DNA from: Streptomyces sp. Q6
Lineage (GTDB): Bacteria > Actinomycetota > Actinomycetes > Streptomycetales > Streptomycetaceae
Assembly (NCBI RefSeq): GCF_036967205.1
Contig: NZ_CP146023.1
Coordinates: forward strand, 186,001-250,000
DNA length: 64,000 nucleotides
Reading direction: 5' to 3'
Of this stretch, positions 1 to 64,000 are shown one piece after another (positions within the stretch are counted from its first letter, which is position 1; each line of letters starts with the position of its first letter). The translations under genes were made by a program, and so were the position numbers. The notes beneath the pieces are model-generated. The model did no database searches. It saw only the letters and a list, made by a program, of their open reading frames with translations, and had not been told where the DNA came from.

Positions 1-1
1 C

Positions 2-916
2 CGGCACGCGCCGGCCGACTGTCCGTGTCGCACGCAGGGCCGCTGGTGCCACGGGTTCCACGCCGCGACCACGGATCCCGCTCTGATCGACGCTTGGTGG
101 GGCGCTCAGCCCCGCTTCGGGGTCGGTGTCTCCTGCGGTCCGGCCGACCTCGTGGTTCTCGACGTCGACGCGCATGCCGCGCAGGTCCCCGACCGCTCGC
201 GCCTGCTGCCCGGGATCCCGATCGGCCCCCAGGTCGATCTGGCGGGCCTGGCCACCGGTTTTGACACGCTCGCCCTGCTTGCCGCGCTGCGAGGACAGCC
301 CAGCCCCGCAGAGGACGAGACCACTCTGAGAGTGCGTACTCCCTCGGGCGGGGTGCACGTCTGGTACACCAACCCCGATCCGCGCATCCGCTATCGCTCT
401 TCCACCGGCTCCAGCCCGAAGACCGCGCTGGCCTGGCAGGTCGATGTCCGGGCCGACAACGGCTACATCGTTGCGCCTGCCACCCGCACCACCGCCGGGA
501 GCTACCGCCCCCTGGGCACCGCCCGCACCCCGGCCTTGCTGCCCGACTGGCTTGCCGCGGAGCTCGTGCGCACCGGCCATGTCCCGCCCTCGCCCGCAGC
601 CGCACCGGTGCCGGTACCGCGGCGCAGCCGGCCGGGCAAGGGCGCCGACCGGCTGCTCGCTCCGCTTCTCGCCGAAGTCGCCGCATGCGCCGCCGTACCG
701 GAAGGCGCGAGCTTCTCCGAGAAGCTCAACCGTGCCGCCTACACCGTCGGCGGACTGACCGCGGGTGGGTATCTCACGGAGGCCGAGGGCCTGGCCCTGC
801 TGTGGGACGTGGCGCGCACCGCCCGCCCCGGCCAGGAACGCCGCAGCCGCACGATCATCGAGTCCGCTCTGTCCGCCGGCGCCCAGCGCCCGCTCCATCC
901 CCGAGGACGCTCATGA
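2..916 (+). CDS. Bifunctional DNA primase/polymerase (AEP Prim-Pol), 5' end outside window
   Basis: The frame is open from the left edge, so the N-terminus is missing. The visible protein starts with a Cys/His-rich stretch (CPCRTQGRWCHGFH) and continues into an archaeo-eukaryotic primase fold. The DxD metal motif reads VLDVDAH (about 155-175), the second motif is SGGVHVWY (S-G-G-x-H), and a third acidic motif is WQVDVRA. The C-terminal part (FSEKLNRAAY...) looks like a primase C-terminal helical domain. Such enzymes make primers and copy DNA for plasmids, phages and satellites. The stop overlaps the next start as ATGA, so translation of the D5 helicase is probably coupled. A paralogue with broken motifs lies at 4019-4999. 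The family call comes from motif order; the role in replication is inferred. Confidence 0.85.
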   Translation, partial: RHAPADCPCRTQGRWCHGFHAATTDPALIDAWWGAQPRFGVGVSCGPADLVVLDVDAHAAQVPDRSRLLPGIPIGPQVDLAGLATGFDTLALLAALRGQPSPAEDETTLRVRTPSGGVHVWYTNPDPRIRYRSSTGSSPKTALAWQVDVRADNGYIVAPATRTTAGSYRPLGTARTPALLPDWLAAELVRTGHVPPSPAAAPVPVPRRSRPGKGADRLLAPLLAEVAACAAVPEGASFSEKLNRAAYTVGGLTAGGYLTEAEGLALLWDVARTARPGQERRSRTIIESALSAGAQRPLHPRGRS

Positions 917-2478
917 GCGCCGAACCGCCCGCCCGCTTCGACGCGGAAGCCGCAGCAGCGCAGATCAACCAGCAGGCCCTCGACTTCCCCCTGCCGGCGC
1001 CGCATCATCCCCAACTGCCCGCGCAGCAGCGCGACCAGAGCCCCGTTTCCGAAACGTCCCAGCCAGGTTTCGTACCGGACTCTCTCACCGACCGGGGCAA
1101 CGCCAAGCTCTTCGCCCGGCTCTACTCCGACCAGTTCCGCTATGTGCTCGGGATGGGCTGGCACACCTGGGACACCTACCGCTGGAAACTCACCGGGGGA
1201 GAGGAAGCCGCCGTTTGGGCGGCGGGGGAGATGGCCGAGCAAATCGGCGACCGCGACCCCTCCGGCCGCTTCACCGACCGTCAGGTCGCTGCCCACCGCC
1301 GCCACTCCGAGTCGACCTCCGGGGTCAAGGCCATGCTTTACCAGGCGCAGGCGGCCCCGGCGCTGCGGCTGGACCCCGACCTGCTCGACGGCGACAACTA
1401 CGCCCTGTGCACCCCGTCCGGCGTCGTCGACTTGCGCACCGGGGTGTTGCGCAAGCCGAACCCGCTGACCGACATGCACTCGCGGGCCACCACCGTCGCA
1501 CCACAGAAGATGCCGGTCCCGCGCTGGCACAACTTCCTGGCCGACACTTTCGGCGACGACTCCCGGGGCGAGGAGACCATCCGGTTCCTGCACCTGCTCC
1601 TCGGCTACTCCATCACCGGAGACGTCGGCGCCCAGGTCCTGCCTTTTTTGTACGGGTCCGGGGCCAACGGCAAGTCCGTCCTGCTGGAAGTCACCATGCA
1701 GATCCTCGGCGACTACGCCAATGCCGCGCCGCCTGGATTCCTCATGGAGAAGGGCAAGTTCACCGAGCACTCGACGGAATTGACCGAGCTGCACGGGCGC
1801 CGCATCGTGGTGTGCTCCGAACTCAAGCCCAATGACAAGTTCAACGAGGCTCGTGTCAAACTGCTCACGGGCGGCGACACCATCACAGCCCGCCGCATGC
1901 GGCAGAACTTCTTCACATTCACGCCCACGCACAAGCTGTGGCTGCTCGGCAATCATCGCCCGGAGGTCGGTACCGGCGGGCACGCGTTCTGGCGCCGTAT
2001 GCGGCTGATCCCGTTCGAGCGCCGGGTGCCCGACGACCGGAAGATCGACAACCTGGCCGCTGAACTCGTCGCCGACGAGGGCCCCGGCATCCTGCAGTGG
2101 CTCATCGAGGGCGCCCAGCGGTACCTGGCCACCCGCGATCCGCTGCGCGGACCCGACTCCGTACGCATCGCCACCGCCGCCTACCAGACCACCGAGGACC
2201 ACATCGGGCGCTTCCTCGGCGAACGCTGCACCACCGGCAGCGGAGGCCGCCCCGACCTCGATCTGCGGGTCGAGCAGAAGCTTCTCTACATCGCCTACTG
2301 CCAGTGGTGCGCCGACGAGGACATCCGGGCCTCCACCTCCCGGGCGTTCGCCAGTCGCATCCGCCAGGAACTGGGACTCTCGTCCCCCAACGACATGATC
2401 AAGAACAACACGAAGAAGCTGTACCCCGGACTCGCCCTGCTGCCCGAAGCTCCCGAGGACAGGGACACCACCTCATGA
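913..2478 (+). CDS. D5/P4-type phage-plasmid primase-helicase
   Basis: 521 residues. The start is the ATG of the ATGA overlap with the primase-polymerase; the longer upstream frame only runs antiparallel in sense through that gene. The N-terminal D5_N-like region (residues 50-210) leads into a superfamily 3 helicase core with Walker A GSGANGKS at 248-255 and the downstream CSELKPNDKF and WLLGNHRPEV segments typical of P4-family proteins. It would unwind the origin or fork as a hexamer, using primers from the upstream gene. The 522-residue paralogue at 4996-6564 aligns over its whole length. Oddity: a run of six T residues (about 1644-1649) just before Walker A, where the paralogue has CCCTTCCTG; this run could be prone to slippage. 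Confidence 0.9.
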   Translation: MSAEPPARFDAEAAAAQINQQALDFPLPAPHHPQLPAQQRDQSPVSETSQPGFVPDSLTDRGNAKLFARLYSDQFRYVLGMGWHTWDTYRWKLTGGEEAAVWAAGEMAEQIGDRDPSGRFTDRQVAAHRRHSESTSGVKAMLYQAQAAPALRLDPDLLDGDNYALCTPSGVVDLRTGVLRKPNPLTDMHSRATTVAPQKMPVPRWHNFLADTFGDDSRGEETIRFLHLLLGYSITGDVGAQVLPFLYGSGANGKSVLLEVTMQILGDYANAAPPGFLMEKGKFTEHSTELTELHGRRIVVCSELKPNDKFNEARVKLLTGGDTITARRMRQNFFTFTPTHKLWLLGNHRPEVGTGGHAFWRRMRLIPFERRVPDDRKIDNLAAELVADEGPGILQWLIEGAQRYLATRDPLRGPDSVRIATAAYQTTEDHIGRFLGERCTTGSGGRPDLDLRVEQKLLYIAYCQWCADEDIRASTSRAFASRIRQELGLSSPNDMIKNNTKKLYPGLALLPEAPEDRDTTS

Positions 2479-2626
2479 CGCTCCCCGGACCCCGGTCCGC
2501 CCTGGCGGACCGCCCGTACCATGGAGACGGCTCTCCGAAGCGGTCGCTTGTCGGCCGAGCTGGACCCAGCCGAGCGAAGACCACCCGAGCCGGCCGTCCG
2601 ACGGCCGCCCGCACGAAGGAGGCCCG

Positions 2627-3010
2627 ATGAGCGCGATGCCGCAGGAAGGCGATCTCGCCCAGGAGGCCGAGCTCGTGTGGCTGGAGGACCCCGCGGAGCT
2701 CGACTACGTCCGCCAGGCCCTCGACAAGGTCAACACCCGCCGCGGCAAGCCCCGTTACGAGCGGGACGGCCGTCTCATCGGATACGCCAACCTCACCCCG
2801 AAGGCGCCCCGCAGCGCCGACAGCGGCCTGTTCGCCCGGCGCACCTTCTACCTGCTGCCGCACGACCGGCCCAACGACCCCGAGGACTGCCCCTACGCCG
2901 TCGGTTCCCCCCTCGAGGCCGTCGACCCCCGCACCCTGCGACCGGGCCGGCTCGGGGAGAAGACGGCCCGGTCGCAGGGCACCCCGGAGATAGCTCCGAC
3001 CAGCACCTGA
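2627..3010 (+). CDS. DUF6009-like small protein, copy 1
   Basis: 127 residues with a clear ribosome site (GAAGGAGG, about 6 nt before the ATG). It resembles the small Streptomyces family I remember as DUF6009; function unknown. The most conserved parts are a Leu/Tyr-rich helix (ELDYVRQALDK), a basic RDGRLIGYA turn and FYLLPHDRP. There is no signal peptide, membrane segment or cysteine pair. It is the third gene of a module with the primase-polymerase and D5 helicase, about 150 bp after the latter; a clear homologue occupies the same place in the second module (6755-7135). The repeated linkage suggests a part in the element's replication or its control, but that is inference. Confidence 0.75.
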   Translation: MSAMPQEGDLAQEAELVWLEDPAELDYVRQALDKVNTRRGKPRYERDGRLIGYANLTPKAPRSADSGLFARRTFYLLPHDRPNDPEDCPYAVGSPLEAVDPRTLRPGRLGEKTARSQGTPEIAPTST

Positions 3011-3634
3011 CCCGGGACGTAAGGGCCTGGGTCAGTGGGTTCGTAGGGTCGAGAATCCGGCGGCCCGGGCACCGATCCATCGGATCGCCGGAACGCTCGA
3101 CACAACATGTTCCGAGCTGTTCGCGCCTGCCCAGGATCAGTGGCCTAGGCCACTCGGCAGCGGCTTTGGCCGGAAGGCCGATCAAGCGGTTCCAACTCCT
3201 CACCCGGCCGCAGCCGATTGGGTTCGTAGAAGGCTTTCTGGCATTCGCGGACGCTCCCGCCGCCAGGAGGGGCTCGTAGACCACCGGGGCGCTGTGTGAG
3301 GAGAAGCCCAGCAGGCGGCTGGCCACCCGGGGACCGGCCCACCTGCTCGCCATACCGGAACCCCTCCTGGACACTCCGGCCGAGCGGTTGGCGAGCGCCC
3401 CGGGTTGCTGAAGGTGTGGGTCACGGCGCGAATCACCGCGTGAGGCTGTGTCAACAAGGCACCCAGTCCAGTACCAGGAACATTCACGCTCATGTTGATC
3501 TCAAGGATAGGAGGAGACAAGCCCTCAGAGACCAAGGGTTTGAAGGCGGGCACGGGGAGGGACCGGGCGCGCTGTGGTCCTCGAGGCGGGCCCAGGTGTT
3601 TACGCAGGTCGGAGGGCTCTTTGCAGAACCTGAC
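3011..3634. other. Intergenic spacer, left half
   Basis: No gene is recognised here on either strand; the open frames have poor codon bias and no family resemblance. The spacer separates the two replication-type modules and leads into the repeat-bearing segment at 3635-4012. Confidence 0.5.
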
Positions 3635-4012
3635 AGGGACTGTAGGGACTGAACTTTGCCATGATGACGCAGGCAAGACATGTATCCATATACGCGGGAG
3701 GATGTGACACACATGTCAACTTCAGCTCATAATGGAGAAGTAGAGTCCCTACAGTCCCTCTCGGGATCGGATGTACGCCTCTGAACTGCAATGATGCCCA
3801 GGGATTGAGCGGGTGCTCTTCATTCCATCCAGACCCCGCCGTTCGGTCCCTGGCCCCTGAGTGCCTCGAGCGGCCCGGTGAAACACCTACCGTGGTCCTT
3901 GAGGGACCCAAGGGACTGAGGGGCCCAATAAAAACGCCGTGGCGATCGAACAACCTTCCTTCTGTGAAGGCGGACCGTACACTCTTCTCGCATCAGAGTC
4001 CCTTCGGTCCCT
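3635..4012. repeat. Four iteron-like 16-bp repeats in alternating orientation
   Basis: The unit is AGGGACnnnAGGGACT. Copy 1 is at 3635-3650 (AGGGACTGTAGGGACT). Copy 2 is its exact reverse complement at 3744-3759. Copy 3 is at 3902-3917 (centre CCA) and copy 4, inverted, at 3997-4012. The outer hexamers are conserved and only the central three bases vary, as expected of protein-binding sites. The stretch 3660-3740 between copies 1 and 2 is unusually AT-rich for this DNA. Lying directly before a primase-polymerase/helicase pair, the array could be a replication origin with iterons or an operator set. Both readings are inference. Confidence 0.7.
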
Positions 4013-4018
4013 GACGGT

Positions 4019-4999
4019 TTGGCAACGTGTCAGGTGTGTGAAGTAAGCGGGCAGACAGAAGTGACGAGGACGATTCCTGTGCTGAGCGAAGGAGAGAACC
4101 GAGACAGTGCCGTCAGAGTGGCGCCCGCGGCTCCTGCCCCTCCGCAGGCCGTCGCCCGCTGGTTTGCGGCGCAGGGCTGGGCGGCGCATCCTCTCCGCGC
4201 GGGCCGCAGTCTGCCTGTCAGGAGCTGTCATTTTTCCTGTTCAAGGGGCCCGCATGAGTCGGCGAGCTGCTTCTGCTTCCACACAGGCCGTCCCTGTCAT
4301 GGTTTCCACTTCGCGACGACTGATCCTGAACTCATTGAGCGATGGTGGCCAGACACACGTTCCGCGGGCCCGGGTGTTGCCTGTGTTTCTGAGGATCTTG
4401 TCGTGAGCGGCATCGGTGCTCACCATGTGCCCGTGGCAAACCGGATTCATCCGCTTCCGGGTGTCTCTGCTCCGGACCAGGTTGAACTCGCCGCGGTCTC
4501 TGGCTTCGATACGTCGGCGCTCCTTGCGGTCCAGCGAAGTGAGCATGATCCGGCGTATGACGAAGACACACTGCGGGTGCGTCCTTCATCGGGCGGCCTG
4601 TATGTCTCGTACCGGAACCCTGATGCCAACACCCGCTACCGCTGCTCAACGGGGTCCGGGCGAAACATGGCGCGTGGCCGGCAGGCCGATGTGCGGGCGG
4701 GCCGCAGCCTCATCGTGCCCCGGGGTACCCGTATGCCCAAGGGCGTCTGCCGCGGAGGGCCCTCCCTTTCGCGGGCTGCTACTTCGGAGGGAATGGACTT
4801 CTCGGAGAAGCTCAACAGGGTTACCTGCACAGCCTGTGGCCCGGTCGGTGCGGGCCTTGAGCTCGCCGCCAGTCGCGAGCAATGTGTCCATGCCGTTCAC
4901 CGTGCCCACCCTTGGCAGCAGTCCAGGGATGAACAGATCGTTGACGACCCCCTTGCCGTCGGGTCCGTCCGCCCTCTTCACCTCAAAGGACGTTCATGA
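4019..4999 (+). CDS. Degenerate primase-polymerase paralogue with lost catalytic motifs
   Basis: Homologue of the gene at 2-916. The N-terminal region keeps APPQAVARWFAAQGWAAHPL and the Cys/His stretch ending CHGFHFATTD. The DxD motif has become VVSGIGAH (about 4400-4420) and S-G-G-x-H has become SGGLYVSY (His to Tyr), so two of three primase-polymerase motifs are gone. About 45 residues are also missing before FSEKLNR. The frame remains open and ends in the same ATGA overlap with the helicase gene. The true start may be GTG 4079 or GTG 4118 instead of TTG 4019. It is probably catalytically dead: a pseudogene in progress, or kept because helicase translation is coupled to it. Confidence 0.7.
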   Translation: MATCQVCEVSGQTEVTRTIPVLSEGENRDSAVRVAPAAPAPPQAVARWFAAQGWAAHPLRAGRSLPVRSCHFSCSRGPHESASCFCFHTGRPCHGFHFATTDPELIERWWPDTRSAGPGVACVSEDLVVSGIGAHHVPVANRIHPLPGVSAPDQVELAAVSGFDTSALLAVQRSEHDPAYDEDTLRVRPSSGGLYVSYRNPDANTRYRCSTGSGRNMARGRQADVRAGRSLIVPRGTRMPKGVCRGGPSLSRAATSEGMDFSEKLNRVTCTACGPVGAGLELAASREQCVHAVHRAHPWQQSRDEQIVDDPLAVGSVRPLHLKGRS

Positions 5000-6564
5000 G
5001 CAGCAGTGCCGAAGACTCCCCGCGTTTTGATCCGCAGGCTGCCGCTCAGCAGATGCTCGACCTTGGGTCGGCGGACGCGGTGCCCAGTACCGCCCGGTTT
5101 CCCGCGCAGGTCGGTCCCTTTGTCTCGTCGGCTCCGCAAACGGTGAGCGTTCCCACGGGGGCTGCCATCGGTGTGCCGGCCGCGTTGCCTCCCTCGCTTT
5201 CCGACCGGGGAAACGCTCGGCTCTTCGTGCAACTGCACCGTGACCAGTTCCGTCATGTGGAGGGCTTGGGCTGGTTCTCGTGGGACGGCTATCGGTGGAA
5301 GCGTGGGGGAGGGGAGAAGGCCGCCCTGTGGGCTGCGGGGGAGATGGCCGAGGACATGCCGGTCAGCGATCCGCGCGGTGTCTTCAGTAACCGTGACCTC
5401 GTCCAGCACAAGCGGCGCACCCTGTCGACAACGGGCCTCAAGGCCCTCCTGACACAGGCGAAGGCATCGCCTGACATATCCGTCGATCCCGACCGGCTCG
5501 ACGGAGACCCCTACGCCCTGTGCACTCCCGTGGGTGTGGTCGACCTGAACACCGGGCATCTGCGCAAGCCCGACCCGACCCGCGACTTCCACTCCCGCGC
5601 CACCAGCGTTGCCCCGCAGGACATGGAGACGCCGCGCTGGCACCGCTTCCTCGCCGACACCTTCGGGGACGACGACGAGGGCCGGGAGATGATCGACTTC
5701 CTGCATCTGCTGCTCGGCTACTCCATCACGGGCGACGTCGGCGCTCAGGTGCTGCCCTTCCTGCACGGTGAGGGCAAGAACGGCAAGTCCGTCCTGCTCG
5801 ACATCATGATTCAGGTCCTCGGTGACTACGCCGACGCGGCCCCGCCGGGCTTTCTGATGGACCGGGGCGCCTTCTCGGAGCACTCCACAGAACTGACCGA
5901 ACTACATGGGCGCCGTCTGGTGGTGTGCAGCGAACTGAAGCCGAACGACAAGTTCGACGAGGCACGCGTTCGGCTGCTGACGGGCGGCGACAAGATAAAG
6001 GCCCGTCGGATGCGGCAGGACTACTTCTCGTTCACCCCCACCCATCACCTGTGGCTGCTCGGCAACCACCGCCCGGAGGTCTCTACCGGCGGCTTCGCCT
6101 TCTGGCGCCGCATCCGTCTGCTGCCTTTCACCCGCACGGTTCCGGCGCACCGCAGGATCGACAACCTCGCCTTCGAACTTGTACGGGACGAAGGCCCGGG
6201 AATCCTGCACTGGCTGATCCAGGGGGCGCGGCGCTACTTGGGCACCAGAGATCCGCTGGAGGGCCCCGACCGGGTTCGTATGGCCACCACGGCGTATGCC
6301 ACCACCGAGGACCACATCGGCCGTTTCCTCGCCGAGTGCTGCACGCGGGACTGTGATCCGGGCAAGGACCTGCGGGTGGAGCAGGGTTTGCTCTACGCCG
6401 AGTACAGCTCCTGGTGCAACGCCGGCGAAGGCATTCGGCCCGCGACCCCGCGTGCTTTCGCGAACCGGATCCGCCAGGAGGTGGGCGTCGCCTCGCCGAC
6501 CGACATGATCAAGTCGAACGGCCGCAAGTATTACCCCGGAATCGGCCTGTTGGGGCAGGCATGA
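4996..6564 (+). CDS. D5/P4-type phage-plasmid primase-helicase, copy 2
   Basis: 522 residues, starting at the ATG of an ATGA overlap with the degenerate primase-polymerase. Walker A is GEGKNGKS at 258-265. The CSELKPNDKFDEARVRLL and WLLGNHRPEVSTGG segments match copy 1, and all motifs look intact, unlike its upstream partner. Predicted ATP-driven hexameric helicase/primase for an extrachromosomal or integrated element. The C-terminal part (TPRAFANRIRQEVG) is typical of the winged-helix tail of these proteins. Retention of an intact helicase beside a dead polymerase suggests it may use the polymerase of copy 1 in trans; this is inference. Confidence 0.9.
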   Translation: MSSSAEDSPRFDPQAAAQQMLDLGSADAVPSTARFPAQVGPFVSSAPQTVSVPTGAAIGVPAALPPSLSDRGNARLFVQLHRDQFRHVEGLGWFSWDGYRWKRGGGEKAALWAAGEMAEDMPVSDPRGVFSNRDLVQHKRRTLSTTGLKALLTQAKASPDISVDPDRLDGDPYALCTPVGVVDLNTGHLRKPDPTRDFHSRATSVAPQDMETPRWHRFLADTFGDDDEGREMIDFLHLLLGYSITGDVGAQVLPFLHGEGKNGKSVLLDIMIQVLGDYADAAPPGFLMDRGAFSEHSTELTELHGRRLVVCSELKPNDKFDEARVRLLTGGDKIKARRMRQDYFSFTPTHHLWLLGNHRPEVSTGGFAFWRRIRLLPFTRTVPAHRRIDNLAFELVRDEGPGILHWLIQGARRYLGTRDPLEGPDRVRMATTAYATTEDHIGRFLAECCTRDCDPGKDLRVEQGLLYAEYSSWCNAGEGIRPATPRAFANRIRQEVGVASPTDMIKSNGRKYYPGIGLLGQA

Positions 6565-6754
6565 GGGCTGGCGTGGGGCAGTCATCCACCCGACGTGCCT
6601 TACACCCATGCCGAGGTGCGCTCTACGATGGGGGCCCGGCCCCGTACCCGGTTGTCCCCACGGAGCGGCCCGTCACCTTGCGGCGAGCGGGACGGATCGA
6701 TGCCCGGACGCCCCCGGCGCCGGGGAGCATGCCGACGAAGGAGGGGCAGCGGCC

Positions 6755-7135
6755 ATGAGTTCGCTGTTGACCGAGAGCGACCTCATCCACGAGGCCGAGG
6801 TGGTGTGGCTGGAGAACCTCGAACGGCTCGACTACGTCCGTCAGGCACTGGACAAGACCAAGCGGCGCAACACCAAGCCGCCGTACGCGCGCGACGGCCG
6901 CATGGTGGGCTACGCGCTGCTGGACGAGGACGCCTCGCCGGACCCGGACAGCGGCCTGTACAAGCGGCGCGTGTTCTTCCTGCTGCCGCACGACCGTGAC
7001 AGCCTCCCCGACGGCCTCTACCGTGAGGGCGCCCCGGGCGAGGCCATTGACCCGCGCACGATCGAGCCGAGGAAGCCGGGAGCGAAGACGCCCCGGTCTC
7101 AGTCGGGATCGGCAGCCGTGGCTTCGGTGCCCTGA
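6755..7135 (+). CDS. DUF6009-like small protein, copy 2
   Basis: 126 residues. The ATG follows a strong ribosome site (GAAGGAGGGG, 6737-6746). It aligns end to end with the protein at 2627-3010: EAEVVWLEN, LDYVRQALDK, YARDGRMVGYA and VFFLLPHDRD. Function unknown; the family name DUF6009 is from memory. As in copy 1 it is third in the module, about 190 bp after the helicase gene. The tail is basic and rich in Ser/Pro. No signal peptide or membrane helix is visible. Confidence 0.75.
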   Translation: MSSLLTESDLIHEAEVVWLENLERLDYVRQALDKTKRRNTKPPYARDGRMVGYALLDEDASPDPDSGLYKRRVFFLLPHDRDSLPDGLYREGAPGEAIDPRTIEPRKPGAKTPRSQSGSAAVASVP

Positions 7136-7270
7136 GTCTCCACGGTTCGTCACCGTTTTTTACGGCTCTGTACGGCCTGATCGACATGTCGTGCACAGCA
7201 TTTCACGGGCTTCGACCCCCGAAGCGGGGAGACAGTTCTACAGGACTACGACGGACCGTCTCCCGTCCCG

Positions 7271-7310
7271 GGTTCACGGGCGCCATCGAGCAGGGCGACG
7301 CCCGTGAACC
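7271..7310. terminator. Hairpin terminator after the second replication module
   Basis: A 12-bp perfect stem (GGTTCACGGGCG at 7271-7282 with CGCCCGTGAACC at 7299-7310) and a 16-nt loop, followed by TTTGTTG. It lies between the 3' end of the DUF6009-like gene and the 3' end of the convergent hydrolase gene, so it can serve both. Confidence 0.75.
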
Positions 7311-7321
7311 TTTGTTGTGCG

Positions 7322-8224
7322 CTACCGCCCGGTCCGCAGGACGAAGTCACGGACGGTGTTCGCGAACAGTTCCGGCTCCTCGATGTGCCCCATATGCCCG
7401 CTGTTCTCCAGTACGAGCAGCCGTGAGTCGGGGATCAGCTCGGCCAGTTCGTACGCCCAGCGCGGCCCACAGATCACGTCGTGTCGGCCCACGATGACCA
7501 GAGCCGGCGGCTCCAGGCTCTTCAGCGCGGTCCGGTCGTCGATGCTTTCCGGTACGAGGTTCTCGTCCAGGCCCGAGATGTAGGTGGCCTGCACCGCGTC
7601 CCGGAAGGGGGCCAATTTTTCCTCATTGCCCCAGTAGTCGGCGAAGTAGGAGGGCAGGACTCCGCGCGCTACCGCAACGGTCTGCTCGTCGCTGGAGATA
7701 TCTGCCATGGCGCCGAACGCGGCCAGCACATCCGGCAGCCCCGGGTGGCCCGCATGCTTGGCGACGAACGCCTCCACCATGCGACTCGCCTCCGCCCCGT
7801 GCTCCGGCCCGGTGACGGGCGCGCCTTCGTACAGGACGACGCCCGCCACCTGCTCAGGCCGGTGCAGCGCGTGATAGGCGGTCACGAACGCGCCGTGCGA
7901 GTGCCCGAGCAGGTGCACCCGGGGCACCCCGAGCCGGCTGATCAGCACCTGAAGGAAGCGGCTGTAGCGCTCGCGGGTGTAGCCGTGCGGATGCGAGGGC
8001 AGCCGGCTGTCCTCGGCGGTGCCCACGGGCTCGACGTAGACCATCGTCAGGTGCTCCTCGAGAGCGGGCATGCGCAGGTACTCGTAGAAGATGCCGGGAC
8101 CGCCGGAGTGCGCCACGCATACGGGGCCGCTGCCGTGGACGTGATAGCGCTGGACGATTCCGCCCGTTTGGTAGGAGTGGGTGCCGAGGGAGAGGGGACC
8201 GGTGGGTGCGAGGGGTATGTTCAT
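7322..8224 (-). CDS. Alpha/beta hydrolase, proline-iminopeptidase-like
   Basis: 300 residues from ATG 8224, which follows GGAGATCTCC; the longer frame to 8272 lacks a ribosome site. Alpha/beta-hydrolase signatures: oxyanion-hole HSGGPG near residue 40, nucleophile elbow GHSHGA, and a C-terminal catalytic His in NSGHMGHIEEP. The HSGGPG variant suits the prolyl aminopeptidase/hydrolase group. No signal peptide, so it acts in the cytoplasm. The substrate cannot be read from the sequence. It is convergent with the replication module and shares the hairpin at 7271-7310. Confidence 0.8.
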   Translation of the reverse strand: MNIPLAPTGPLSLGTHSYQTGGIVQRYHVHGSGPVCVAHSGGPGIFYEYLRMPALEEHLTMVYVEPVGTAEDSRLPSHPHGYTRERYSRFLQVLISRLGVPRVHLLGHSHGAFVTAYHALHRPEQVAGVVLYEGAPVTGPEHGAEASRMVEAFVAKHAGHPGLPDVLAAFGAMADISSDEQTVAVARGVLPSYFADYWGNEEKLAPFRDAVQATYISGLDENLVPESIDDRTALKSLEPPALVIVGRHDVICGPRWAYELAELIPDSRLLVLENSGHMGHIEEPELFANTVRDFVLRTGR

Positions 8225-8336
8225 GGAGATCTCCGTGGATCCGCAGGTGTCTGTGACACCGACACGACGCACCAGGCACCGGGGAGTTCTATCGGCGGCA
8301 GGTGATCTGGGTCACTCCTCCGGGGTGGGCCCGTGT

Positions 8337-9302
8337 TCAGGCTGCCGCGGGAGCGGGCGCGTGCGGGGGACGCGCCGCGTGGTAGAGGGAGACCCGGTCG
8401 AAGCGGCTGCCCTCCAGCGACATGATCCAGGCCACCCCGGGAGGGCAATGGTCCGGGTCGTTGGGCGGGCTGACCAGTTCCATCTCCCAGACCACCAGCG
8501 ACCGCCCGGCCACCACATGCAGGGGGCGCTGACGCACCCCGGCTGAGAGGTCCCCCTCCATGCCCGCGAGCAACAGACCGGCCCCACCCAGCCGTTGACC
8601 TCCGGCCAGCAGCGAGACCTCGGGGGAGTAGCGGTCCTTGACCACCGCGCCGAACTCGCCGCGTTCCGCGGCTGCGAGGGTCTCGCGCGCCTCCTGCCAA
8701 CTGGTTTCCGTGCGGCGTGTCATGTCGTCGTGGGCTGAGGCCGCAGCGGCGGTGAGGGCCTGGGCGAGGGCCGCGCGTGCCTGGTTCAGTCGGCTGCGTA
8801 CCGTGCTCACCGGCACCGCGCAGGCCTCGGCGATCTGCTGGTAGGAGGTCACCCCGGTGGAGAAGTACCGCAGCACGAGCGGCAGGCGCAGTGTGGGCGA
8901 CAGCGCCTCCACGGCCTCCCAGACCCAGTCCCGCAACGCATGGTTCTGGAGGACTTGTTCGGGCGTGGCGCCGGAAGCGGGCAGGGGGACCGCCTCCATG
9001 GGCTCGACCCGCCGGGCGGCCCGCAGCAGCGTGCGGCAGTTGTTGCGCACGACCATGCGCAGCCAGGGCCCCACGGCCTCCGGATCGCGGACGTCCACGA
9101 TCCGGCGCAGCGCCACTAGCGCCGCCTCCTGGAGGACGTCGTCCACGTCCGGGCCCGGTCCCAGCAGGCTGAGGGCCACTGCCCGCATGCCGGGCCGGTG
9201 CCGCTCGAGGAGCAGGGCCAGCGCCGACACGTCGCCTGACTGCGCCGCCCGGGTCAGGGCCGCGTCCTGTGCGGGGCCGGTGTCTCCCGGTATTCCGCTC
9301 AT
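8337..9302 (-). CDS. ECF-type sigma factor with C-terminal SnoaL-like domain
   Basis: 321 residues. ATG 9302 is chosen because GGAGGACGAGG precedes it; the 47 further upstream codons look non-coding. The N-terminal half has sigma region 2 (DVDDVLQEAALVALRRI) and sigma-70 region 4 (SYQQIAEACAVPVSTVRSRLNQAR). The C-terminal half (residues 195-310) resembles a SnoaL/NTF2-like fold, as in the long ECF subfamilies where this extension controls activity in place of an anti-sigma factor. No anti-sigma gene adjoins it. It probably directs RNA polymerase to a small stress regulon. Confidence 0.85.
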   Translation of the reverse strand: MSGIPGDTGPAQDAALTRAAQSGDVSALALLLERHRPGMRAVALSLLGPGPDVDDVLQEAALVALRRIVDVRDPEAVGPWLRMVVRNNCRTLLRAARRVEPMEAVPLPASGATPEQVLQNHALRDWVWEAVEALSPTLRLPLVLRYFSTGVTSYQQIAEACAVPVSTVRSRLNQARAALAQALTAAAASAHDDMTRRTETSWQEARETLAAAERGEFGAVVKDRYSPEVSLLAGGQRLGGAGLLLAGMEGDLSAGVRQRPLHVVAGRSLVVWEMELVSPPNDPDHCPPGVAWIMSLEGSRFDRVSLYHAARPPHAPAPAAA

Positions 9303-9361
9303 ACCTCGTCCTCCCGATCGCGACACGTGTTTTCTATCTTGAACGTTTACAGGAGACGGCC

Positions 9362-9634
9362 TCAGTACCAGTGGTTGGTCTGCCAGAAGGGCCATGCGTC
9401 GCACGGGCTTCCATAGGCGCTGTTCATGTAGTTGAGGCCCCACTTGATCTGGGTGGCCGGGTTGGTCCGGCGCCTGAGGAGGCGTTGACGGCGGCCTAGT
9501 TTTAGCTGGGCTCGTGGTCCACGACGAGGTTGCTGAAGCACTGGAACTGAGTGCTCGGTACCAGCGACGCCGACGACGCTTCCGACTGCGGTGACCGCTG
9601 TGGCGGAGGCCACGGCGAATCGCCGGACCGACAT
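9362..9634 (-). pseudogene. Frameshifted remnant of a secreted transglycosylase-like protein
   Basis: The N-terminus (MSVRRFAVASATAVTAVG, from 9634) is a signal peptide, and the C-terminus (TNPATQIKWGLNYMNSAYG ... WPFWQTNHWY) is the end of a Streptomyces SLT-type lytic transglycosylase. Between them the frame is wrong. The expected catalytic stretch appears in another frame as STQFQCFSNLVVDHEPS followed by a stop (about 9505-9545). Most of the catalytic domain is deleted. Intact relatives are secreted cell-wall enzymes of roughly 150-200 residues; only about 90 codons remain. Confidence 0.7.
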
Positions 9635-9809
9635 GAGGCTCACGCGGTTTCCTTCCGATACGACCAAATGTTTGAGCAGGTGCGAATACTCACACATCGC
9701 TCTTGCTCGCGCGGCTGAGAACGCTGAACCCGTTGAAGGGTTCGACACGTGTATCAAGAAGCGCGCAGCCTCGACAGGCTGCTTGACGCGGAAAGGCTGG
9801 TCCTCAGAC

Positions 9810-10256
9810 ATGTCAAAGGCATTCACGAAAACCTTCGAGGTCCGTTGGGACGATGTGGACGCCAACGGCCATCTGCGTAACACGAGATATCTGGAGTACG
9901 CCGCTTCGGCCCGGCTCGCCATCCTGATGGAAGCGGACTGGAGCCCACAAGCCCTGCGCCAGGCAGGACTCGCCCCCGTGACACTCAGCGATGATGTCCG
10001 CTATCGGCGCGAGGTCTTCCCCGCCGAAGTCGTCACCGTGGGCACCCACGTCATCGGACTGAGCGAGGACGGTTCGCGCTGGCAGTTCGAGCACATTCTG
10101 ACGCGCGCGAGTGGTGAAAGGGCTGCCGAGGTACGCACCTTGGGCGCCTGGATCGACCTCGGCACCCGCAAGATCACCGCGCCTCCGGCCGGACTGCGAG
10201 CCCACTTCGAAGCCGCGCGAACCGCAGACTGTCAGGACCTCACCCCAAGGTCCTGA
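9810..10256 (+). CDS. Hotdog-fold acyl-CoA thioesterase
   Basis: 148 residues from ATG 9810; codons upstream in this frame are antisense to the decayed transglycosylase. A 4HBT-type hotdog fold is indicated by FEVRWDDVDANGHLRNTRYLEYA, where the Asp and Asn-Gly-His are the usual active-site and substrate-loop residues, and by RREVFPAEVVTVGTHV. It would hydrolyse an acyl-CoA or other acyl thioester in the cytoplasm. The ribosome site (GAAAGG) is weak. It stands alone, with no fatty-acid genes beside it. Confidence 0.85.
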   Translation: MSKAFTKTFEVRWDDVDANGHLRNTRYLEYAASARLAILMEADWSPQALRQAGLAPVTLSDDVRYRREVFPAEVVTVGTHVIGLSEDGSRWQFEHILTRASGERAAEVRTLGAWIDLGTRKITAPPAGLRAHFEAARTADCQDLTPRS

Positions 10257-10482
10257 CAGTCCATTGTGAGTGGGGCGGCCGCCCTCGCGTCGGGGGAAGA
10301 TCACGAGGACGACCACCCCGTCCTGCGTCCAGGCCAGCCAACCAACACCCTGACGCAGGAGCTCTTCACCAGGGCAACGGGGTTGAGGGCACGGCAGGTT
10401 CACAGGAAAGCGAAGCAAACGGCTTTGGTGGGAGACTTCAACATGTTTGTCCCCTATGGCCGCAGGGAGACGGGAGCACCGG

Positions 10483-10770
10483 ATGGCGAACGACCTGCTG
10501 CGGCCTGTTCAGCCCTGCGCGCTCCCCCTGGCGAACGCCGCATCTGGATGCATACCCCACGGGGCATGGAGCGTGGCGTTCGTCCATGACCAACTGACCA
10601 CCGCAGGCTGGCTGGTGGAGTGGCGGCTGTTCGACGTGTGCCGGCGGATCGGCTCGACCAATCGGCATGGGCATCGCGCGCTCGCCCTGAAAGCACGTTC
10701 GCACCGGCGGCTGTGCGGAGCGCTCGGGGCGCAGCAATCCGCACGACCACTGGTCGACGGGCGGGCTTAG
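10483..10770 (+). pseudogene. Possible decayed ATP-binding (anti-sigma kinase-like) gene
   Basis: The frame from ATG 10483, preceded by GGGAGACGGGAG, encodes LANAASGCIPHG, FVHDQLTTAGW, LFDVCRRIG and NRHGH. This resembles the start of Streptomyces RsbW-like HATPase proteins, but the ELVTNAxxHG box is damaged and the rest of the ATP-binding fold is missing. Third-position GC is moderately high. It could also be chance. The remainder of 10257-10785 shows nothing else. Confidence 0.3.
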
Positions 10771-10785
10771 GACCCTCGACCATGG

Positions 10786-11256
10786 TCAGTCGCAGTGAGT
10801 CTGGGGCTCCTGGAGCAGATCCACGGTCGCGGCGTCCCAGTCGATCTTGCTGAGTTCGGCCTCGGCGGGTACCACCTCGTAGGTCTCGGCCAGCCACTCT
10901 GCCAGCGGCGGCACGGGCAGCTCGAACAGCGCAGCGGTGTCGCGGGATGTCAGCCGCAGCCGTGCGGTGGCGCCGTCGGCGGGGTAGGACGGCCAGAGCT
11001 GGACGTCACCGAGGCCGCTCACCGAGTAGAGCCCCTGGTGCAGAAGGGCGCGGCTGATCCGCCACTGGACGCAGGGGCCGCCCTTGATGGCCAATTCCAC
11101 GGACACGACCCAGGGAGTGTCCGGGGCGAACCGGAATGCGGCGCGTACGGGCTGCCGAGTAGTGAGGTTCAGTACGCGCTCGATGTCCAGGACCAGCTCG
11201 GAGCGGCCGTGCGATACCGCGCGGCAGGTCTGTCGATCCGATGGGTTGCCGCTCAT
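10786..11256 (-). CDS. SsgA-family sporulation/cell-division regulator
   Basis: 156 residues. The SsgA-like (SALP) fold is indicated by RAAFRFAPDTPWVVSVEL, WRISRALLHQGL, GDVQLWPS and FELPVPPLAEWLAETYEVVP. SALPs are specific to sporulating actinomycetes; they help position septa and peptidoglycan synthesis during sporulation. The N-terminus is about 15-20 residues longer than usual, so GTG 11217 is an alternative start. The gene stands alone. A palindrome lies 78 bp upstream (11334-11345). A second SALP is at 32117-32521. Confidence 0.85.
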   Translation of the reverse strand: MSGNPSDRQTCRAVSHGRSELVLDIERVLNLTTRQPVRAAFRFAPDTPWVVSVELAIKGGPCVQWRISRALLHQGLYSVSGLGDVQLWPSYPADGATARLRLTSRDTAALFELPVPPLAEWLAETYEVVPAEAELSKIDWDAATVDLLQEPQTHCD

Positions 11257-11333
11257 GGCGAGTTGGCCCCTCTCTGTGGCGGAAGCTGGCCTCGTCCACT
11301 GTTGCCGCCACGAGAGCGACGTACATAAGTCAC

Positions 11334-11345
11334 TTGACCGGTCAA
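11334..11345. promoter_or_regulatory. Palindromic operator-like site upstream of the SsgA-like gene
   Basis: TTGACCGGTCAA is a perfect 12-bp palindrome, followed two bases later by a further TTGACC half-site. It lies between the start of the minus-strand SsgA-like gene and the plus-strand hydrolase at 11587. The form fits a TetR or MarR-type operator or an overlapping -35 element. The rest of 11257-11586 shows no gene. Confidence 0.45.
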
Positions 11346-11586
11346 CTTGACCGAGTTGGGCCCCGGGCGCCGTGCCGGGCGGGCGGGGGATCGGCTCCAG
11401 ACGGCCCCGTGTCCGTTTGCGGCGACTTGGCCGGGGCGCCGGGAACGGGCTGTCCGGCGCTGTCGGACACCACGGACCAAGAACATTAAGTCATTCGACT
11501 GTCGCCCTTGACCTGCCCTTGAAGGATGCTGAAACGGTCGCCCGCGTGCCGGTGCCGGGTGGTCGTCGTGCTCGGAGGAAGCAGCC

Positions 11587-12387
11587 GTGAACCGTACCCC
11601 CGTCGTCTTCATCCATGGTGCGTGGCTTCACGCGTTGTCATGGGAGTCGTGGGCGGAGCGTTTCGCCAGCCGGGGCTTCCTCGCGTTCACACCGGGCTGG
11701 CCGGGGGAGGCGTTCACCGTGGGGGAGATGCGGAAGTCCTCCGACCGGCTCACCGACATCGGCCTGGACCTGCTGACGGACCACTACGCCAAAATCGTAG
11801 GCTCGTTCGATGTTGCGCCGGTGATCATCGGTCACTCGGTCGGCGGGCTCATCGCCCAACACCTCATCGGAGCCAACATCGGCCAGGCCGCAGTGGCCAT
11901 CGCCCCCGCTCCGGTCAACGACATCGCGGTGTCCGCCCCGCAGACCGGGCTGTGGCACCCGGGCCAGTCCGACGACACTGATCCAACAGTTTCCCTGTCC
12001 TCGGATCAGTTCCATCGGCTCTTTGCGAACACCGTCACCGCGGACGAGTCCGCCCGACTCTACGAACGCTATGTCGTGCCGACACCCCGCCGGCTGCTCG
12101 CCGACCTCGGCTGCGGAGACTCGGCGCGCAGTCCGCGCGCGGTGGCCGACGTCGGCAACGCGGGCCGCGGCCCGCTCCTGCTGATCTCGGGACAGGAGGA
12201 CCTGCTGGTGCCTGACGCCGCCACGCGCGCGGCGTACAAGCAGTACGGCGACTCCATGGCCGTCACCGACCTCAAGCAGTTCGCGGACCGCGCGCACTCA
12301 CTGACCATCGACAACGGATGGAGGTTCGTCGCGGACTACGTGCTCGGCTGGCTCGACGAACACGGTCTGCGGGCCCACCCCCTGTAG
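11587..12387 (+). CDS. Alpha/beta hydrolase
   Basis: 266 residues from a GTG with GGAGGAAG 5 nt upstream. Motifs: IHGAWLHALSWE (oxyanion region), nucleophile elbow IIGHSVGGL near residue 80, acid in LLISGQEDLLVP and catalytic His in FADRAHSLTIDNGW. No signal peptide. It ends 18 bp from the 3' end of LAL regulator A, to which it is convergent. The substrate is unknown; the family includes esterases and lactonases. Confidence 0.8.
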   Translation: MNRTPVVFIHGAWLHALSWESWAERFASRGFLAFTPGWPGEAFTVGEMRKSSDRLTDIGLDLLTDHYAKIVGSFDVAPVIIGHSVGGLIAQHLIGANIGQAAVAIAPAPVNDIAVSAPQTGLWHPGQSDDTDPTVSLSSDQFHRLFANTVTADESARLYERYVVPTPRRLLADLGCGDSARSPRAVADVGNAGRGPLLLISGQEDLLVPDAATRAAYKQYGDSMAVTDLKQFADRAHSLTIDNGWRFVADYVLGWLDEHGLRAHPL

Positions 12388-12405
12388 GAACCCGGGAGGG
12401 CGCAC

Positions 12406-15168
12406 TCACACGTTCTGGTCGTCGCGGATCCTGCCCAGGGCGTCGCGGAGGGCGGCGCGGGAGGTGATGCCGAGTTTGGGGAAGACTCGGTAGAGGTGTG
12501 AGCTGACGGTGCGTGGGGAGAGGTGCATGCGTTCGCCGATCTCCTTGTTGGTCAGGCCGCTTGCGGCGAGGTCGGCGATCCGGCGCTCCTGCCAGGTGAG
12601 TTCGGTCAGTTGCGTGGTCGCGCGTGTGACCAGGCCGGAGACGCGGAGTTCGGCTTGGGCGCGTTCGGCCCAGGTGGCGGCCCCGAGGCGTTGGAAGGTC
12701 TGGGCGGCGAGGGTGAGGGAGGGGCGGGCGGTTTTGGGTCCGTGGGTGTGGCGTTGGCGGATGCCGTGGGCGAGGTGGATGCGGGCGAGTTCGTAGGGGA
12801 AGTGGTGGGCGTGGGGGTGGGTTTGGGCTTGGTGGTAGTAGTGGTCGGCTTGGGTGGGGTCGGGGGTGGTCATGGCGAGGGCGCCGTAGGTGGTGAGGGC
12901 GAGGCGGGGGCTGATGTGGGGGAGGCCTGCGTGGTGGGCGGCTTGGGCGTGTTGGTGGGCTTGTTGGGTGCGGCCGGTGTGGAGGGCTGCTTCGACGAGG
13001 TCGAGGAGGGTGCGGGGGGCTTGGTGGGCGTAGGGGTGGAAGGTGCCGGGGGGTGTGATGCCGATGGCGTGGAGGTATGCGGCTTCGTAGTCGCCTTCGG
13101 CGAGGGCGGTGGTGGTGCCGATGGTGTCGGTGATCTGGGTGAGGAAGCCGATGCCGCGGGGGCGGGCCCAGGTGTCGACGGTGGCTTGCAACTCGCGTGC
13201 GTGCTCGACCTGGCCCCGCAACGCCGCCAACAACCCCAAGTAGGCATGCGTGTGGTGGACGAACAACGCGTGCTTGTGCGTCGTCGTCAGCTCCAGGCAG
13301 CGCCGCCCAGTGCGCTCCGCCTCGTCCCACTCACCCACCGCGATCTGGTCCAGCATGATCAGATGCAGCATCGTCATGGCGTCCGCCAGGGCGCCCGTCT
13401 CGATCTCGCGGTCCACCATGCGCTGCAAATGTGGCCGGTACTGACTGAGCGCGTCCACGTGATAGGCGGCGGCGCCCAGCCGGGTGACGTCCCAAGGTTC
13501 CAGCGAGTGCACGTCGGCGAAGGCACGCTCCAGCCGTTCGTTCACCCCGGCCCCGCGCAGGACGACGTCACCCCACGCGTCCTGGTAGATGCGCGAGTGC
13601 GCGGGCACCAGGTCGCCCAGGCTGTCCAGCAACTCGTGGACCCGCAGCCACCACGCCTCGTCACTGCCGTACTGGCTGATGGCCAGCAGCAGGTCGATCA
13701 GCCGGGTGAGCACCTCGTTCGACTGGCCGACCCCGCGGTCGCGCAGACTCTCGATCGCGGCGAAGACCTGGTGCTGCGAGGAGCGGATGTCCCCGTCCTC
13801 GAAGAAGGCGACATAGCCCGACGCGACCACCGAGTCCGGGGAGCCGCCGGTGTCTACGCCGGCACCTGCGCGGACCAGCTGCCTTGCCTGGTCCAACCGG
13901 CCCGAGTGTCCGGCGACGTACGCCGCGCTGCCCAGTCTGCGGGACCGTTCTTGGTGGGTTTCGCTCAGTTCGGCGGCGCGGGTCAGCCAGGCCACGGCGG
14001 CGACCGCGCCGCCGCGCCGGGTGGCGGACTCGGCGGCCGCTTCCAGAGCGGCGGCGACCGCCTCGTCCGGGTCGACGGCCGACGCCGCCAGATGCGTGGC
14101 CCGCCGCTCCACGTTGTCGCGGTGGACGTCGGCGAGTACGGTATGTGCCGCGCGCCGCTCGTTCGGAGTCGCCGTCTGCACCACGGACGACCGCACCAGC
14201 GGATGCCGGAAGACGAAGTCACCACTGAGCGGATCGACCACCAGCAGCCCATAGTCGGTGGCCTCGTCGGTGTCAGTCATCCGGTACCGGCCACCCCTGG
14301 CCTGACCGGCCGCCGTACCGGCCCCGACACCGTCCAGGGCGCCGCGCAGCAGCTCCGCGCGGACGGGGTCGCTCAGAGCCTTGATCCGGGCGCCGTAGAC
14401 CTGTTGCAGGCGCTGCGGCAGGGGGATGCCGGTGTAGCCGAAGGGCTCCTCCGGCGCGTGCCCCGTTCGACGGTCGCGCACGTACGGAGGCAGTTCCAAC
14501 AGGGCCAGCGGATTGCCCTGAGCCTCCTCCAGGACCAGGCGGCGCACACGGTCGGCCAGTCCGGGGTGGTGCAGGTCCAGCATCTGCTCGGCGGCCTTCT
14601 CCGACAGTGTGGTCACCGCAAGTTCCTTCAGCGCAGCGGTGTCGAAGCCCGAGGGCACACCAGCCCGCAGGACGACGACGAGCTTCACCGAGCTGCCGGT
14701 GAGGCGACGCCCGACGAAACCGATCACCTCGGTGCTGGAAGCGTCCAGCCACTGCCCGTCGTCCAGAACGAGCAGCAGTGGATGCTGAGAGGCGGCCAAG
14801 GAGAGCAGGTCGAGGACGGCGATTCCGAGGGTCATGACCGACGGGGGAGTGCCTTCGCTCCTGCCGAAGACGACGTCGAAGACCTTGCGGTGGACCTGGT
14901 CCAGCCGGTCGATGTAGGACAACAGCGGATACAGGAACTGGTGCAGCCCGGCGAACGGAAGTTCCGACTCCGCCTCAACTCCGGCCGCCCGGATCACCCG
15001 GTACCGCTCCGCCACCGCGAGCTGCGACACATGTCCCAGCAACGCGCTCTTGCCCACACCAGAGTCGCCGCGCAGCACGAGCGCCCTGCCTCCGGGGGCC
15101 GCCACGAACGCGGACAGCACCTCCTGCTCGCTGTCGCGTCCGATCATCGTCCCGATCACTGACTCCAC
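12406..15168 (-). CDS. Large LuxR-family (LAL) ATP-binding regulator A
   Basis: 920 residues from a GTG. An N-terminal AAA/STAND ATPase carries Walker A GDSGVGKS (residues 35-42) and Walker B LLLVLDDGQWLD. A long TPR-like middle follows, and the C-terminus is a LuxR helix-turn-helix (LTWQERRIADLAASGLTNKEIGERMHLS split over its helices). LAL proteins sense nucleotide or ligand state and activate nearby genes. It aligns without gaps to regulator B (51273-54038). Segments 12435-13233 and 13898-14250 are identical or nearly so, while the rest has diverged. The segment 12700-13200 has unusual codon use, with a C-rich coding strand. Confidence 0.93.
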   Translation of the reverse strand: MESVIGTMIGRDSEQEVLSAFVAAPGGRALVLRGDSGVGKSALLGHVSQLAVAERYRVIRAAGVEAESELPFAGLHQFLYPLLSYIDRLDQVHRKVFDVVFGRSEGTPPSVMTLGIAVLDLLSLAASQHPLLLVLDDGQWLDASSTEVIGFVGRRLTGSSVKLVVVLRAGVPSGFDTAALKELAVTTLSEKAAEQMLDLHHPGLADRVRRLVLEEAQGNPLALLELPPYVRDRRTGHAPEEPFGYTGIPLPQRLQQVYGARIKALSDPVRAELLRGALDGVGAGTAAGQARGGRYRMTDTDEATDYGLLVVDPLSGDFVFRHPLVRSSVVQTATPNERRAAHTVLADVHRDNVERRATHLAASAVDPDEAVAAALEAAAESATRRGGAVAAVAWLTRAAELSETHQERSRRLGSAAYVAGHSGRLDQARQLVRAGAGVDTGGSPDSVVASGYVAFFEDGDIRSSQHQVFAAIESLRDRGVGQSNEVLTRLIDLLLAISQYGSDEAWWLRVHELLDSLGDLVPAHSRIYQDAWGDVVLRGAGVNERLERAFADVHSLEPWDVTRLGAAAYHVDALSQYRPHLQRMVDREIETGALADAMTMLHLIMLDQIAVGEWDEAERTGRRCLELTTTHKHALFVHHTHAYLGLLAALRGQVEHARELQATVDTWARPRGIGFLTQITDTIGTTTALAEGDYEAAYLHAIGITPPGTFHPYAHQAPRTLLDLVEAALHTGRTQQAHQHAQAAHHAGLPHISPRLALTTYGALAMTTPDPTQADHYYHQAQTHPHAHHFPYELARIHLAHGIRQRHTHGPKTARPSLTLAAQTFQRLGAATWAERAQAELRVSGLVTRATTQLTELTWQERRIADLAASGLTNKEIGERMHLSPRTVSSHLYRVFPKLGITSRAALRDALGRIRDDQNV
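12435..13233. repeat. 799-bp block identical to 51302-52100 (in LAL regulator A)
   Basis: Read side by side, the block matches 51302-52100 at a constant offset of 38,867 bp and ends at the first difference at 13234. It encodes the TPR end and the LuxR DNA-binding domain. Sharp edges inside two diverged genes indicate recent gene conversion rather than a recent whole-gene duplication. Confidence 0.85.
13898..14250. repeat. 353-bp block nearly identical to 52765-53117
   Basis: Same offset as the larger block, with one difference seen (T at 13955, G in the other copy). It encodes the segment after the ATPase domain. Shorter identical tracts also occur at 13310-13366, about 13707-13760 and about 14695-14755. 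The mosaic pattern fits repeated conversion tracts. Confidence 0.8.
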
Positions 15169-15700
15169 CGTCCCCCACTCCCTTCCCCGATGAACCAGCC
15201 CGGCCCGAACGCTCTCGCATTCAGGCGCATGGAACAGGCCAAAGCACTTGTGAGGGTACGTTGTTGTCCCTCCCTGCCGTCGTGACAGGTGTCCCCTCGG
15301 TCAGCCGCCCGGGCTCAAGGGTGATGCGTGCCCGCAACCGGTCTCGGACGGCTGTTCAGGGGACATCGCGGCTGGTGGTCGGTCCGGCCCTCCTCGGTGT
15401 GATCCCTGAGGGCGAGCGGTCGTGCTCGTGATACGTCTGGCCGTCCGCCCCCTCACACCTCATGCAGAAGACTAGAACGCACGGAAGAATCCGTCAGCCT
15501 CTATGGCCGGAAAGTTCGTGTTGTACGGCTGGCCCACACGCCTGGAGAGGCCATCTGTAGGGCTGGCCCCACCACCGGCGGTTTCCGCACCGCCCCCGAC
15601 GCCTCACCGCGAGCGGATATGTACCTTCTGCCACGAGACATGTTCCGGCGGCGTGACAGCCCCGGACCACGAGGAGGAACACTGCCAGGAGCCACTCGGC
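15169..15700. other. Intergenic region without a recognised gene
   Basis: Upstream region of LAL regulator A and of the broken dehydrogenase. No credible coding frame or strong hairpin was found. Confidence 0.4.
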
Positions 15701-16255
15701 GCGCGCGTTCTGTCTCCGCTCCATCAGACGCGGTACGTCGTCCCGGCCGCCGCTGTCACTGTCGTACCGGACTCTGCGCTCGCCGGCCGCGCCCCTGGTC
15801 GGGGGCCGGATCGCCGTGGTCGGCGGTGGCGTTGTCGGCTGCTCGGTGGCGGCCCTGCTGGCCCGATCCCCCGGTGTGCGGGTGCAGTTGATGGAGACCG
15901 ATCCGGGGCGGGCCGAGACCGCGAAGGTGCTCGGCGCCGACTACGCTCCGCCGCCCCAGGCACTGGGGGAGTGCGGTCTCGTCCTTCACGCCAGTGCCAC
16001 CGAACAGGGTCTCGCCCGCTCCCTGGAACGGCTTCGGGCCGAGGCCGCCGTGGTCGACCTGAGCTGGTAGGGCGACCGGCGCATCGCCCTTTCCACTCCT
16101 ATGCCGACCTGCTCGCCCCAGCTTTCGACCTGCTCGCCGACCCGGTGTTGGACGCTCTGATCAGCGGCGAGAGCCGGTTCGAGGAACTCCCCGAGGTGAT
16201 GCCGGGTTTGGTATTTACCTGCCGTCTCCTGCACGATGCCCGGCGCGACGAATAA
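15701..16255 (+). pseudogene. Zinc-dependent (MDR) alcohol dehydrogenase remnant
   Basis: Pieces of one protein lie in order in different frames. LHQTRYVVPAAAVTVVPD (from about 15719) is in one frame. After a deletion and frameshift comes the Rossmann part GRIAVVGGGVVGCSVAALLA through VVDLSW. There the expected Tyr codon of S-W-Y-G-D-R is TAG (16068-16070), a nonsense change. After a further shift, HSYADLLAPAFDLLADPVLDALI and FEELPEVMPGL complete the C-terminus. The first ~100 residues, with the zinc ligands, are missing. Comparison is with the family pattern from memory. Confidence 0.75.
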
Positions 16256-16348
16256 GACACATGTGAGATAGGCTCACACGTATCTACCTGTGCGTGTGTA
16301 CGGACGCAAGGGCGGGCCCGACCGGCGTCCGCTGGGAAGCGAGATGGC

Positions 16349-16633
16349 ATGGACTGGGCTGACCAAGCGTTGTGCCGGACGCAGTCGGACCGAATGTTCG
16401 TCGAGGGACCAGCCCAGAACGATGCCAAGACCTTGTGCCTGGACTGCCCCGGACGGCTCGACTGCCTCGCCCATGCCCTCGACCACCGTGAGGCGTACGG
16501 GGTTTGGGGCGCGATGACCGAGTGGGAGCGTCGCGCTCTGCTACGCCGGCGCACGTCGGTGGGTCGGGCGGAGATCTTCCGGACGGCCCGCGAGGACTCC
16601 GCGCTGATCAGCCTTCCCCGGTCGACCATGTAG
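16349..16633 (+). CDS. WhiB-family iron-sulfur regulator
   Basis: 94 residues from ATG 16349 (ribosome site GGGAAGCGAG). The four cysteine ligands are C9, C30, C33 and C39 (spacing C-x2-C-x5-C), followed by the YGVWGAMT turn and a basic tail (ERRALLRRR). Wbl proteins bind a 4Fe-4S cluster and the sigma factor to control development or stress genes. Upstream are CACATGTG (16258-16265) and TCACACGT (16274-16281). Which Wbl paralogue it is cannot be told from the sequence alone. Confidence 0.9.
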   Translation: MDWADQALCRTQSDRMFVEGPAQNDAKTLCLDCPGRLDCLAHALDHREAYGVWGAMTEWERRALLRRRTSVGRAEIFRTAREDSALISLPRSTM

Positions 16634-16739
16634 CACCTGAAACCAGTCCACATATGCGGTTGGCGGGGCTCACGTGAACCCCGGGCCCAGTTACACACGT
16701 CCCAAAGGCGTGTGACACCAGAGCGGAAGAAGCTGATGC

Positions 16740-17714
16740 ATGATGAAGGACGGCGCGACCGTCTGGCTCCCCTACCACCGAAATCAGATTCCAGGCCTGC
16801 CTGACCGGCTCTCCTACGCTTACTGGGACGGTACCGGACCGCTGCCCGGTGACCCCGCCGACGTCCGCTTCCTCGTCGGCATCCCCGCGCCCGGTGCCGA
16901 ACGGGTCCTGCGCCCCGTACTGCCCCGCATGCGCAACCTCGAAGTGCTTCAACTGCTCAGTTCCGGCTACGACCACATGACGCCACTGCTCGGGGACCTG
17001 CCCGCCGGCAGTCGGCTGGCCACAGGGCGCGGCGTGCACCGCGAGACCACCGCCGAACTGGCCGTCACCTTGCTGCTGTCCCTGTGCCGGGGCCTCGACC
17101 GGTTCACCGCCCACCAGGCACAGGGGGAGTGGGTGCCTGAAGTCCACTCCACCTTGGTCGGCAAGAGGGTCCTCGTCGTCGGCTACGGCGCGGTCGGCGC
17201 CGCGGTCGCCGCCCGGCTCAGCGCGTTTCGGTGCGAGGTCGTCCTCGTGGCCCGGACCGCGCGCACCACACCCGCCGGCCAAGTGCACGGGGCGGCGGAG
17301 CTGCCCGTACTGCTGCCGACCGTGGACGCCGTGGTGTTGTGCGCGCCGCTGACAGAGGGCACACACGGGATGTTCGGCACGGAGGCGCTGGCCCGGCTGA
17401 AGGACGGGACGCTGCTCGTCAACGTCGCCCGTGGCGAACTCGTCGACACCAGCGCGGTGGTTCGGGAGGTACGGGCGGGGCGGCTGCGCGTCGCACTCGA
17501 CGTCACCGACCCCGAACCCCTGCCCGCCGGACACCCCCTGTGGAGCCTGCCCGGCGCGCTCATCACCCCGCACGTCGCCGCGTTCACCGATGCCTTTCCC
17601 ACCCGGACCACGGATTTCATCCGACGTCAGCTGCACCGCTACGCGCGCGGCGAGGAACTGCACAACGTCGTCCTCACGGCGACGCCCGCTGAAGGAGGCG
17701 AGCAGGCTGCCTAG
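16740..17714 (+). CDS. D-isomer-specific 2-hydroxyacid dehydrogenase
   Basis: 324 residues. The ATG follows GGAAGAAG. The NAD-binding motif VVGYGAVGAAVAARL lies near residues 143-157, the Arg-containing NVARGELVDT near 228-237, the Asp/Glu LDVTDPEPLP near 255-264 and the catalytic His in LITPHVAAF near 277-283. It would reduce a 2-keto acid, or oxidise a D-2-hydroxy acid, with NAD(P) in the cytoplasm. The acyl-CoA-dehydrogenase-like gene follows closely, and its frame overlaps the 3' end. Confidence 0.88.
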   Translation: MMKDGATVWLPYHRNQIPGLPDRLSYAYWDGTGPLPGDPADVRFLVGIPAPGAERVLRPVLPRMRNLEVLQLLSSGYDHMTPLLGDLPAGSRLATGRGVHRETTAELAVTLLLSLCRGLDRFTAHQAQGEWVPEVHSTLVGKRVLVVGYGAVGAAVAARLSAFRCEVVLVARTARTTPAGQVHGAAELPVLLPTVDAVVLCAPLTEGTHGMFGTEALARLKDGTLLVNVARGELVDTSAVVREVRAGRLRVALDVTDPEPLPAGHPLWSLPGALITPHVAAFTDAFPTRTTDFIRRQLHRYARGEELHNVVLTATPAEGGEQAA

Positions 17715-17781
17715 GTCCTCGACCCCCACGTATGGTGACCAGCACCCCCGACTGCTCGGACCGGAGAGCCCTCTCGCGCAG

Positions 17782-18567
17782 GTGTTCACGGCCTGCGAGT
17801 CGGCGGGGCACGCCGCCCCGGCCGAGGCATGGCAGGCATTGACGGGCGCCTGGAGCTGGGCCGCGCCCCTGCCGACCGCGGCGTGCCACGCGGACTTCCC
17901 GGGAGCGACCGCGCGGCCGACTCCCGGTGGCTTCACGCTGTCCGGACTGTGGAGCCTTCCCGCGGCCGAGGAGACCGGCCTCTGGCTGGCCCTGCCGCTT
18001 CCCGCGTCGGCGACCGGCGAACCCGACCTCTTCGTCGTCGCCACGAAGGCGCTGTCGGGGCGGGGCGGGGCCGGGAGCCTGGTCCGCCTCGACGACCTGT
18101 ACGTTCCCGCTGGCTTCGCCACGCACTCGGCGGGCGCACCGCTGCGCGTCGGCGACGCGGCGTTCCTCTGGACGGCGGTCACCGCCCTGGCACTGGGCAC
18201 GGCCCGCCGTATCACCGACGTACTGGCCGCTCCGCATGCGGGCGGGGCGGCCAGTACCCCCCAAGCGGCCGCCACAGCTACGGAACTCGCCACCGTACTC
18301 CACGACGAGCGGCTGAGCCTGGCCGCGGCGCTGCACGACGCCCCTTCGGCCCGGAAGGGGCTGCCGACCGCCGTTGAGAAGCGGCTCGTTGCGCGCGTTC
18401 CACGTGCCGGGAGGGCCGTTCAGTATCTGGTCGCCGTGGCGTACGAACACGCGCTGACGGCAGACTGTGGCGGCGGGTGGCACCCCCTGCTGAGCCTGAT
18501 CGAAGCAGGCTCACCGATACTCCAACTGGCCCGCTGCACGACGGAGCTTCTGCCGCCCGCGACATGA
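17782..18567 (+). CDS. Acyl-CoA-dehydrogenase-like protein
   Basis: About 261 residues if started at GTG 17782, preceded by GGAGAG; the frame is open further upstream but without ATG, GTG or TTG near the preceding stop. It resembles the middle and C-terminal part of acyl-CoA dehydrogenases: the beta-domain GGFTLSGLWSLPAAEETGLW and helical C-terminal segments. It is shorter than a normal family member (about 380 residues) and lacks the N-terminal helical domain, so flavin binding is doubtful. It may be a truncated relic or a specialised small form. Probably cotranscribed with the 2-hydroxyacid dehydrogenase. Confidence 0.6.
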   Translation: MFTACESAGHAAPAEAWQALTGAWSWAAPLPTAACHADFPGATARPTPGGFTLSGLWSLPAAEETGLWLALPLPASATGEPDLFVVATKALSGRGGAGSLVRLDDLYVPAGFATHSAGAPLRVGDAAFLWTAVTALALGTARRITDVLAAPHAGGAASTPQAAATATELATVLHDERLSLAAALHDAPSARKGLPTAVEKRLVARVPRAGRAVQYLVAVAYEHALTADCGGGWHPLLSLIEAGSPILQLARCTTELLPPAT

Positions 18568-19080
18568 CCTCCCCGATGAAGGCTGACCACGGTGATGCCC
18601 GCCGCGTATCGGGGTGAACCGGCTCCAACTCGGCGACCGTCGCACCCTCGTCAGCGACGAAACCGCCCGCGCGGCAGCTGAGCTCGTTGACCCGCGACAC
18701 ACCGCAGGTGCGCATCCTGGGCGTCTACCTGGCGCACCCGCACCGCACGAGCAACTGACCGCGCCCCCCAGCCACGCGGCCGCAGACGGCGAACAGCCCC
18801 GCGCCGACGTGCATCAGCCGACCTTCCAGCACGTCGTGCGGGGTCGTCGCGCTCCGCTCCTCGGACCAGGAAGGGAGCAGAGCGGTCCGGAAAGGGGGGG
18901 TGCTCACTTGCCCTCTCCCTGGTTCCTCCGTCGCCGTGGCACAGGAGCACCCCTCACCGGAACACGTAACTACGTGCCCCGAAGGTTCACACCTGACACA
19001 TGTTCATGGGCGTCGACACCTCTCGAAGAGAAACATGACCTGGTGGGAAGCAACCCATGACGATCTTTTAAGGTGTGAGC
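18568..19080. other. Intergenic region, no recognised gene
   Basis: Frames of 60-150 codons exist on both strands, but none resembles a known family. A CACATG motif (CTGACACATGTTC, about 18995) lies before the HAD gene. Confidence 0.4.
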
Positions 19081-19743
19081 ATGACCCAGCACCGTAAAGG
19101 CCTCGTCCTTGACTTCGGTGGTGTGCTGACAACACCTCTGGTGCCCGCCGCGTTCGCCTTCGAGCGACGCGCGGGGCTTGCCGAGGGAACCCTGCTCACC
19201 GGCCTCTACCTGGACCCCGAAGCGCTCCGGCTGACCGAGGAACTGGAACGTGGCAACCTCACCCAGACCCAGTGGAACGAGGCGGCGGCTATCCGTCTCG
19301 GTATCCCGCCTGACAACCTGATGGGTCGCATCTTCGCCGACCTGCGCCCTGAGCCCGCGATGATCGCCGCGGCCGCCGCCGCCCGCCGCGCGGGGGTCAA
19401 GGTCGGGATCCTGTCCAACTCGGTTGGCCTGGCCCCGTGGAACCTGTACGACGGCTACGACCTGGAGACGCGCTACGACGCTGTGGTGCTGTCCGAAGGG
19501 CACGGCACGCGCAAACCGGAACCTGAGATCTTCCGGATCGTGTTGCAGGAACTCGGCTTGACCGCCGAGGAGTGCGTGTTCGTGGACGACACCGAGCAGC
19601 ACCTGCCACCCGCGGCGGAGTTGGGCTTCGCAACCGTCCACGCCGTGGCCCCGGCCCGAACTGTGGCCGCCGTGGAGACCTTGCTCGGCATCCCACTGAC
19701 GGACGAACACCCGGACCTGGTCCCGGACCGGGCCACCCCATGA
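19081..19743 (+). CDS. HAD-family hydrolase
   Basis: 220 residues from ATG 19081, spaced 7 nt from AAGG; GTG 19075 is too close to that site. HAD motifs: nucleophile LDFGGVLT (the usual second Asp is Gly here), motif II SNS in VGILSNS, motif III Lys in GTRKPEPEIF, and motif IV FVDDTEQH. It is a cytoplasmic phosphatase-like or dehalogenase-like hydrolase. The altered DxD (DFGG) is shared by many HAD-IA relatives of uncertain activity. Followed after 10 nt by the LLM oxidoreductase, so the two form an operon. Confidence 0.85.
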   Translation: MTQHRKGLVLDFGGVLTTPLVPAAFAFERRAGLAEGTLLTGLYLDPEALRLTEELERGNLTQTQWNEAAAIRLGIPPDNLMGRIFADLRPEPAMIAAAAAARRAGVKVGILSNSVGLAPWNLYDGYDLETRYDAVVLSEGHGTRKPEPEIFRIVLQELGLTAEECVFVDDTEQHLPPAAELGFATVHAVAPARTVAAVETLLGIPLTDEHPDLVPDRATP

Positions 19744-19753
19744 GGAGACATCT

Positions 19754-20671
19754 GTGAAACTCGGCCTCGCCCTGCCGACCTTCGGCCCCGAAGCCGGCCC
19801 GGAAGGCATCCAGCGCGTCAGCCGCACCGCGGAGGAGATGGGATACGACTCCCTGTGGACCGGCGACCGTGTCCTCGCGCCTCGGGTGCCGACCGCCCCG
19901 TACCCGAGTTCGTCCGGCGCGATGCCGCGTGCCTACGAGAACCACATGGACCCCTTGGTCGCCCTGACGTTCGCCGCGGCCCACACCACCCGGGTCCGCC
20001 TGGGTACGAGCACGCTCAACGGCCTGTGGCAGTCGCCGTTGATGCTGGCCCGCTCCCTGACCACCCTCGACGTCGTCAGCCATGGGCGCCTGGTCGTCGG
20101 GCTCGGCCTGGGCTGGATGCCCGACGAGTACACCGCGGTCGGCGTGCCTTGGAAGGGACGCGGAGCGCGGCTCGAGGAGACGCTGGACGTCCTGGAGGCG
20201 TACTGGGCCAACGACGTCTTCGCGCACGGGGGGCCGCTGTTCACCATCCCGGAGACCGTGGTGGGCCTGAAGCCGAGCCAGCGGCCCGGGCCGCCGTTGC
20301 TGCTCGCGGCGTTCAGCCCTGGCGGACTGCGGCGCGTCGGACGGCGTCTCGACGGCTGGCTGCCCGTGGCGATGCCGCTGCCTCACCTGCTGGGCATGTG
20401 GGACGTCATCCAGAAGGAGGCGGTGCAGGCCGAACGCGACCCTGCGGCCCTGCACATGGCTCTGCGCGTCAACCCCGAGCTGACCGACACGAAGACCGAC
20501 GTGGACCGGATGCCGGAGGCGGGCACGCTCACCCAGTACGTCGACTACGCGCGGGCCGCCGCAGAGGCGGGCGTGCACGAACTCTTCGTGGATTTCGGGC
20601 AGATACCCGCCACGCTCGCCGAACGCGTCGACCTGGCGGGCCGTTTCCTCGAAGGAGTACGGCAGGGCTGA
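19754..20671 (+). CDS. LLM-class (F420-dependent) oxidoreductase
   Basis: 305 residues from a GTG with GAGGAG upstream. Bacterial luciferase-like TIM barrel: MKLGLALPTFGPEAG, EEMGYDSLWTGDRV, TRVRLGTSTLNG, LVVGLGLGWMPDEY and GWLPVAMP. This pattern is typical of the actinobacterial F420-dependent group. It probably carries out a hydride transfer in secondary metabolism or detoxification; the substrate is unknown. Cotranscribed with the HAD hydrolase. Two hairpins follow at 20956-21042. Confidence 0.88.
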   Translation: MKLGLALPTFGPEAGPEGIQRVSRTAEEMGYDSLWTGDRVLAPRVPTAPYPSSSGAMPRAYENHMDPLVALTFAAAHTTRVRLGTSTLNGLWQSPLMLARSLTTLDVVSHGRLVVGLGLGWMPDEYTAVGVPWKGRGARLEETLDVLEAYWANDVFAHGGPLFTIPETVVGLKPSQRPGPPLLLAAFSPGGLRRVGRRLDGWLPVAMPLPHLLGMWDVIQKEAVQAERDPAALHMALRVNPELTDTKTDVDRMPEAGTLTQYVDYARAAAEAGVHELFVDFGQIPATLAERVDLAGRFLEGVRQG

Positions 20672-20955
20672 GCAGATGCGGAATGTGTCGGCTGCTTCTG
20701 TGGTTTGCGGGACATCCACTCCTCGCCCGGCGATCTCCTCGCCCCGCGATCTATCCGCCTGGGGATCTCTTCGCACCCCTGATGGGAGAAACCTTGAAGC
20801 GCTCCGCCGCCGCGAACGTACAGCCCCGACTCCGCCGCGTCCGCCTGCCCGGTACCGTGCCGTCGCCCTCCAGGGGGGCCCAGCGTCCACGGAAGGCGGG
20901 GGAGAAGCGGGAGGCCTCCGAGGTGGACACGACTCGACAGGTCGTGGAATGAGGT

Positions 20956-20986
20956 GGGTGGCGGTGCCCTTGTGACACCGCCACCC
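20956..20986. terminator. Hairpin terminator
   Basis: An 11-bp perfect stem (GGGTGGCGGTG with CACCGCCACCC) and a 9-nt loop. It follows the LLM oxidoreductase and precedes the convergent TetR gene. The preceding 280 bp (20672-20955) shows no gene. Confidence 0.65.
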
Positions 20987-20990
20987 CGCG

Positions 20991-21042
20991 CCGAAGGCCC
21001 TCGGCAGAGACGTGAAGGAAGGTGTCTGCCGAGGGCCTTCGG
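20991..21042. terminator. Strong hairpin terminator at the TetR 3' end
   Basis: An 18-bp perfect stem (20991-21008 with 21025-21042; CCGAAGGCCCTCGGCAGA and its complement) around a 16-nt loop. It starts 5 bp past the TetR stop, so it probably ends TetR transcription and blocks read-through from the other side. Confidence 0.8.
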
Positions 21043-21046
21043 TGTG

Positions 21047-21628
21047 TCAGGACGTCCCCAGACCGTTCAGCAGGGTGTCGACGACCACGTCCGCAGCCTG
21101 GCCCGGGCTCAGCTCGGGCAGTTGCTGGTTCACCAGGTGCATGAGTTGCGGCAGCAGCGCGCTCGCCCAGCCCTCTGCGAGGCCGGGACGCATGAGGCCC
21201 TCATCGGTGGCGCGTTGCAGGAAGGCGTCGACCGCGTGGATGGCCGCGTCGCGGCGTGCGTGGACGCTGTCGTCGGCGAGCATGCGGGGGAGGTCGACGG
21301 GCCAGATCCGATTGACGACGATGATGTTCTCGACGTAGCGGTGCAGGGCGACGGCGACAGGGGCTTCGCACAGGCGGGCCTCCTCGATGGCGTCCTCGAT
21401 GGCCGTGAGACGGGCTTCGTAGATGGCCGCGAGGAGGTCGTCGCGGTTGGCGAAGCGCCGGTAGACGGTACGCCGGTCGACACCTGCTTCGGTGGCGATG
21501 CTCGCGATGCTGGCGCCGGGATCGGCGGCGAGCATACGTGCCCCTGTCGCCAAGACTGCTTTGAGATTGCGTGCTGCGTCGGCTCTCACCGGCCCGAGTC
21601 TAGTGCCGGAATGTGATGCCTGAGACAT
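21047..21628 (-). CDS. TetR-family repressor (paralogue of 54341-54952)
   Basis: 193 residues from ATG 21628; GTG 21589 would match the start of the paralogue. The helix-turn-helix IASIATEAGVDRRTVYRRFANRDDLLAAI is followed by a helical ligand domain (VALHRYVENIIVVNRIWPVD). It shares most of its length with the TetR at 54341-54952, including AARNLxAVLxTGARMLAADPGA. It is divergent from the DHA2 efflux gene, and an operator-like box (21662-21683) is shared with the promoter region of the other pair. It probably represses itself and the pump until a ligand binds. Confidence 0.9.
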   Translation of the reverse strand: MSQASHSGTRLGPVRADAARNLKAVLATGARMLAADPGASIASIATEAGVDRRTVYRRFANRDDLLAAIYEARLTAIEDAIEEARLCEAPVAVALHRYVENIIVVNRIWPVDLPRMLADDSVHARRDAAIHAVDAFLQRATDEGLMRPGLAEGWASALLPQLMHLVNQQLPELSPGQAADVVVDTLLNGLGTS

Positions 21629-21661
21629 CTACCGCCCCGTGGGAGTAGATCCCACACCTGT

Positions 21662-21683
21662 AAGTGCTACATTAAAGTGACAG
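21662..21683. promoter_or_regulatory. Probable TetR operator, shared with 55023-55044
   Basis: The box reads AAGTGCTACATT followed by AAAGTGACAG. The same box, with two changes, lies at 55023-55044 before the aldehyde dehydrogenase gene. It contains an imperfect palindrome (TGCTACATT against AAAGTGACA). Its distance to the effector start is 52 bp here and 57 bp in the other pair. Both flanking TetR proteins have near-identical recognition helices (DRRTVYRRFA). Confidence 0.75.
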
Positions 21684-21735
21684 ATCTTAGAGGTTTCGTC
21701 ATTTTGGTGTTTCACTTCTAGAAAGGTCACCTTCC

Positions 21736-23268
21736 ATGTCGAAGGCAACCGAGTCCTCGTCACCCAAGGTCGGCGGGGTCGCCGCCGCGATGAGCGCACT
21801 GATCCTGGCCGTTCTGCTCGCCTCTCTTGACCAGACGATCGTCTCCACCGCGCTGCCCCGGATAGCACAGGATCTGAATGGGTTCGACGACATCGCGTGG
21901 GTCAGCGCCGCATACCTGCTCGCTTCGACCGCCGTCACCCCGCTGTGGGGCAAGCTTGGCGACATGTTCGGCCGCAAGCCGCTCTACCTGACCGCCACCT
22001 CGGTCTTCCTGATCGCCTCGGTCGCCTGCGGTCTGGCCCAGAATCTGCCCGAGCTGATCGGCGCCCGCGTCCTCCAGGGCATCGGAGGCGGCGGCATGAT
22101 CGTGCTGACCTTCGCCCTTGTCGGCGACATCGTCGCCCCGAGCGAACGCGGCCGGTACCAGGGCATGTTCGGCTCGGTTTACGGCGTCGCCAGCATCGTC
22201 GGTCCCCTGCTCGGCGGTGTTTTTACTGACCAGCTCTCCTGGCGGTGGGCCTTCCTGGTCAACCTGCCCGTCGGCATCGTGGCCCTGATCATCGCCGCCC
22301 GCGCCCTGCCCGCCGCCACCCGGGGTACCAAGGCCCGCATCGACTACCTCGGCGCGACCCTGCTGGCTGCCATCGCCACCGGCCTGGTCCTGATCACCTC
22401 GTTCGGTGAGCGTTGGGGCTGGGGCTCTCCGGCCATCGTCGGCCTGATCGTCGCCACCGTCGCGCTGGCCGTGCTCCTGGTCCCGGTCGAGCGCCGCGCC
22501 GCCGCCCCCGTCCTGCCGCCGGCCATGCTCGGCTCCCGGACCGTCGTGTTCTCCTCGCTGATCGGCTTCTTCGCCAACGCCGCCATGTTCGCCGTACTGG
22601 TCTACCTGCCGACCTACCTCCAGATCGTCCACGGCGTCTCCGCCACCCTGTCCGGCGTCTACATGCTGCCGCTGGTCGCCGGTCTGGTCATCAGCCAGTC
22701 CCTGGCCGGACGCTGGGCCTCGCGCGTCGGCCTGCTGCGGAGGATCCTGCTCGGCGGCCTGGCGGCCAACCTCGCCGGACTGCTCCTGCTCGGCACCATC
22801 GGCGCCGCCACCAACACCCTCGTGCTGAGCGTCTACTTCCTGATCACCGGCGTCGGCATCGGCATGGTCCCCATGGTCGTCCTGACCACCGTCCAGAACA
22901 GCGTGCCCGTCGCCGATCTCGGCGCCGCCAGCGCCGTGGTCACCTTCGCCCGTTCCATCGGTGCTGCCTTCGGAGTCGCCGTCTTCGGCACCCTCCTCAA
23001 CACCGGCTTCGCCGACCGCACCCACGCCCTGCCCACCGCCGGCGGCTTCGACGCCGCCCGCCCCGACACGATCGGGCAGCTGCCCGGCGCCCTCCGCGAC
23101 ACCGCCCTGGACGCCTTCGCCCACGCCACCGCCACCGGCTATCTCTGGATCGCCCCCACCCTCGCCGTCGGCATCCTGCTCGCCCTCTTCCTCAAGCCGA
23201 CCCGCAAGGGCGGCGAGGCCGCTTCCGCTCCCGCCACCGTCGCCGAGGAGCCCGTATCCGCCGCCTGA
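21736..23268 (+). CDS. DHA2-type MFS drug efflux transporter
   Basis: 510 residues with about 14 hydrophobic segments. Motif A is GKLGDMFGRKPLY (residues 73-85), motif C-like GSVYGVASIVGPLLGGV follows, and LASLDQTIVSTALPRI in the first helix is typical of the DHA2 (EmrB/QacA) group. A proton-driven exporter of drugs or toxic metabolites in the cytoplasmic membrane. It is transcribed divergently from the TetR gene, with the operator-like box between, so induction by the exported compound is likely. Confidence 0.93.
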   Translation: MSKATESSSPKVGGVAAAMSALILAVLLASLDQTIVSTALPRIAQDLNGFDDIAWVSAAYLLASTAVTPLWGKLGDMFGRKPLYLTATSVFLIASVACGLAQNLPELIGARVLQGIGGGGMIVLTFALVGDIVAPSERGRYQGMFGSVYGVASIVGPLLGGVFTDQLSWRWAFLVNLPVGIVALIIAARALPAATRGTKARIDYLGATLLAAIATGLVLITSFGERWGWGSPAIVGLIVATVALAVLLVPVERRAAAPVLPPAMLGSRTVVFSSLIGFFANAAMFAVLVYLPTYLQIVHGVSATLSGVYMLPLVAGLVISQSLAGRWASRVGLLRRILLGGLAANLAGLLLLGTIGAATNTLVLSVYFLITGVGIGMVPMVVLTTVQNSVPVADLGAASAVVTFARSIGAAFGVAVFGTLLNTGFADRTHALPTAGGFDAARPDTIGQLPGALRDTALDAFAHATATGYLWIAPTLAVGILLALFLKPTRKGGEAASAPATVAEEPVSAA

Positions 23269-23305
23269 CCGATCGCACCCAGCACGTTTCGCCCGGCCGA
23301 CGCCC

Positions 23306-23803
23306 TCACGGGTGCCGGCCGGAAGCGCCTTCCGGGGGAGTCTCCGAGAGCCTCTTGAGCTGGGCCAGCCACAGGGAATTCATCCGCTGCGCCCACACCG
23401 GGGACGCTGCCTGGAATGACTTGGCGGCGGCACCGCGCACGACGTTCTCGGTTACTACATGCGTACCGACCTCGACCGGGACGAGCAGCCACGCCTGATA
23501 CAGCTGCACCCCGGCGCCGATGCCCGACCAGCCGAGCCGGTGATGCGGCACGTGCTCGCCCATGAAGATCTCGAACCGGTGCTGGTGGAACCACACCTGG
23601 TAGGTCCTGGGGAGCTGCCCGGCCTGCACTTTGGCGATGCCCGGTACCCACTGTGGCCACCGCCCCACATCGCTCAGCAGTGTGAAGGCCACATCGGGTG
23701 GCGCGTGCACGACGGCCTGCGCCTGACAGAAATTCTGGGCCTGGTCGGGGGAGAAGCCCGAGGGCCAGTGGATGTCCGGATGGCTCTCCGACGCGCCGGG
23801 CAT
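23306..23803 (-). CDS. SRPBCC (polyketide cyclase/START-like) protein
   Basis: 165 residues. The START/Bet v1-like fold is indicated by QAQAVVHAPPDVAFTLLSDVGRWPQWVPGIAKVQ, with the family's A-P-P-x-x-V and W-P-x-W-x-P pattern, and TYQVWFHQHRFEIFMGEHV. It probably binds a hydrophobic ligand; some relatives are aromatases or cyclases. No polyketide genes are present. It is convergent with the efflux gene, 37 bp away. Confidence 0.8.
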   Translation of the reverse strand: MPGASESHPDIHWPSGFSPDQAQNFCQAQAVVHAPPDVAFTLLSDVGRWPQWVPGIAKVQAGQLPRTYQVWFHQHRFEIFMGEHVPHHRLGWSGIGAGVQLYQAWLLVPVEVGTHVVTENVVRGAAAKSFQAASPVWAQRMNSLWLAQLKRLSETPPEGASGRHP

Positions 23804-23964
23804 CCGGTTCCCCTTTCGTGATGCGGGTGACCTCGGGAACGGCCACCAGTCGAGGGCGTACCGGAAGGGCGCCCTCCCGCCCCACTCTGGCCGTCTGGCC
23901 CCGACCCGGCATAGGTCAAATGACTTGGGGAAACGGCAAACGCTTGGGGATCACGAGGGTTGCC

Positions 23965-26763
23965 TCACCCGCCGTCGTTGCGCGCGTCGAGCTCCGACAG
24001 CGCGTCCCGCAGCGCGGCCCGCGAAGTGATGCCCAGCTTCGGATAGATCTGGTACAGGTGTGTGCCGATGGTCCGATGGGACAGGAAGAGCCGCTCGGCG
24101 ATCTGCTTGTTGGTCAGCCCGGTCGCCGCGAGCGTCGCGATCTGCAACTCCTGCGCGGTCAGCGCCACCGGCCCCGGCCGGGCGGCAGCGGGCGTGGACT
24201 GGCCACTGGCTCGCAGCTCCGCCACCGTACGCGTCACCCAGGGCTTGGCACCGAGGCGCTGGAAGGTCTCCAGTGCCTGAGTCAGCTGCTCCCGGGAATC
24301 CGCCGTGGCCCGCAGCCGCCGCAGCCGTTCGCCGTAGAAGAGCCGCACCCGCGCCACGTCGAAGGGCCAGCGTTCCGGGTCGGGCAGCGACAGCGCCTGC
24401 TCGAAGAGCGCCAGGCTCGGCCGGCCGGGCGTGGTCAGTGCCTCGCAGGCCAGCACCAGCATCTCCAGCCGTGGCGACAGGGCCGCCATTGACGACGCGC
24501 GCATCGCCGCCGCGTGCGCCGCGGCCTCTTGGTCCCGGCCGGTACGGATGGCCGCCTCGACCAGATCCATCGTGCCCCACAGGGCGATCTGCACATAGGG
24601 GGCCACCGTCCCGGGCGGGCTCAGCGTGCAGGCGTGCTTGTAGGCGGTCTCGAAGTCGCCGCTGCCGAGCGCGGCCAGCGCCCGTGCGTGACAGGCGAAG
24701 AATCGGGCGCCGTACGTTCCGCGCGGCATCGCCCACCGGACGATCTCCTCGGTCAGCGCGGCGCTGGTTTCCGCGTCCCCCTGCGCCGCCGCCACCGCCG
24801 CCTGGATGTACTGGAAGTACCACGCGAAGAACCGGTAGTCGTGGTTCTCGCACAGGGTCAGCCCCTCGGCCGCCAGCTGCGCGGCGTCGTCCCACCGGCC
24901 CAGATGGAAGTAGTCCAGGCCCAGGTGCATCAGCGCACCCAGGTGCCGACGCACCGGCGCGGTACCGGCCCTGCCTTGTTCCACCAGCCGGCGCGTGGCC
25001 CACCGGAAGTCCCCGAGCCGGTCGGCGAAGACCGAGGCGGTTCCGACCCGGATCACCCGGGTGGGGTCGTCCCCGACCGTGGCGATCAGCTCCGTCAGCC
25101 GAGGTAGCGCCGCCGCACCGGTGCGGGCCGGGTCGCCGAAGGTCTGGGTGATCACCTGGAGCAGCTCGGGCGGTTCGGGAGTGAGCCGGTCCATGAACGC
25201 CAGCATCGGCTCCCACAGCTTCGGGTCACCGCCGTACCAGCACAGCAGGATCAGCAGATGCAGCGCCTCGATGAGCCCCTCGTCCGAGGCGTTGTAGCCG
25301 TGATCGGGTTGCGCGGATTCGATCGCGCCGATCAGCAGCCGGTAGGCGGTGTCGATGTCGCCGTCTCGGTTGATCAGCAGAAACGCCGACGCCGTCGCCG
25401 CGTGCAGCGACTGATGGCCGATCGGATGGACGAGCCGGGACTCGGCCAGCAGCCGGGTGGCGTCCTCCAGCTCACCGCCCGAGTCCACGCCGACATAGGC
25501 CGCCACCGCCAGCCTGCGGCTCTCGTCCGACGCCGCCGGACTGAGGCCCGCGGCCCGGGTCAGCGCCGCCACCGCGCCCAACGCGTCCCCGCGGCGCAGT
25601 CGGCCGCGCGCGGCCTCCTCCAGCAGGGCCGCGACCGTCTCGTCCGGGCCCGTCGCCGCCTCGCCCAGGTGCCAGGCACGCCGCTCCAGCTGGCCCCCGA
25701 GGACGTCCGCGAGCGCCCGATGGGCTCGTCTGCGCTCCGTCGGCGTCGCCAGCTCCACCACCGCAGAACCAATCAGCGGATGCCGGAACGACAGCCGCCG
25801 GTTGCCTGCGGAGATCGTCACCAGCCGGGCCTGCTCGGCGAAAACGAGATCGTCGACATCGGCCCGCCCGGACGCCGCCGCCTCGACGGACGCGAGGTCC
25901 CCCGTCCCGTCGAGGGCCGCGAGCAGCAGCAGCTCACGGCTGCGTGCGGGTAGCTCCGCCACCCGGGACGCGAACAGCGCCTGCAACCGCTCACTCAGCG
26001 GCAGCACGGCCGGCACCGCCGCCAGCGTCGACCGCTGCTCCGCCGAGAGCGCCACCGGCAACTCCACCAACGCCAGCGGGTTGCCGCGCGCCTCGGCCGC
26101 AATACGGCGTCGTACGGCGGGGGAGACGTCGGGGTGTGCGAGGACCAGCAGTTCGGTGGATGAGGCGTCGTCCAGCGGCTCGAGACGGCGCTCGGTCAGA
26201 CCGCTGGACTCGAAGAAGCTCTCGGAGCCCTCACGGGAGGCGGCGAGAAAACTGATCGTGCTGCCGACCAGCCGCCGGGCGACGAAGCCGAGCACGGCGT
26301 TGGTCGCCCGATCCAGCCACGGCAGGTCGTCGACGACGAGCAGGAGCGGCGTACGGGCCGCCGTCAGCCGGAGCAGCAGCAGGACCGCGGTTGAGGTCAG
26401 CAGCTGGTCCGGCGCCGGGCCGCTGCCGATGCCGACGGCGACCCGCAGGGCGTCGCGGTGGACGGGGTCCAGGACGTCGAAGTCGTCGAAGAGCGGCACG
26501 AGAAGCTGGTTGAGCCCGGCGTAGCTGATGTCCGCCTCGAACTGCACACCGGCCGCGCGCAGCACCCGGACGCCGTTGTGGAGGGCACCGGCCGCCACCG
26601 CGTCGAGCACGGCCGTCTTGCCCACCCCCGCCTCGCCCGACAGCAGCAGGGCGGCGCCCTGGACCTCGGAGTTACCGAAGAAGGAGTGGATGAAGGCGAG
26701 GTCCCTGTCGCGTCCGACCAGTCGTGTCGAGGCCGGACAGACGGTCGAGTCCAGGTCATTCAT
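23965..26763 (-). CDS. Large LuxR-family (LAL) regulator
   Basis: 932 residues from an ATG. Walker A GEAGVGKT near residues 42-49, Walker B LLLVVDDLPWLD, a long helical (TPR-like) centre, and a C-terminal LuxR helix-turn-helix (LTAQELQIATLAATGLTNKQ, then IAERLFLSHRTIGTHLYQIYPKLG). It is related to regulators A and B but clearly diverged, with no identical blocks. The start faces a 250-bp gap (26764-27012) and the divergent receiver gene. Confidence 0.92.
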   Translation of the reverse strand: MNDLDSTVCPASTRLVGRDRDLAFIHSFFGNSEVQGAALLLSGEAGVGKTAVLDAVAAGALHNGVRVLRAAGVQFEADISYAGLNQLLVPLFDDFDVLDPVHRDALRVAVGIGSGPAPDQLLTSTAVLLLLRLTAARTPLLLVVDDLPWLDRATNAVLGFVARRLVGSTISFLAASREGSESFFESSGLTERRLEPLDDASSTELLVLAHPDVSPAVRRRIAAEARGNPLALVELPVALSAEQRSTLAAVPAVLPLSERLQALFASRVAELPARSRELLLLAALDGTGDLASVEAAASGRADVDDLVFAEQARLVTISAGNRRLSFRHPLIGSAVVELATPTERRRAHRALADVLGGQLERRAWHLGEAATGPDETVAALLEEAARGRLRRGDALGAVAALTRAAGLSPAASDESRRLAVAAYVGVDSGGELEDATRLLAESRLVHPIGHQSLHAATASAFLLINRDGDIDTAYRLLIGAIESAQPDHGYNASDEGLIEALHLLILLCWYGGDPKLWEPMLAFMDRLTPEPPELLQVITQTFGDPARTGAAALPRLTELIATVGDDPTRVIRVGTASVFADRLGDFRWATRRLVEQGRAGTAPVRRHLGALMHLGLDYFHLGRWDDAAQLAAEGLTLCENHDYRFFAWYFQYIQAAVAAAQGDAETSAALTEEIVRWAMPRGTYGARFFACHARALAALGSGDFETAYKHACTLSPPGTVAPYVQIALWGTMDLVEAAIRTGRDQEAAAHAAAMRASSMAALSPRLEMLVLACEALTTPGRPSLALFEQALSLPDPERWPFDVARVRLFYGERLRRLRATADSREQLTQALETFQRLGAKPWVTRTVAELRASGQSTPAAARPGPVALTAQELQIATLAATGLTNKQIAERLFLSHRTIGTHLYQIYPKLGITSRAALRDALSELDARNDGG

Positions 26764-27012
26764 CCAGCGGCCTCCATGGCTGACGTCCGGAGACCCGGTG
26801 ACATCCGCCGACCCGGCTGCGCTGCACCTGGCTCCATGCGGTCATGTAATGGGTGCAGTCTAAAGGGCAACCAGATCGTGCTGCCCTTGCCGACCAGGCC
26901 GGCGAGGAAGGGGTGGTGAGAGGTCTGCTGGGGTTCTCTTTGCGTGAGCGATACATAAAGCGTAGGGCTCCCCCTATGGTCCCGTGGCGAGGCGGTTCGG
27001 CATGCTGAAGGC

Positions 27013-27378
27013 ATGTCCATCAACATCGTCGTCGTCGACGACGACCCTGGGTTCCGCCGCATCGCCATGATGCTGCTGACGGCACGTGGCCTGCGTGTCG
27101 TGGCGGAGTCCCAGGACGGCGCCTCGGCCCTGGCCGCGGTGCGGGCCCATCGCCCTGACGGACTGCTGCTCGATCTACACCTGCCCGACACCGACGGGCT
27201 GACCGTGGCACGCCGGCTGGCACAGGAGAGCGACCGGCCGCGGATCGTACTGACCTCCACCGACAAATCGTTCTGGTCACCGGACGAACTCCGGCGCGCG
27301 GGCATCGAGTCCTTCGTGGCCAAGGACAAACTTTTCGATGCCGACCTGAAGAGCCTCTTCACACCCACCGCGCCCTGA
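27013..27378 (+). CDS. Stand-alone response-regulator receiver domain
   Basis: 121 residues made only of a receiver domain: acidic pair D9/D10, phospho-acceptor D54 in LLLDLHLPDTDG, switch Thr/Ser in VLTSTDKS and K104 in FVAKDKL. There is no output domain, so it must act through protein contact or as a phosphate sink. It is convergent with the NarL-type regulator. A damaged copy of its middle (about 47 identical bases) lies at 38523-38569 inside a pseudogene. Confidence 0.9.
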   Translation: MSINIVVVDDDPGFRRIAMMLLTARGLRVVAESQDGASALAAVRAHRPDGLLLDLHLPDTDGLTVARRLAQESDRPRIVLTSTDKSFWSPDELRRAGIESFVAKDKLFDADLKSLFTPTAP

Positions 27379-27401
27379 CGGCTGCGTGACGGCCCACGCG
27401 C

Positions 27402-28061
27402 CTACTGACCGAGGTAGCGCAGCACCGCCAGGACCCGCCGGTGCTGCCCGGTGGCCGACTGGTTCAGGCCCAGCTTCAGGAAGATGCCGGTGACATGGCG
27501 TTCCACGGCGGCGACGCTCACGAAGAGCTGCTCGGAGATCCCCGTGTTGGACTGGCCCTCCGCCATGAGCGCCAGGACCTCCCGCTCCTTCGGCGTGAGC
27601 GCGGCCAGCGGGTCCTCCGGGCGCTTGCGTCCCAGCAATGCCGCGATCACATCGGGGTCCAGGGCCGAGTCGCGGGCCAGGACCCGCTCGACGGCGTCGA
27701 TGAGGATCTGCGGACTGGCCACTTTCTCCTTGAGGAGATAACCGACTCCGCTCGGGTCGTCCCCGACCAGGTCGAGCGCGTAGGAGGCTTCCAGGAACTG
27801 GGAGAGGACGATGACAGCGGTCTCCGGCCGGGTCGCGCGGATCTTCTGCGCGGCCCGCAGACCGTCCGCCTCCAAACCGGGAGGCATCCTGATGTCGGTG
27901 ATCACCACGTCGGGGTGGTGTTCCTCGGCGGCCCGGACGAGATCCACCGCGTTGTCGACGGCCTCGATCACGTCGATTCCGGCCCTGCGCAGGATGGCCG
28001 CGATGCCTTCACGCATGAACGGCTGGTCTTCTCCGAGCACCGCACGCAGTGGTTGCCTCAT
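27402..28061 (-). CDS. NarL/LuxR-type response regulator
   Basis: 219 residues. The receiver has D56 in VVITDIRMP and Lys in YLLKEK. The output domain is LuxR helix-turn-helix (LTPKEREVLALMAEGQSNTGISEQLFVSVAAVERHVTGI across its helices). It would be phosphorylated by a HisKA_3-type kinase; the CHASE3 kinase at 36767-38164 is of the right type but lies 9 kb away. The gap to the next LAL gene (28062-28206) has no gene. Confidence 0.92.
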   Translation of the reverse strand: MRQPLRAVLGEDQPFMREGIAAILRRAGIDVIEAVDNAVDLVRAAEEHHPDVVITDIRMPPGLEADGLRAAQKIRATRPETAVIVLSQFLEASYALDLVGDDPSGVGYLLKEKVASPQILIDAVERVLARDSALDPDVIAALLGRKRPEDPLAALTPKEREVLALMAEGQSNTGISEQLFVSVAAVERHVTGIFLKLGLNQSATGQHRRVLAVLRYLGQ

Positions 28062-28206
28062 GGCGAGATCCTAACCGGGGGCGTATGCGCTTCAGTTGGC
28101 CAGGAACGGGCAGCAGGCTGCCTGTGGCGTCACGACTTTGAGCACGCAAGGGACGGACGAACCGCCAGCCGGGCCCGCGGCCTCGGGGTTCGGCCCGTCC
28201 GCACCG

Positions 28207-30990
28207 TCATCCTCCTGCCGCGGAGCGGGGAGTACCCAGGGTGACGCTCCGCGAAGCCGACCTCGAGGGGGGCCGGACAGGAGCGTCGGCCAAGTCGACC
28301 TCCCGCGCGTACAGCCGGGCCAGCTGGACCCGTGAGCGGACGCCCAATTTCTCGAAGGCGTGCCGCAGATGGGTGTTGACGGTGTGTGGGGAGACGAACA
28401 GCTGTTCCGCCGCCTCACGGTTGGTGGCGCCGTGAGCGATCAGCCGCACCACGCCAAGTTCCGACCGGGTCAGCCCGCGCCATTTCACGCCGGGCGCGGT
28501 GGCGGAGGCCGCGGAGAGAGGTCGGGCGCCGAGTGCGCGCAGTTTGCCGCGCACCCGCTGAGCGTCGTGCTCGGCCCCGCAGCTGCCATAGCCGCTGAGC
28601 GCCTCCTGCAAGCGTGGGCCGGCATTGGCCGTTGCCCCGCATGCACCGGCGTCCTCCAGAGCGCGGGCCCGCAGCAGTGGGCGGGCCTGCCCGTGACCTT
28701 CGGCTGCTGCCATGAGCAACTCCGCGTCCCCTGCGTACAGGCCCCGCACGTGTGTGGCGGCGGCGGCGAACAGGGGCAGGCCGGGGTTGAGCCGGGCCCG
28801 CTCCGCGGCGAAATCCACCGCGGCCGCCGCCATGTCACGCTGCCCGGCGGTCAGCGCCGCCGCCACCAGCAGGACGATGTCCCCCGCATCGACACAGGAC
28901 ACGTGCAGGAGACCGCGGCGCAGGAGGGCGGCGGCGGACGTGAGCCGTTCATCGGTCACGGGCTCGTCCCGGTACAGGGCGATCAGGAGCGACACCCACG
29001 CTCCGGCCCGGCGCGTTTGCTGGTCTCCACTCGCGAGATACGCCTCCGCGCGCGCCGCGCACGCCTCTACCTCGCGGTCGTCGCCTAGGTGGAAGGCGGT
29101 TCGGGCCCGCACGCACAGCACGGCTGCTTCATGCGCGGCGTCGGACGTACCTGCCGTGGCCTGGTCTTGCTCTGCGGCCGATTCCTGAGCTGCCGTGAGT
29201 TCCCGTGCTGCCTTCCGCAGTTGGCCGCTGCTCAGCAGCAGCCGGGCCCGCGCGGTGCGCCACAGCGCCGCGTACGCCCGGCGGCCCCGCTGCTCCGCTT
29301 CCGCCAGACCGCCCTCGACCAGATCCTCGGCACCTCGGGTGTCGCCGGCCAGGCCCAGCAGCTCGGCTCTCCAGGCCATCGACAGGACGACTTCAGGAAG
29401 CATGGGTCCGCACGCCGTATCGAGTTCGGCGGCCTGCGCCGGCACCGGCTCGCTGTGCCGCAGGGCGTCGCTCCAGCGCTGCCGACGACAGACGCTGATC
29501 GAGCGGAGCGTGCGCAGGGTCAGATCGTTCAGCGGGTGGGTGCCACGGGCGTGGGCCAGCGCCCCGGTCAGGATCCCGCCGGATTCATCGGCCTCTCCCG
29601 ACAGCAGACGGTGCAGCAGGGTCGTCGAGCGCAGCTGGTCCTTCACCGGCAGCGGGACGTCAGGGTGGTGCAAGGCGCGTCGCAGGTGGGCGTCGGCCTG
29701 AGGCAAGGGGAACGGGCCGCCCATCCGGGCCAGTTCCAGGCACACGTGGGCGTGGGTGACCGCGTCGGGAGGCGTTTGGAGTACCTCGCGGGCCAGGGTG
29801 CGGGCCTCGGCGGATTCGCCCGACTCCCACAGCAGCGGGACCAGCCGTGCCGCCAGCCGCGAGCGCCGGGGTGTGGCGGGTAGGGCCAGCTCCATCGCAC
29901 GGCGTACATACGCGGCGCCTGCCGCCGGCGCGAGCGGCGCGACCTCTCGGGCGGCGGCCTCCAGCGCGCGGATAGCTTGCTCGTCGCCGAGGTCCGCGGG
30001 CGCGCCGATCTCGGCCGCGAGCGTCGTGGCGGGCGTGCCGTCCGCGAGGCCCAGGTCGACCGACCGACGGCGCACGGACTGGCGCACCGGCGGGGGCAGT
30101 GTGGCAGCGACTGCCGCGCGCAGCGACGGATGCGCGAAGGCGAGGTGTTGTTGCTCGGTGCGCATGAGCCCCGCCGCGAGCACTTCGCGCAGAGGGCTCA
30201 GCAGGGCGGGTTCCCAGCGCTCCAGCATCCGGGACAGCTGCCGTACATCGAGGCGGTCGCCCAACACCGAGGCGGTCAGCACCAGTTCCCGGGCGGGCGG
30301 TGTCAATTGGTCGAGGCGGCGGGTGACGACGGCCGCGATCATCTCCTGACTGCCGGGTGACGAGGCGAGCAGCGCACAGGCGTGCCTGATCACGCCGGGC
30401 AACCCGCCGAGCAGTGGCAGATACGGTTCGGCCTCCGCGGCGCGTGCACCCATGAGGTCCGCCACGAGCCGCCGTACGGCATCGGGTTCGAGGGCGGTGA
30501 GCTCGAAGCCATCCGTCTGCTCGGCCGGCAGGCCGCGGCGCAGGGCCGTGACCGTCGGCGCGTCGAGGTGGGAGCGTGCGGCGAGCACCCACAGCAGGGG
30601 CAGTCCGACCAGCCGTGCGGTGAGTGTGCGCAGAGCGAGAAGCGTCAGGTGGTCGCAGTGGTGCACGTCGTCGTGGACCACGAGGACCGGGCCCTGGCGG
30701 GCGAGTTCCCGCAGACCGTCCTCGACCTGCCGCAGCAACAGGTACGGAGAGTCGGGCTCCCCGTCCCCCTGGGGTGCGAGAGCACTGAGCAGAGGGGCGG
30801 TCAGAACCGTTGCCGCCCGGGTCCGGGCCGCCCGCTCGGCGGTCGTTGCCAGCAGGTAGGACTTGCCGACGTCTGCGGGGCCCTCGATCCACAGCACCCC
30901 ACCTTCGTGACGGTGGACGAGACACCGCACCCGCCGTAGAAGCTGGTCAGGGATGTCGGTCGTCGTCGCCTTCAGCAAGGCAGCCTCCAC
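28207..30990 (-). CDS. Large LuxR-family (LAL) regulator
   Basis: 927 residues if started at GTG 30990; a start at 31050 is possible but adds a Cys-rich, unlike-coding leader. The Walker A-type loop is GPADVGKS and the Walker B-like strand VLVVHDDVHHCD. The C-terminus carries a LuxR helix-turn-helix (LTRSELGVVRLIAHGATNRE, then AAEQLFVSPHTVNTHLRHAF). Sequence is well diverged from the other LAL proteins here. Upstream, TCACACGTG (31019-31027) and GGCACACATGGAGTGTGTGG (31041-31060) are candidate regulatory sites. The rest of the 31051-31413 gap shows no gene. Confidence 0.9.
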   Translation of the reverse strand: MEAALLKATTTDIPDQLLRRVRCLVHRHEGGVLWIEGPADVGKSYLLATTAERAARTRAATVLTAPLLSALAPQGDGEPDSPYLLLRQVEDGLRELARQGPVLVVHDDVHHCDHLTLLALRTLTARLVGLPLLWVLAARSHLDAPTVTALRRGLPAEQTDGFELTALEPDAVRRLVADLMGARAAEAEPYLPLLGGLPGVIRHACALLASSPGSQEMIAAVVTRRLDQLTPPARELVLTASVLGDRLDVRQLSRMLERWEPALLSPLREVLAAGLMRTEQQHLAFAHPSLRAAVAATLPPPVRQSVRRRSVDLGLADGTPATTLAAEIGAPADLGDEQAIRALEAAAREVAPLAPAAGAAYVRRAMELALPATPRRSRLAARLVPLLWESGESAEARTLAREVLQTPPDAVTHAHVCLELARMGGPFPLPQADAHLRRALHHPDVPLPVKDQLRSTTLLHRLLSGEADESGGILTGALAHARGTHPLNDLTLRTLRSISVCRRQRWSDALRHSEPVPAQAAELDTACGPMLPEVVLSMAWRAELLGLAGDTRGAEDLVEGGLAEAEQRGRRAYAALWRTARARLLLSSGQLRKAARELTAAQESAAEQDQATAGTSDAAHEAAVLCVRARTAFHLGDDREVEACAARAEAYLASGDQQTRRAGAWVSLLIALYRDEPVTDERLTSAAALLRRGLLHVSCVDAGDIVLLVAAALTAGQRDMAAAAVDFAAERARLNPGLPLFAAAATHVRGLYAGDAELLMAAAEGHGQARPLLRARALEDAGACGATANAGPRLQEALSGYGSCGAEHDAQRVRGKLRALGARPLSAASATAPGVKWRGLTRSELGVVRLIAHGATNREAAEQLFVSPHTVNTHLRHAFEKLGVRSRVQLARLYAREVDLADAPVRPPSRSASRSVTLGTPRSAAGG

Positions 30991-31413
30991 TGTTCCGTGT
31001 GCCGTGCCTCCCGCGCACTCACACGTGCTGTGTCCACGGCCGGCACACATGGAGTGTGTGGCCCGCTACCAGCATGTGTCCTTGCTGCGCCCGGTGGCTG
31101 TCAAGGACTCCGGAGCGCCCACAGCGGGCCCACCTGACGGTCGGTGTAGGGAAAACCCGAGCTCCGGGCGAGGGTCGGGTCGTTCCCGGCGGTCGCGGCC
31201 TGCGCGGACGGCCGGACGCCGCCGCAGGTCAAACGATTGGAGTCGGCCCGAAGGTGGGGTGGGCCCTACAAGGGTTCGGGGGAACCCCGAGCAAGGGCGA
31301 GGGAGCACACGACAGACCGGGATGTCGGCCACTTTGAGACTTGGCGCTCACCGGCAGGTAGAGAAATACGCCGCAGCGGACCGAACACTTGTGGCCAGGA
31401 ACGGGGAGTGGAC

Positions 31414-32040
31414 ATGGTTCACCTGGAAACACCTCACGCTGAGGTGGGCGACCGGATGCGCCGGCCCGCGCCGCACTCCGAGCCTTCCCGCTGGTCCGCC
31501 CGCCCGAGCGGTGCCCTCACCCGGGCGACGATGCTGGCGGGTTCATTGGTCTCGGCTTCTGCCGGCGCTCTGCTGATCGTCGTACCCGTACCCACACCGG
31601 CCGCGACCGGGGCGCTGTTCGGGGTGCACATCGCGGTGCAGGGGGTGCTCCAGCTGCTGGCCGTGCGCCGGTCCACGGCCTCGGCGGCCGTCCGGTGGCT
31701 GCTGGCTGTCGGCGGGTGCGCCGCGTTGCCGCTGGGTGCGGTCCTCCTCACCGGCCGCGCCGACACGGTGTTCCTGCTCGGCCTGTGGACCGGCTGCGGC
31801 TGGCTGCTGCGGGGACTGACCATGGCGATCTCTGTGACCTCGCCCTCGGTGAGCCACGTCCTCGTCTACGACGTCCTGACCGCGGTGATCGTCTCGGCAG
31901 GCCTGTTCTTGACCGGCTTCCCCTACGAATCACCGGCGCAGCTGGCCGACGTCGGCGGCTTTGTCCTGCTGGCCACCGCGGTCTTCGAACTGATCGCCGC
32001 CGCACGCCGAAACACCCGGGCTCTGCGTGCCATCGGCTGA
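31414..32040 (+). CDS. HdeD/DUF308-like membrane protein
   Basis: 208 residues from ATG 31414 with GGGGAG just upstream. It has about six hydrophobic helices (TMLAGSLVSASAGALLIVV, TGALFGVHIAVQGVLQLLA, AAVRWLLAVGGCAALPLGAV, VFLLGLWTGCGWLLRG, LVYDVLTAVIVSAGLFLTG, GGFVLLATAVFELIAAA). The repeated glycine-rich hairpins are typical of HdeD-like DUF308 proteins, whose role is poorly known (acid or stress linked in enterics). It leads a block rich in membrane and stress genes. Confidence 0.75.
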   Translation: MVHLETPHAEVGDRMRRPAPHSEPSRWSARPSGALTRATMLAGSLVSASAGALLIVVPVPTPAATGALFGVHIAVQGVLQLLAVRRSTASAAVRWLLAVGGCAALPLGAVLLTGRADTVFLLGLWTGCGWLLRGLTMAISVTSPSVSHVLVYDVLTAVIVSAGLFLTGFPYESPAQLADVGGFVLLATAVFELIAAARRNTRALRAIG

Positions 32041-32116
32041 GCCCGGCACGACGCAGCAGCACAACAACCTACGTTCCCCGCCGGATGACCGGCTGAGGCC
32101 CTTCTGGGAGGCGACT

Positions 32117-32521
32117 ATGAAGAAGTGCCATCTCGTACTGGAGATCACGCACTGGGTGTCCTCCGAACTCGACCTGTCACTGCAGTGCGAGTTCTCCTAC
32201 GACGCCCAGGACCCGCTCGCCGTCACCCTGGTTCTAGGCACCGCGGGCGTGCGGCCGGTGACCTGGATCCTGTCTCGAGATCTCCTGGCCGAGGGCATGA
32301 CCGCCCGTGTGGGCGATGGCGACGTGACGTTCTGGCCGATGCACGCATACGACGGCGAGCCGTCCTCCTTCTGCGTCCGCGTGGGCAACCCCCAAAGGGC
32401 GGTGTTCGAGATCCCTGCCGAGCCGGTCGTGACCTGGTTGGCGAGGACCTACGACATGGTCCCGCGGGGGACCGAAATGGACGGCGTGGACTGGGACGAG
32501 TGGGCCCAGCTGGCCGAGTGA
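32117..32521 (+). CDS. SsgA-family sporulation/cell-division regulator
   Basis: 134 residues, ATG after GGGAGG. SALP motifs: LSLQCEFSYDAQDPLAVTLVL, WILSRDLLAEGM, GDVTFWPM, FEIPAEPVVTWLARTYDMVP and an acidic tail (DGVDWDEWAQ). Length is normal for the family. It lies 76 bp after the DUF308 gene and 55 bp before the broken whiB. It probably influences septum placement or spore-wall synthesis. Confidence 0.9.
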   Translation: MKKCHLVLEITHWVSSELDLSLQCEFSYDAQDPLAVTLVLGTAGVRPVTWILSRDLLAEGMTARVGDGDVTFWPMHAYDGEPSSFCVRVGNPQRAVFEIPAEPVVTWLARTYDMVPRGTEMDGVDWDEWAQLAE

Positions 32522-32576
32522 CGTCTATGGGGCCGACCGCCGTGGCGGGCAGGCGCAGACAGAGAGGAAGAGGACC

Positions 32577-32920
32577 ATGCGCAACACACCCAAGAACACA
32601 CTGCGTCCCTTGCTGGTCGACTGGCAGTGGCAGCAGCGCGCCGCGGCATGAGCAGCACCACCTTCTTCTCGCCGCCGGGGGAGCGGGGTCGGGCGCGCCG
32701 CATCCGCGAGGATCGGGCCCGTGCAGTCTGCGGCGGGTGCGAGGTCGTCGACATCTGCGCGGCCACGGCTCTCAGGCATGGGGAGACCTACGGAGTCTGG
32801 GGCGGGCTGTCCGATGACGATCGCCGACAGCTCGGTACGGGCACGGGTCCGGGCGCGGACAGCGCCGAGACGACCGGGAGGGGTGGGAGGACCAACACGT
32901 ACGACGTTGCGTCGGGGTGA
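32577..32920 (+). pseudogene. whiB-family pseudogene broken by a small deletion
   Basis: The first frame from ATG 32577 reads to LVDWQWQQRAAA and stops. The WhiB body continues in another frame: GMSSTTFFSPPGERGRARRI, RARAVCGGCEVVDIC and TYGVWGGLSDDDR. Family members read WQWQQRAACRGM here. The DNA GCCGCGGCATG is what remains if TGCCGCG is lost from GCCGCGTGCCGCGGC, a slip between two GCCGCG repeats. The deletion removes the first cluster cysteine and shifts the frame. The missing sequence is inferred from the family pattern. Confidence 0.75.
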
Positions 32921-33060
32921 CCGCACGGGCTCGGCCCCGGGACAGACCCGCCCGCCGGTACCCGCCTCCGCCCCTCCTGATCCGCCGTCACCAACAAGCC
33001 GACGGCGGATCAGTCGTAGAACCCCCCTTCCGGATCCGTGGTGGGACCGCCCGGTGCGGA

Positions 33061-33921
33061 TCAGCCGTGCGAGGCGGGAGCCACCGCCGACGTGGCGGCG
33101 GGCAGAGTGATGCCCGCAGACCGGGACAGGCCGGCCAGTCGGTGGGTGGTGAACACCAGCAGGGAGAGACTGACGGCCGCCAGTACCACGTAGGCCGTGT
33201 CGTCGTCGAAGCTGTCCCAGGCCGTGTGCAGGCCCACGGCGATCGCGTAGACCAGGACCAGGACCCCGACGGAGCGGCGCTGCCAGTGATGCGCCATGGC
33301 CGACCACAACGCGGCACTGGTCAGCCCGGTCCACGCCATGTGGGCGGCAGGGCTCAACAGGCCGCGGACCACCAGCAGATGGTCCACCACATGCAGGTCA
33401 CCGCCGGACTGGACGAGTTCGACGAAGGCGTAACCCATCGTCTCGAACACCGCGAAGCCCGCGCCCGAGGCAACACCGATGAGCAGGCCGTCGCCGGTGG
33501 ACCGGCGCCGGATGAACAGCAGCAGCACCAGCGGCATGACGAGCTTCGCCGCCTCCTCGATCACCCCCACGGCGGTCATCGGCAGCACGTCCAGCAGGAT
33601 CAGCGTCCGGTACTCCAGGAACCCGGCCATGGTCACGCCGATGGCACCGCCGACCAGCGCTGTGATGCCCACGGCGGCCGATCCGACGCCGAAGTCGAGT
33701 CGCCGCCCGGCCACGAAACTGACGAACGCCGCCGGGACCGGGGCCGCCCCGAAGAAGAGCAGCGCAGGGACGAGATTGGGGTTTGCGGTGGAGATCAGCG
33801 CCGAGTGGATCAGCCAGAACACCAGCAGGCCGATGGCGAGGACGGCCAGCCAGCCCCATCGCCGGCCCACCCGGCCCAGATTGCTGTCGTCCCTGCGGAC
33901 CGAGTTCTGTGTGTCGGACAC
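33061..33921 (-). CDS. PrsW-family intramembrane metalloprotease
   Basis: 286 residues from GTG 33921, which has GGAGGAA 5 nt before it; ATG 33933 lies on that ribosome site. It is a multi-helix membrane protein with the PrsW motifs EEAAK (in AVGVIEEAAKLVMP), FETMGYAF and HMAWTGL/HTAWDSF. PrsW cleaves membrane anti-sigma factors in Bacillus; the substrate here is unknown. It is divergent from the SPW gene. TCACATGTGTGA (34049-34060) lies between them. Confidence 0.85.
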   Translation of the reverse strand: MSDTQNSVRRDDSNLGRVGRRWGWLAVLAIGLLVFWLIHSALISTANPNLVPALLFFGAAPVPAAFVSFVAGRRLDFGVGSAAVGITALVGGAIGVTMAGFLEYRTLILLDVLPMTAVGVIEEAAKLVMPLVLLLFIRRRSTGDGLLIGVASGAGFAVFETMGYAFVELVQSGGDLHVVDHLLVVRGLLSPAAHMAWTGLTSAALWSAMAHHWQRRSVGVLVLVYAIAVGLHTAWDSFDDDTAYVVLAAVSLSLLVFTTHRLAGLSRSAGITLPAATSAVAPASHG

Positions 33922-34134
33922 GGGTTCCTCCATTCGGAAGTGGAGAGCGCTCCGCCCGAGGGTGCTCCGCGCACTGGCGGACCACATCACACAAATATGC
34001 CAAAAGGGGCACATGGTGGGCGGCTCCTGTCCAGCGGTCACCAATCACTCACATGTGTGATGTTCCGCCCCGGACCCGGACGACAACATGTGCCCTAGGC
34101 AGCCCATGGGACGGCAATTGTGAGGAGCCCTCAG

Positions 34135-34575
34135 GTGCCAGGTTTCATGCAGGGAAGGGACGACGGCACGTACCCTCCCGGTGCTTTCGAGACCGGGGGA
34201 CGCCGCCTCCGGGTGCTGAGCGGGCACGACGTGGCGCTGGTGAACGGACCGGTCTTCCTGGTCGGCCTGTTCTACGCGGTCTCCCCCTGGGTGCTGGGCT
34301 TCGCCGGTACCCACCACGACCTCGCGGTGCACGACCTGGTCGTGGGCTGCGCGGTCTGTCTGCTGGCCGGAGGCTTCACGGTGGCCCCGGAGCGCATGAC
34401 CGGGCTGAGCGGCGCGCTCGGGGTGACCGGCCTGTGGATGGCGGTCTCGCCCTGGGTGGTGGGCGAGGTCCCGGGCCGCGCCACTGCGGTCGCGGGTGTG
34501 GTCCTCGGCGTCCTCGCTCTGGTTCTCGGCCTGGTGTCCACCGTCCTGGTCCGCCGCGCCAACCGCGTCCCCTGA
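34135..34575 (+). CDS. SPW-repeat membrane protein
   Basis: 146 residues if started at GTG 34135, which follows GTGAGGAG by 7 nt; GTG 34120 is the alternative. It has four hydrophobic helices in two pairs, each pair with the SPW signature (FYAVSPWVLGF and WMAVSPWVVGE). The family is common in actinobacteria and of unknown function. It sits 31 bp before the FtsH gene on the same strand, so probably cotranscribed with it. Confidence 0.8.
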   Translation: MPGFMQGRDDGTYPPGAFETGGRRLRVLSGHDVALVNGPVFLVGLFYAVSPWVLGFAGTHHDLAVHDLVVGCAVCLLAGGFTVAPERMTGLSGALGVTGLWMAVSPWVVGEVPGRATAVAGVVLGVLALVLGLVSTVLVRRANRVP

Positions 34576-34605
34576 AGTCCGTGCCCGCTTGTGAGGAGAG
34601 GCCCG

Positions 34606-36528
34606 ATGGCCGCACCCGTACCACCCCGCCACGACCTGCGGTCCCCCTGGCGCTCCGAGGGAGTGCCGGGCAGTTCACCGACCCAGGACGGGCGCCGCTC
34701 CCGCAACGGATGCCTCGTGCAGATCGTGATCTTCCTCGCCATCTACGTGGCGACCGGCTTCCTCTACAACGGCATGCACGGCGACGGCACCACGTCCGTC
34801 GACTACACGGTCTTCACCGCGCAGTTGGACGCGGGCAACGTCAAGTCCGTCTACTCACGCGGCTCGCAGATCCAGGGCACGTTCAAGAAGCCCGGCACCG
34901 TGCCCGGCAGTACGGACAAGGCGACGTACGTCCGCTTCAAGACGTACAAGCCCGCCTTCACCGACGACGACCAGCTGTGGAAGGAGATCGAGCAGAAGAA
35001 GGTGTTGGTCTCCGCCTCGCCGGTGGCGCAGGGCCCCGGGCTCGGCCAGTCCCTGCTGGTCTCGCTGCTGCCTACCGTGCTGCTGATCGGGGTGTGGGTA
35101 TTCGTGGCCCGCAAGGCAGGCGGCGGGCTGGGCGGCATGAGCGGCGTGCTGGGCCGCAAGCCGCCCAAGCAGGTGGAGGCGGAGCAGGGGCGCACGAGCT
35201 TCGCCGACGTGGCCGGCATCGACGAGGTGCAGGACGAACTCAACGACGTCGTCGACTTCCTCAAGCGCCCCGACGCCTACCGTCGGATGGGCGCGAAGAT
35301 GCCGCGGGGCGTGCTGCTCGCGGGGCCGCCCGGCACCGGCAAGACGCTGCTTGCGCGGGCGGTGGCGGGTGAGGCCGGGGTGCCGTTCTTCTCGGCGTCG
35401 GCCTCGGAGTTCATCGAGATGATCGTCGGTGTGGGCGCCTCGCGGGTGCGGGAGTTGTTCACCGAGGCCCGCAAGGTGGCCCCTTCGATCGTCTTCATCG
35501 ACGAGATCGACACCATCGGCCGGGCCCGCACCGGTGCCGCGGTCGGCGGCCACGACGAACGCGAACAGACCCTCAATCAGATCCTCACCGAGATGGACGG
35601 CTTCTCCGCCTTCGACGGGGTCGTGGTGGTCGCCGCGACCAACCGCGCCGAGATCCTCGACGTGGCGCTGACCCGCCCCGGCCGCTTCGACCGGGTGGTG
35701 ACCGTCTCCCCGCCGGACCGCACCGGACGCGAGGCGATCCTGCGCATCCACACGCGCGCCATGCCGCTCGCCCCGGACGTCGACCTGGCCCAAGTCGCCC
35801 GTACGACCCCCGGAATGACCGGTGCTGAGCTGGCCAACCTCGCCAACGAGGCCGCCCTCCTCGCCGTCAAGCGCGACCGGCCCCGGGGCACCGGGCACGA
35901 TCTGACCGACGCCCTGGAGAAGGTCCAACTCGGTGCGCAGCGCCCGCTGATGATGCCCGAGGAGGAACGCCGCCGCACCGCGTATCACGAGAGCGGTCAC
36001 GCCCTGCTCGGCATGCTCCAGCCGGGCGCCGACCCCGTCCGCAAGATCACCATCGTGCCGCGCGGCAGGGCCCTGGGCGTGACGTTGTCGACGCCGGACT
36101 CCGACAAGTACGCGTACACCGAGGAGTACCTGCACGGCCGGATCATCGGCGCGTTGGGCGGCATGGCCGCCGAACAGGTTGTCTACGGCGTGATCACCAC
36201 CGGGGCGGAGAGCGATTTGGAGCACGTCACCGACATCGCGCGCGCAATGGTCGCCCGGTGGGGCATGAGTGAACGGGTGGGCAGGCTGTCCGCGCTGCCC
36301 AACGACGGCGGGCAGGCCTACGGTCTCTCGGCCGCCCCGCACACCCTCGACGTCATCGACGGCGAAATGCGCCGGATCGTCGACGAGTGCTACGACGAAG
36401 CCTGCCGCAAACTCCGCGATCACCGCAGTCAGTTGGATGCCCTCGCGCACGCACTGCTGGAGCACGAGACGCTGGACGAGGCGGATGCCTACCGCATCGC
36501 CGGGGTCATGTCCCTCACGAAGGATTGA
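34606..36528 (+). CDS. ftsH: FtsH-type ATP-dependent zinc metalloprotease
   Basis: 640 residues from ATG 34606 (GAGGAGAGG upstream). Domains: N-terminal helix (CLVQIVIFLAIYVATGFLY), extracytoplasmic FtsH_ext (about 60-140), second helix (LLVSLLPTVLLIGVWVFVA), AAA domain with Walker A GPPGTGKT at 240-247, Walker B IVFIDEIDTIG and the second region of homology, then the M41 peptidase with HESGH at 461-465 and third zinc ligand Asp in GAESDLEHVTDIA. It degrades membrane and short-lived proteins. It is probably a second, accessory FtsH: it lies outside the usual chromosomal context and has a short, divergent ectodomain. Confidence 0.93.
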   Translation: MAAPVPPRHDLRSPWRSEGVPGSSPTQDGRRSRNGCLVQIVIFLAIYVATGFLYNGMHGDGTTSVDYTVFTAQLDAGNVKSVYSRGSQIQGTFKKPGTVPGSTDKATYVRFKTYKPAFTDDDQLWKEIEQKKVLVSASPVAQGPGLGQSLLVSLLPTVLLIGVWVFVARKAGGGLGGMSGVLGRKPPKQVEAEQGRTSFADVAGIDEVQDELNDVVDFLKRPDAYRRMGAKMPRGVLLAGPPGTGKTLLARAVAGEAGVPFFSASASEFIEMIVGVGASRVRELFTEARKVAPSIVFIDEIDTIGRARTGAAVGGHDEREQTLNQILTEMDGFSAFDGVVVVAATNRAEILDVALTRPGRFDRVVTVSPPDRTGREAILRIHTRAMPLAPDVDLAQVARTTPGMTGAELANLANEAALLAVKRDRPRGTGHDLTDALEKVQLGAQRPLMMPEEERRRTAYHESGHALLGMLQPGADPVRKITIVPRGRALGVTLSTPDSDKYAYTEEYLHGRIIGALGGMAAEQVVYGVITTGAESDLEHVTDIARAMVARWGMSERVGRLSALPNDGGQAYGLSAAPHTLDVIDGEMRRIVDECYDEACRKLRDHRSQLDALAHALLEHETLDEADAYRIAGVMSLTKD

Positions 36529-36766
36529 AAGCGGTCGATCCCCCTCCTGGGCGCGCTTTCACGTCATGTGGCTGATGCGTGCCCAGGGCCCGGCTGTGAG
36601 AGTCGGGTCAGCGGTGGGGCGCGGTGGGCGAGTCCAGGTACTCGCGGCGGTGTCGCGGAGCCTGAGCCGTCGGTGGCCGATGAGGGGGGCGGGCCGGTGG
36701 ACAGCAGTCTCAGTCGGTGTACCAGGACAACGTCAGGACAAGCGGAACGCCGCCACGCAGCCCTTT

Positions 36767-38164
36767 TCAGTGCCGGATCGGGATCTGGATGAGGATCGCG
36801 GTGCCGCCGCCGGGCGGGGAGTCGATCGCCAGTTTGCCGTCGAACGCCGCCACGCGGTTTGTCAGGCCGGTCATCCCGCTGCCGGCGGTGGCCTTGCCCA
36901 CGCCGCCGATGCCGTCGTCGGCTACCTTGATCTGCAGGACGTCCCCGAACTCGATGGACACGTCGATCCGGGACGCCTGCGCGTGCTTGACCGCGTTCGT
37001 CACGGCCTCGGCCACGACGAAGTACGCGTTGGACTCGATGGTGGAGGAGATCCGCCGCTCGTCCTTGCTCTGAACGACCGTGGGCACCGGGCACCGGGAG
37101 GCCAGGTCCTGCACCGCCGCCACCAGTCCCTTCACCGTCAGCACCAGCGGGTAGATGCCGGACGCCAGTTCCCGCAGCTCGTTGATCGCTGTCTGCGCGT
37201 TGTCGATGGACTGGTCCAGCAGGTCGGCCGTCGCCGTCTCCGTCTCGGGCAGCATCTCCCGCGCGAGCCGCAGCCCGATCATCAGGCTCACCAGACGCTG
37301 CTGCGCCCCGTCGTGCAGATCCCGGGCGGTCCGCCGGTGCACGGCCTCGGTGCTCTCCATGATCCGGCGGCGGCTGTCCTGCAACGAGGCGGCCATGCTG
37401 TTGAAGGAGCTGCCCAGCGCCCCGATCTCCGCCACTTTGCTGGGCGGGATCCGCATGCTCAGGTCGCCGCCCGCCAGTTCCTGCGCCGCGGCCGCCGCCC
37501 CGCGCACCGGCCGGACCACCGCACGGTGCTGGAGGATCGTGAACACTGCCACGAGCGCGGTCGACGCGGCGAGCCCGATGGCCGCCGCGAGCACCGCTTG
37601 CCGGCTGTTCGTCCCGGCGGCGTCGGTGCGCTCGGCGAGCTGTGTGCGCTCGTCCGCCATGTAGCGGTCGAACCGGCCCCGCAAGGCGTCGACGCGTCTT
37701 TTGCCCTCGGTGGTCGTCGCCAGCGAGGACGCGGCCGGATCGCCTTGCCGGACCATCTTGACCAGCGGCACCGAGTAGTCGTTCAGGAAGGACTCGACGC
37801 CCCGGGTGATCTGCTCGGAGGCGCGCCGCTGTGCCGCGGAGGTGGCGCTCTCGGTGAACCGCCGGGCCTCCGCGGGCAGCGTGGCACGGGCCTCGCGCCA
37901 CGGCTGAAGGAACGTTTCCTGCTTGGTGATGACAAAGCCCCGCTGCCCGGTCTCGAGATCGAGGAGCAGCTGTTCCATCGCCCCGACCTCGACCAGGGCC
38001 GTGCGGGAGGCACGGCGGGCGGAGACGGAGCTGTTCGCGTCCGAGATCGCCCACAACAGCACCGCGAACGCGACCCCGATCAGAAGGGCGAGCAGGCCGC
38101 TCGCCGCGACCGTGAGGCTCGTCAGCCCCAGTCGTCGGCCTCTGTACTCCTGCTGTGCACTCAT
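36767..38164 (-). CDS. CHASE3-HAMP sensor histidine kinase (HisKA_3)
   Basis: 465 residues from ATG 38164. Transmembrane helix 1 is at 12-40, a CHASE3-type sensor with the ETGQRGFVIT signature at 71-80, helix 2 at 190-212, HAMP to about 265, the H-box RDLHDGAQQR with phospho-His H284, and a HATPase_c domain with EAVTNAVKHA, VADDGIGGVG and GMTGLTNRV. It is a NarL-family kinase sensing through its extracytoplasmic domain. No response-regulator gene adjoins it; the orphan regulators at 27013 and 27402 are candidates. The 238-bp gap before FtsH (36529-36766) has no gene. Confidence 0.93.
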   Translation of the reverse strand: MSAQQEYRGRRLGLTSLTVAASGLLALLIGVAFAVLLWAISDANSSVSARRASRTALVEVGAMEQLLLDLETGQRGFVITKQETFLQPWREARATLPAEARRFTESATSAAQRRASEQITRGVESFLNDYSVPLVKMVRQGDPAASSLATTTEGKRRVDALRGRFDRYMADERTQLAERTDAAGTNSRQAVLAAAIGLAASTALVAVFTILQHRAVVRPVRGAAAAAQELAGGDLSMRIPPSKVAEIGALGSSFNSMAASLQDSRRRIMESTEAVHRRTARDLHDGAQQRLVSLMIGLRLAREMLPETETATADLLDQSIDNAQTAINELRELASGIYPLVLTVKGLVAAVQDLASRCPVPTVVQSKDERRISSTIESNAYFVVAEAVTNAVKHAQASRIDVSIEFGDVLQIKVADDGIGGVGKATAGSGMTGLTNRVAAFDGKLAIDSPPGGGTAILIQIPIRH

Positions 38165-38329
38165 GCCTTGCCCGCCGATTGAACGAAGATGAAGTATCCG
38201 AGCGTGCAATGTATCTCCAGTGCGGAGGTATGTGTGTGGATCGCACACCCGGAGGTTCATCGTTGAAAGTTAAATACGTGTTTGGAATTGTTTGTGCCGT
38301 CGGGTAGATGCACGGAGAGGTAGACCGTC

Positions 38330-38660
38330 GTGGCAGTGGAGCGATGGGAAGTGGTGACCATCCCGCTGAGCGACGTCGAGCGCGCGAGGGAGTTCTACGC
38401 GCGGCTCGGCTGGCGGCTTGACGGCGCCCCGCCCGCGGCGGCAATCGGCGGGCGTACTCCATCGCACAGGACGGCGGGGTGGGGTTTGCCCTACAGTCGC
38501 CGCGAGCGCGGGGCTGACCAGAACGGCGCCTCGGCCCTGGCCGCGGTGCGGGCCCATCGCCCTGACGGACCGCTGCTCGATCTGCACCCGCCCGAGGCCG
38601 ACGAGCTGACCGCGGCACGCCGTTCTTCGACGCCGACCTGAAGACTCTTCACACCTTGTA
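38330..38660 (+). pseudogene. Chimeric remnant: VOC/glyoxalase start joined to a decayed receiver
   Basis: The frame begins like a VOC/glyoxalase protein (RWEVVTIPLSDVERAREFYARLGWRLDG) and is cut off after about 35 residues. It continues into NGASALAAVRAHRPDG, which is the receiver of 27013-27378: 38523-38569 matches 27116-27162 base for base. After GCACGCCG about 115 bp of the receiver is deleted, and the end (TTCGACGCCGACCTGAAG) matches the receiver's last codons. Neither fold can form. Confidence 0.75.
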
Positions 38661-38859
38661 GGTGAAGAAAGGTCTGGTTTGGCGATGTTTGCCGCCTTTC
38701 TCGGCACCCTGCTGACTCCGGCGTCGTGTGATCACCGGTGACGGCGACGCCGCGAAGCCGAGTCAAATGACGTATGCGTGGCCGAGAATCGCCTGCCAGA
38801 GTCGTGTCAGCGGTGGCATACGGCGGGCGAGCCGCCGGGCCGGGGGAAGGACTTGTGCG

Positions 38860-39858
38860 ATGACGTTGATCGCCGATGGCTGGGGAAACGCCCTCGAAGC
38901 CTGGGGAGGCGTTCTTGACGTCGTACGGCAGCCTGTCTGGGCCGTGGACGCCGCGCACACCGTGCGCTACGCGAACCCGGAGGCCGCCGCAGCGCTGGGG
39001 CACGGCGATCCGTCCGAACTGCTGGGCAGCGACGGCCGTCCGGCCGGCGCGCTCGGGCCGCCGGACGGCCCTGAGCGCGGCGAGGGCACCCTCACACGTA
39101 CCGATGGCTCGCTCCTGCCCGTGGAATGGACCCGGGTGCCGCTCCCTCCGGCGGACGGCCATGTGGCCCTGACCCTGTACGTCTTCCAGCCACTCGACGA
39201 ACCGACTTCCCACGGCCGTGGACCCCGGAGCCCGGGGGCACCGGTTCGGCTACTGGCACACCGGCAGGCCGAACGAGAGCGCCGATATGCCGCGACCCTC
39301 CAGTACGACGTCCAGGAGTGCCTGGTGCGCGCCCTGCTCGGGCTGAACCTGGCTCGGCAGGAACTGGGCACGGCCCCGTCGCCGGGGACCGACCTGCTGC
39401 ACGACGCGGTACGCGACACCGAGGAGGCACTGGCCGGTGTTCGGGAGGTCACCGATGCCCTCAACCCAGGTGCCCTGCGCGCCGGGGGGCTCCCCGCAGC
39501 CCTTGCCGCCCTCGCCCGGCGTCACCCGGGACGGGTGACCGTTTCGGGCACCCTGACAGGACGGCTGCCCCAGCTCATCGAGACGCATGTGTATCTCTTG
39601 GTCTCGGAGGCCGTCGAGCGGGCCCTGGAGCAAGGCGGGGCCGCCCGCGTGCAGGTGACCGCCGACCTCGGCCCGAGGCTGCGGCTCACCGTCGTCGACG
39701 ACGGGACGCCGCCCGTGACAGCCGCCGACCTGGCGGCACTGGCCGCCCTGACCGAGCGGGCCGTGAGCCTAGACGGCACCCTGACCGTGCGACACACACC
39801 CGGTACCGGCACCACGGTTACCGCGACCGTCCCCCTCGGACCGGCTCAGGATTTCTGA
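38860..39858 (+). CDS. Histidine-kinase-like protein lacking the phospho-histidine
   Basis: 332 residues from ATG 38860 (GGGGGAAGGA upstream). A PAS-like domain covers 17-110 (LDVVRQPVWAVDAAHTVRYANPE), then a coiled H-box region and a HATPase-like domain. At the H-box, where relatives read ELHDxVQQ, it has LQYDVQE (Tyr at 149). The N-box reads SEAVERALEQG, with no Asn. It therefore should not phosphorylate itself and may bind ATP poorly. It may be a pseudokinase acting on a partner, or a decaying gene; the frame is otherwise clean. Confidence 0.75.
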   Translation: MTLIADGWGNALEAWGGVLDVVRQPVWAVDAAHTVRYANPEAAAALGHGDPSELLGSDGRPAGALGPPDGPERGEGTLTRTDGSLLPVEWTRVPLPPADGHVALTLYVFQPLDEPTSHGRGPRSPGAPVRLLAHRQAERERRYAATLQYDVQECLVRALLGLNLARQELGTAPSPGTDLLHDAVRDTEEALAGVREVTDALNPGALRAGGLPAALAALARRHPGRVTVSGTLTGRLPQLIETHVYLLVSEAVERALEQGGAARVQVTADLGPRLRLTVVDDGTPPVTAADLAALAALTERAVSLDGTLTVRHTPGTGTTVTATVPLGPAQDF

Positions 39859-39908
39859 GAACCGCACACCCATAAACACATTCATGTGAACGGCGAAGGG
39901 GGTCCGAC

Positions 39909-40652
39909 TCAGCCGTTGAGCTTCCCACTCCAGGGGGTTGCCCGCGAGCCGGCCGTACAGCATCGACGTGCCGTGCCGTCGCTGAACTCCTTCATGAAGT
40001 CCAGCGTCTGCCAGACGTCCGCGCCGGTGAGGCGGGCGCCGAACACCTCGGCCACCACCTGGGTCTCGCGCATCAGGCCCTCGGCGAGCCGGCGGATCAT
40101 GCCGTCGTCCATCACCTTCGTCCGATGCAGGGTGAGCGCCGTCAGCGGGTTCGCCGCGGCGTTGAGCATCAGCTTGCGCCACGCGGCCGTGACCAGGTCC
40201 TGCTGCGGGCGGATCTCCGTCCCGCCGCCCTGGAACAGCCGGCTCGGCCGGTCCGCCACGGGCCCCGCGGGGACGTCGAGACGGTTGCCGTAGCCGTGTC
40301 GGACGTGGCCCGGGGCCAGCCGCTCGGCCTGGATGTACACCAGGGTCGGCACGACGGTCGACTGCGGGGCCAGGGCCTGCACGTCGTCGGTTTCCTCGGC
40401 GCCGTTGCGCAGGACGTCGACGGTGGTGCGCTCGTCGCAGAGGGCCGCGAGCCGGCGGGCCGTGCCGGCCGTGTCGAAGGACTTCACCGCCAGCATGATC
40501 CAGTCCATTGGCCGCAGGCCCGGTGGGTCGGTGACCACGGTCATGGGGACATGGTTCGTGCCGTCGAAGGTCTCTATCACCAGTTCGTCGAACGAGGTCC
40601 GGACACAGGGCGAGACGTCGTGTCCGGCTCGGTGCAGGGCCGAGGTGAACAC
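39909..40652 (-). pseudogene. 2-dehydropantoate 2-reductase (panE-like) pseudogene
   Basis: The body is typical of ketopantoate reductases: VFTSALHRAGHDVSPCVRTS, IMLAVKSFDTAGTARRL, AAWRKLMLNAAANPLTALT and DVWQTLDFMKEFSDGT. The N-terminal GxGAVG nucleotide loop is missing. Near the C-terminus, GACGGCACGGCACGTCG holds a tandem GGCAC; removing one copy restores GTSMLYGRLAGNPLEWEAQRL, the normal ending, so a 5-nt duplication broke the frame. The region 40653-41053 upstream shows no gene. Confidence 0.75.
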
Positions 40653-41053
40653 GCCGAGGTCAGCGGATTCTCCTCCTCGTGAGTCAGCGGGCCGAATGCG
40701 CGGGGTGTGCGGGGCTCCGCTGCAGCATCAATACGCGCCCATCTCGTCCATGGGTTCACACATGCGAGAATTCATGACGGGTGTTTTAGATATGTACGAA
40801 ACAAGTGTGCCTCACGCGTGAACCCACGGAGTCCCCGTATCCGTGTGAAGAGCGGCAGGTTCCCGTCACCGGCCGGGGCGGGGGCAGGGCGGCCGTACCG
40901 AGTGGTGCGCATCCGGGCGGCTACCCACCGGGCTCTCCCGTCCGACTCCTGGCTGTGGGGGCCAAGAAGGCGAGGGAGCCCGGCACTGCCGGCCCCGTCG
41001 ATCGTTGGACCGACGGGGACTGTGCCCCTACCTGACACGATGAAGGAGTTGCG

Positions 41054-41854
41054 GTGCCGGATCTCGCGGCCGCGGTCGAATCGGTGGCACAGCTGTCCAC
41101 GGTCTGGCGCGCCATGGTGCTTGACCGGGACGAGCGGGCGGACGTGCGCGACCTGCCGGGCATCGCCGTGCGCTGGGCCGACTGCCGCTTCGCCTTCTGG
41201 AACGCCATCACCCTCAACGAGGCCGGCGCGGACCGTGAACTCCTGGAGAAACGCCTGGCCGAGGCCGCGGACATCATGCGGTCGAAACAGCGGCCCGGCT
41301 TCCTGTGGCTGTTCGAGGACCTGCTCGTGGACGACGCCCGCGACGCACTCGACGAAGCGGCCCGGCGCGCGGGCCTCGTCCACGCCTTCCCCGGCACCGG
41401 CATGGCCGGCGACCTGCTGCCCCTCCCCGAGCCCCACCACCCCGACCTCACCTTCGAGCGGGTCACCACCGACGAACAGCTCACGGCCTACGCCGACATC
41501 AACTCCCGCGCCTACGGCTTCGACCTGGCGGACGGCCGCGACGGAATCGCCGGCTCCGTACTGTGGAAGCGGGACGTACACGCCTATCTGGCCGTGCGGG
41601 ACGGCACCCCGGTCGCGTGTGCCGCGACCGTGGAGGCCCAGGGCCGCCTGTTCGTGATCCTCGTCGCCACAGAGCCGGACCACCAACGCCGCGGCTACGG
41701 CGAGTCGGTGACCCGCAAGGCGCTGTACGAGGGCGCCCGTGCCACCGGCCTGACCCGGGCCACGCTGCACGCGACCGTCGCCGGGGCCCCCGTCTACCCG
41801 AGGATCGGCTTCGAGCCGAACTCCCCGATGCGCTTCTACACCCCGGCGAGCTGA
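41054..41854 (+). CDS. GNAT-family N-acetyltransferase
   Basis: 266 residues, GTG with AAGGAG upstream. The GNAT fold is in the C-terminal half: acetyl-CoA loop EPDHQRRGYGES, preceding strand GRLFVILVAT and C-terminal YPRIGFEPNS. The N-terminal half (residues 1-130) may be a second degenerate GNAT-like or helical domain. The acceptor cannot be predicted. A broken peptide-deformylase gene follows directly. Confidence 0.85.
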   Translation: MPDLAAAVESVAQLSTVWRAMVLDRDERADVRDLPGIAVRWADCRFAFWNAITLNEAGADRELLEKRLAEAADIMRSKQRPGFLWLFEDLLVDDARDALDEAARRAGLVHAFPGTGMAGDLLPLPEPHHPDLTFERVTTDEQLTAYADINSRAYGFDLADGRDGIAGSVLWKRDVHAYLAVRDGTPVACAATVEAQGRLFVILVATEPDHQRRGYGESVTRKALYEGARATGLTRATLHATVAGAPVYPRIGFEPNSPMRFYTPAS

Positions 41855-41860
41855 CCCATG

Positions 41861-42483
41861 ACCACACCCCCCGACAGCTGTCCGAGCGCCTCGAGGAGTT
41901 CCTCACTCCGGGCGGCCCGTCACCCATCGTCGCCGCGGGCCAACCCGCCCTGCGGTCGCCGAGCCGTACGACGGCCAGTTCGACGACAGTCTGCTGGAGC
42001 GCTTCGTGACCGCGCTGCACGAGACGATGCTCGCGGCCCCGGGCGTGGGTCTGGCCGCGCCCCAGGCCGGCATTCCGCTGAGCTTCGCGGTCGTTGAGGA
42101 CCGGGCCCGCGGACCCCGCGAGGCTCGATGCCCGCGGCCGCACACCCCTGCCCTTTCGGGCGCTGGTGAACCGCTCCTACGAGCCGGAGGGTGACACTCG
42201 GGCCGCCTCTTCGAGCACTGTTTGAGTGTGCCGGGCTGGCAGGCGGTCGTGGCCCGCCACCTCCGGGTCCGGCTACGGGGCCAGAACTAGCACGGTGAGG
42301 CGATCGGCGAGGTGTCACCGGCTGCCCGGCCCGTAGCGTCACGAGACCGACCACCTCAACGGCACGTTCTGTCTGGACGTGGCTCAGTCGCACTCCCTGT
42401 CCATGAACGAGGCGGTCGCCGAACACTGGTCGCAGCTCACCCCCGAGACAGCCGCCCAGGAGCTGGGTTTCGAGCCGCCCTGA
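41861..42483 (+). pseudogene. Peptide deformylase (def) pseudogene with several frameshifts
   Basis: Deformylase motifs occur in order but in different frames: ALHETMLAAPGVGLAAPQAGI (from about 42006), LPFRALVNRSYEPEGD (42151), LFEHCLSVPGWQAVVARH (42207; the EGCLS motif, here EHCLS) and HETDHLNGTF (42340; the metal-binding HExxH), ending NEAVAEHWSQLTPETAAQELGF. At least three frameshifts separate them, so no enzyme can be made. Confidence 0.8.
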
Positions 42484-42617
42484 CGGCCCGCGCTGTTCGG
42501 ACACGTGCGACGGAGGAGGCCACCGTCAACTGACTGATGTGCACTATTTGTCCGGTAGGGCAGTCTGGCGACAGCCGACACCTCCGGCGTGTCCCGACAC
42601 GGAGAAGAGGACCTGGC

Positions 42618-43514
42618 GTGACACCGGTCGAGCAGCACCGCCCCCTGAAGAGCAGCAACCCGATACTGGCCTGCCCGCAGTTCGAACGGCGGGGTGGGCA
42701 GAAGACGGTGGCCAGAGACCCGCGAGCGGGCATCGCCGTCGGTCAAGGCCGCAGCGCAACGGGCCAGGACCTCGATCAGACTCACGACACCGACACCGAC
42801 ACCGGCCCGCTGCCCCTCGCCGTCGGCGACCTGATGACGATGGAAGACGTCCGGCCCCGCTGGCTGGCAGGACTCGGGGTGACAGCCCTCTTCGTGAGCC
42901 TGTCATGGACCCTGCTTCCCCACCTGCCGGCTGGTACGGCCGTGGCCTACGCCATCGCCGGGGGCGCCGGCCTACTTGCGGCGGCGCTGGTGGTGGTCCA
43001 GTGCCGCCGCAAGAGGCCCTCCCCGACCCTGACCCTGACGTTCGCTGCCCTGCAAGGCGCATGTCTTGGCGTGTTCTCCACCACGGCCTTCAGCCGCCTC
43101 TCACCGGGCCTGCTCGTCCAGACCGTCCTGGGCACGCTGGCCACCTCCGTCGGCTTCCTCCTCGCGCACCGGCTGCACTGGATGCGGGTGCACCGGCGGA
43201 GGTACGGCTTCCTGGGCGCCGTGGTGTTCGCCGTGTGTTTCCTCGCCCTGGCGGATACCGCCCTGTTCCCCCTGATGGGCGCCGACGGCCTCGGCCTGCG
43301 CTCCGCGGGCCTCGGCGTGCTGATGGGCCTGGTGGGTGTCGTCTTCACGGTGTCCTTCCTGCCCCTGCACCTGCGCAAGGTCGAGGCCGCCGTTACCCAC
43401 GGCGCACCCCGTGAGCAGCGCTGGTCAGCCGCGTTCGGGCTCACCCTGAGCCTGACCTGGCTCTACGTGGAAACGGCCAGGCTGGTTACCTATTACCCCG
43501 CCGAGTACTACTGA
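42618..43514 (+). CDS. Bax1-I/YccA-like integral membrane protein
   Basis: 298 residues if started at GTG 42618 (GAAGAGG upstream). The N-terminus LKSSNPILACPQFERRGG matches the usual RSSNPVFSRR start of the Streptomyces YccA/Bax inhibitor family. After a polar stretch and MTMEDV there are about seven helices, with HRLHWMRVHRRRYGFLGA and GLGLRSAGLGVLMGLVGV typical of the family. The polar linker is longer and less repetitive than usual. A possible membrane stress or ion-leak protein. It overlaps the convergent TetR gene by 7 bp. Confidence 0.8.
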   Translation: MTPVEQHRPLKSSNPILACPQFERRGGQKTVARDPRAGIAVGQGRSATGQDLDQTHDTDTDTGPLPLAVGDLMTMEDVRPRWLAGLGVTALFVSLSWTLLPHLPAGTAVAYAIAGGAGLLAAALVVVQCRRKRPSPTLTLTFAALQGACLGVFSTTAFSRLSPGLLVQTVLGTLATSVGFLLAHRLHWMRVHRRRYGFLGAVVFAVCFLALADTALFPLMGADGLGLRSAGLGVLMGLVGVVFTVSFLPLHLRKVEAAVTHGAPREQRWSAAFGLTLSLTWLYVETARLVTYYPAEYY

Positions 43515-44068
43515 TCCTCCGCCCCGGCCTGCGGGCACAGCCCCCGCATCAGCACCTCGAAGAGCCGCTCGGCCCGGGCGCCCGCGGCGCCGTTCGCGCC
43601 GATACGCCACAAGGGACCGAGCAGCGTGAAGACGTCCTCAGCCGTCGTCCCCGGCGCGATGGTCCCGTCCGTCGCATTAGCGCTCACCAGCACCGACAGC
43701 GCGTCCAGCAGCGGCCGGTACACCTTTTGACACTGCTCCGTCGACGCCTCGCCGACGACGCTCATCGCCTCGGCGAACTGCGGCATGCACCGGCCGATGT
43801 ACAGCAGTCGCCGCAGCCAGGCGCACAACCCGTCCTGCGGGGACAGGCTGCCCAGCAGGGCCGGCACGGCCGTCACCAGGTCGTCCACCTCCGCCTCGTA
43901 CACCTGGAGCACCAGGGACTCCCGAGTGGGGAAGTGGCGGTAGAGCGTGCCCTGGCCCACCCTTGCCCTGCGTGCGATGGACTTCATCGAGGTGTCGCCA
44001 GGAACGGCGAGCACCTCAGCCGCCGCCTCGAGGATGCGCATACGGTTGGACAGTGCGTCCGATCTCAT
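43508..44068 (-). CDS. TetR-family regulator
   Basis: 186 residues from ATG 44068. The helix-turn-helix is MKSIARRARVGQGTLYRHFP (residues about 28-47), then a helical ligand domain ending in ERLFEVLMRGLCPQAG. It is not closely related to the pair at 21.6 and 54.9 kb. The divergent gap to 44181 holds a CACACACG and GACACATA pair, possibly its operator region. Target genes are unknown; autoregulation is likely. Confidence 0.88.
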   Translation of the reverse strand: MRSDALSNRMRILEAAAEVLAVPGDTSMKSIARRARVGQGTLYRHFPTRESLVLQVYEAEVDDLVTAVPALLGSLSPQDGLCAWLRRLLYIGRCMPQFAEAMSVVGEASTEQCQKVYRPLLDALSVLVSANATDGTIAPGTTAEDVFTLLGPLWRIGANGAAGARAERLFEVLMRGLCPQAGAEDQ

Positions 44069-44180
44069 GGGTGTTCCGGTCCCTTTCCGCTGAGGCACAC
44101 ACGTTTCTCGTAGCCTCATCGAGACACATATTCTGGTTGAAACCTACACCGACATGTTGAATGGAAGGCCATCTCATCCC

Positions 44181-44516
44181 ATGTCCCATGACACAGATCG
44201 GCTCGCTTCACTGATCGCCGACCTCGGCGCGGACCTCGACCAGGGTGTCTGGGTCCCTGGGCCGCTGGAACGAACCCTGGCAGGACGCCTGCTGGTGGCC
44301 TGTGCGGGAGACGGCCAGTTCACCCCGGACCGGCTGCGCGAGACCCTCTGGGAAGGCAACGTCGCCCTCGCGTACACCGCAGGCGGCCGCCTTGCCCGCC
44401 TCCTGACCGAACTGCACGAGGTGACCGCGCACTCCGCTCCGTACGCTGTGCGGCATCCCGTGCTGCCCGAGGCCACACGACTGCTGGAGCGTACGACCGA
44501 GGACATAGCCGCGTAG
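44181..44516 (+). CDS. Small hypothetical protein
   Basis: 111 residues from ATG 44181 (ATG 44154 is an alternative). I do not recognise the family. It is acidic and helical in character, with LASLIADLGADLDQGVW, a repeated LLxxL pattern and no signal peptide or membrane segment. Codon bias is typical of real genes here. It is divergent from the TetR gene and could be controlled by it. Confidence 0.55.
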   Translation: MSHDTDRLASLIADLGADLDQGVWVPGPLERTLAGRLLVACAGDGQFTPDRLRETLWEGNVALAYTAGGRLARLLTELHEVTAHSAPYAVRHPVLPEATRLLERTTEDIAA

Positions 44517-44629
44517 GACGACGACGGGCTCTGAGCCCGGCCCGCAGTCAGATGACGGATGTGCTCACCCCCACGCTCCGGAAGGCTTCATGCCACGGAG
44601 CGCACTGCGGGTGCACAGGGGGAGAGTCC

Positions 44630-45112
44630 ATGACGAGGCACGACAGGTTCGGACGACCGGACAGCCGCCTTTCGACGGCCACGACGTCACCGTCCGGGCG
44701 GCGGCTCGGCGTCGGCCACCGCCCGGCCCGGCCCGCCCTCACCCTGGTGGCCGGCACCCGGGCCGATGCCGCGGTCGAACTGGCCACGCTGACCATGCAA
44801 CCGATGCCCGCCGACGTCCGGGGCGCGATCGTGATCCCAGTGCCCGGCACCCTCATGGCCACCTGGGTGCCGCTGACCGCTCCCTCCCGCATCCCCCAAG
44901 GCCGCATCATGCTGGCCTGGACACCCGTGGGTGACGGCCGCACCGACGTCACGGCCCACCTGGGCCTGGCCGGCGCCCAGGTCCTGCTGGCGGTCTGGCC
45001 GGGCCTGCGCGGCGAGTGGTCCGGGGTGGTCCGCCCTACCGTGACCGAGGTGACGGAACTGCACGCCGCGCTCCGCCTGGCCACGGTGGTCCTGGACCGC
45101 CTGACCGACTGA
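44630..45112 (+). CDS. Hypothetical protein
   Basis: 160 residues from ATG 44630, which has GGGGAGAG 8 nt upstream; ATG 44552 is a weaker start. Not recognised. The N-terminal 35 residues are basic and polar, then comes a beta-rich Val/Ala/Thr domain (RGAIVIPVPGTLMATWVPLT). No signal peptide is visible. It is convergent with ilvC, 18 bp away. Confidence 0.55.
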   Translation: MTRHDRFGRPDSRLSTATTSPSGRRLGVGHRPARPALTLVAGTRADAAVELATLTMQPMPADVRGAIVIPVPGTLMATWVPLTAPSRIPQGRIMLAWTPVGDGRTDVTAHLGLAGAQVLLAVWPGLRGEWSGVVRPTVTEVTELHAALRLATVVLDRLTD

Positions 45113-45130
45113 GCGCGGCGGCGAGAGAGC

Positions 45131-46967
<1,837 letters not shown>

Positions 46968-47037
46968 GCGCCACCTCTCTCACACGTGCCTGGAGCACGG
47001 GGTTCCCTAGGAGTACGAGAGAAGGCGGGGCGCGGGT

Positions 47038-47919
47038 TCACTGCACGGTGGTGTCCCGCGCCGCGTCCTGGGCCGGCTGGGCGGTCCAGGACGCGAGGAT
47101 GCGCAACGCGTCGTGGGAAGGGCTGTCTGCCTCGGCAGTCAGCACCATCAGGCGCTGGCCGGAGCCATCGGACGCGGCCCAGGTGTCGCAGTCGAGGGTG
47201 AGGTCGCCGACCAGGGGGTGACGGTAGTGCTTGGTGCCGTAGGTGGCGCTGTTGACGCGGTGTTCGGCCCACCAGGTGCGGAAGTCGGTGTCCCGGATGG
47301 TCAGTTCGCCGACGAGGGTGGCGAGGTCCGGGTCGTCGGTGTCGGCCGCGGCCTCCATGCGCAGTGCGGCGACCGCGTCCCGGGCGTCGTGCTCCCACTC
47401 GCGGTGCATGGCGCGGATCGCCGGGTCGAGGAACATCAGGCGCAGATAGTTGCGCCGCGCCGCCGGGACGGCGGCGAAGTCGGTGTAGAGGGCCGTGGCG
47501 GCGGTGTTCCAGGCCAGAATGTCCAGGCGTCTGCCGAGGACGAGGGCTGGGGCCTGGGGGAGTTGGGCGAGCAGGCGGCGCATGGCGGGGCGTACCCGTT
47601 GGACGGGGCGGCGTCGGCGCGGCCGGTCGTCCGAGCGGCCGGCGAGTTCGTACAGGTAGCGCTGCTGGTCCTCGTCAAGGCGCAGGGCACGGGCGAGGGT
47701 GGCCAGGACGGGGGCGGAGGCACGGACGCGGCCCTGCTCGAGGCGGGTGTAGTAGTCCACGCTGATCGCGGCGAGCGCGGCGACCTCTTCACGTCGGAGT
47801 CCGGCGACCCGACGGGCGGTGGAGTCCGGCTTGCTCAGGCCGCACTCGCGCGGGTTCAGTTGCGCGCGTCGGGCCTTGAGGAACGAGCCGAGGGCACGGG
47901 GGTCGGAATGTGAGGTCAT
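47038..47919 (-). CDS. XRE-family regulator with MmyB-like C-terminal domain
   Basis: 293 residues from ATG 47919 (AGGAGA upstream). The N-terminal helix-turn-helix is VAGLRREEVAALAAISVDYY then TRLEQGRVRASAPVLATLARALRL. The C-terminal MmyB ligand-binding fold has LGRRLDILAWNTAATALYTDF, NYLRLMFLDP and YGTKHYRHPLVGDLTLDCD. Such regulators are common in Streptomyces and often control a nearby oxidoreductase or hydrolase; the hydrolases on both sides are candidates. CACACATGAC overlaps the start codon. Confidence 0.9.
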   Translation of the reverse strand: MTSHSDPRALGSFLKARRAQLNPRECGLSKPDSTARRVAGLRREEVAALAAISVDYYTRLEQGRVRASAPVLATLARALRLDEDQQRYLYELAGRSDDRPRRRRPVQRVRPAMRRLLAQLPQAPALVLGRRLDILAWNTAATALYTDFAAVPAARRNYLRLMFLDPAIRAMHREWEHDARDAVAALRMEAAADTDDPDLATLVGELTIRDTDFRTWWAEHRVNSATYGTKHYRHPLVGDLTLDCDTWAASDGSGQRLMVLTAEADSPSHDALRILASWTAQPAQDAARDTTVQ

Positions 47920-48018
47920 GTGTGCAATCTCCTGTGGTCCGCACACCTGCGACCGTGGCATAGGTGTGACGTGGCCCGAGGGCGGCGGGGCGTGTCGCCC
48001 CGCCGCCCTTCGAGGGTG

Positions 48019-48870
48019 TCAGCGCACGGTGGCGCGGGCGGCCCGCTCGATCACGTCGGCCACCAGACGGGGGTGGGAGACGGCGACCGAGTGGGAGGCG
48101 GCGACCTCAGTGGTGTGCGCGTGGGCGCGCTTGGCCATGTAGCGCTGAACGACGGGCGGGATGTTGAGGTCCTCGGTGGTGATGATGTCCCAGCTGGGGA
48201 TGGTCTTCCAAGCTGCGGTGGTGGCCTTCTCCTCCAGCGCGGACTGGGCGATGGGTCGCTGCTCGGCGGCCATCAGGGCGGCCTGCTTCGCGGGTACGTC
48301 GGCGGCGAACTGGTGACGGAACTTGTCCTGCTGGATGTACAGGTCGGTGACCGTCGAGCCGTCGGTCTGCTGGTACGTGACCGGGTCCAGGGTGTCAGGG
48401 AGCGTGGAGCCCGGGTACTTGTTGGTCAGCTCCAGGGCGCTCTCGCCGGGGGCCGGCAGGAAGGCGGCGACGTAGACGAGGGCCTTGACGTCGGAGTCGT
48501 TCGTGGCGGCCTCGCTGATGACGTTGCCGCCGTAGGAGTGGCCGACGACGATCTTCGGGCCCTTGATGTGGTCCAGGACCGAGCGCAGGGCGGCGGCGTC
48601 GGAGGCCGGGCCGCGCAGCGGGTTGGCGGCGGCGACGACCGGGTAACCGTCGGCCTTCAGCCGCGAGATGACGCCGTTCCAGCTGGATCCGTCGGCGAAG
48701 GCGCCGTGCTCCAGGACGACGGTGGGCTTGGCGTGCTTGCCAACACTCGCGGCCGCCGCCGTCTCGGTCGCGCCGTTGGCGGTGCCACTGAGGGCGAACG
48801 CGCCGAGCGCGAGCCCCGCCGCGACCGCACCCATGGCCAATTGCTTGCGTCCACCCTTGATGCTCACCAC
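48019..48870 (-). CDS. Secreted alpha/beta hydrolase
   Basis: 283 residues. A signal peptide covers about 1-34 (QLAMGAVAAGLALGAFALSG, then A-T-A-N-G-A). Mature enzyme: EHGAFADGSSWNGVI, nucleophile elbow VVGHSYGGNV near residue 110 and C-terminal ASHSVAVSHPRLVADVI, with the catalytic His. The group is common in actinobacteria and often annotated as an esterase-like salicylate-esterase relative. Two 21-bp palindromes lie 60-120 bp upstream, so it is probably under repressor control. Confidence 0.87.
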   Translation of the reverse strand: MVSIKGGRKQLAMGAVAAGLALGAFALSGTANGATETAAAASVGKHAKPTVVLEHGAFADGSSWNGVISRLKADGYPVVAAANPLRGPASDAAALRSVLDHIKGPKIVVGHSYGGNVISEAATNDSDVKALVYVAAFLPAPGESALELTNKYPGSTLPDTLDPVTYQQTDGSTVTDLYIQQDKFRHQFAADVPAKQAALMAAEQRPIAQSALEEKATTAAWKTIPSWDIITTEDLNIPPVVQRYMAKRAHAHTTEVAASHSVAVSHPRLVADVIERAARATVR

Positions 48871-48930
48871 GACTAACCCCTCTCAGGAATTTTTCTCGGT
48901 ATCTACGGTGTCCCGGCACAGCCGGAAAGT

Positions 48931-48951
48931 GTCACCGTTTTAAACGGTGAC
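48931..48951. promoter_or_regulatory. Perfect palindromic operator (site 1)
   Basis: GTCACCGTTT and its exact complement AAACGGTGAC flank a single T, giving 10-bp half-sites. It lies 61 bp before the start of the secreted hydrolase. A second site of the same length follows, 39 bp centre to centre. A TetR-type repressor is likely; its gene is not adjacent. Confidence 0.75.
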
Positions 48952-48969
48952 GAATCTGTCATGCGACAC

Positions 48970-48990
48970 GTCACCTGTCAAGACGGTGAC
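48970..48990. promoter_or_regulatory. Palindromic operator (site 2)
   Basis: The outer halves GTCACC and GGTGAC match site 1 and the total length is the same (21 bp), but the centre (TGTCAAGAC) is degenerate. Spacing of about four helical turns from site 1 would allow two dimers to bind the same face. Confidence 0.6.
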
Positions 48991-49069
48991 GCATGTGGAG
49001 GTGTGAGGTTCGCCGCGGCGCGAGCCTGTGACCTGCCCCGAACGTGCGCAAACTGCAAGGTGAGGCGCC

Positions 49070-49218
49070 ATGAGCGACACCGAGCGAGTGCGCTGCTGGT
49101 GGGCGGCTGCTTCTGGTACCGCTCGGCGAGCTCCTCCTACGGCGACGAGCAGCGCCGCGTCGCCGAGGACACCCTCGCCGACATCGACGCCTCCGGGTGT
49201 GGCCGGGACCAGTGGTGA
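49070..49218 (+). pseudogene. msrA (peptide methionine sulfoxide reductase) remnant
   Basis: The start MSDTERV resembles MsrA N-termini. In another frame the catalytic-Cys motif appears as LLVGGCFW and runs directly into YGDEQRRVAEDTLADIDASG, which lies near the C-terminus of normal MsrA proteins. The middle, roughly 100 residues, is deleted, the frame is shifted near the start, and the true C-terminus is missing. Confidence 0.65.
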
Positions 49219-49269
49219 ACGGGGCACGGCGGGGACCGGCTACGCCGCCCCTGCCGTACCACCCGCGCG

Positions 49270-50028
49270 CTACTTCGCCCAGGGGTCCCGCACGATGATG
49301 TCCGCCAGTGCCGAAGCGCACCCGGACAGCATTCGCTCGCCCTTCTCGGCCGTCGCCACCCTGGCGTCCCCCGCCACCCCCGACTTGGTGATCCGGTCGA
49401 AGGACACGGCCATGTACACCGGCTCGGTGGACTCCGCGGGCAGGGTGATCCGTGGTCCGTGCGCCTCGACCAGATTCTGGGACCGGATCAGGTCCGGATG
49501 CGCGGCCATCATCATGGACGTCTCGCCCTCACACGCGTGCATGAGACCGTCCTGCGTCTCGAGGGCCTCCCGCACCACCTCCCGCCCGGCGCCGAAGTAA
49601 CTGGCGAACGCGATCGGCGTCGACAGCTCCGTGGTCAACTCTGTCGTGAGGGCGTTGAGGCCGGTCATGTTCCCGCCGTGCCCGTTGACGATCAGGATGC
49701 GTGAGAAGCCGGCCCGGATCACGGAGCGGCAGATGTCACGCAGCAGCGCGTGCAAAGTGGGCAGGGTGAGGGTGAGCGTGCCGCCGAAGGCCATGTGATG
49801 CTCCGACAAACCTGTCGGCACGGACGGCGTCACCACCACCCCGGTGTGCTCGGCCGCCAGCACCGCCGCCCGTCGGCACACCTCCGCCGCCAGGAAGTCG
49901 TCGACACCGGTCGGCAGATGAGGGCCGTGCTGCTCGGTGGCCCCGATGGGCAACAGCACCACCGCGTCACGCGCCGCGAGAGCCCGCAGTTCGGCGGCGG
50001 TCAGACGGTTCCACAGGACTTCACTCAT
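49270..50028 (-). CDS. Creatininase-family amidohydrolase
   Basis: 252 residues. Metal ligands are in the family pattern: Glu and His in PIGATEQHGPHLPTGVDDF (E, H and D), His in NGHGGNMTGLNAL, and Glu in HACEGETSMMMA. This is the creatinine amidohydrolase fold, which also includes enzymes of cofactor maturation (MftE-like) and formamidopyrimidine breakdown. The substrate is uncertain; no mycofactocin genes are present. It is 29 bp downstream of the Tat-exported hydrolase on the same strand. Confidence 0.88.
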   Translation of the reverse strand: MSEVLWNRLTAAELRALAARDAVVLLPIGATEQHGPHLPTGVDDFLAAEVCRRAAVLAAEHTGVVVTPSVPTGLSEHHMAFGGTLTLTLPTLHALLRDICRSVIRAGFSRILIVNGHGGNMTGLNALTTELTTELSTPIAFASYFGAGREVVREALETQDGLMHACEGETSMMMAAHPDLIRSQNLVEAHGPRITLPAESTEPVYMAVSFDRITKSGVAGDARVATAEKGERMLSGCASALADIIVRDPWAK

Positions 50029-50057
50029 CGGGGCTCCTCGAGATCAGAGTGTTGAGA

Positions 50058-51116
50058 TCAGAGGTGATCGGCGTCGACCACAGCCTGTGCGAAGACCGTG
50101 GGCGCCTCCTGCGGCAGGTTGTGGCCGATGTTCGCGATCGTGCGGTGCAGGTAGGGGCCGGTGAAGTGCTGGCGGTACGTGGAACCGTCGCCCGGCGCGG
50201 TGAAGGGGTCCAGGGCCGGGTCGAGGGTGACAGTGGGCACGCCGATGGGCGGCGCCGCCGAGAGCAGCTTCTCGTAGCGGTCGTACCGGTGGTCACCCTC
50301 GATGAGGCCGATGCGCCAGCGGTAGTTGTAGAGGACGATCGCGGCGTAGTCGGGGTTGAGGAACGCCTGGGCCGTGCGCTGGTACGTGGCGTCGTCGAAG
50401 TTCCAGTTGGGAGAGACGAGCGTCCACACATAGCGGCACAGCGCGAGGCGGTCGTCGACGTTCTCCATCGCCTTCTTGCCGCGGTCGGTGGCGAAGTACC
50501 ACTGGTACCACCAGTTGTGCTCGACGGCCGGAATCGCCGGCTCCAGCTGCGCCTTGCGGTCGGTGATGACGTAGCCGCTGGTGGAGACCATGGCCTTGAC
50601 ACGCTCCGGCCACAGCGCGGCGATGATGTCGGCGGTGCGCGAACCCCAGTCGAAGCCCGCCAGGACCGCCTTGTGGATCTTCAGGGCGTCCATGAACGCG
50701 ATGATGTCCAGCGCGATGGCCGACTGCTCGGCGGTGCGGGGTGCGTGCGAGGACAGGAAACGGGTGCTGCCATGACCGCGCAGATAGGGCACGAGGACGC
50801 GGTAGCCCTGGTCGGCGAGGAGCGGGGCGACGTCGACGTAGCTGTGGATGTCGTACGGCCAGCCGTGCAGGAGGAGCACGACCGGGCCGTGGGAGGGACC
50901 GAGCTCGGCATAGCCGACGTTCAGCAGCCCCGCCTTGACCTGCTTGATCGCGGGGAACTCGGTGTGAGTGCCGGGCGTGACGGTGGGCACTGCGGCGGCG
51001 CCGGCCCCCGCCCCGGCGGTCGCGGCAAACGCCTTGGTCTGCAGGCCGGTCAGCGAGACCGCGGCCGCGCCGGTGCCCAGGCCGACGGCCTTGCTGAAGG
51101 TGCGCCTGTTGATCAT
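50058..51116 (-). CDS. Tat-exported alpha/beta hydrolase (epoxide-hydrolase/dehalogenase type)
   Basis: 352 residues from ATG 51116 (GGAGG upstream). The twin-arginine signal NRRTFSKAVGLGTGAAAVS is at residues 3-21. Mature enzyme: LLHGWPYDIHSYVDVAP, nucleophile Asp in AGFDWGSRTA, then a cap domain with aromatic residues (HNWWYQWYFATDRGKK) and a catalytic His near HNLPQEAPTVF. An Asp nucleophile points to epoxide hydrolase or haloalkane dehalogenase chemistry outside the cell. It may be cotranscribed with the amidohydrolase. Confidence 0.88.
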   Translation of the reverse strand: MINRRTFSKAVGLGTGAAAVSLTGLQTKAFAATAGAGAGAAAVPTVTPGTHTEFPAIKQVKAGLLNVGYAELGPSHGPVVLLLHGWPYDIHSYVDVAPLLADQGYRVLVPYLRGHGSTRFLSSHAPRTAEQSAIALDIIAFMDALKIHKAVLAGFDWGSRTADIIAALWPERVKAMVSTSGYVITDRKAQLEPAIPAVEHNWWYQWYFATDRGKKAMENVDDRLALCRYVWTLVSPNWNFDDATYQRTAQAFLNPDYAAIVLYNYRWRIGLIEGDHRYDRYEKLLSAAPPIGVPTVTLDPALDPFTAPGDGSTYRQHFTGPYLHRTIANIGHNLPQEAPTVFAQAVVDADHL

Positions 51117-51272
51117 GTGAAAGCCTCCGTCATGTTCTTGATAACCGTCCGGCAGACCGTGAAGGGTCGGCGGCACACACTCTCGTCCGCAGCGAAATTG
51201 GACACATCAGTCATGTGACGGTGATACGTAGGCGATGCCTCGGGGCGTACACCGTCTTAAGCCACCCCGCAC

Positions 51273-54038
51273 TCAGTCGTCCTGCTCACCCTCCAGCCTC
51301 GCCAGGGCGTCGCGGAGGGCGGCGCGGGAGGTGATGCCGAGTTTGGGGAAGACTCGGTAGAGGTGTGAGCTGACGGTGCGTGGGGAGAGGTGCATGCGTT
51401 CGCCGATCTCCTTGTTGGTCAGGCCGCTTGCGGCGAGGTCGGCGATCCGGCGCTCCTGCCAGGTGAGTTCGGTCAGTTGCGTGGTCGCGCGTGTGACCAG
51501 GCCGGAGACGCGGAGTTCGGCTTGGGCGCGTTCGGCCCAGGTGGCGGCCCCGAGGCGTTGGAAGGTCTGGGCGGCGAGGGTGAGGGAGGGGCGGGCGGTT
51601 TTGGGTCCGTGGGTGTGGCGTTGGCGGATGCCGTGGGCGAGGTGGATGCGGGCGAGTTCGTAGGGGAAGTGGTGGGCGTGGGGGTGGGTTTGGGCTTGGT
51701 GGTAGTAGTGGTCGGCTTGGGTGGGGTCGGGGGTGGTCATGGCGAGGGCGCCGTAGGTGGTGAGGGCGAGGCGGGGGCTGATGTGGGGGAGGCCTGCGTG
51801 GTGGGCGGCTTGGGCGTGTTGGTGGGCTTGTTGGGTGCGGCCGGTGTGGAGGGCTGCTTCGACGAGGTCGAGGAGGGTGCGGGGGGCTTGGTGGGCGTAG
51901 GGGTGGAAGGTGCCGGGGGGTGTGATGCCGATGGCGTGGAGGTATGCGGCTTCGTAGTCGCCTTCGGCGAGGGCGGTGGTGGTGCCGATGGTGTCGGTGA
52001 TCTGGGTGAGGAAGCCGATGCCGCGGGGGCGGGCCCAGGTGTCGACGGTGGCTTGCAACTCGCGTGCGTGCTCGACCTGGCCCCGCAACGCCGCCAACAA
52101 TCCCAAGTACGCCCGGGTTTGCTGGGCGAGCAGTTGATATCCGTGCGACAAGGTCAGTGCCAGGCATAGCTTCCCGGTGCGCTCCGCCTCGTCCCACTCA
52201 CCCACCGCGATCTGGTCCAGCATGATCAGATGCTGGGTGGTCATCCCGTTGCGGACGAAGCCCGTCTCGATCTCGTGCTCCGCGCTGCGCTGCAAATGTG
52301 GCCGGTATTGACCGAGTGTGTCCACGTGATAGGCGGCGACAGCCAGCCGCGTCACATCCCACGGCTCCAGATTCGCGAGGTCGGCGAACTCACGCTCCAC
52401 ACGCTCCCGTACCCCGGCCCCGTGCCGCACCACGTCACCCCACGCGTCCTGGTAGACCAGCGAGCGTGATGAGGCCAGCTCACCCAGCGTGCACAGCAGT
52501 GTCCGCGTCTCCGCCCAGCGCGCCGGCGCACCGGCGTACTGGCTGATGGCCAGCAGCAGATCGACCAGCCGCGTGAGCACCTCGTTCGACTGGCCGACCC
52601 CGCGGTCGCGCAGACTCTCGATCGCCGCCGACACCTGGCGGTGCGTCTGCCGTACGTCGCCGTCCTCGAAGAGCGCCACATAGGCCGAGGTCACCACGGA
52701 GGCGGGGGACTCGCCCGCGCGGGGCGCCTGTGCGGAGCGTAACAGCCGCTGCGCCTGATCGAAGCGGCCCGAGTGTCCGGCGACGTACGCCGCGCTGCCC
52801 AGTCTGCGGGACCGTTCTTGGGGGGTTTCGCTCAGTTCGGCGGCGCGGGTCAGCCAGGCCACGGCGGCGACCGCGCCGCCGCGCCGGGTGGCGGACTCGG
52901 CGGCCGCTTCCAGAGCGGCGGCGACCGCCTCGTCCGGGTCGACGGCCGACGCCGCCAGATGCGTGGCCCGCCGCTCCACGTTGTCGCGGTGGACGTCGGC
53001 GAGTACGGTATGTGCCGCGCGCCGCTCGTTCGGAGTCGCCGTCTGCACCACGGACGACCGCACCAGCGGATGCCGGAAGACGAAGTCACCACTGAGCGGA
53101 TCGACCACCAGCAGCCCGGATGTCACCGCCTCCTCGGCGTCCCGCATGTGATAGCGGCGGCCCGCGCCCGGTGCGGGCGCGGAGGTCGCCGCGACACCGT
53201 CGAGGGCGCCCCGCAGGAGTTCCCCGCGGACCCGGTTACCGAGGGTCCTGATCAGGGCGCCATAGACCTGCTGAAGTCGCAGCGGCACCGGCAGCGAGGC
53301 GTCGTGCAGCCGCAGTTCGGCGCTTCCGTGCTCATCGGTGTCCGCGTGGTGCAGGTGGGCGGGCAGTTCGAGCAGGGCCAGCGGATTTCCCCGCGCCTGG
53401 TCCAGCACCAGCCGACGCACCGGCGCCGTCATCTGAGGGTGCCGCAGCTCCAGCAGCTCCCGCGCGGCGGTGTCCGACAGGGCTGGGACCGACAGTTCCG
53501 GAAGCGCGGACGTGTCCCAGCCGGACGCGACCTCGCAGCGCAGCCCCACCACAAGGCGCACCGAACTGCCGGTGAGGCGACGCCCGACGAAACCGATCAC
53601 CTCGGTGCTGGAAGCGTCCAGCCACTGCGCGTCGTCGAGCACCAGCAGCAGCGGCCTTGCCGCGGACGCGTGCCCCAGCAGGTCCAGGACCGCGATGCCA
53701 AGCGCCATGACCGACGGCGGCCGCCCGTCGCCCTGCCCGAAGGCCGTGCCGAACACGGTGCGGTGCACCGCGTCGAGGCGGTCCGTCCATGGCAGCAGGG
53801 CGTGCAGCATCTGGTGCAGGCCGGCGAACGGCAGCCCCGACTCCGCCTCCACCCCGGCGGAACGGATCACCTCGTGGCCGGCCCGCGTCGACAGGCCGGC
53901 CACGAGGTCGAGCAGTGCGCTTTTGCCCGTCCCGGTTTCTCCCCTGAGGACCAGGGCCTGACCTTCGGTGGCCGTCACGAACGCAGACAGCCGCGCTCGC
54001 TCGCCGTCCCGGCCGACCATCGTCATGAGCGACTTCAC
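51273..54038 (-). CDS. Large LuxR-family (LAL) regulator B
   Basis: 921 residues. Walker A GETGTGKS (35-42), Walker B LLLVLDDAQWLD, TPR-like centre, and a LuxR helix-turn-helix identical to that of regulator A. It aligns to regulator A without gaps over nearly its whole length. The helix-turn-helix and preceding 200 residues are identical at DNA level; the ATPase region has diverged. Identical DNA-binding domains imply the same DNA targets while inputs differ (inference). The upstream gap 54039-54340 has no gene. Confidence 0.93.
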   Translation of the reverse strand: MKSLMTMVGRDGERARLSAFVTATEGQALVLRGETGTGKSALLDLVAGLSTRAGHEVIRSAGVEAESGLPFAGLHQMLHALLPWTDRLDAVHRTVFGTAFGQGDGRPPSVMALGIAVLDLLGHASAARPLLLVLDDAQWLDASSTEVIGFVGRRLTGSSVRLVVGLRCEVASGWDTSALPELSVPALSDTAARELLELRHPQMTAPVRRLVLDQARGNPLALLELPAHLHHADTDEHGSAELRLHDASLPVPLRLQQVYGALIRTLGNRVRGELLRGALDGVAATSAPAPGAGRRYHMRDAEEAVTSGLLVVDPLSGDFVFRHPLVRSSVVQTATPNERRAAHTVLADVHRDNVERRATHLAASAVDPDEAVAAALEAAAESATRRGGAVAAVAWLTRAAELSETPQERSRRLGSAAYVAGHSGRFDQAQRLLRSAQAPRAGESPASVVTSAYVALFEDGDVRQTHRQVSAAIESLRDRGVGQSNEVLTRLVDLLLAISQYAGAPARWAETRTLLCTLGELASSRSLVYQDAWGDVVRHGAGVRERVEREFADLANLEPWDVTRLAVAAYHVDTLGQYRPHLQRSAEHEIETGFVRNGMTTQHLIMLDQIAVGEWDEAERTGKLCLALTLSHGYQLLAQQTRAYLGLLAALRGQVEHARELQATVDTWARPRGIGFLTQITDTIGTTTALAEGDYEAAYLHAIGITPPGTFHPYAHQAPRTLLDLVEAALHTGRTQQAHQHAQAAHHAGLPHISPRLALTTYGALAMTTPDPTQADHYYHQAQTHPHAHHFPYELARIHLAHGIRQRHTHGPKTARPSLTLAAQTFQRLGAATWAERAQAELRVSGLVTRATTQLTELTWQERRIADLAASGLTNKEIGERMHLSPRTVSSHLYRVFPKLGITSRAALRDALARLEGEQDD
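51302..52100. repeat. 799-bp block identical to 12435-13233 (in LAL regulator B)
   Basis: Counterpart of the block in regulator A. The plus strand is G-rich with many G-tracts (about 51570-51980), which could form quadruplexes and favour recombination. Confidence 0.85.
52765..53117. repeat. 353-bp block nearly identical to 13898-14250
   Basis: Counterpart of the second conversion tract; one base differs. Confidence 0.8.
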
Positions 54039-54340
54039 GGCGCCCCACTCCCTTCACCACAGGACGACCTACGTGTGTACATCCTGAGAGTAGGTGTGCG
54101 CGGGAATTCTTTCGCGTCGAAGGGGTCACAAATACGTGTGAATGAGCCGGGCGGGCGTGGCCAGCTGGAGTCTGCCTCCGCAGACTTCCGTGCGCGTGGC
54201 AAGTATGCGATCGGATGCTTCACCGGCGTGAGGTGTGATGAGGGCGCGGCCTCTCGTGCCTTGTCAACGCGCGCAGGAGCTCCACTGGTTCGCGCGGAAT
54301 TACGCAGTAGCGGCATTGCCGTCCATACCCTGACAATCTC

Positions 54341-54952
54341 TCATGTGTCGAGTGAACCTGTTGATACAGGTGTTCTGGAGCCTGGCTCGGTGGCTTTCTG
54401 CCGGTCATGAGTGGGAACACCGAATCCGTACAGAAATGTGTCGACCACCAAGTCGGCCGCCTGCGCGGGGCTGAGGTGTGCCTGCTGGTGCGCCGCCAGA
54501 CGCATCAGCTCGGGGAGCAGTGGCCCGGCCCAGCGCTCCGGCTGGTTCCCACGCAGCAGCCCTTCGGTGGTGGCCCGCTCCAGAAAGTGGTCCACTTCGG
54601 CGATGCAGGCGTCCCGGCGACGGCGGATCTCGTCGTCGTCGAGCATGCGGGCGGGGTCGACGGGCCAGGTGCGGTTGACGGCGATGATGCTCTCGACGTA
54701 GCGGTGCAGTGCCACCGCGACCGGCGCCTCACGCAGCCGGGAATGCCTGATGGCCTCCTCGATGGCCGTGACCCGGGACTCGTGGATCGCCGCGAGCAGG
54801 TCCTCGCGACAGGCGAAGCGCCGGTAGACGGTGCGCCGGTCCACGCCCGCCTCCGCGGCAATGCTCGCGATGGTCGCGCCGGGGTCGGCGGCGAGCATCC
54901 GCGCCCCGGTGGTCAGGACGGCTTCAAGGTTGCGTGCTGCGTCGGCTCTCAT
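54341..54952 (-). CDS. TetR-family repressor (paralogue of 21047-21628)
   Basis: 203 residues from ATG 54952. The helix-turn-helix IASIAAEAGVDRRTVYRRFA is nearly identical to that at 21047-21628, and the ligand domain (VALHRYVESIIAVNRTWPVD) is also similar. It has a longer polar C-terminal tail (HDRQKATEPGSRTPVSTG). Divergent from the aldehyde dehydrogenase gene, with the shared operator-like box at 55023-55044 between them. Confidence 0.9.
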   Translation of the reverse strand: MRADAARNLEAVLTTGARMLAADPGATIASIAAEAGVDRRTVYRRFACREDLLAAIHESRVTAIEEAIRHSRLREAPVAVALHRYVESIIAVNRTWPVDPARMLDDDEIRRRRDACIAEVDHFLERATTEGLLRGNQPERWAGPLLPELMRLAAHQQAHLSPAQAADLVVDTFLYGFGVPTHDRQKATEPGSRTPVSTGSLDT

Positions 54953-55022
54953 GGATGAAAGGTACCTTCCATGTGCAACTTCATGAACTGTAAAGCTACT
55001 CGCACGCGAACTTAGAAGATGG

Positions 55023-55044
55023 AAGTGCTACATTTAAGTGGCAG
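55023..55044. promoter_or_regulatory. Probable TetR operator, shared with 21662-21683
   Basis: AAGTGCTACATT followed by TAAGTGGCAG, two bases different from the site before the efflux gene. The palindromic core is better here (TGCTACATT against TAAGTGGCA). It lies 57 bp before the aldehyde dehydrogenase start and 70 bp before the TetR start. Confidence 0.75.
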
Positions 55045-55101
55045 TTGGATGGCAGCTCGATCGAACTGCACCTGAGATCCGTTCCGGAAGAGAGAAAACA
55101 C

Positions 55102-56544
55102 ATGATCACCTACGGTCGGCTTTTCATCGGAGGTTCCTGGGTCGAGCCGAGCAACGCGCAGTTGCTCGACATCGCTTCGCCGCACGACCAGTCGGTGGTC
55201 GGCCGCGTCGCCCAGGCGCAGCCTGCGGACATCGACCGCGCGGTCGCCGCGGCCCGGGCGTCCTTCGACTCCGGCGAGTGGCGTCTGACCCCGCCCGCCG
55301 AGCGGATCGCGGTCTTGCGCCGGTTCAACGCCCTGCGCGAGGAGAACGCCGAGAAGATCGCCCACCTGATCTCGCTGGAGAACGGCTCAGCCGGCTGGTT
55401 CACCCGCGCCGGACAGCCCGGCCTGACTCGGCAGGCGAACGCCTACCTCAAGGCGGCCGAAGAGTTCGGCTGGGAGGAGACCTTGGACCCTTCCGACCCG
55501 ACGGCACCGACCCGCAGCGTGGTGCGCCGTGAGGCGGTTGGCGTGGTGGCCGCGGTGATCCCGTGGAACTCTCCGTTCTCCTCGGCTACGTCAAAGATCA
55601 TTCCGGCTCTGCTGGCCGGCAACTCCGTGGTCCTGAAGGTGTCCCCGGAGAACTCCTTGAGCATGGGCTTCCTGGCCGAGCTGCTGGAGCAGGTCGGCCT
55701 GCCCGAGGGTGTCATCAGCGTCCTGCCCGCCGACCGCGAGACCAGCGAGTACCTGATTGCGCACAAGGATGTTGACAAGATCGCCTTCACCGGATCCACG
55801 CGAGCGGGTCGGCGGATCGCCGCGATCGCGGGCGAGCAGCTCAAGCGGGTAAGCCTCGAGCTTGGCGGCAAGTCTGCCGCTGTCATTCTGCCCGACGCGG
55901 ACGTCGCGAAGGCGGTCGCGGGCCTGAAGTTCGGTTCCCTGCTCAACAACGGTGAGTCCTGCATCGCCCAGACCCGCATCCTCGCCCCGCGCGAGAAGTA
56001 CGAGGAGGTCGTAGCGGCGCTCAAGGAGCTGGTGGAGTCGCTGAAGGTCGGCGACCCCAACGACCCCGACACCTTCATCGGCCCGATGATCCGCCCCGAC
56101 CAGCAGGAGCGGGTGCGCAACTACATCCAGCTCGGCATCGAGGAGGGCGCCCGCCTGGTCACGGGCGGCCCGCAGATCCCCGAGGGCCTGGAGCAGGGCA
56201 ACTACGTCACGCCCACCGTCTTTGCTGACGTCGACAACTCCATGCGCATCGCACAGGAGGAGATCTTCGGCCCGGTCCTGGTGGTCATCGCATACGACGA
56301 CGAGGATGACGCCGTGCGCATCGCCAACGACTCCGAGTACGGGCTCTCCGGCGGTGTCTGGTCTGCCGACGAGGAGCACGCTCTCGCCGTCGCCCGCCGC
56401 GTCCGCACCGGCACCATCACCATCAACGGCGCCTCGGTCGCCTTCGACGGCCCGTTCGGCGGTTTCAAGGCCAGCGGCATCGGCCGCGAGTACGGCGCGG
56501 TCGGCCTCGGCACCTACACCGAGTACAAGACCATCACCGTCTGA
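55102..56544 (+). CDS. NAD(P)-dependent aldehyde dehydrogenase
   Basis: 480 residues from ATG 55102, after GAAGAGAG. ALDH motifs: PWNSPFSSATSKIIPALLAGN, FTGSTRAGRRIA, catalytic Glu in LELGGKSAAV, catalytic Cys in NNGESCIA, and EEIFGPVLVV. It oxidises an aldehyde to the acid in the cytoplasm. Divergent from the TetR gene and probably repressed by it. Followed by a very strong hairpin. Confidence 0.94.
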   Translation: MITYGRLFIGGSWVEPSNAQLLDIASPHDQSVVGRVAQAQPADIDRAVAAARASFDSGEWRLTPPAERIAVLRRFNALREENAEKIAHLISLENGSAGWFTRAGQPGLTRQANAYLKAAEEFGWEETLDPSDPTAPTRSVVRREAVGVVAAVIPWNSPFSSATSKIIPALLAGNSVVLKVSPENSLSMGFLAELLEQVGLPEGVISVLPADRETSEYLIAHKDVDKIAFTGSTRAGRRIAAIAGEQLKRVSLELGGKSAAVILPDADVAKAVAGLKFGSLLNNGESCIAQTRILAPREKYEEVVAALKELVESLKVGDPNDPDTFIGPMIRPDQQERVRNYIQLGIEEGARLVTGGPQIPEGLEQGNYVTPTVFADVDNSMRIAQEEIFGPVLVVIAYDDEDDAVRIANDSEYGLSGGVWSADEEHALAVARRVRTGTITINGASVAFDGPFGGFKASGIGREYGAVGLGTYTEYKTITV

Positions 56545-56568
56545 CCCTCGTACGACCATTCCGCCGTA

Positions 56569-56625
56569 CGACACCACCCCGCAGCCCGAACCATCGTTGA
56601 TGGTTCGGGCTGCGGGGTGGTGTCG
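56569..56625. terminator. Very strong hairpin terminator
   Basis: A 27-bp perfect stem (56569-56595 with 56599-56625) around a GTT loop. It begins 25 bp after the aldehyde dehydrogenase stop and abuts the end of the decayed MBL-fold gene on the other strand. It can stop transcription in both directions. Confidence 0.85.
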
Positions 56626-57180
56626 CGGGTCTTCCTGGCTTCCACGCCGTCGGCGTCGGCGTGGAAGCCGATGCTGCGGTCGGCCAGCATGAGCGGATGC
56701 TGCACGGTCGTCGAGCAGATCCACCTCCTCACCGCCATCAGAAACCTGGACGGTGCAGTGGCCCGGCGGGTGACCAGGAGTGTGATGGGCCACCACACCG
56801 GCAGCTATCTCCACGACCGCACCCTCGACGACTCCGAGGATGCCCGCGGCGCGGGTGGCCTCCATGACGGTAGTCGCGAGAGGTCTTGCTCCGGCGCCGG
56901 GCGATCAGCGCGTCCCAGTCGGGTGCGCCGTACAGCACACGGGCGTTGGGGAAGAACGGCTCCCGCCGTTGGGGGCCACCCATCCGACGTGGTCCAGGTG
57001 CAGGCCCTCCGGCGCGATCCCGACCTTGGCCAACTCATCGGGCAGAGCCCCGCCGACCGCGGTGAACTCAGGAGCATGTTTCAAGGCCGGCGGCAGCCGT
57101 CATCTGCCTCCGGGTACGGGGACTGCACAGGCCCCGTACCCGCGTCCACCAGCACCGAGGACCCATTGCCCTGGACGAGC
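56626..57180 (-). pseudogene. MBL-fold metallo-hydrolase pseudogene
   Basis: Read on the minus strand, recognisable pieces occur in order but in changing frames: LLLVQGNGSSVLVDAGTG (from about 57185), then LHLDHVGW as the damaged HxHxDH metal motif, EPFFPNARVLYGAPDWDALIA, TPGHPPGHCTVQVSDGGEE, and VQHPLMLADRSIGFHADADG at the end. At least two frameshifts and internal losses are present. Intact relatives are about 280-300-residue zinc hydrolases. Confidence 0.7.
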
Positions 57181-57196
57181 AGCAGGCGGTGGGTAC

Positions 57197-58054
57197 TCAG
57201 AGCACCGCGTTCTCTGCGGCGCCGGGGAAGTCCGTGCTGAAGGCCAGCTCACGGCCCGCCTCGAACTCTGCGCTCAGCTGCTCCAGCTTGACCCCGATGC
57301 GGCGCTGAGCGTCGCTGCCCAGCACGACCCAGTGAGCCGGCTCCGGCGCACCCACGGCCTGGAAGATCGCCTCGGCGGCCCGCTCCGGGTCCCCGGGGAA
57401 CATCTCCGGCGTGAGGCTGCCCATCATGGCGCGGAAGGCACCGGCCGTGGCGGCGTAGTCGTCGATGGCCTCGCCGGACACCTTCGTCCGATTCTCGATG
57501 CCGGTACGGAAGGACCCGGGCTGGATGATCATGGCGCGCAGGCCGAGCGGCTCGATCTCCTGCCAGAGGGCTTCGGTGAAGCCCTCCAGCGCGAACTTGC
57601 TGGAGGAGTAGAAGCCGTTGGCGGGCAGGCTCGCCAAGCCGTCCATGGACGAGATGTTGACGATGGTGCCGGTCCGGCGGGCACGCATCTGGGGCAGCAC
57701 CTGCCGGGTCAGCTCGACTGCGCCGAAGAAGTTGACCTCGAAGAGTCGGCGGTAGTCGCTCTCCTCCTGCTCCTCCAGGGCGCCGACGAAGTCGATGGCG
57801 GCGTTGTTGACGAGGATGTCAATACCGCCGAAGCGTTCCTCGGTGGCACGCACGGCCGCCACCCGGTCCTCGGCGTCGGTGACATCGAGCTTCACGGCGA
57901 GCGCGGTCTCCGGGTAGCGCGCCGCGAGTTCGGTGGTGGCCTTGGTGGAGCTGGCCGTCGCCACCACCTGGTCGCCGTGGGCGAGCACGTGTTCGGCCAG
58001 GGCCTTGCCCAGGCCACTGGAGGCGCCGGTGATGAGCCAGGTCTTGCGAGACAT
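57197..58054 (-). CDS. Short-chain dehydrogenase/reductase
   Basis: 285 residues. Cofactor loop TGASSGLG (residues 9-16), NNAAID (NNAG variant), catalytic Ser in NISSMDGLAS and YSSSKFA (Tyr-x3-Lys). Classical SDR that oxidises or reduces an alcohol or ketone with NAD(P). The second SDR (58172-59011) lies 117 bp upstream on the same strand with the same architecture. ACACGTGTGA (58119-58128) is upstream. The substrate is unknown. Confidence 0.92.
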   Translation of the reverse strand: MSRKTWLITGASSGLGKALAEHVLAHGDQVVATASSTKATTELAARYPETALAVKLDVTDAEDRVAAVRATEERFGGIDILVNNAAIDFVGALEEQEESDYRRLFEVNFFGAVELTRQVLPQMRARRTGTIVNISSMDGLASLPANGFYSSSKFALEGFTEALWQEIEPLGLRAMIIQPGSFRTGIENRTKVSGEAIDDYAATAGAFRAMMGSLTPEMFPGDPERAAEAIFQAVGAPEPAHWVVLGSDAQRRIGVKLEQLSAEFEAGRELAFSTDFPGAAENAVL

Positions 58055-58171
58055 GGAGTGGTCTCCTTTGAACGGGATGAATGAGATGTGGGATGAAACA
58101 GATGTGTCGTAGCCAAAGACACGTGTGAGAAGATGCCGGGCGGTCGAGGAGCGCGGCCCGGCGGACGGCTG

Positions 58172-59011
58172 CTACTCGCCGGCCGGGAAGTCCGCGGCGG
58201 CGCTGGCCGCGGCCCACTTGCGGGTCTCCACGGCGCGGGCGTCGCCGGCCTCCAGCGCCATGGTCACGGCCTGGGCGCCGAGCAGGATCCGGCGCGGCGG
58301 GTCGTCGTCGCGTACGACGTCGATGAGGACCTGGGCCGCGCGGACTGGGTCTCCGGGCTGGGAGCCGTTGTTCTCCGCCCGGTACTTGTTCATGGCGCCG
58401 ACGGTCTCCTCGTAATCGGGGCCGACCGCGTGCAGTTCCATCGACGAGCCCTGCCAGTCTGTGCGGAAGGCACCCGGCTCGACGATGACCACCTTCAGCC
58501 CGAAGGGTGCGACCTCGTTGGCCAGGACCTCCGAGAAGCCCTCCACGGCGAACTTCGCGCTCTGGTAGGCGCCCATGCCGGGCGTGCCGCCCACGCGGCC
58601 GCCGAGCGAGGAGAACTGCACGAACATGCCCGAGCGCTGGCCGCGCAGCACCGGCAGGGCCGCCCTGGTGACATTGACGACCCCGAAGAAGTTGGCCTCG
58701 AACTGGCCGCGGAAGTCGTCCTCCGCCATTTCCTCGACGGGCGCGCTGTTGGCGTAGCCGGCGTTGTTCACCACCACGTCCAGCCGGCCGAAGGCATCGA
58801 CTCCCGCCTGCACCGCGGCTTGGGCGGCGGCGGGGTCGGTGACGTCCAGGGCCACGGCCCGCACTCGGTCGCCGTACTGGGCGACGAGTTCCGCCAGTTG
58901 CTCCGGACGACGGGCGGTGGCGACCAGTTGGTCACCGGCCGCCAGCACCGCCTCCGCCAGGGCCCGCCCGAAGCCTCGGGACGCGCCGGTGATCAACCAT
59001 GTCGTAGCCAT
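58172..59011 (-). CDS. Short-chain dehydrogenase/reductase
   Basis: 279 residues. TGASRGFG (residues 8-15), NNAGYANSAPVEEM, Ser in QFSSLGGRVG and YQSAKFAVEG (Tyr-x3-Lys). It is a paralogue of the SDR downstream; both keep the Cys-poor C-terminal extension with DPVRAAQVLIDVV, typical of this Streptomyces group. CCACACGTGG (59118-59127) lies about 107 bp upstream. No other gene is seen in 59012-59335. Confidence 0.92.
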   Translation of the reverse strand: MATTWLITGASRGFGRALAEAVLAAGDQLVATARRPEQLAELVAQYGDRVRAVALDVTDPAAAQAAVQAGVDAFGRLDVVVNNAGYANSAPVEEMAEDDFRGQFEANFFGVVNVTRAALPVLRGQRSGMFVQFSSLGGRVGGTPGMGAYQSAKFAVEGFSEVLANEVAPFGLKVVIVEPGAFRTDWQGSSMELHAVGPDYEETVGAMNKYRAENNGSQPGDPVRAAQVLIDVVRDDDPPRRILLGAQAVTMALEAGDARAVETRKWAAASAAADFPAGE

Positions 59012-59335
59012 GAGAGTGCCTTCCTGTTTCTTGCCTCACTGACGTGAGGGCCGAGGAGTCCTCTCTCACTCTCCTCAAAGGACCGGCGTCGGACCTCCGT
59101 CGATTTGCTGCGGATTGCCACACGTGGGGCAGGCACAAAACACGGATGTGTAAGTCATTGGACTGAATGGAAGAGCTGCTCACCACCGCCCGTTCCGTGT
59201 GGCGTCACAGGCTGGAGCCTGGGCGCGCCGTTCCCCGCCCGACATCCGAACACCTCCGGTCCCGTCACGGTGTTACGCGGGATACCAGGACGGCACCGGA
59301 ACGCCGGTCGGCATCGACGGCTGACCCACCCCTGC

Positions 59336-59358
59336 GGTGGGCCGTACCGCGGCCCACC
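59336..59358. terminator. Hairpin terminator of the lectin gene
   Basis: GGTGGGCCG and CGGCCCACC form a 9-bp perfect stem with a 5-nt loop, 15 bp beyond the stop of the minus-strand lectin gene. Confidence 0.6.
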
Positions 59359-59373
59359 GGAGCCGCCAGTCCC

Positions 59374-60393
59374 TCAGGACGAGGACCACTTCTGGTTTTC
59401 GCCGCCGGAGCAGGACCACAACTGCAACCTGGTCCCGTTGGCCGTCTGGTTTTCCCGCACATCCGCGCACTTGTCGGCGAGCGGATTGACCAGGTCGCTG
59501 CGGACGTTCAGGTTGAACTGCTGGACCGTGCTGCCGTCGCAGGAGGCGAGTTGCAGGTCCGTCCCGTCCTCGGCGGACCCTCCCGCGAGCTGGACGCACA
59601 TGCCGAGGGTCTGCATGGTCCCGCCTGTGAACGTCCAGTGCTGCGACGCGGATTTGTTGCAGTCCCAGATCATCAGCCCCGCACCCTGCACGGCTTTGCC
59701 GCCCACGACATCAATGCAGCGCTTGGAGGCGTGGCTGAACACGCTCACCCCGGGTGTCGTGGCAGCAGCGGTCGAGTCCGTGTCGGCCTTCTTCCCGGAC
59801 GAGTCGGGGGAATCGGCATCCGGGTTCGCGTGCTCCTTGCTCGCCCCGCTGCTCGTGGGCGAGGCGGCCTTACGGGGCATCTCCGCCGTGTCCTGTTTCT
59901 TGCCGGAGCTGGTGGCCGAGGCATGCGCCGAAGGACCGGACTGGTCCCCGAGCGCGTCGATGACGTCCGAGCCGTGATCATCGGAGTGCACAGACACTGA
60001 CGAATCGTCGCGCGAGCTGTCGTCGTCGCCGCGCACCAGGCCCAGGGTCAGCGCGACACCGCCCACAGCGAGCAGCCCCACGACCCCCACGACTCCCAGT
60101 GCGCCACGCAGTCCCTCACGCCTGCTCTTGTGTCCGGCGGCCGGTTGAGGCGCCACGACCGGAACGCCGCCGGAACCACGTTCCGCGTCCGGACTGCGGC
60201 CGGTGTTTCCCCGTGAGCCCAGCGAGGAGATCTGCGAGAGCCGCGGTACGGGAGCACCGCGCCGGGGTTCGGCCGTGCCTGACGCTGAGGAGTCGTGCGG
60301 AACCGGTCCGGAACCGGAACTGACCGACTTGCCGCTGCCCGGGACTCTCTTGGGTAGGTCCCCCGCGGACCGGGGCGTGTGAGGAGGCTTCAT
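59374..60393 (-). CDS. Membrane-anchored ricin-type (beta-trefoil) lectin
   Basis: 339 residues. A Pro/Ser-rich cytoplasmic N-terminus (1-95) is followed by one membrane helix (GALGVVGVVGLLAVGGVALT, about 97-116), a Ser/Asp-rich linker, then a ricin B-like domain (about 215-339). The trefoil shows RCIDVVGGKAVQGAGLMIWDCN, QHWTFTGG and NGTRLQLWSCSGGENQKW, with QxW-type repeats. It would bind carbohydrate outside the cell. No enzymatic domain is attached. GTCACGCGTGAC (60486-60497) lies upstream. Confidence 0.85.
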   Translation of the reverse strand: MKPPHTPRSAGDLPKRVPGSGKSVSSGSGPVPHDSSASGTAEPRRGAPVPRLSQISSLGSRGNTGRSPDAERGSGGVPVVAPQPAAGHKSRREGLRGALGVVGVVGLLAVGGVALTLGLVRGDDDSSRDDSSVSVHSDDHGSDVIDALGDQSGPSAHASATSSGKKQDTAEMPRKAASPTSSGASKEHANPDADSPDSSGKKADTDSTAAATTPGVSVFSHASKRCIDVVGGKAVQGAGLMIWDCNKSASQHWTFTGGTMQTLGMCVQLAGGSAEDGTDLQLASCDGSTVQQFNLNVRSDLVNPLADKCADVRENQTANGTRLQLWSCSGGENQKWSSS

Positions 60394-60756
60394 GGGTTCC
60401 TTTCCGACGGAGCCGTGGCATGGGGCGGCAGTGTGCGTATGCGTGTGCGGGGGTGGCCGACCGGTCTCCTGGACAACCCGGCCCTGTCACGCGTGACATG
60501 TGACTCATACCGGTCTGCGGACGCCCACTCAAAGCGGCGCGTCGGACGAGCTGTTGAGGGCTGAGTTTATCCGTATGAGCGTCGCCCGACACCCACGGCT
60601 GGACGGCTCTCGTGTGCTTTGGGTGTGTCGAAGCGCCCTCAAGGCGAGCCGCGACGGCATCACATGTATGAACACCTTGTATGGTCGATCTTGCGGACGA
60701 CCAGCGAGGACCTGTCGCTCGCCGAGAACCCTCTCTTCTGAAGGCATGGCTCAGGT

Positions 60757-61134
60757 ATGAAGCTGACAACCACTCGGTGCCGAGACGGTGCGGGCGCGCA
60801 GGTGACCATCGCCACGCGCATCCCCGCCATCGCCCAGCCGCTGCTCGAAGAACTGCCCGGCTCACGGGCCGTCGCACTCGATGTGTCGGACCTGGCCTCT
60901 GTACGCGCCTTCTGCGCCGACTGGAGCGGACCGGTCGACGCACTGGTTGCCAACGCGGGCGTGATGCTGCTCCCGACATGCGAGGTCAATGCCCACGGCT
61001 GGGAGACGCAGCTCTCCACCAACTACCTCGGCCACTGCGCCCTTGTCCCCGGCCTGCGCTCCAGGCGGCCGGGAACTCCCGCGGGGTCGTCGAGACCATG
61101 CGCACAACCCGCTGCGCCGACTCCGGGAACGTAG
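60757..61134 (+). pseudogene. Truncated short-chain dehydrogenase remnant
   Basis: AGAQVTIATR, AVALDVSDLASVRAFCADW, VDALVANAGVM and ETQLSTNYLGHCAL are the central part of an SDR of the retinol-dehydrogenase type. The N-terminal TGxxxGxG loop is missing, and after the LGH motif the frame runs into unrelated sequence, so the catalytic Tyr-x3-Lys is gone. The TetR gene follows 16 bp later. Confidence 0.7.
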
Positions 61135-61150
61135 AAGTGGAAGGCGTCCG

Positions 61151-61783
61151 ATGAGGTCTGTGACCCGGCGTCAGGCGCGCTATCACGCCGCACGTTCCGC
61201 CGCGTCCCGGGCGCAGGTGGTACGCACACTGGGGCGCCTGCTCGATTCCGGTGAGGCGTTCACCGAGATCAGCGTCCAGCGGATTCTGGAGGAAGCGGGC
61301 GTTTCCCGGGCCACGTTCTACTCGCACTTCCGCAGTAAGACCGACCTGTTGGTACAGCTCACCGACGAGTTGCGGCAGTCACTTCTGGCGCTCGTCCAGC
61401 AGTGGGACCTGAGGGCGCGCGAGGACGCCGCCGACCGGCTCGCCCGGTTCTTCGAGGACGTGCTCACGATTCACCGTGATCACCAGGGGGTGCTCACCGC
61501 CGTACGGGAGGCGGCGTCCTACGACGACTCCGTAGGTGACTTCTACACCGCGAACCTTGAAAGGTTCGACGAAACCGTGCTGCGGATTCTGCGCTCGGAG
61601 CAGGCCGCCGGGGCGACTCCGGACGACGTCGACGCTTCCGCCGCCAGCCGGATCATCATCTGGGGCGGAGCCCAGGCGATCGCCCAGCACATCGCGGTCG
61701 ATGACGGGAGTGGCGACGCCGTCTTCGCTCGCGAACTCGCTCAGATCTGGTGGCACGGAGCCTTCCGCCGCCCCACGGACTGA
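61151..61783 (+). CDS. TetR-family regulator
   Basis: 210 residues from ATG 61151 (GGAAGG upstream). The helix-turn-helix is ISVQRILEEAGVSRATFYSHFRSKTDLL across its helices. The C-terminal ligand domain ends IIWGGAQAIAQHIA...LAQIWWHGAF. It is of the type often linked to an SDR or oxidoreductase, and the SDR remnant just upstream may have been its partner. Its present target is unknown. Confidence 0.88.
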   Translation: MRSVTRRQARYHAARSAASRAQVVRTLGRLLDSGEAFTEISVQRILEEAGVSRATFYSHFRSKTDLLVQLTDELRQSLLALVQQWDLRAREDAADRLARFFEDVLTIHRDHQGVLTAVREAASYDDSVGDFYTANLERFDETVLRILRSEQAAGATPDDVDASAASRIIIWGGAQAIAQHIAVDDGSGDAVFARELAQIWWHGAFRRPTD

Positions 61784-61913
61784 AGACGAAGCACATCCGA
61801 AGCAACGTATCTCCATATATGCGGAATACCCTGCCGTGACTGTCCTATTGAACACATGTGAACGGCCTGAGGGTCGATGCGGCATGCCGCGAAGGAATTT
61901 GAGGGAGTGTCAG

Positions 61914-62183
61914 ATGCACCGTGAACTGCGGACAGTCACCCACTGGCAAGACAGGAGTGCCTGCAGACGTGAGGATCCCGAGCTCTTCTTCCCTATCGGT
62001 GACACCGGTCCGGCACTGGCCCAGATCGAGGAGGCCAAGGATGTGTGCCGGTATTGCGCCGTCATCGAGCCCTGCCTCGAGTGGGCCCTGGCGGCGCAGG
62101 AGGCCCACGGCATATGGGGGGCGACAACCGAGGCCGAACGGCGCCGACTTCGCCGCGCGGCGATCCGCACGGCGCAAGCCTGA
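61914..62183 (+). CDS. WhiB-family iron-sulfur regulator
   Basis: 89 residues from ATG 61914, 6 nt after GAGGGAG. Cluster ligands C17, C45, C48 and C54, the turn HGIWGATTEAE and a basic tail (ERRRLRRAAIR). The sequence WQDRSACRREDPELFFPIG is the standard WhiB/WhmD-like N-terminus. CACATGTG (61853-61860) lies 53 bp upstream. It is convergent with the amidase gene. Confidence 0.93.
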   Translation: MHRELRTVTHWQDRSACRREDPELFFPIGDTGPALAQIEEAKDVCRYCAVIEPCLEWALAAQEAHGIWGATTEAERRRLRRAAIRTAQA

Positions 62184-62204
62184 CCCGCCCGGCCGTCGGC
62201 CACA

Positions 62205-64000
62205 TCAGTCCTCCCAGTGGCGGACCGCCTTGGTCGCGGTGACATCACCGGCGTAGACGAGCGCCACGCGGTGGTTGAACTGGATGGTGTACATCTGCTT
62301 GCCGCCGATCACGACCGCCCCGCTGGAAGGGAAGTAGTCGTCGGTGGCGGTGGGTCCGGTGGTGGCGACGTACGCCTGGCCCGCCGGGATGGCGTACATG
62401 TTCAGCGGCGCCTGTGTGGAGGCGCCCAAGCCGGCCGGGTACTCGGCCTTGTCCGGGTAGCTCGAACCGTACACGGACACCGGAGCGGTGCCGGCGGGCC
62501 GGATGACCCGCACGCCGTAACTGATCCTGGTGTTGGCGCCGTCGGGGTTGTGGAACCAGACCTTGGCGCCGCTGTACCAGATCGCGGTCCAGTCGGCCTG
62601 CGTGTCCGCGACGACGAACTGCTGCCCCGACTGGGCGGTGCTGCCCCAGTCGTTGATCCGGTCGGTGCCGGCCGCTGTGCCATGGACCGCCTGGTCGCCG
62701 AAGAGCGGTGCCGTCTCATTCGGAGCGGTGCGCAGGAAGACGAAGTCGGCAGGCTGCTGTCTCTGTGTGCAGGCCGTCGTCTGCCCGGTCGGGTCGTCGG
62801 ACGGGCACACCTGGACGGTCTGCACGTTCTGGGCGAACGGTGGGTTGACCGTCACGACGTCGCCGGGCTGCGGCACCCCGGCGATGCCGCTCGCCGGAGC
62901 GCGCAGCAAGGTCATGAAATGCGCCCAGTCCCAGGAGGGGCCCGGGTCCCAGTGCATACCGGCGACCAGGGCCGAGTTGGGGCCGGCGACGTTGTCATGA
63001 CCGATGATGTGCTGCCGGTCCAACGGGATGCCGAACCGCGCGGCGAGGTACTGGACCAGGTAAGCCGTCGCCTCGTACTGCGCCTCGGTGTACCAGGCCG
63101 CGCCCTGGACTGCGAAGCCCTCGTGCTCGATGCCGATCGAGTGCAGGTTGCTCGAGTAGTTGCCCGCGTGGAAGGCGATGTTCTTGGTGGGCACCATCTG
63201 GGTGACCGTGCCGTCCGAGGACATCACGTAGTGCGTCGAGGCGGTGTTGGTGGGATTGGCCAGCCCTGCCACACCGACGTCGTAGGTGGTCTCCAGGTCG
63301 TGGATGAGGATGGTGTCGATCCTGATGCCGTTGGCCGGACGGTCGGAGACCTGGCTCCCCGCGGGAGATCCGGCGACGAAGGTGCAACGGACGGCGGGCG
63401 GGCACTCGGTGTCCGTGCCGGCCGCCGCCGCATCCGTACGCAGCGCGGCACGCTGCGAAGGCGCCGCGGCGAGGGACCGGTGGGCGTCCAGCCGGACCCG
63501 TTGGCCGTCCCGTGTCGTGACGGAGGCGCCGCTGCGCAGAGTGGCGAAGACGCGGTCGGCGAAGGCCGCCGCTCCTTGCTTCTCCTTGGACTGGCTGTAG
63601 CGGGCCACGGCGCCGTACCACCGGGAAGCGTCCGAGGGTGTCCCGCCGATCAGTTGTTTCTCGTACGAGGCGAGCAGCGCGGCACCGCCCCGGATGTTCG
63701 CCACGTCGTCCGCACGCAACTCGCGCGGGGACAGCCCCGTCAGCTCGGCGGCCTTCTGGAGGGTGTGCAGGGCCGGGTCCGAGGCCAGCGACTTCAGGTC
63801 GGCGCGGCCCACAGCCCCCGCGGCGCCGCCTGCCAGCATGCGAGGGGTGACGTCGGTGAGGTGCATGACTCCATAGCCGCCGTCCGTACTGGCCTGCGTA
63901 CCGTGCGAGTCCCAGCGCGACTCCTGGTAGGACAGCGCCAGCAGGAGGCCGGGCGGGACGTGGTACTCGGCTGCGGCGGACTCGAACGCCCGCTGCCGGG
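62205..64000 (-). CDS. N-acetylmuramoyl-L-alanine amidase with transglycosylase-like N-domain, 5' end outside window
   Basis: The frame stays open to the right edge, so the N-terminus is missing (at least 597 codons are visible). Near the edge, LLLALSYQESRWDSHG and DGGYGVMHLTDV are an SLT-type lysozyme/transglycosylase motif with its Glu. In the middle, ILIHDLETTYDVG, THYVMSSDGTVTQMVP, IAFHAGNYSSNLHSIGIEHEG and IIGHDNVAGPNSAL form an amidase_2/PGRP domain with zinc-site His residues. The C-terminal 200 residues resemble an SH3-like, wall-binding region. A secreted peptidoglycan hydrolase. The inner ATG at 63866 is not the true start. Confidence 0.88.
   Translation of the reverse strand, partial: RQRAFESAAAEYHVPPGLLLALSYQESRWDSHGTQASTDGGYGVMHLTDVTPRMLAGGAAGAVGRADLKSLASDPALHTLQKAAELTGLSPRELRADDVANIRGGAALLASYEKQLIGGTPSDASRWYGAVARYSQSKEKQGAAAFADRVFATLRSGASVTTRDGQRVRLDAHRSLAAAPSQRAALRTDAAAAGTDTECPPAVRCTFVAGSPAGSQVSDRPANGIRIDTILIHDLETTYDVGVAGLANPTNTASTHYVMSSDGTVTQMVPTKNIAFHAGNYSSNLHSIGIEHEGFAVQGAAWYTEAQYEATAYLVQYLAARFGIPLDRQHIIGHDNVAGPNSALVAGMHWDPGPSWDWAHFMTLLRAPASGIAGVPQPGDVVTVNPPFAQNVQTVQVCPSDDPTGQTTACTQRQQPADFVFLRTAPNETAPLFGDQAVHGTAAGTDRINDWGSTAQSGQQFVVADTQADWTAIWYSGAKVWFHNPDGANTRISYGVRVIRPAGTAPVSVYGSSYPDKAEYPAGLGASTQAPLNMYAIPAGQAYVATTGPTATDDYFPSSGAVVIGGKQMYTIQFNHRVALVYAGDVTATKAVRHWED

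Follow-up and report, generated by a model that had tools for sequence, protein, structure and literature searches.

Separate origins of two adjacent primase-helicase-DUF6009 blocks in Streptomyces sp. Q6

Related replication modules

Gene clusters for antibiotic production are often found on large Streptomyces linear plasmids. To our knowledge, the replication start and the coexistence of such plasmids are little mapped. The central origin of KVP1, with its putative replication protein and its gene of primase/helicase type, has been described as in line with those of other Streptomyces linear plasmids, and the SCP1 and pSLA2-L papers are cited there for this origin type (PMC5331497). The two blocks analyzed here lie in a 64,000-nt window, the whole stretch of DNA under study (positions 186,001 to 250,000 of contig NZ_CP146023.1 of Streptomyces sp. 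Q6, hereafter C2). They are like origins of the SCP1/pSLA2-L kind, by description, in having a replication protein and a primase/helicase-like gene, but DUF6009 and the site classes reported below do not figure in the account of the origin given in that source (PMC5331497). In actinomycete integrating conjugative elements (AICEs) a Prim-Pol gene is likewise followed by a second replication gene, and the partner in AICE Sgha02332 has a Poxvirus_D5 domain. However, the partners named in the account of AICEs are mostly RepAM or SCO4618-like, (PMC3218068), whereas blocks of the window type occur on plasmids, in several cases near par genes, and include DUF6009. In pWTY27, RepB is a predicted primase/polymerase and RepA binds direct and long inverted repeats adjoining the rep genes, but RepA is called hypothetical and the repeat words reported there, GTGGGAAC and TTCCCAC, are unlike those of the window (PMC3583192).

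The CCPol-MP-Cch2 genes of SCCmec are alike as a three-gene module of primase, small protein and helicase. In SCCmec the helicase binds DNA sequence-specifically, at what a section heading of the source calls an iteron, and priming requires the small protein (PMC7581432). CCPol is described as an A-family polymerase and MP is the middle gene (PMC7581432), whereas the primase of the window matches only PF09250 (Prim-Pol) in Pfam and DUF6009 is the last gene. The likeness to alpha of satellite phage P4 comes through the NCBIfam name of the c1 and c2 helicases, 'phage/plasmid primase, P4 family'. However, alpha is a fused primase/helicase, while the window has separate genes joined by an ATGA overlap. 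Phage P4 also has cnr, which controls copy number (PMC8628076), and we found no evidence that DUF6009 resembles Cnr.

Organization and plasmid context of the blocks

Both blocks encode, in identical order and on the plus strand, a Prim-Pol primase (PF09250), a D5-type helicase (PF08706 and PF19263) and a DUF6009 protein (PF19472). The helicases scored above the cut-off for PF08706, PF19263 and TIGR01613. Block c1 extends from -139 to 3010 in window numbering. Its primase (1..916; start at -139, C2:185861, outside the window) has intact catalytic motifs and is followed by a clade A' helicase (913..2478) with residues N507 and T509 (c2 numbering) and by DUF6009 (2627..3010). Block c2 (3635-7135) begins with four double iterons. 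The first, AGGGAC-n3-AGGGAC, is located at 3635..3649 on the plus strand, and the second lies 110 bp on in the opposite orientation (3745..3759, minus strand); the third (3902..3916, plus strand) is followed 96 bp on by the fourth, again in the opposite orientation (3998..4012, minus strand). A primase remnant (4019..4999, open frame, start codon uncertain), a clade A helicase (4996..6564) and DUF6009 (6755..7135) follow. The primase and helicase genes overlap by ATGA at 913-916 in c1 and at 4996-4999 in c2. The Pfam domains and these overlaps confirm the gene order and the ATGA coupling noted in the preliminary description. The module was also said to occur twice, and two blocks are indeed real in the window, but a third (c3) is present on the same 385,579-bp contig at C2:110.5-113.8 kb, ~72 kb from the window pair. 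It is a B-class module whose primase has the DxD and His motifs. Genome-wide, all three D5_N matches and all three DUF6009 matches fall inside c1, c2 and c3.

DUF6009 was found in 324 PLSDB records, 312 of them from Streptomyces, and the helicase in 371 at E 1e-20 (324 Streptomyces). Records chosen for inspection of partition genes, one of them unannotated, contained ParA/ParB-type genes near the blocks in six cases (pSCL4, NBC_00028, NBC_00019, SAT1, NBC_00663 and S. anthocyanicus) and the ParA-like pair also seen with c1 in three; no par gene was annotated within 13 kb in S. globisporus (L247). The features of a Prim-Pol/D5-helicase plasmid replicon were found together: primase motifs in c1 and c3, an adjacent D5_N/P4-family helicase, iterons and plasmid carriage. 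Family content, plasmid location, partition genes and conserved iteron arrays point to a replication-type module, as had been proposed.

DUF6009 is a near-constant third gene. Of the 62 copies in the stretches retrieved for a genus-wide draw, 56 came immediately after the helicase gene, as did 84 of 87 copies in loci identified through similarity to DUF6009, partly on the same contigs as the draw; the other three of these 87 were at contig edges. Four distant solo copies were seen in the draw. The small protein is thus mostly linked, in agreement with its earlier designation as a candidate third component. Its AlphaFold model was moderately good (mean pLDDT 76; two of the five models agreed), and no fold in the PDB matched it at E 0.001; for the two window copies, neither PHROG nor NCBIfam gave a family match at E 0.001. 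Viral contigs held only three distant relatives, and DUF6009 was named nowhere in the open-licence literature searched. As a conserved accessory protein it probably modulates the helicase or the primase, and it offers a concrete candidate replication factor.

Origins of c1 and c2 and decay of the c2 primase

Within the 385-kb contig, the comparison with the NBC_00028-type linear plasmid covered the segment carrying c1 and its flanks. The c2 block and the DNA after it represent the native module of this plasmid type (~90% identity), and the primases of the relatives are intact. Synteny takes in the c2 surroundings and the DNA left of a foreign segment, with matches at C2:166001-172953 (in pieces, 78-93% identity) and from C2:189452 onward. 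The 16.5-kb foreign segment, which carries c1 and its own ParA-like pair, occupies the place of the 9-kb parAB segment of the relatives. Its right junction is at window 3452..3484, about where the NBC_00028 backbone match begins, and it reaches leftward to C2:172954. The intervening 9 kb of NBC_00028 (S8 peptidase, HTH, ParB, ParA and a hypothetical protein) is absent here and replaced. The ParA-like gene of c1 is ~6 kb ahead of the c1 primase, and the same ParA-like pair is found directly upstream of A' modules in NBC_00304 and Mut1. At the sequence level, an exchange of segments relative to NBC_00028 is apparent.

In the helicase tree the distance from c2 to its nearest relative is 0.066, from c1 to its nearest 0.309, and between c1 and c2 1.305, with c1 in a separate A' clade (support 1.0). 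The preliminary description took the pair for a tandem duplication, and the identical gene order and ATGA junctions would fit copies of one module that then diverged. However, c1 and c2 are not closest relatives in the tree, their helicases are 67% identical versus 94% for c2 and NBC_00028, their iteron classes differ, and the flanks reveal the foreign segment. Tree, identity and synteny led us to reject a true tandem duplication as highly improbable, barring a later conversion of c1 from an A' plasmid; c1 and c2 have separate origins, with no copying of one block. A co-integrate of two whole plasmids, modules and backbones, with subsequent deletions would account for the ParA-like pair that accompanies c1 and for the third, B-class module on the same contig. 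It is nevertheless unlikely compared with replacement of a rep-par segment, since, in the part of the contig compared, backbone of the NBC_00028 type flanks both sides of the 16.5-kb segment and the resident 9 kb is gone, which resembles an exchange.

The c2 primase has changed DVD/DID to GIG and GGxH to GGLY, and ~70 aa are missing. Of 126 non-redundant primases whose catalytic domain was covered, both catalytic patterns are satisfied by 122, three miss one and only c2 fits neither. The dN/dS of c2 against NBC_00028 was 0.64 for the primase, 0.117 for the helicase and 0.116 for DUF6009, and primase values among four intact relatives were 0.14-0.20. The 127 point changes on the c2 branch of the primase are flat over codon positions (36/52/39), and 58 of the 192 residues invariant in the four relatives are altered. 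The c2 primase evolves almost neutrally, while the c2 helicase and DUF6009 are under purifying selection and, like the origin sites, conserved. Two replication modules do stand side by side, as first described, but with the catalytic residues gone from the c2 primase it is doubtful that both work. If this primase were a pseudoenzyme preserved for a structural role, such as that of a helicase-binding scaffold, and not a decaying gene, this would explain why the frame stays open despite these 127 changes and in-frame indels, why the C-terminal tail is still alignable, and why short tails without the catalytic domain abut the helicase with ATGA kept in L085, L205, L207, L209/L247 and L236. The near-neutral pattern and the altered invariant residues make such a role distinctly unlikely. 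In addition, the kept tail includes the probable ribosome-binding site of the helicase, a purine-rich AGGACG-like word just ahead of the ATGA, a simpler reason for its retention. This reason is also simpler than translational coupling, which was suggestive only as the cause of the open frame; 2.5 stops were expected in it, and their absence (P(0)=0.077) is not significant alone.

Paired sites, helicase clades and co-resident modules

Paired sites with 9-bp spacing were found upstream of nearly all blocks; 12 of 157 modules had no such sites, some of them truncated where a contig or stretch ended. Across 47 modules, 532 exact 6-mer repeats spaced at 9 bp were observed against 18.6 expected. The layout of double sites in alternating orientation is common to c1, c2 and four relatives, and fewer than four were present in L136 (one), the A' block of L247 (three) and c3 (three). 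Site sequence tracks helicase clade: AGGGAC in A, CGGGAC in A' and AGCGAC in B. Residues 507 and 509, in the predicted wing of a winged helix, agree with the site class in 144 of the 145 modules that have sites, a correlation along clades, as it comes from two clade splits only (A/B and A/A'). The helicase model had a mean pLDDT of 64 with a poorly modelled ATPase core, and only its C-terminal winged-helix topology was used. Its Foldseek relatives (AsfvPrimPol, MPOX E5 and the SaPI5 primase-helicase 7ola; TM-scores ~0.3) back the general family only. At 34 other helicase positions A and B are likewise separated.

Repeats close to the rep genes of iteron plasmids often have an additional role in autoregulation. 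The last site pair is located within ~30-190 bp of the primase start, so the repeats could be transcriptional operators of the primase promoter instead of origins. A purely operator function is rather improbable, because as many as four pairs are spaced out across several hundred bp in a constant alternating arrangement, c3 has additional pairs on its downstream side, and pairs are retained in modules without any primase gene; both roles may be combined. A defence or otherwise co-opted system, also suggested for the three-gene block, is extremely improbable. None of the six proteins matched PADLOC-DB at E 0.01, so that defence identity was rejected, and the blocks are plasmid-borne, several beside par genes.

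The best reading is that the blocks represent plasmid replicons with class-specific iterons, with replicon replacement and a shareable primase. Modules of the linear-plasmid type together with replicon replacement probably explain the pair in the window. Each block would serve a Streptomyces replicon of the linear-plasmid type as its replication module, with an origin of double 9-bp-spaced iterons in alternating orientation that the D5/P4-family helicase may read through its C-terminal winged helix. The foreign 16.5-kb segment, with the A' module c1 and its ParA-like pair, would have displaced the resident parAB segment and landed directly upstream of resident c2. With the c1 primase present, the c2 primase may no longer have been selected and would have lost its active site, while the c2 iterons, helicase and DUF6009 were retained and c1 primase could serve c2 in trans. 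The window would illustrate how such a plasmid exchanges its replication and partition genes. More tentatively, and with some doubt, one large family of Streptomyces plasmid replicons might be divided into three or more orthogonal origin classes (A, A' and B), recognized through a very small code in the wing of the helicase. These classes might constitute replication compatibility groups, with a plasmid stably maintaining a single intact module per class; extra modules would turn into primase-less units of origin, helicase and DUF6009 that borrow a co-resident primase, and the window would record a takeover. A code of two helicase residues or origin words sorting replicons would make compatibility predictable and testable.

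In the genus-wide draw, 10 of 40 modules in multi-module genomes were primase-defective, against none of the 18 that stood alone. Every module lacking a working primase was accompanied by an intact one. The primase-less L179, L205, L207 and L236 and the damaged L196 were viewed apart from the other contigs of their genomes. None of the 18 multi-module genomes of the draw had two intact modules of one class. A Fisher test of 7,1 versus 4,16 gave p 0.0019 and was also done leaving out NBC_00663. It superseded a test of 7,1 versus 0,12 (p 0.0001), which had omitted A/B pairs lacking one primase. We also dropped the rule that intact A and A' modules never occur together, because G402 has an A' and an A module, both with intact primases. 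One primase is missing in four A/B pairs (G106, L200, L203 and L206), which, together with the intact A/A' pair of G402, indicates that primase sharing would not be strictly within class.

Two replication-type blocks of separate origin

The Streptomyces sp. Q6 genome comprises two contigs (8.95 Mb), and the window corresponds to positions 186001-250000 of contig C2 (385,579 bp). Blocks c1 (window -139 to 3010, the primase starting 139 bases upstream of the window edge) and c2 (3635-7135) each encode a Prim-Pol primase (PF09250), then a D5-type helicase (PF08706, PF19263), then DUF6009 (PF19472). Domain matches and the junction sequence, an ATGA overlap between primase and helicase in both, confirmed that the two blocks share gene order and coupling. 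A third block, c3, is located about 72 kb to the left on the same contig (C2:110.5-113.8 kb). Three DUF6009 and three D5_N matches were found genome-wide, all inside c1, c2 and c3; Prim-Pol matches numbered nine in all.

The blocks had been described in the preliminary description as a tandem duplication. This was rejected, since c1 and c2 fall in separate helicase clades and the backbone of the NBC_00028 linear plasmid lies on both sides of a foreign 16.5-kb segment. In the helicase tree c1 was placed within clade A' (support 1.0, 13 members) and c2 beside NBC_00028. Window 3300-27000 matches that plasmid over 89% of its length at 90% identity; the match begins at about window 3452 and takes in c2 and the genes 3' of it. 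To the left of c1, C2:166001-172953 corresponds piecewise to NBC_00028 184365-195090 (78-93% identity), some shorter NBC_00028 stretches being absent. Between these flanks NBC_00028 has, instead of the 16.5 kb, 9 kb encoding an S8 peptidase, an HTH protein, ParB, ParA and a hypothetical protein. When the NBC_00028 ParA was compared with the whole Q6 genome, only two chromosomal proteins matched (34% and 29% identity). NBC_00028, NBC_00019, SAT1, NBC_00663 and S. anthocyanicus each have a comparable block whose primase is annotated, and ParA and ParB genes are at most about 8 kb away from it.

The 16.5-kb segment carries a ParA-like gene and its partner of 212 aa, a transposase-like gene, an acyl-CoA-oxidase-like gene (the last two named from the look of their translations) and c1. 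The same ParA-like pair is nearly adjoining, 0.7-0.8 kb 5' of a c1-like block, in NBC_00304 and Mut1. The simplest history would be that a foreign rep-par segment replaced the resident partition segment and landed beside the resident rep block; fusion followed by deletions may have produced the same arrangement. In C2 the transposase-like and acyl-CoA-oxidase-like genes separate the ParA-like pair from c1 (C2:181.1-183.6 kb; L006 1103-3648).

According to PMC5331497, an origin at the centre, accompanied by a replication protein and a primase/helicase-like gene, is in keeping with other Streptomyces linear plasmids, the SCP1 and pSLA2-L papers being cited for that layout. Excerpts of two further papers describe Prim-Pol modules as known in AICEs (PMC3218068) and pWTY27 as a replicon that encodes a predicted primase/polymerase and has repeats bound by RepA (PMC3583192).

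Linkage of DUF6009 to the helicase

DUF6009 was present in 44 and the helicase (E 1e-20) in 46 of the 150 genomes of a genus-wide draw. The 58 draw loci, made up of L006, L007 and 56 fetched stretches, contain 62 DUF6009 copies above 60 bits: 56 immediately 3' of a helicase, two beside an inverted helicase, and four divergent and alone. This count omits 7 of the 71 places in the draw with a DUF6009 match, the seven being weak or partial (≤73 bits; G052:C1, G100, G115:C12, G124, G148). A further 83 loci were collected through similarity to DUF6009: 80 genome loci (the best of 319 relatives) and three viral ones. Of their 87 copies above 60 bits, 84 were immediately 3' of a helicase and three at contig edges. 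Contigs of the draw recur among these loci, 11 modules in 10 of them having helicases identical to draw modules. The small protein had been put forward as a third component, and its linkage held in both sets. Across all loci, DUF6009 was found within 400 bp 3' of 148 of 157 non-redundant helicases. As many loci were chosen through DUF6009, the draw alone is a fair sample for linkage.

Divergent DUF6009 copies (98-110 bits) without such a helicase in the fetched stretch were observed in L080 (5536-5919), L091 (5332-5763), L107 (4137-4436) and L131 (5160-5525). Viral contigs L244, L245 and L246 encode distant relatives (35-36%), and tblastn matches were also obtained in one plasmid record each from Natrinema and Nostoc. 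A search of largely open-licence literature found no paper on DUF6009.

Putative origin repeats and predicted helicase wing residues

Exact 6-mer repeats at 9-bp spacing were strongly enriched 5' of the primase in 47 draw modules (532 observed, about 24 of them from a run of G in locus L097, against 18.6 expected); other short periods were raised less, to at most 163. Over the full set of loci, 173 modules whose helicase exceeded 780 bits were scored, of which 157 remained after 16 with an identical helicase were removed. Where a gap separates helicase and DUF6009 (A-type), AGGGAC- or CGGGAC-type pairs were present in 106 of 107 modules with any site, L129 being ambiguous. Where the two genes overlap or adjoin (B-type), AGCGAC-type pairs were present in 32 of 32 with any site. 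No site was found in 12 of the 157, several of which are cut by stretch ends. None of these classes appeared in titles or abstract starts of largely open-licence papers on Streptomyces iterons, primase or linear plasmids.

Four double sites of alternating direction were found in c1, c2, NBC_00028, NBC_00019, SAT1 and NBC_00663, the sites of the two facing pairs being about 110-113 bp and 95-98 bp apart. L136 has one double site, and the A' block of L247 and c3 have three each. No double site was found in window 7200-64000 (1.1 expected per 64 kb). In c3, a B-class block, two additional AGCGAC double sites form another facing pair 3' of the DUF6009 gene (L007, positions 9952 and 10030).

At helicase positions 507 and 509 (c2 numbering), clade A (AGGGAC) has S,G, A' (CGGGAC) has N and non-G, and B (AGCGAC) has S,Q. 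Among 145 modules that have sites (95 A, 12 A', 37 B), these residues agree with the class of the sites in 144, a match that depends on two clade splits only; the sole exception is L129, with its one ambiguous pair. A and B are also separated by 34 other positions, and A and A' loosely by 35 (four A' helicases in that comparison). Structure prediction puts both residues in the wing of a winged helix at the C-terminus (H463-478, H485-496, strands 505-507 and 510-514).

Most likely, the helicase would bind the double iterons of its own class via the winged helix and then open the origin, upon which the primase would start synthesis; DUF6009 may assist or limit helicase or primase. In SaPI Rep proteins the C-terminal part reportedly determines origin choice. 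There are precedents: P4 alpha is described as combining origin recognition, helicase and primase, with copy number controlled by cnr of P4. In SCCmec, according to excerpts of PMC7581432, the helicase Cch2 binds a specific sequence and is partnered by the primase formed by a polymerase and a small protein, a further precedent.

Primase loss beside an intact module

The c2 primase has GIG in place of the DxD of its relatives and GGLY in place of GGxH, and about 70 aa are missing. Both motif patterns are present in 122 of 126 non-redundant primases with the catalytic domain covered; c2 is the sole one with neither, and L111, L188 and L192 miss one each. Against NBC_00028, dN/dS was 0.64 for the c2 primase, compared with 0.117 (helicase) and 0.116 (DUF6009); the primases of four intact relatives gave 0.14-0.20 among themselves. 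On the c2 branch, 127 point changes are spread 36/52/39 over the codon positions, a flat distribution which fits little selection. The frame is open (0 stops, 2.5 expected, P 0.077), by itself weak evidence. All four double iterons are kept, spaced as in relatives. Judged from its sequence, the c2 primase is a dead primase.

With weaker or broken helicases left out, 37 genomes of the draw encode one or more helicases above 780 bits. Lone modules had a full primase in 18 of 18 scorable cases (one more was truncated where its contig ends). A working primase was missing from 10 of the 40 scorable modules in the 18 multi-module genomes (two more were truncated), and all 10 share a genome with an intact module (10/40 vs 0/18, Fisher 0.023, with the window's own genome included as index case and c2 and the second module of L109 marked defective by hand). 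A- and B-type modules occurred together in 14 of the 18, and no genome among the 18 had more than one intact module per residue class.

Exactly one intact primase, sometimes of A and sometimes of A', was found in seven of eight A/A' pairs (G000, G019, G179, G190, G203, S. globisporus, counted once, and NBC_00663; G402 was the exception). The same was found in 4 of 20 pairs of A or A' with B (G106 and the mutually similar L200, L203 and L206; Fisher 0.0019, pairs assembled by hand and three genomes counted in both groups). This fits a primase common to close classes.

Outside the draw, a full catalytic domain was also absent in L179, L196, L205, L207 and L236. L196 (4275-5810 and upstream) provides another primase with damage within its catalytic domain; some 90 codons were apparently lost there in frame. 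Two identical copies of a primase-less A' helicase are present in one genome, one on the largest contig and one on a contig of 245 kb (L282 5069-6613, L283 5185-6729); as both copies lie about 29.6 kb from a contig end, a terminal repeat common to the two contigs is suggested.
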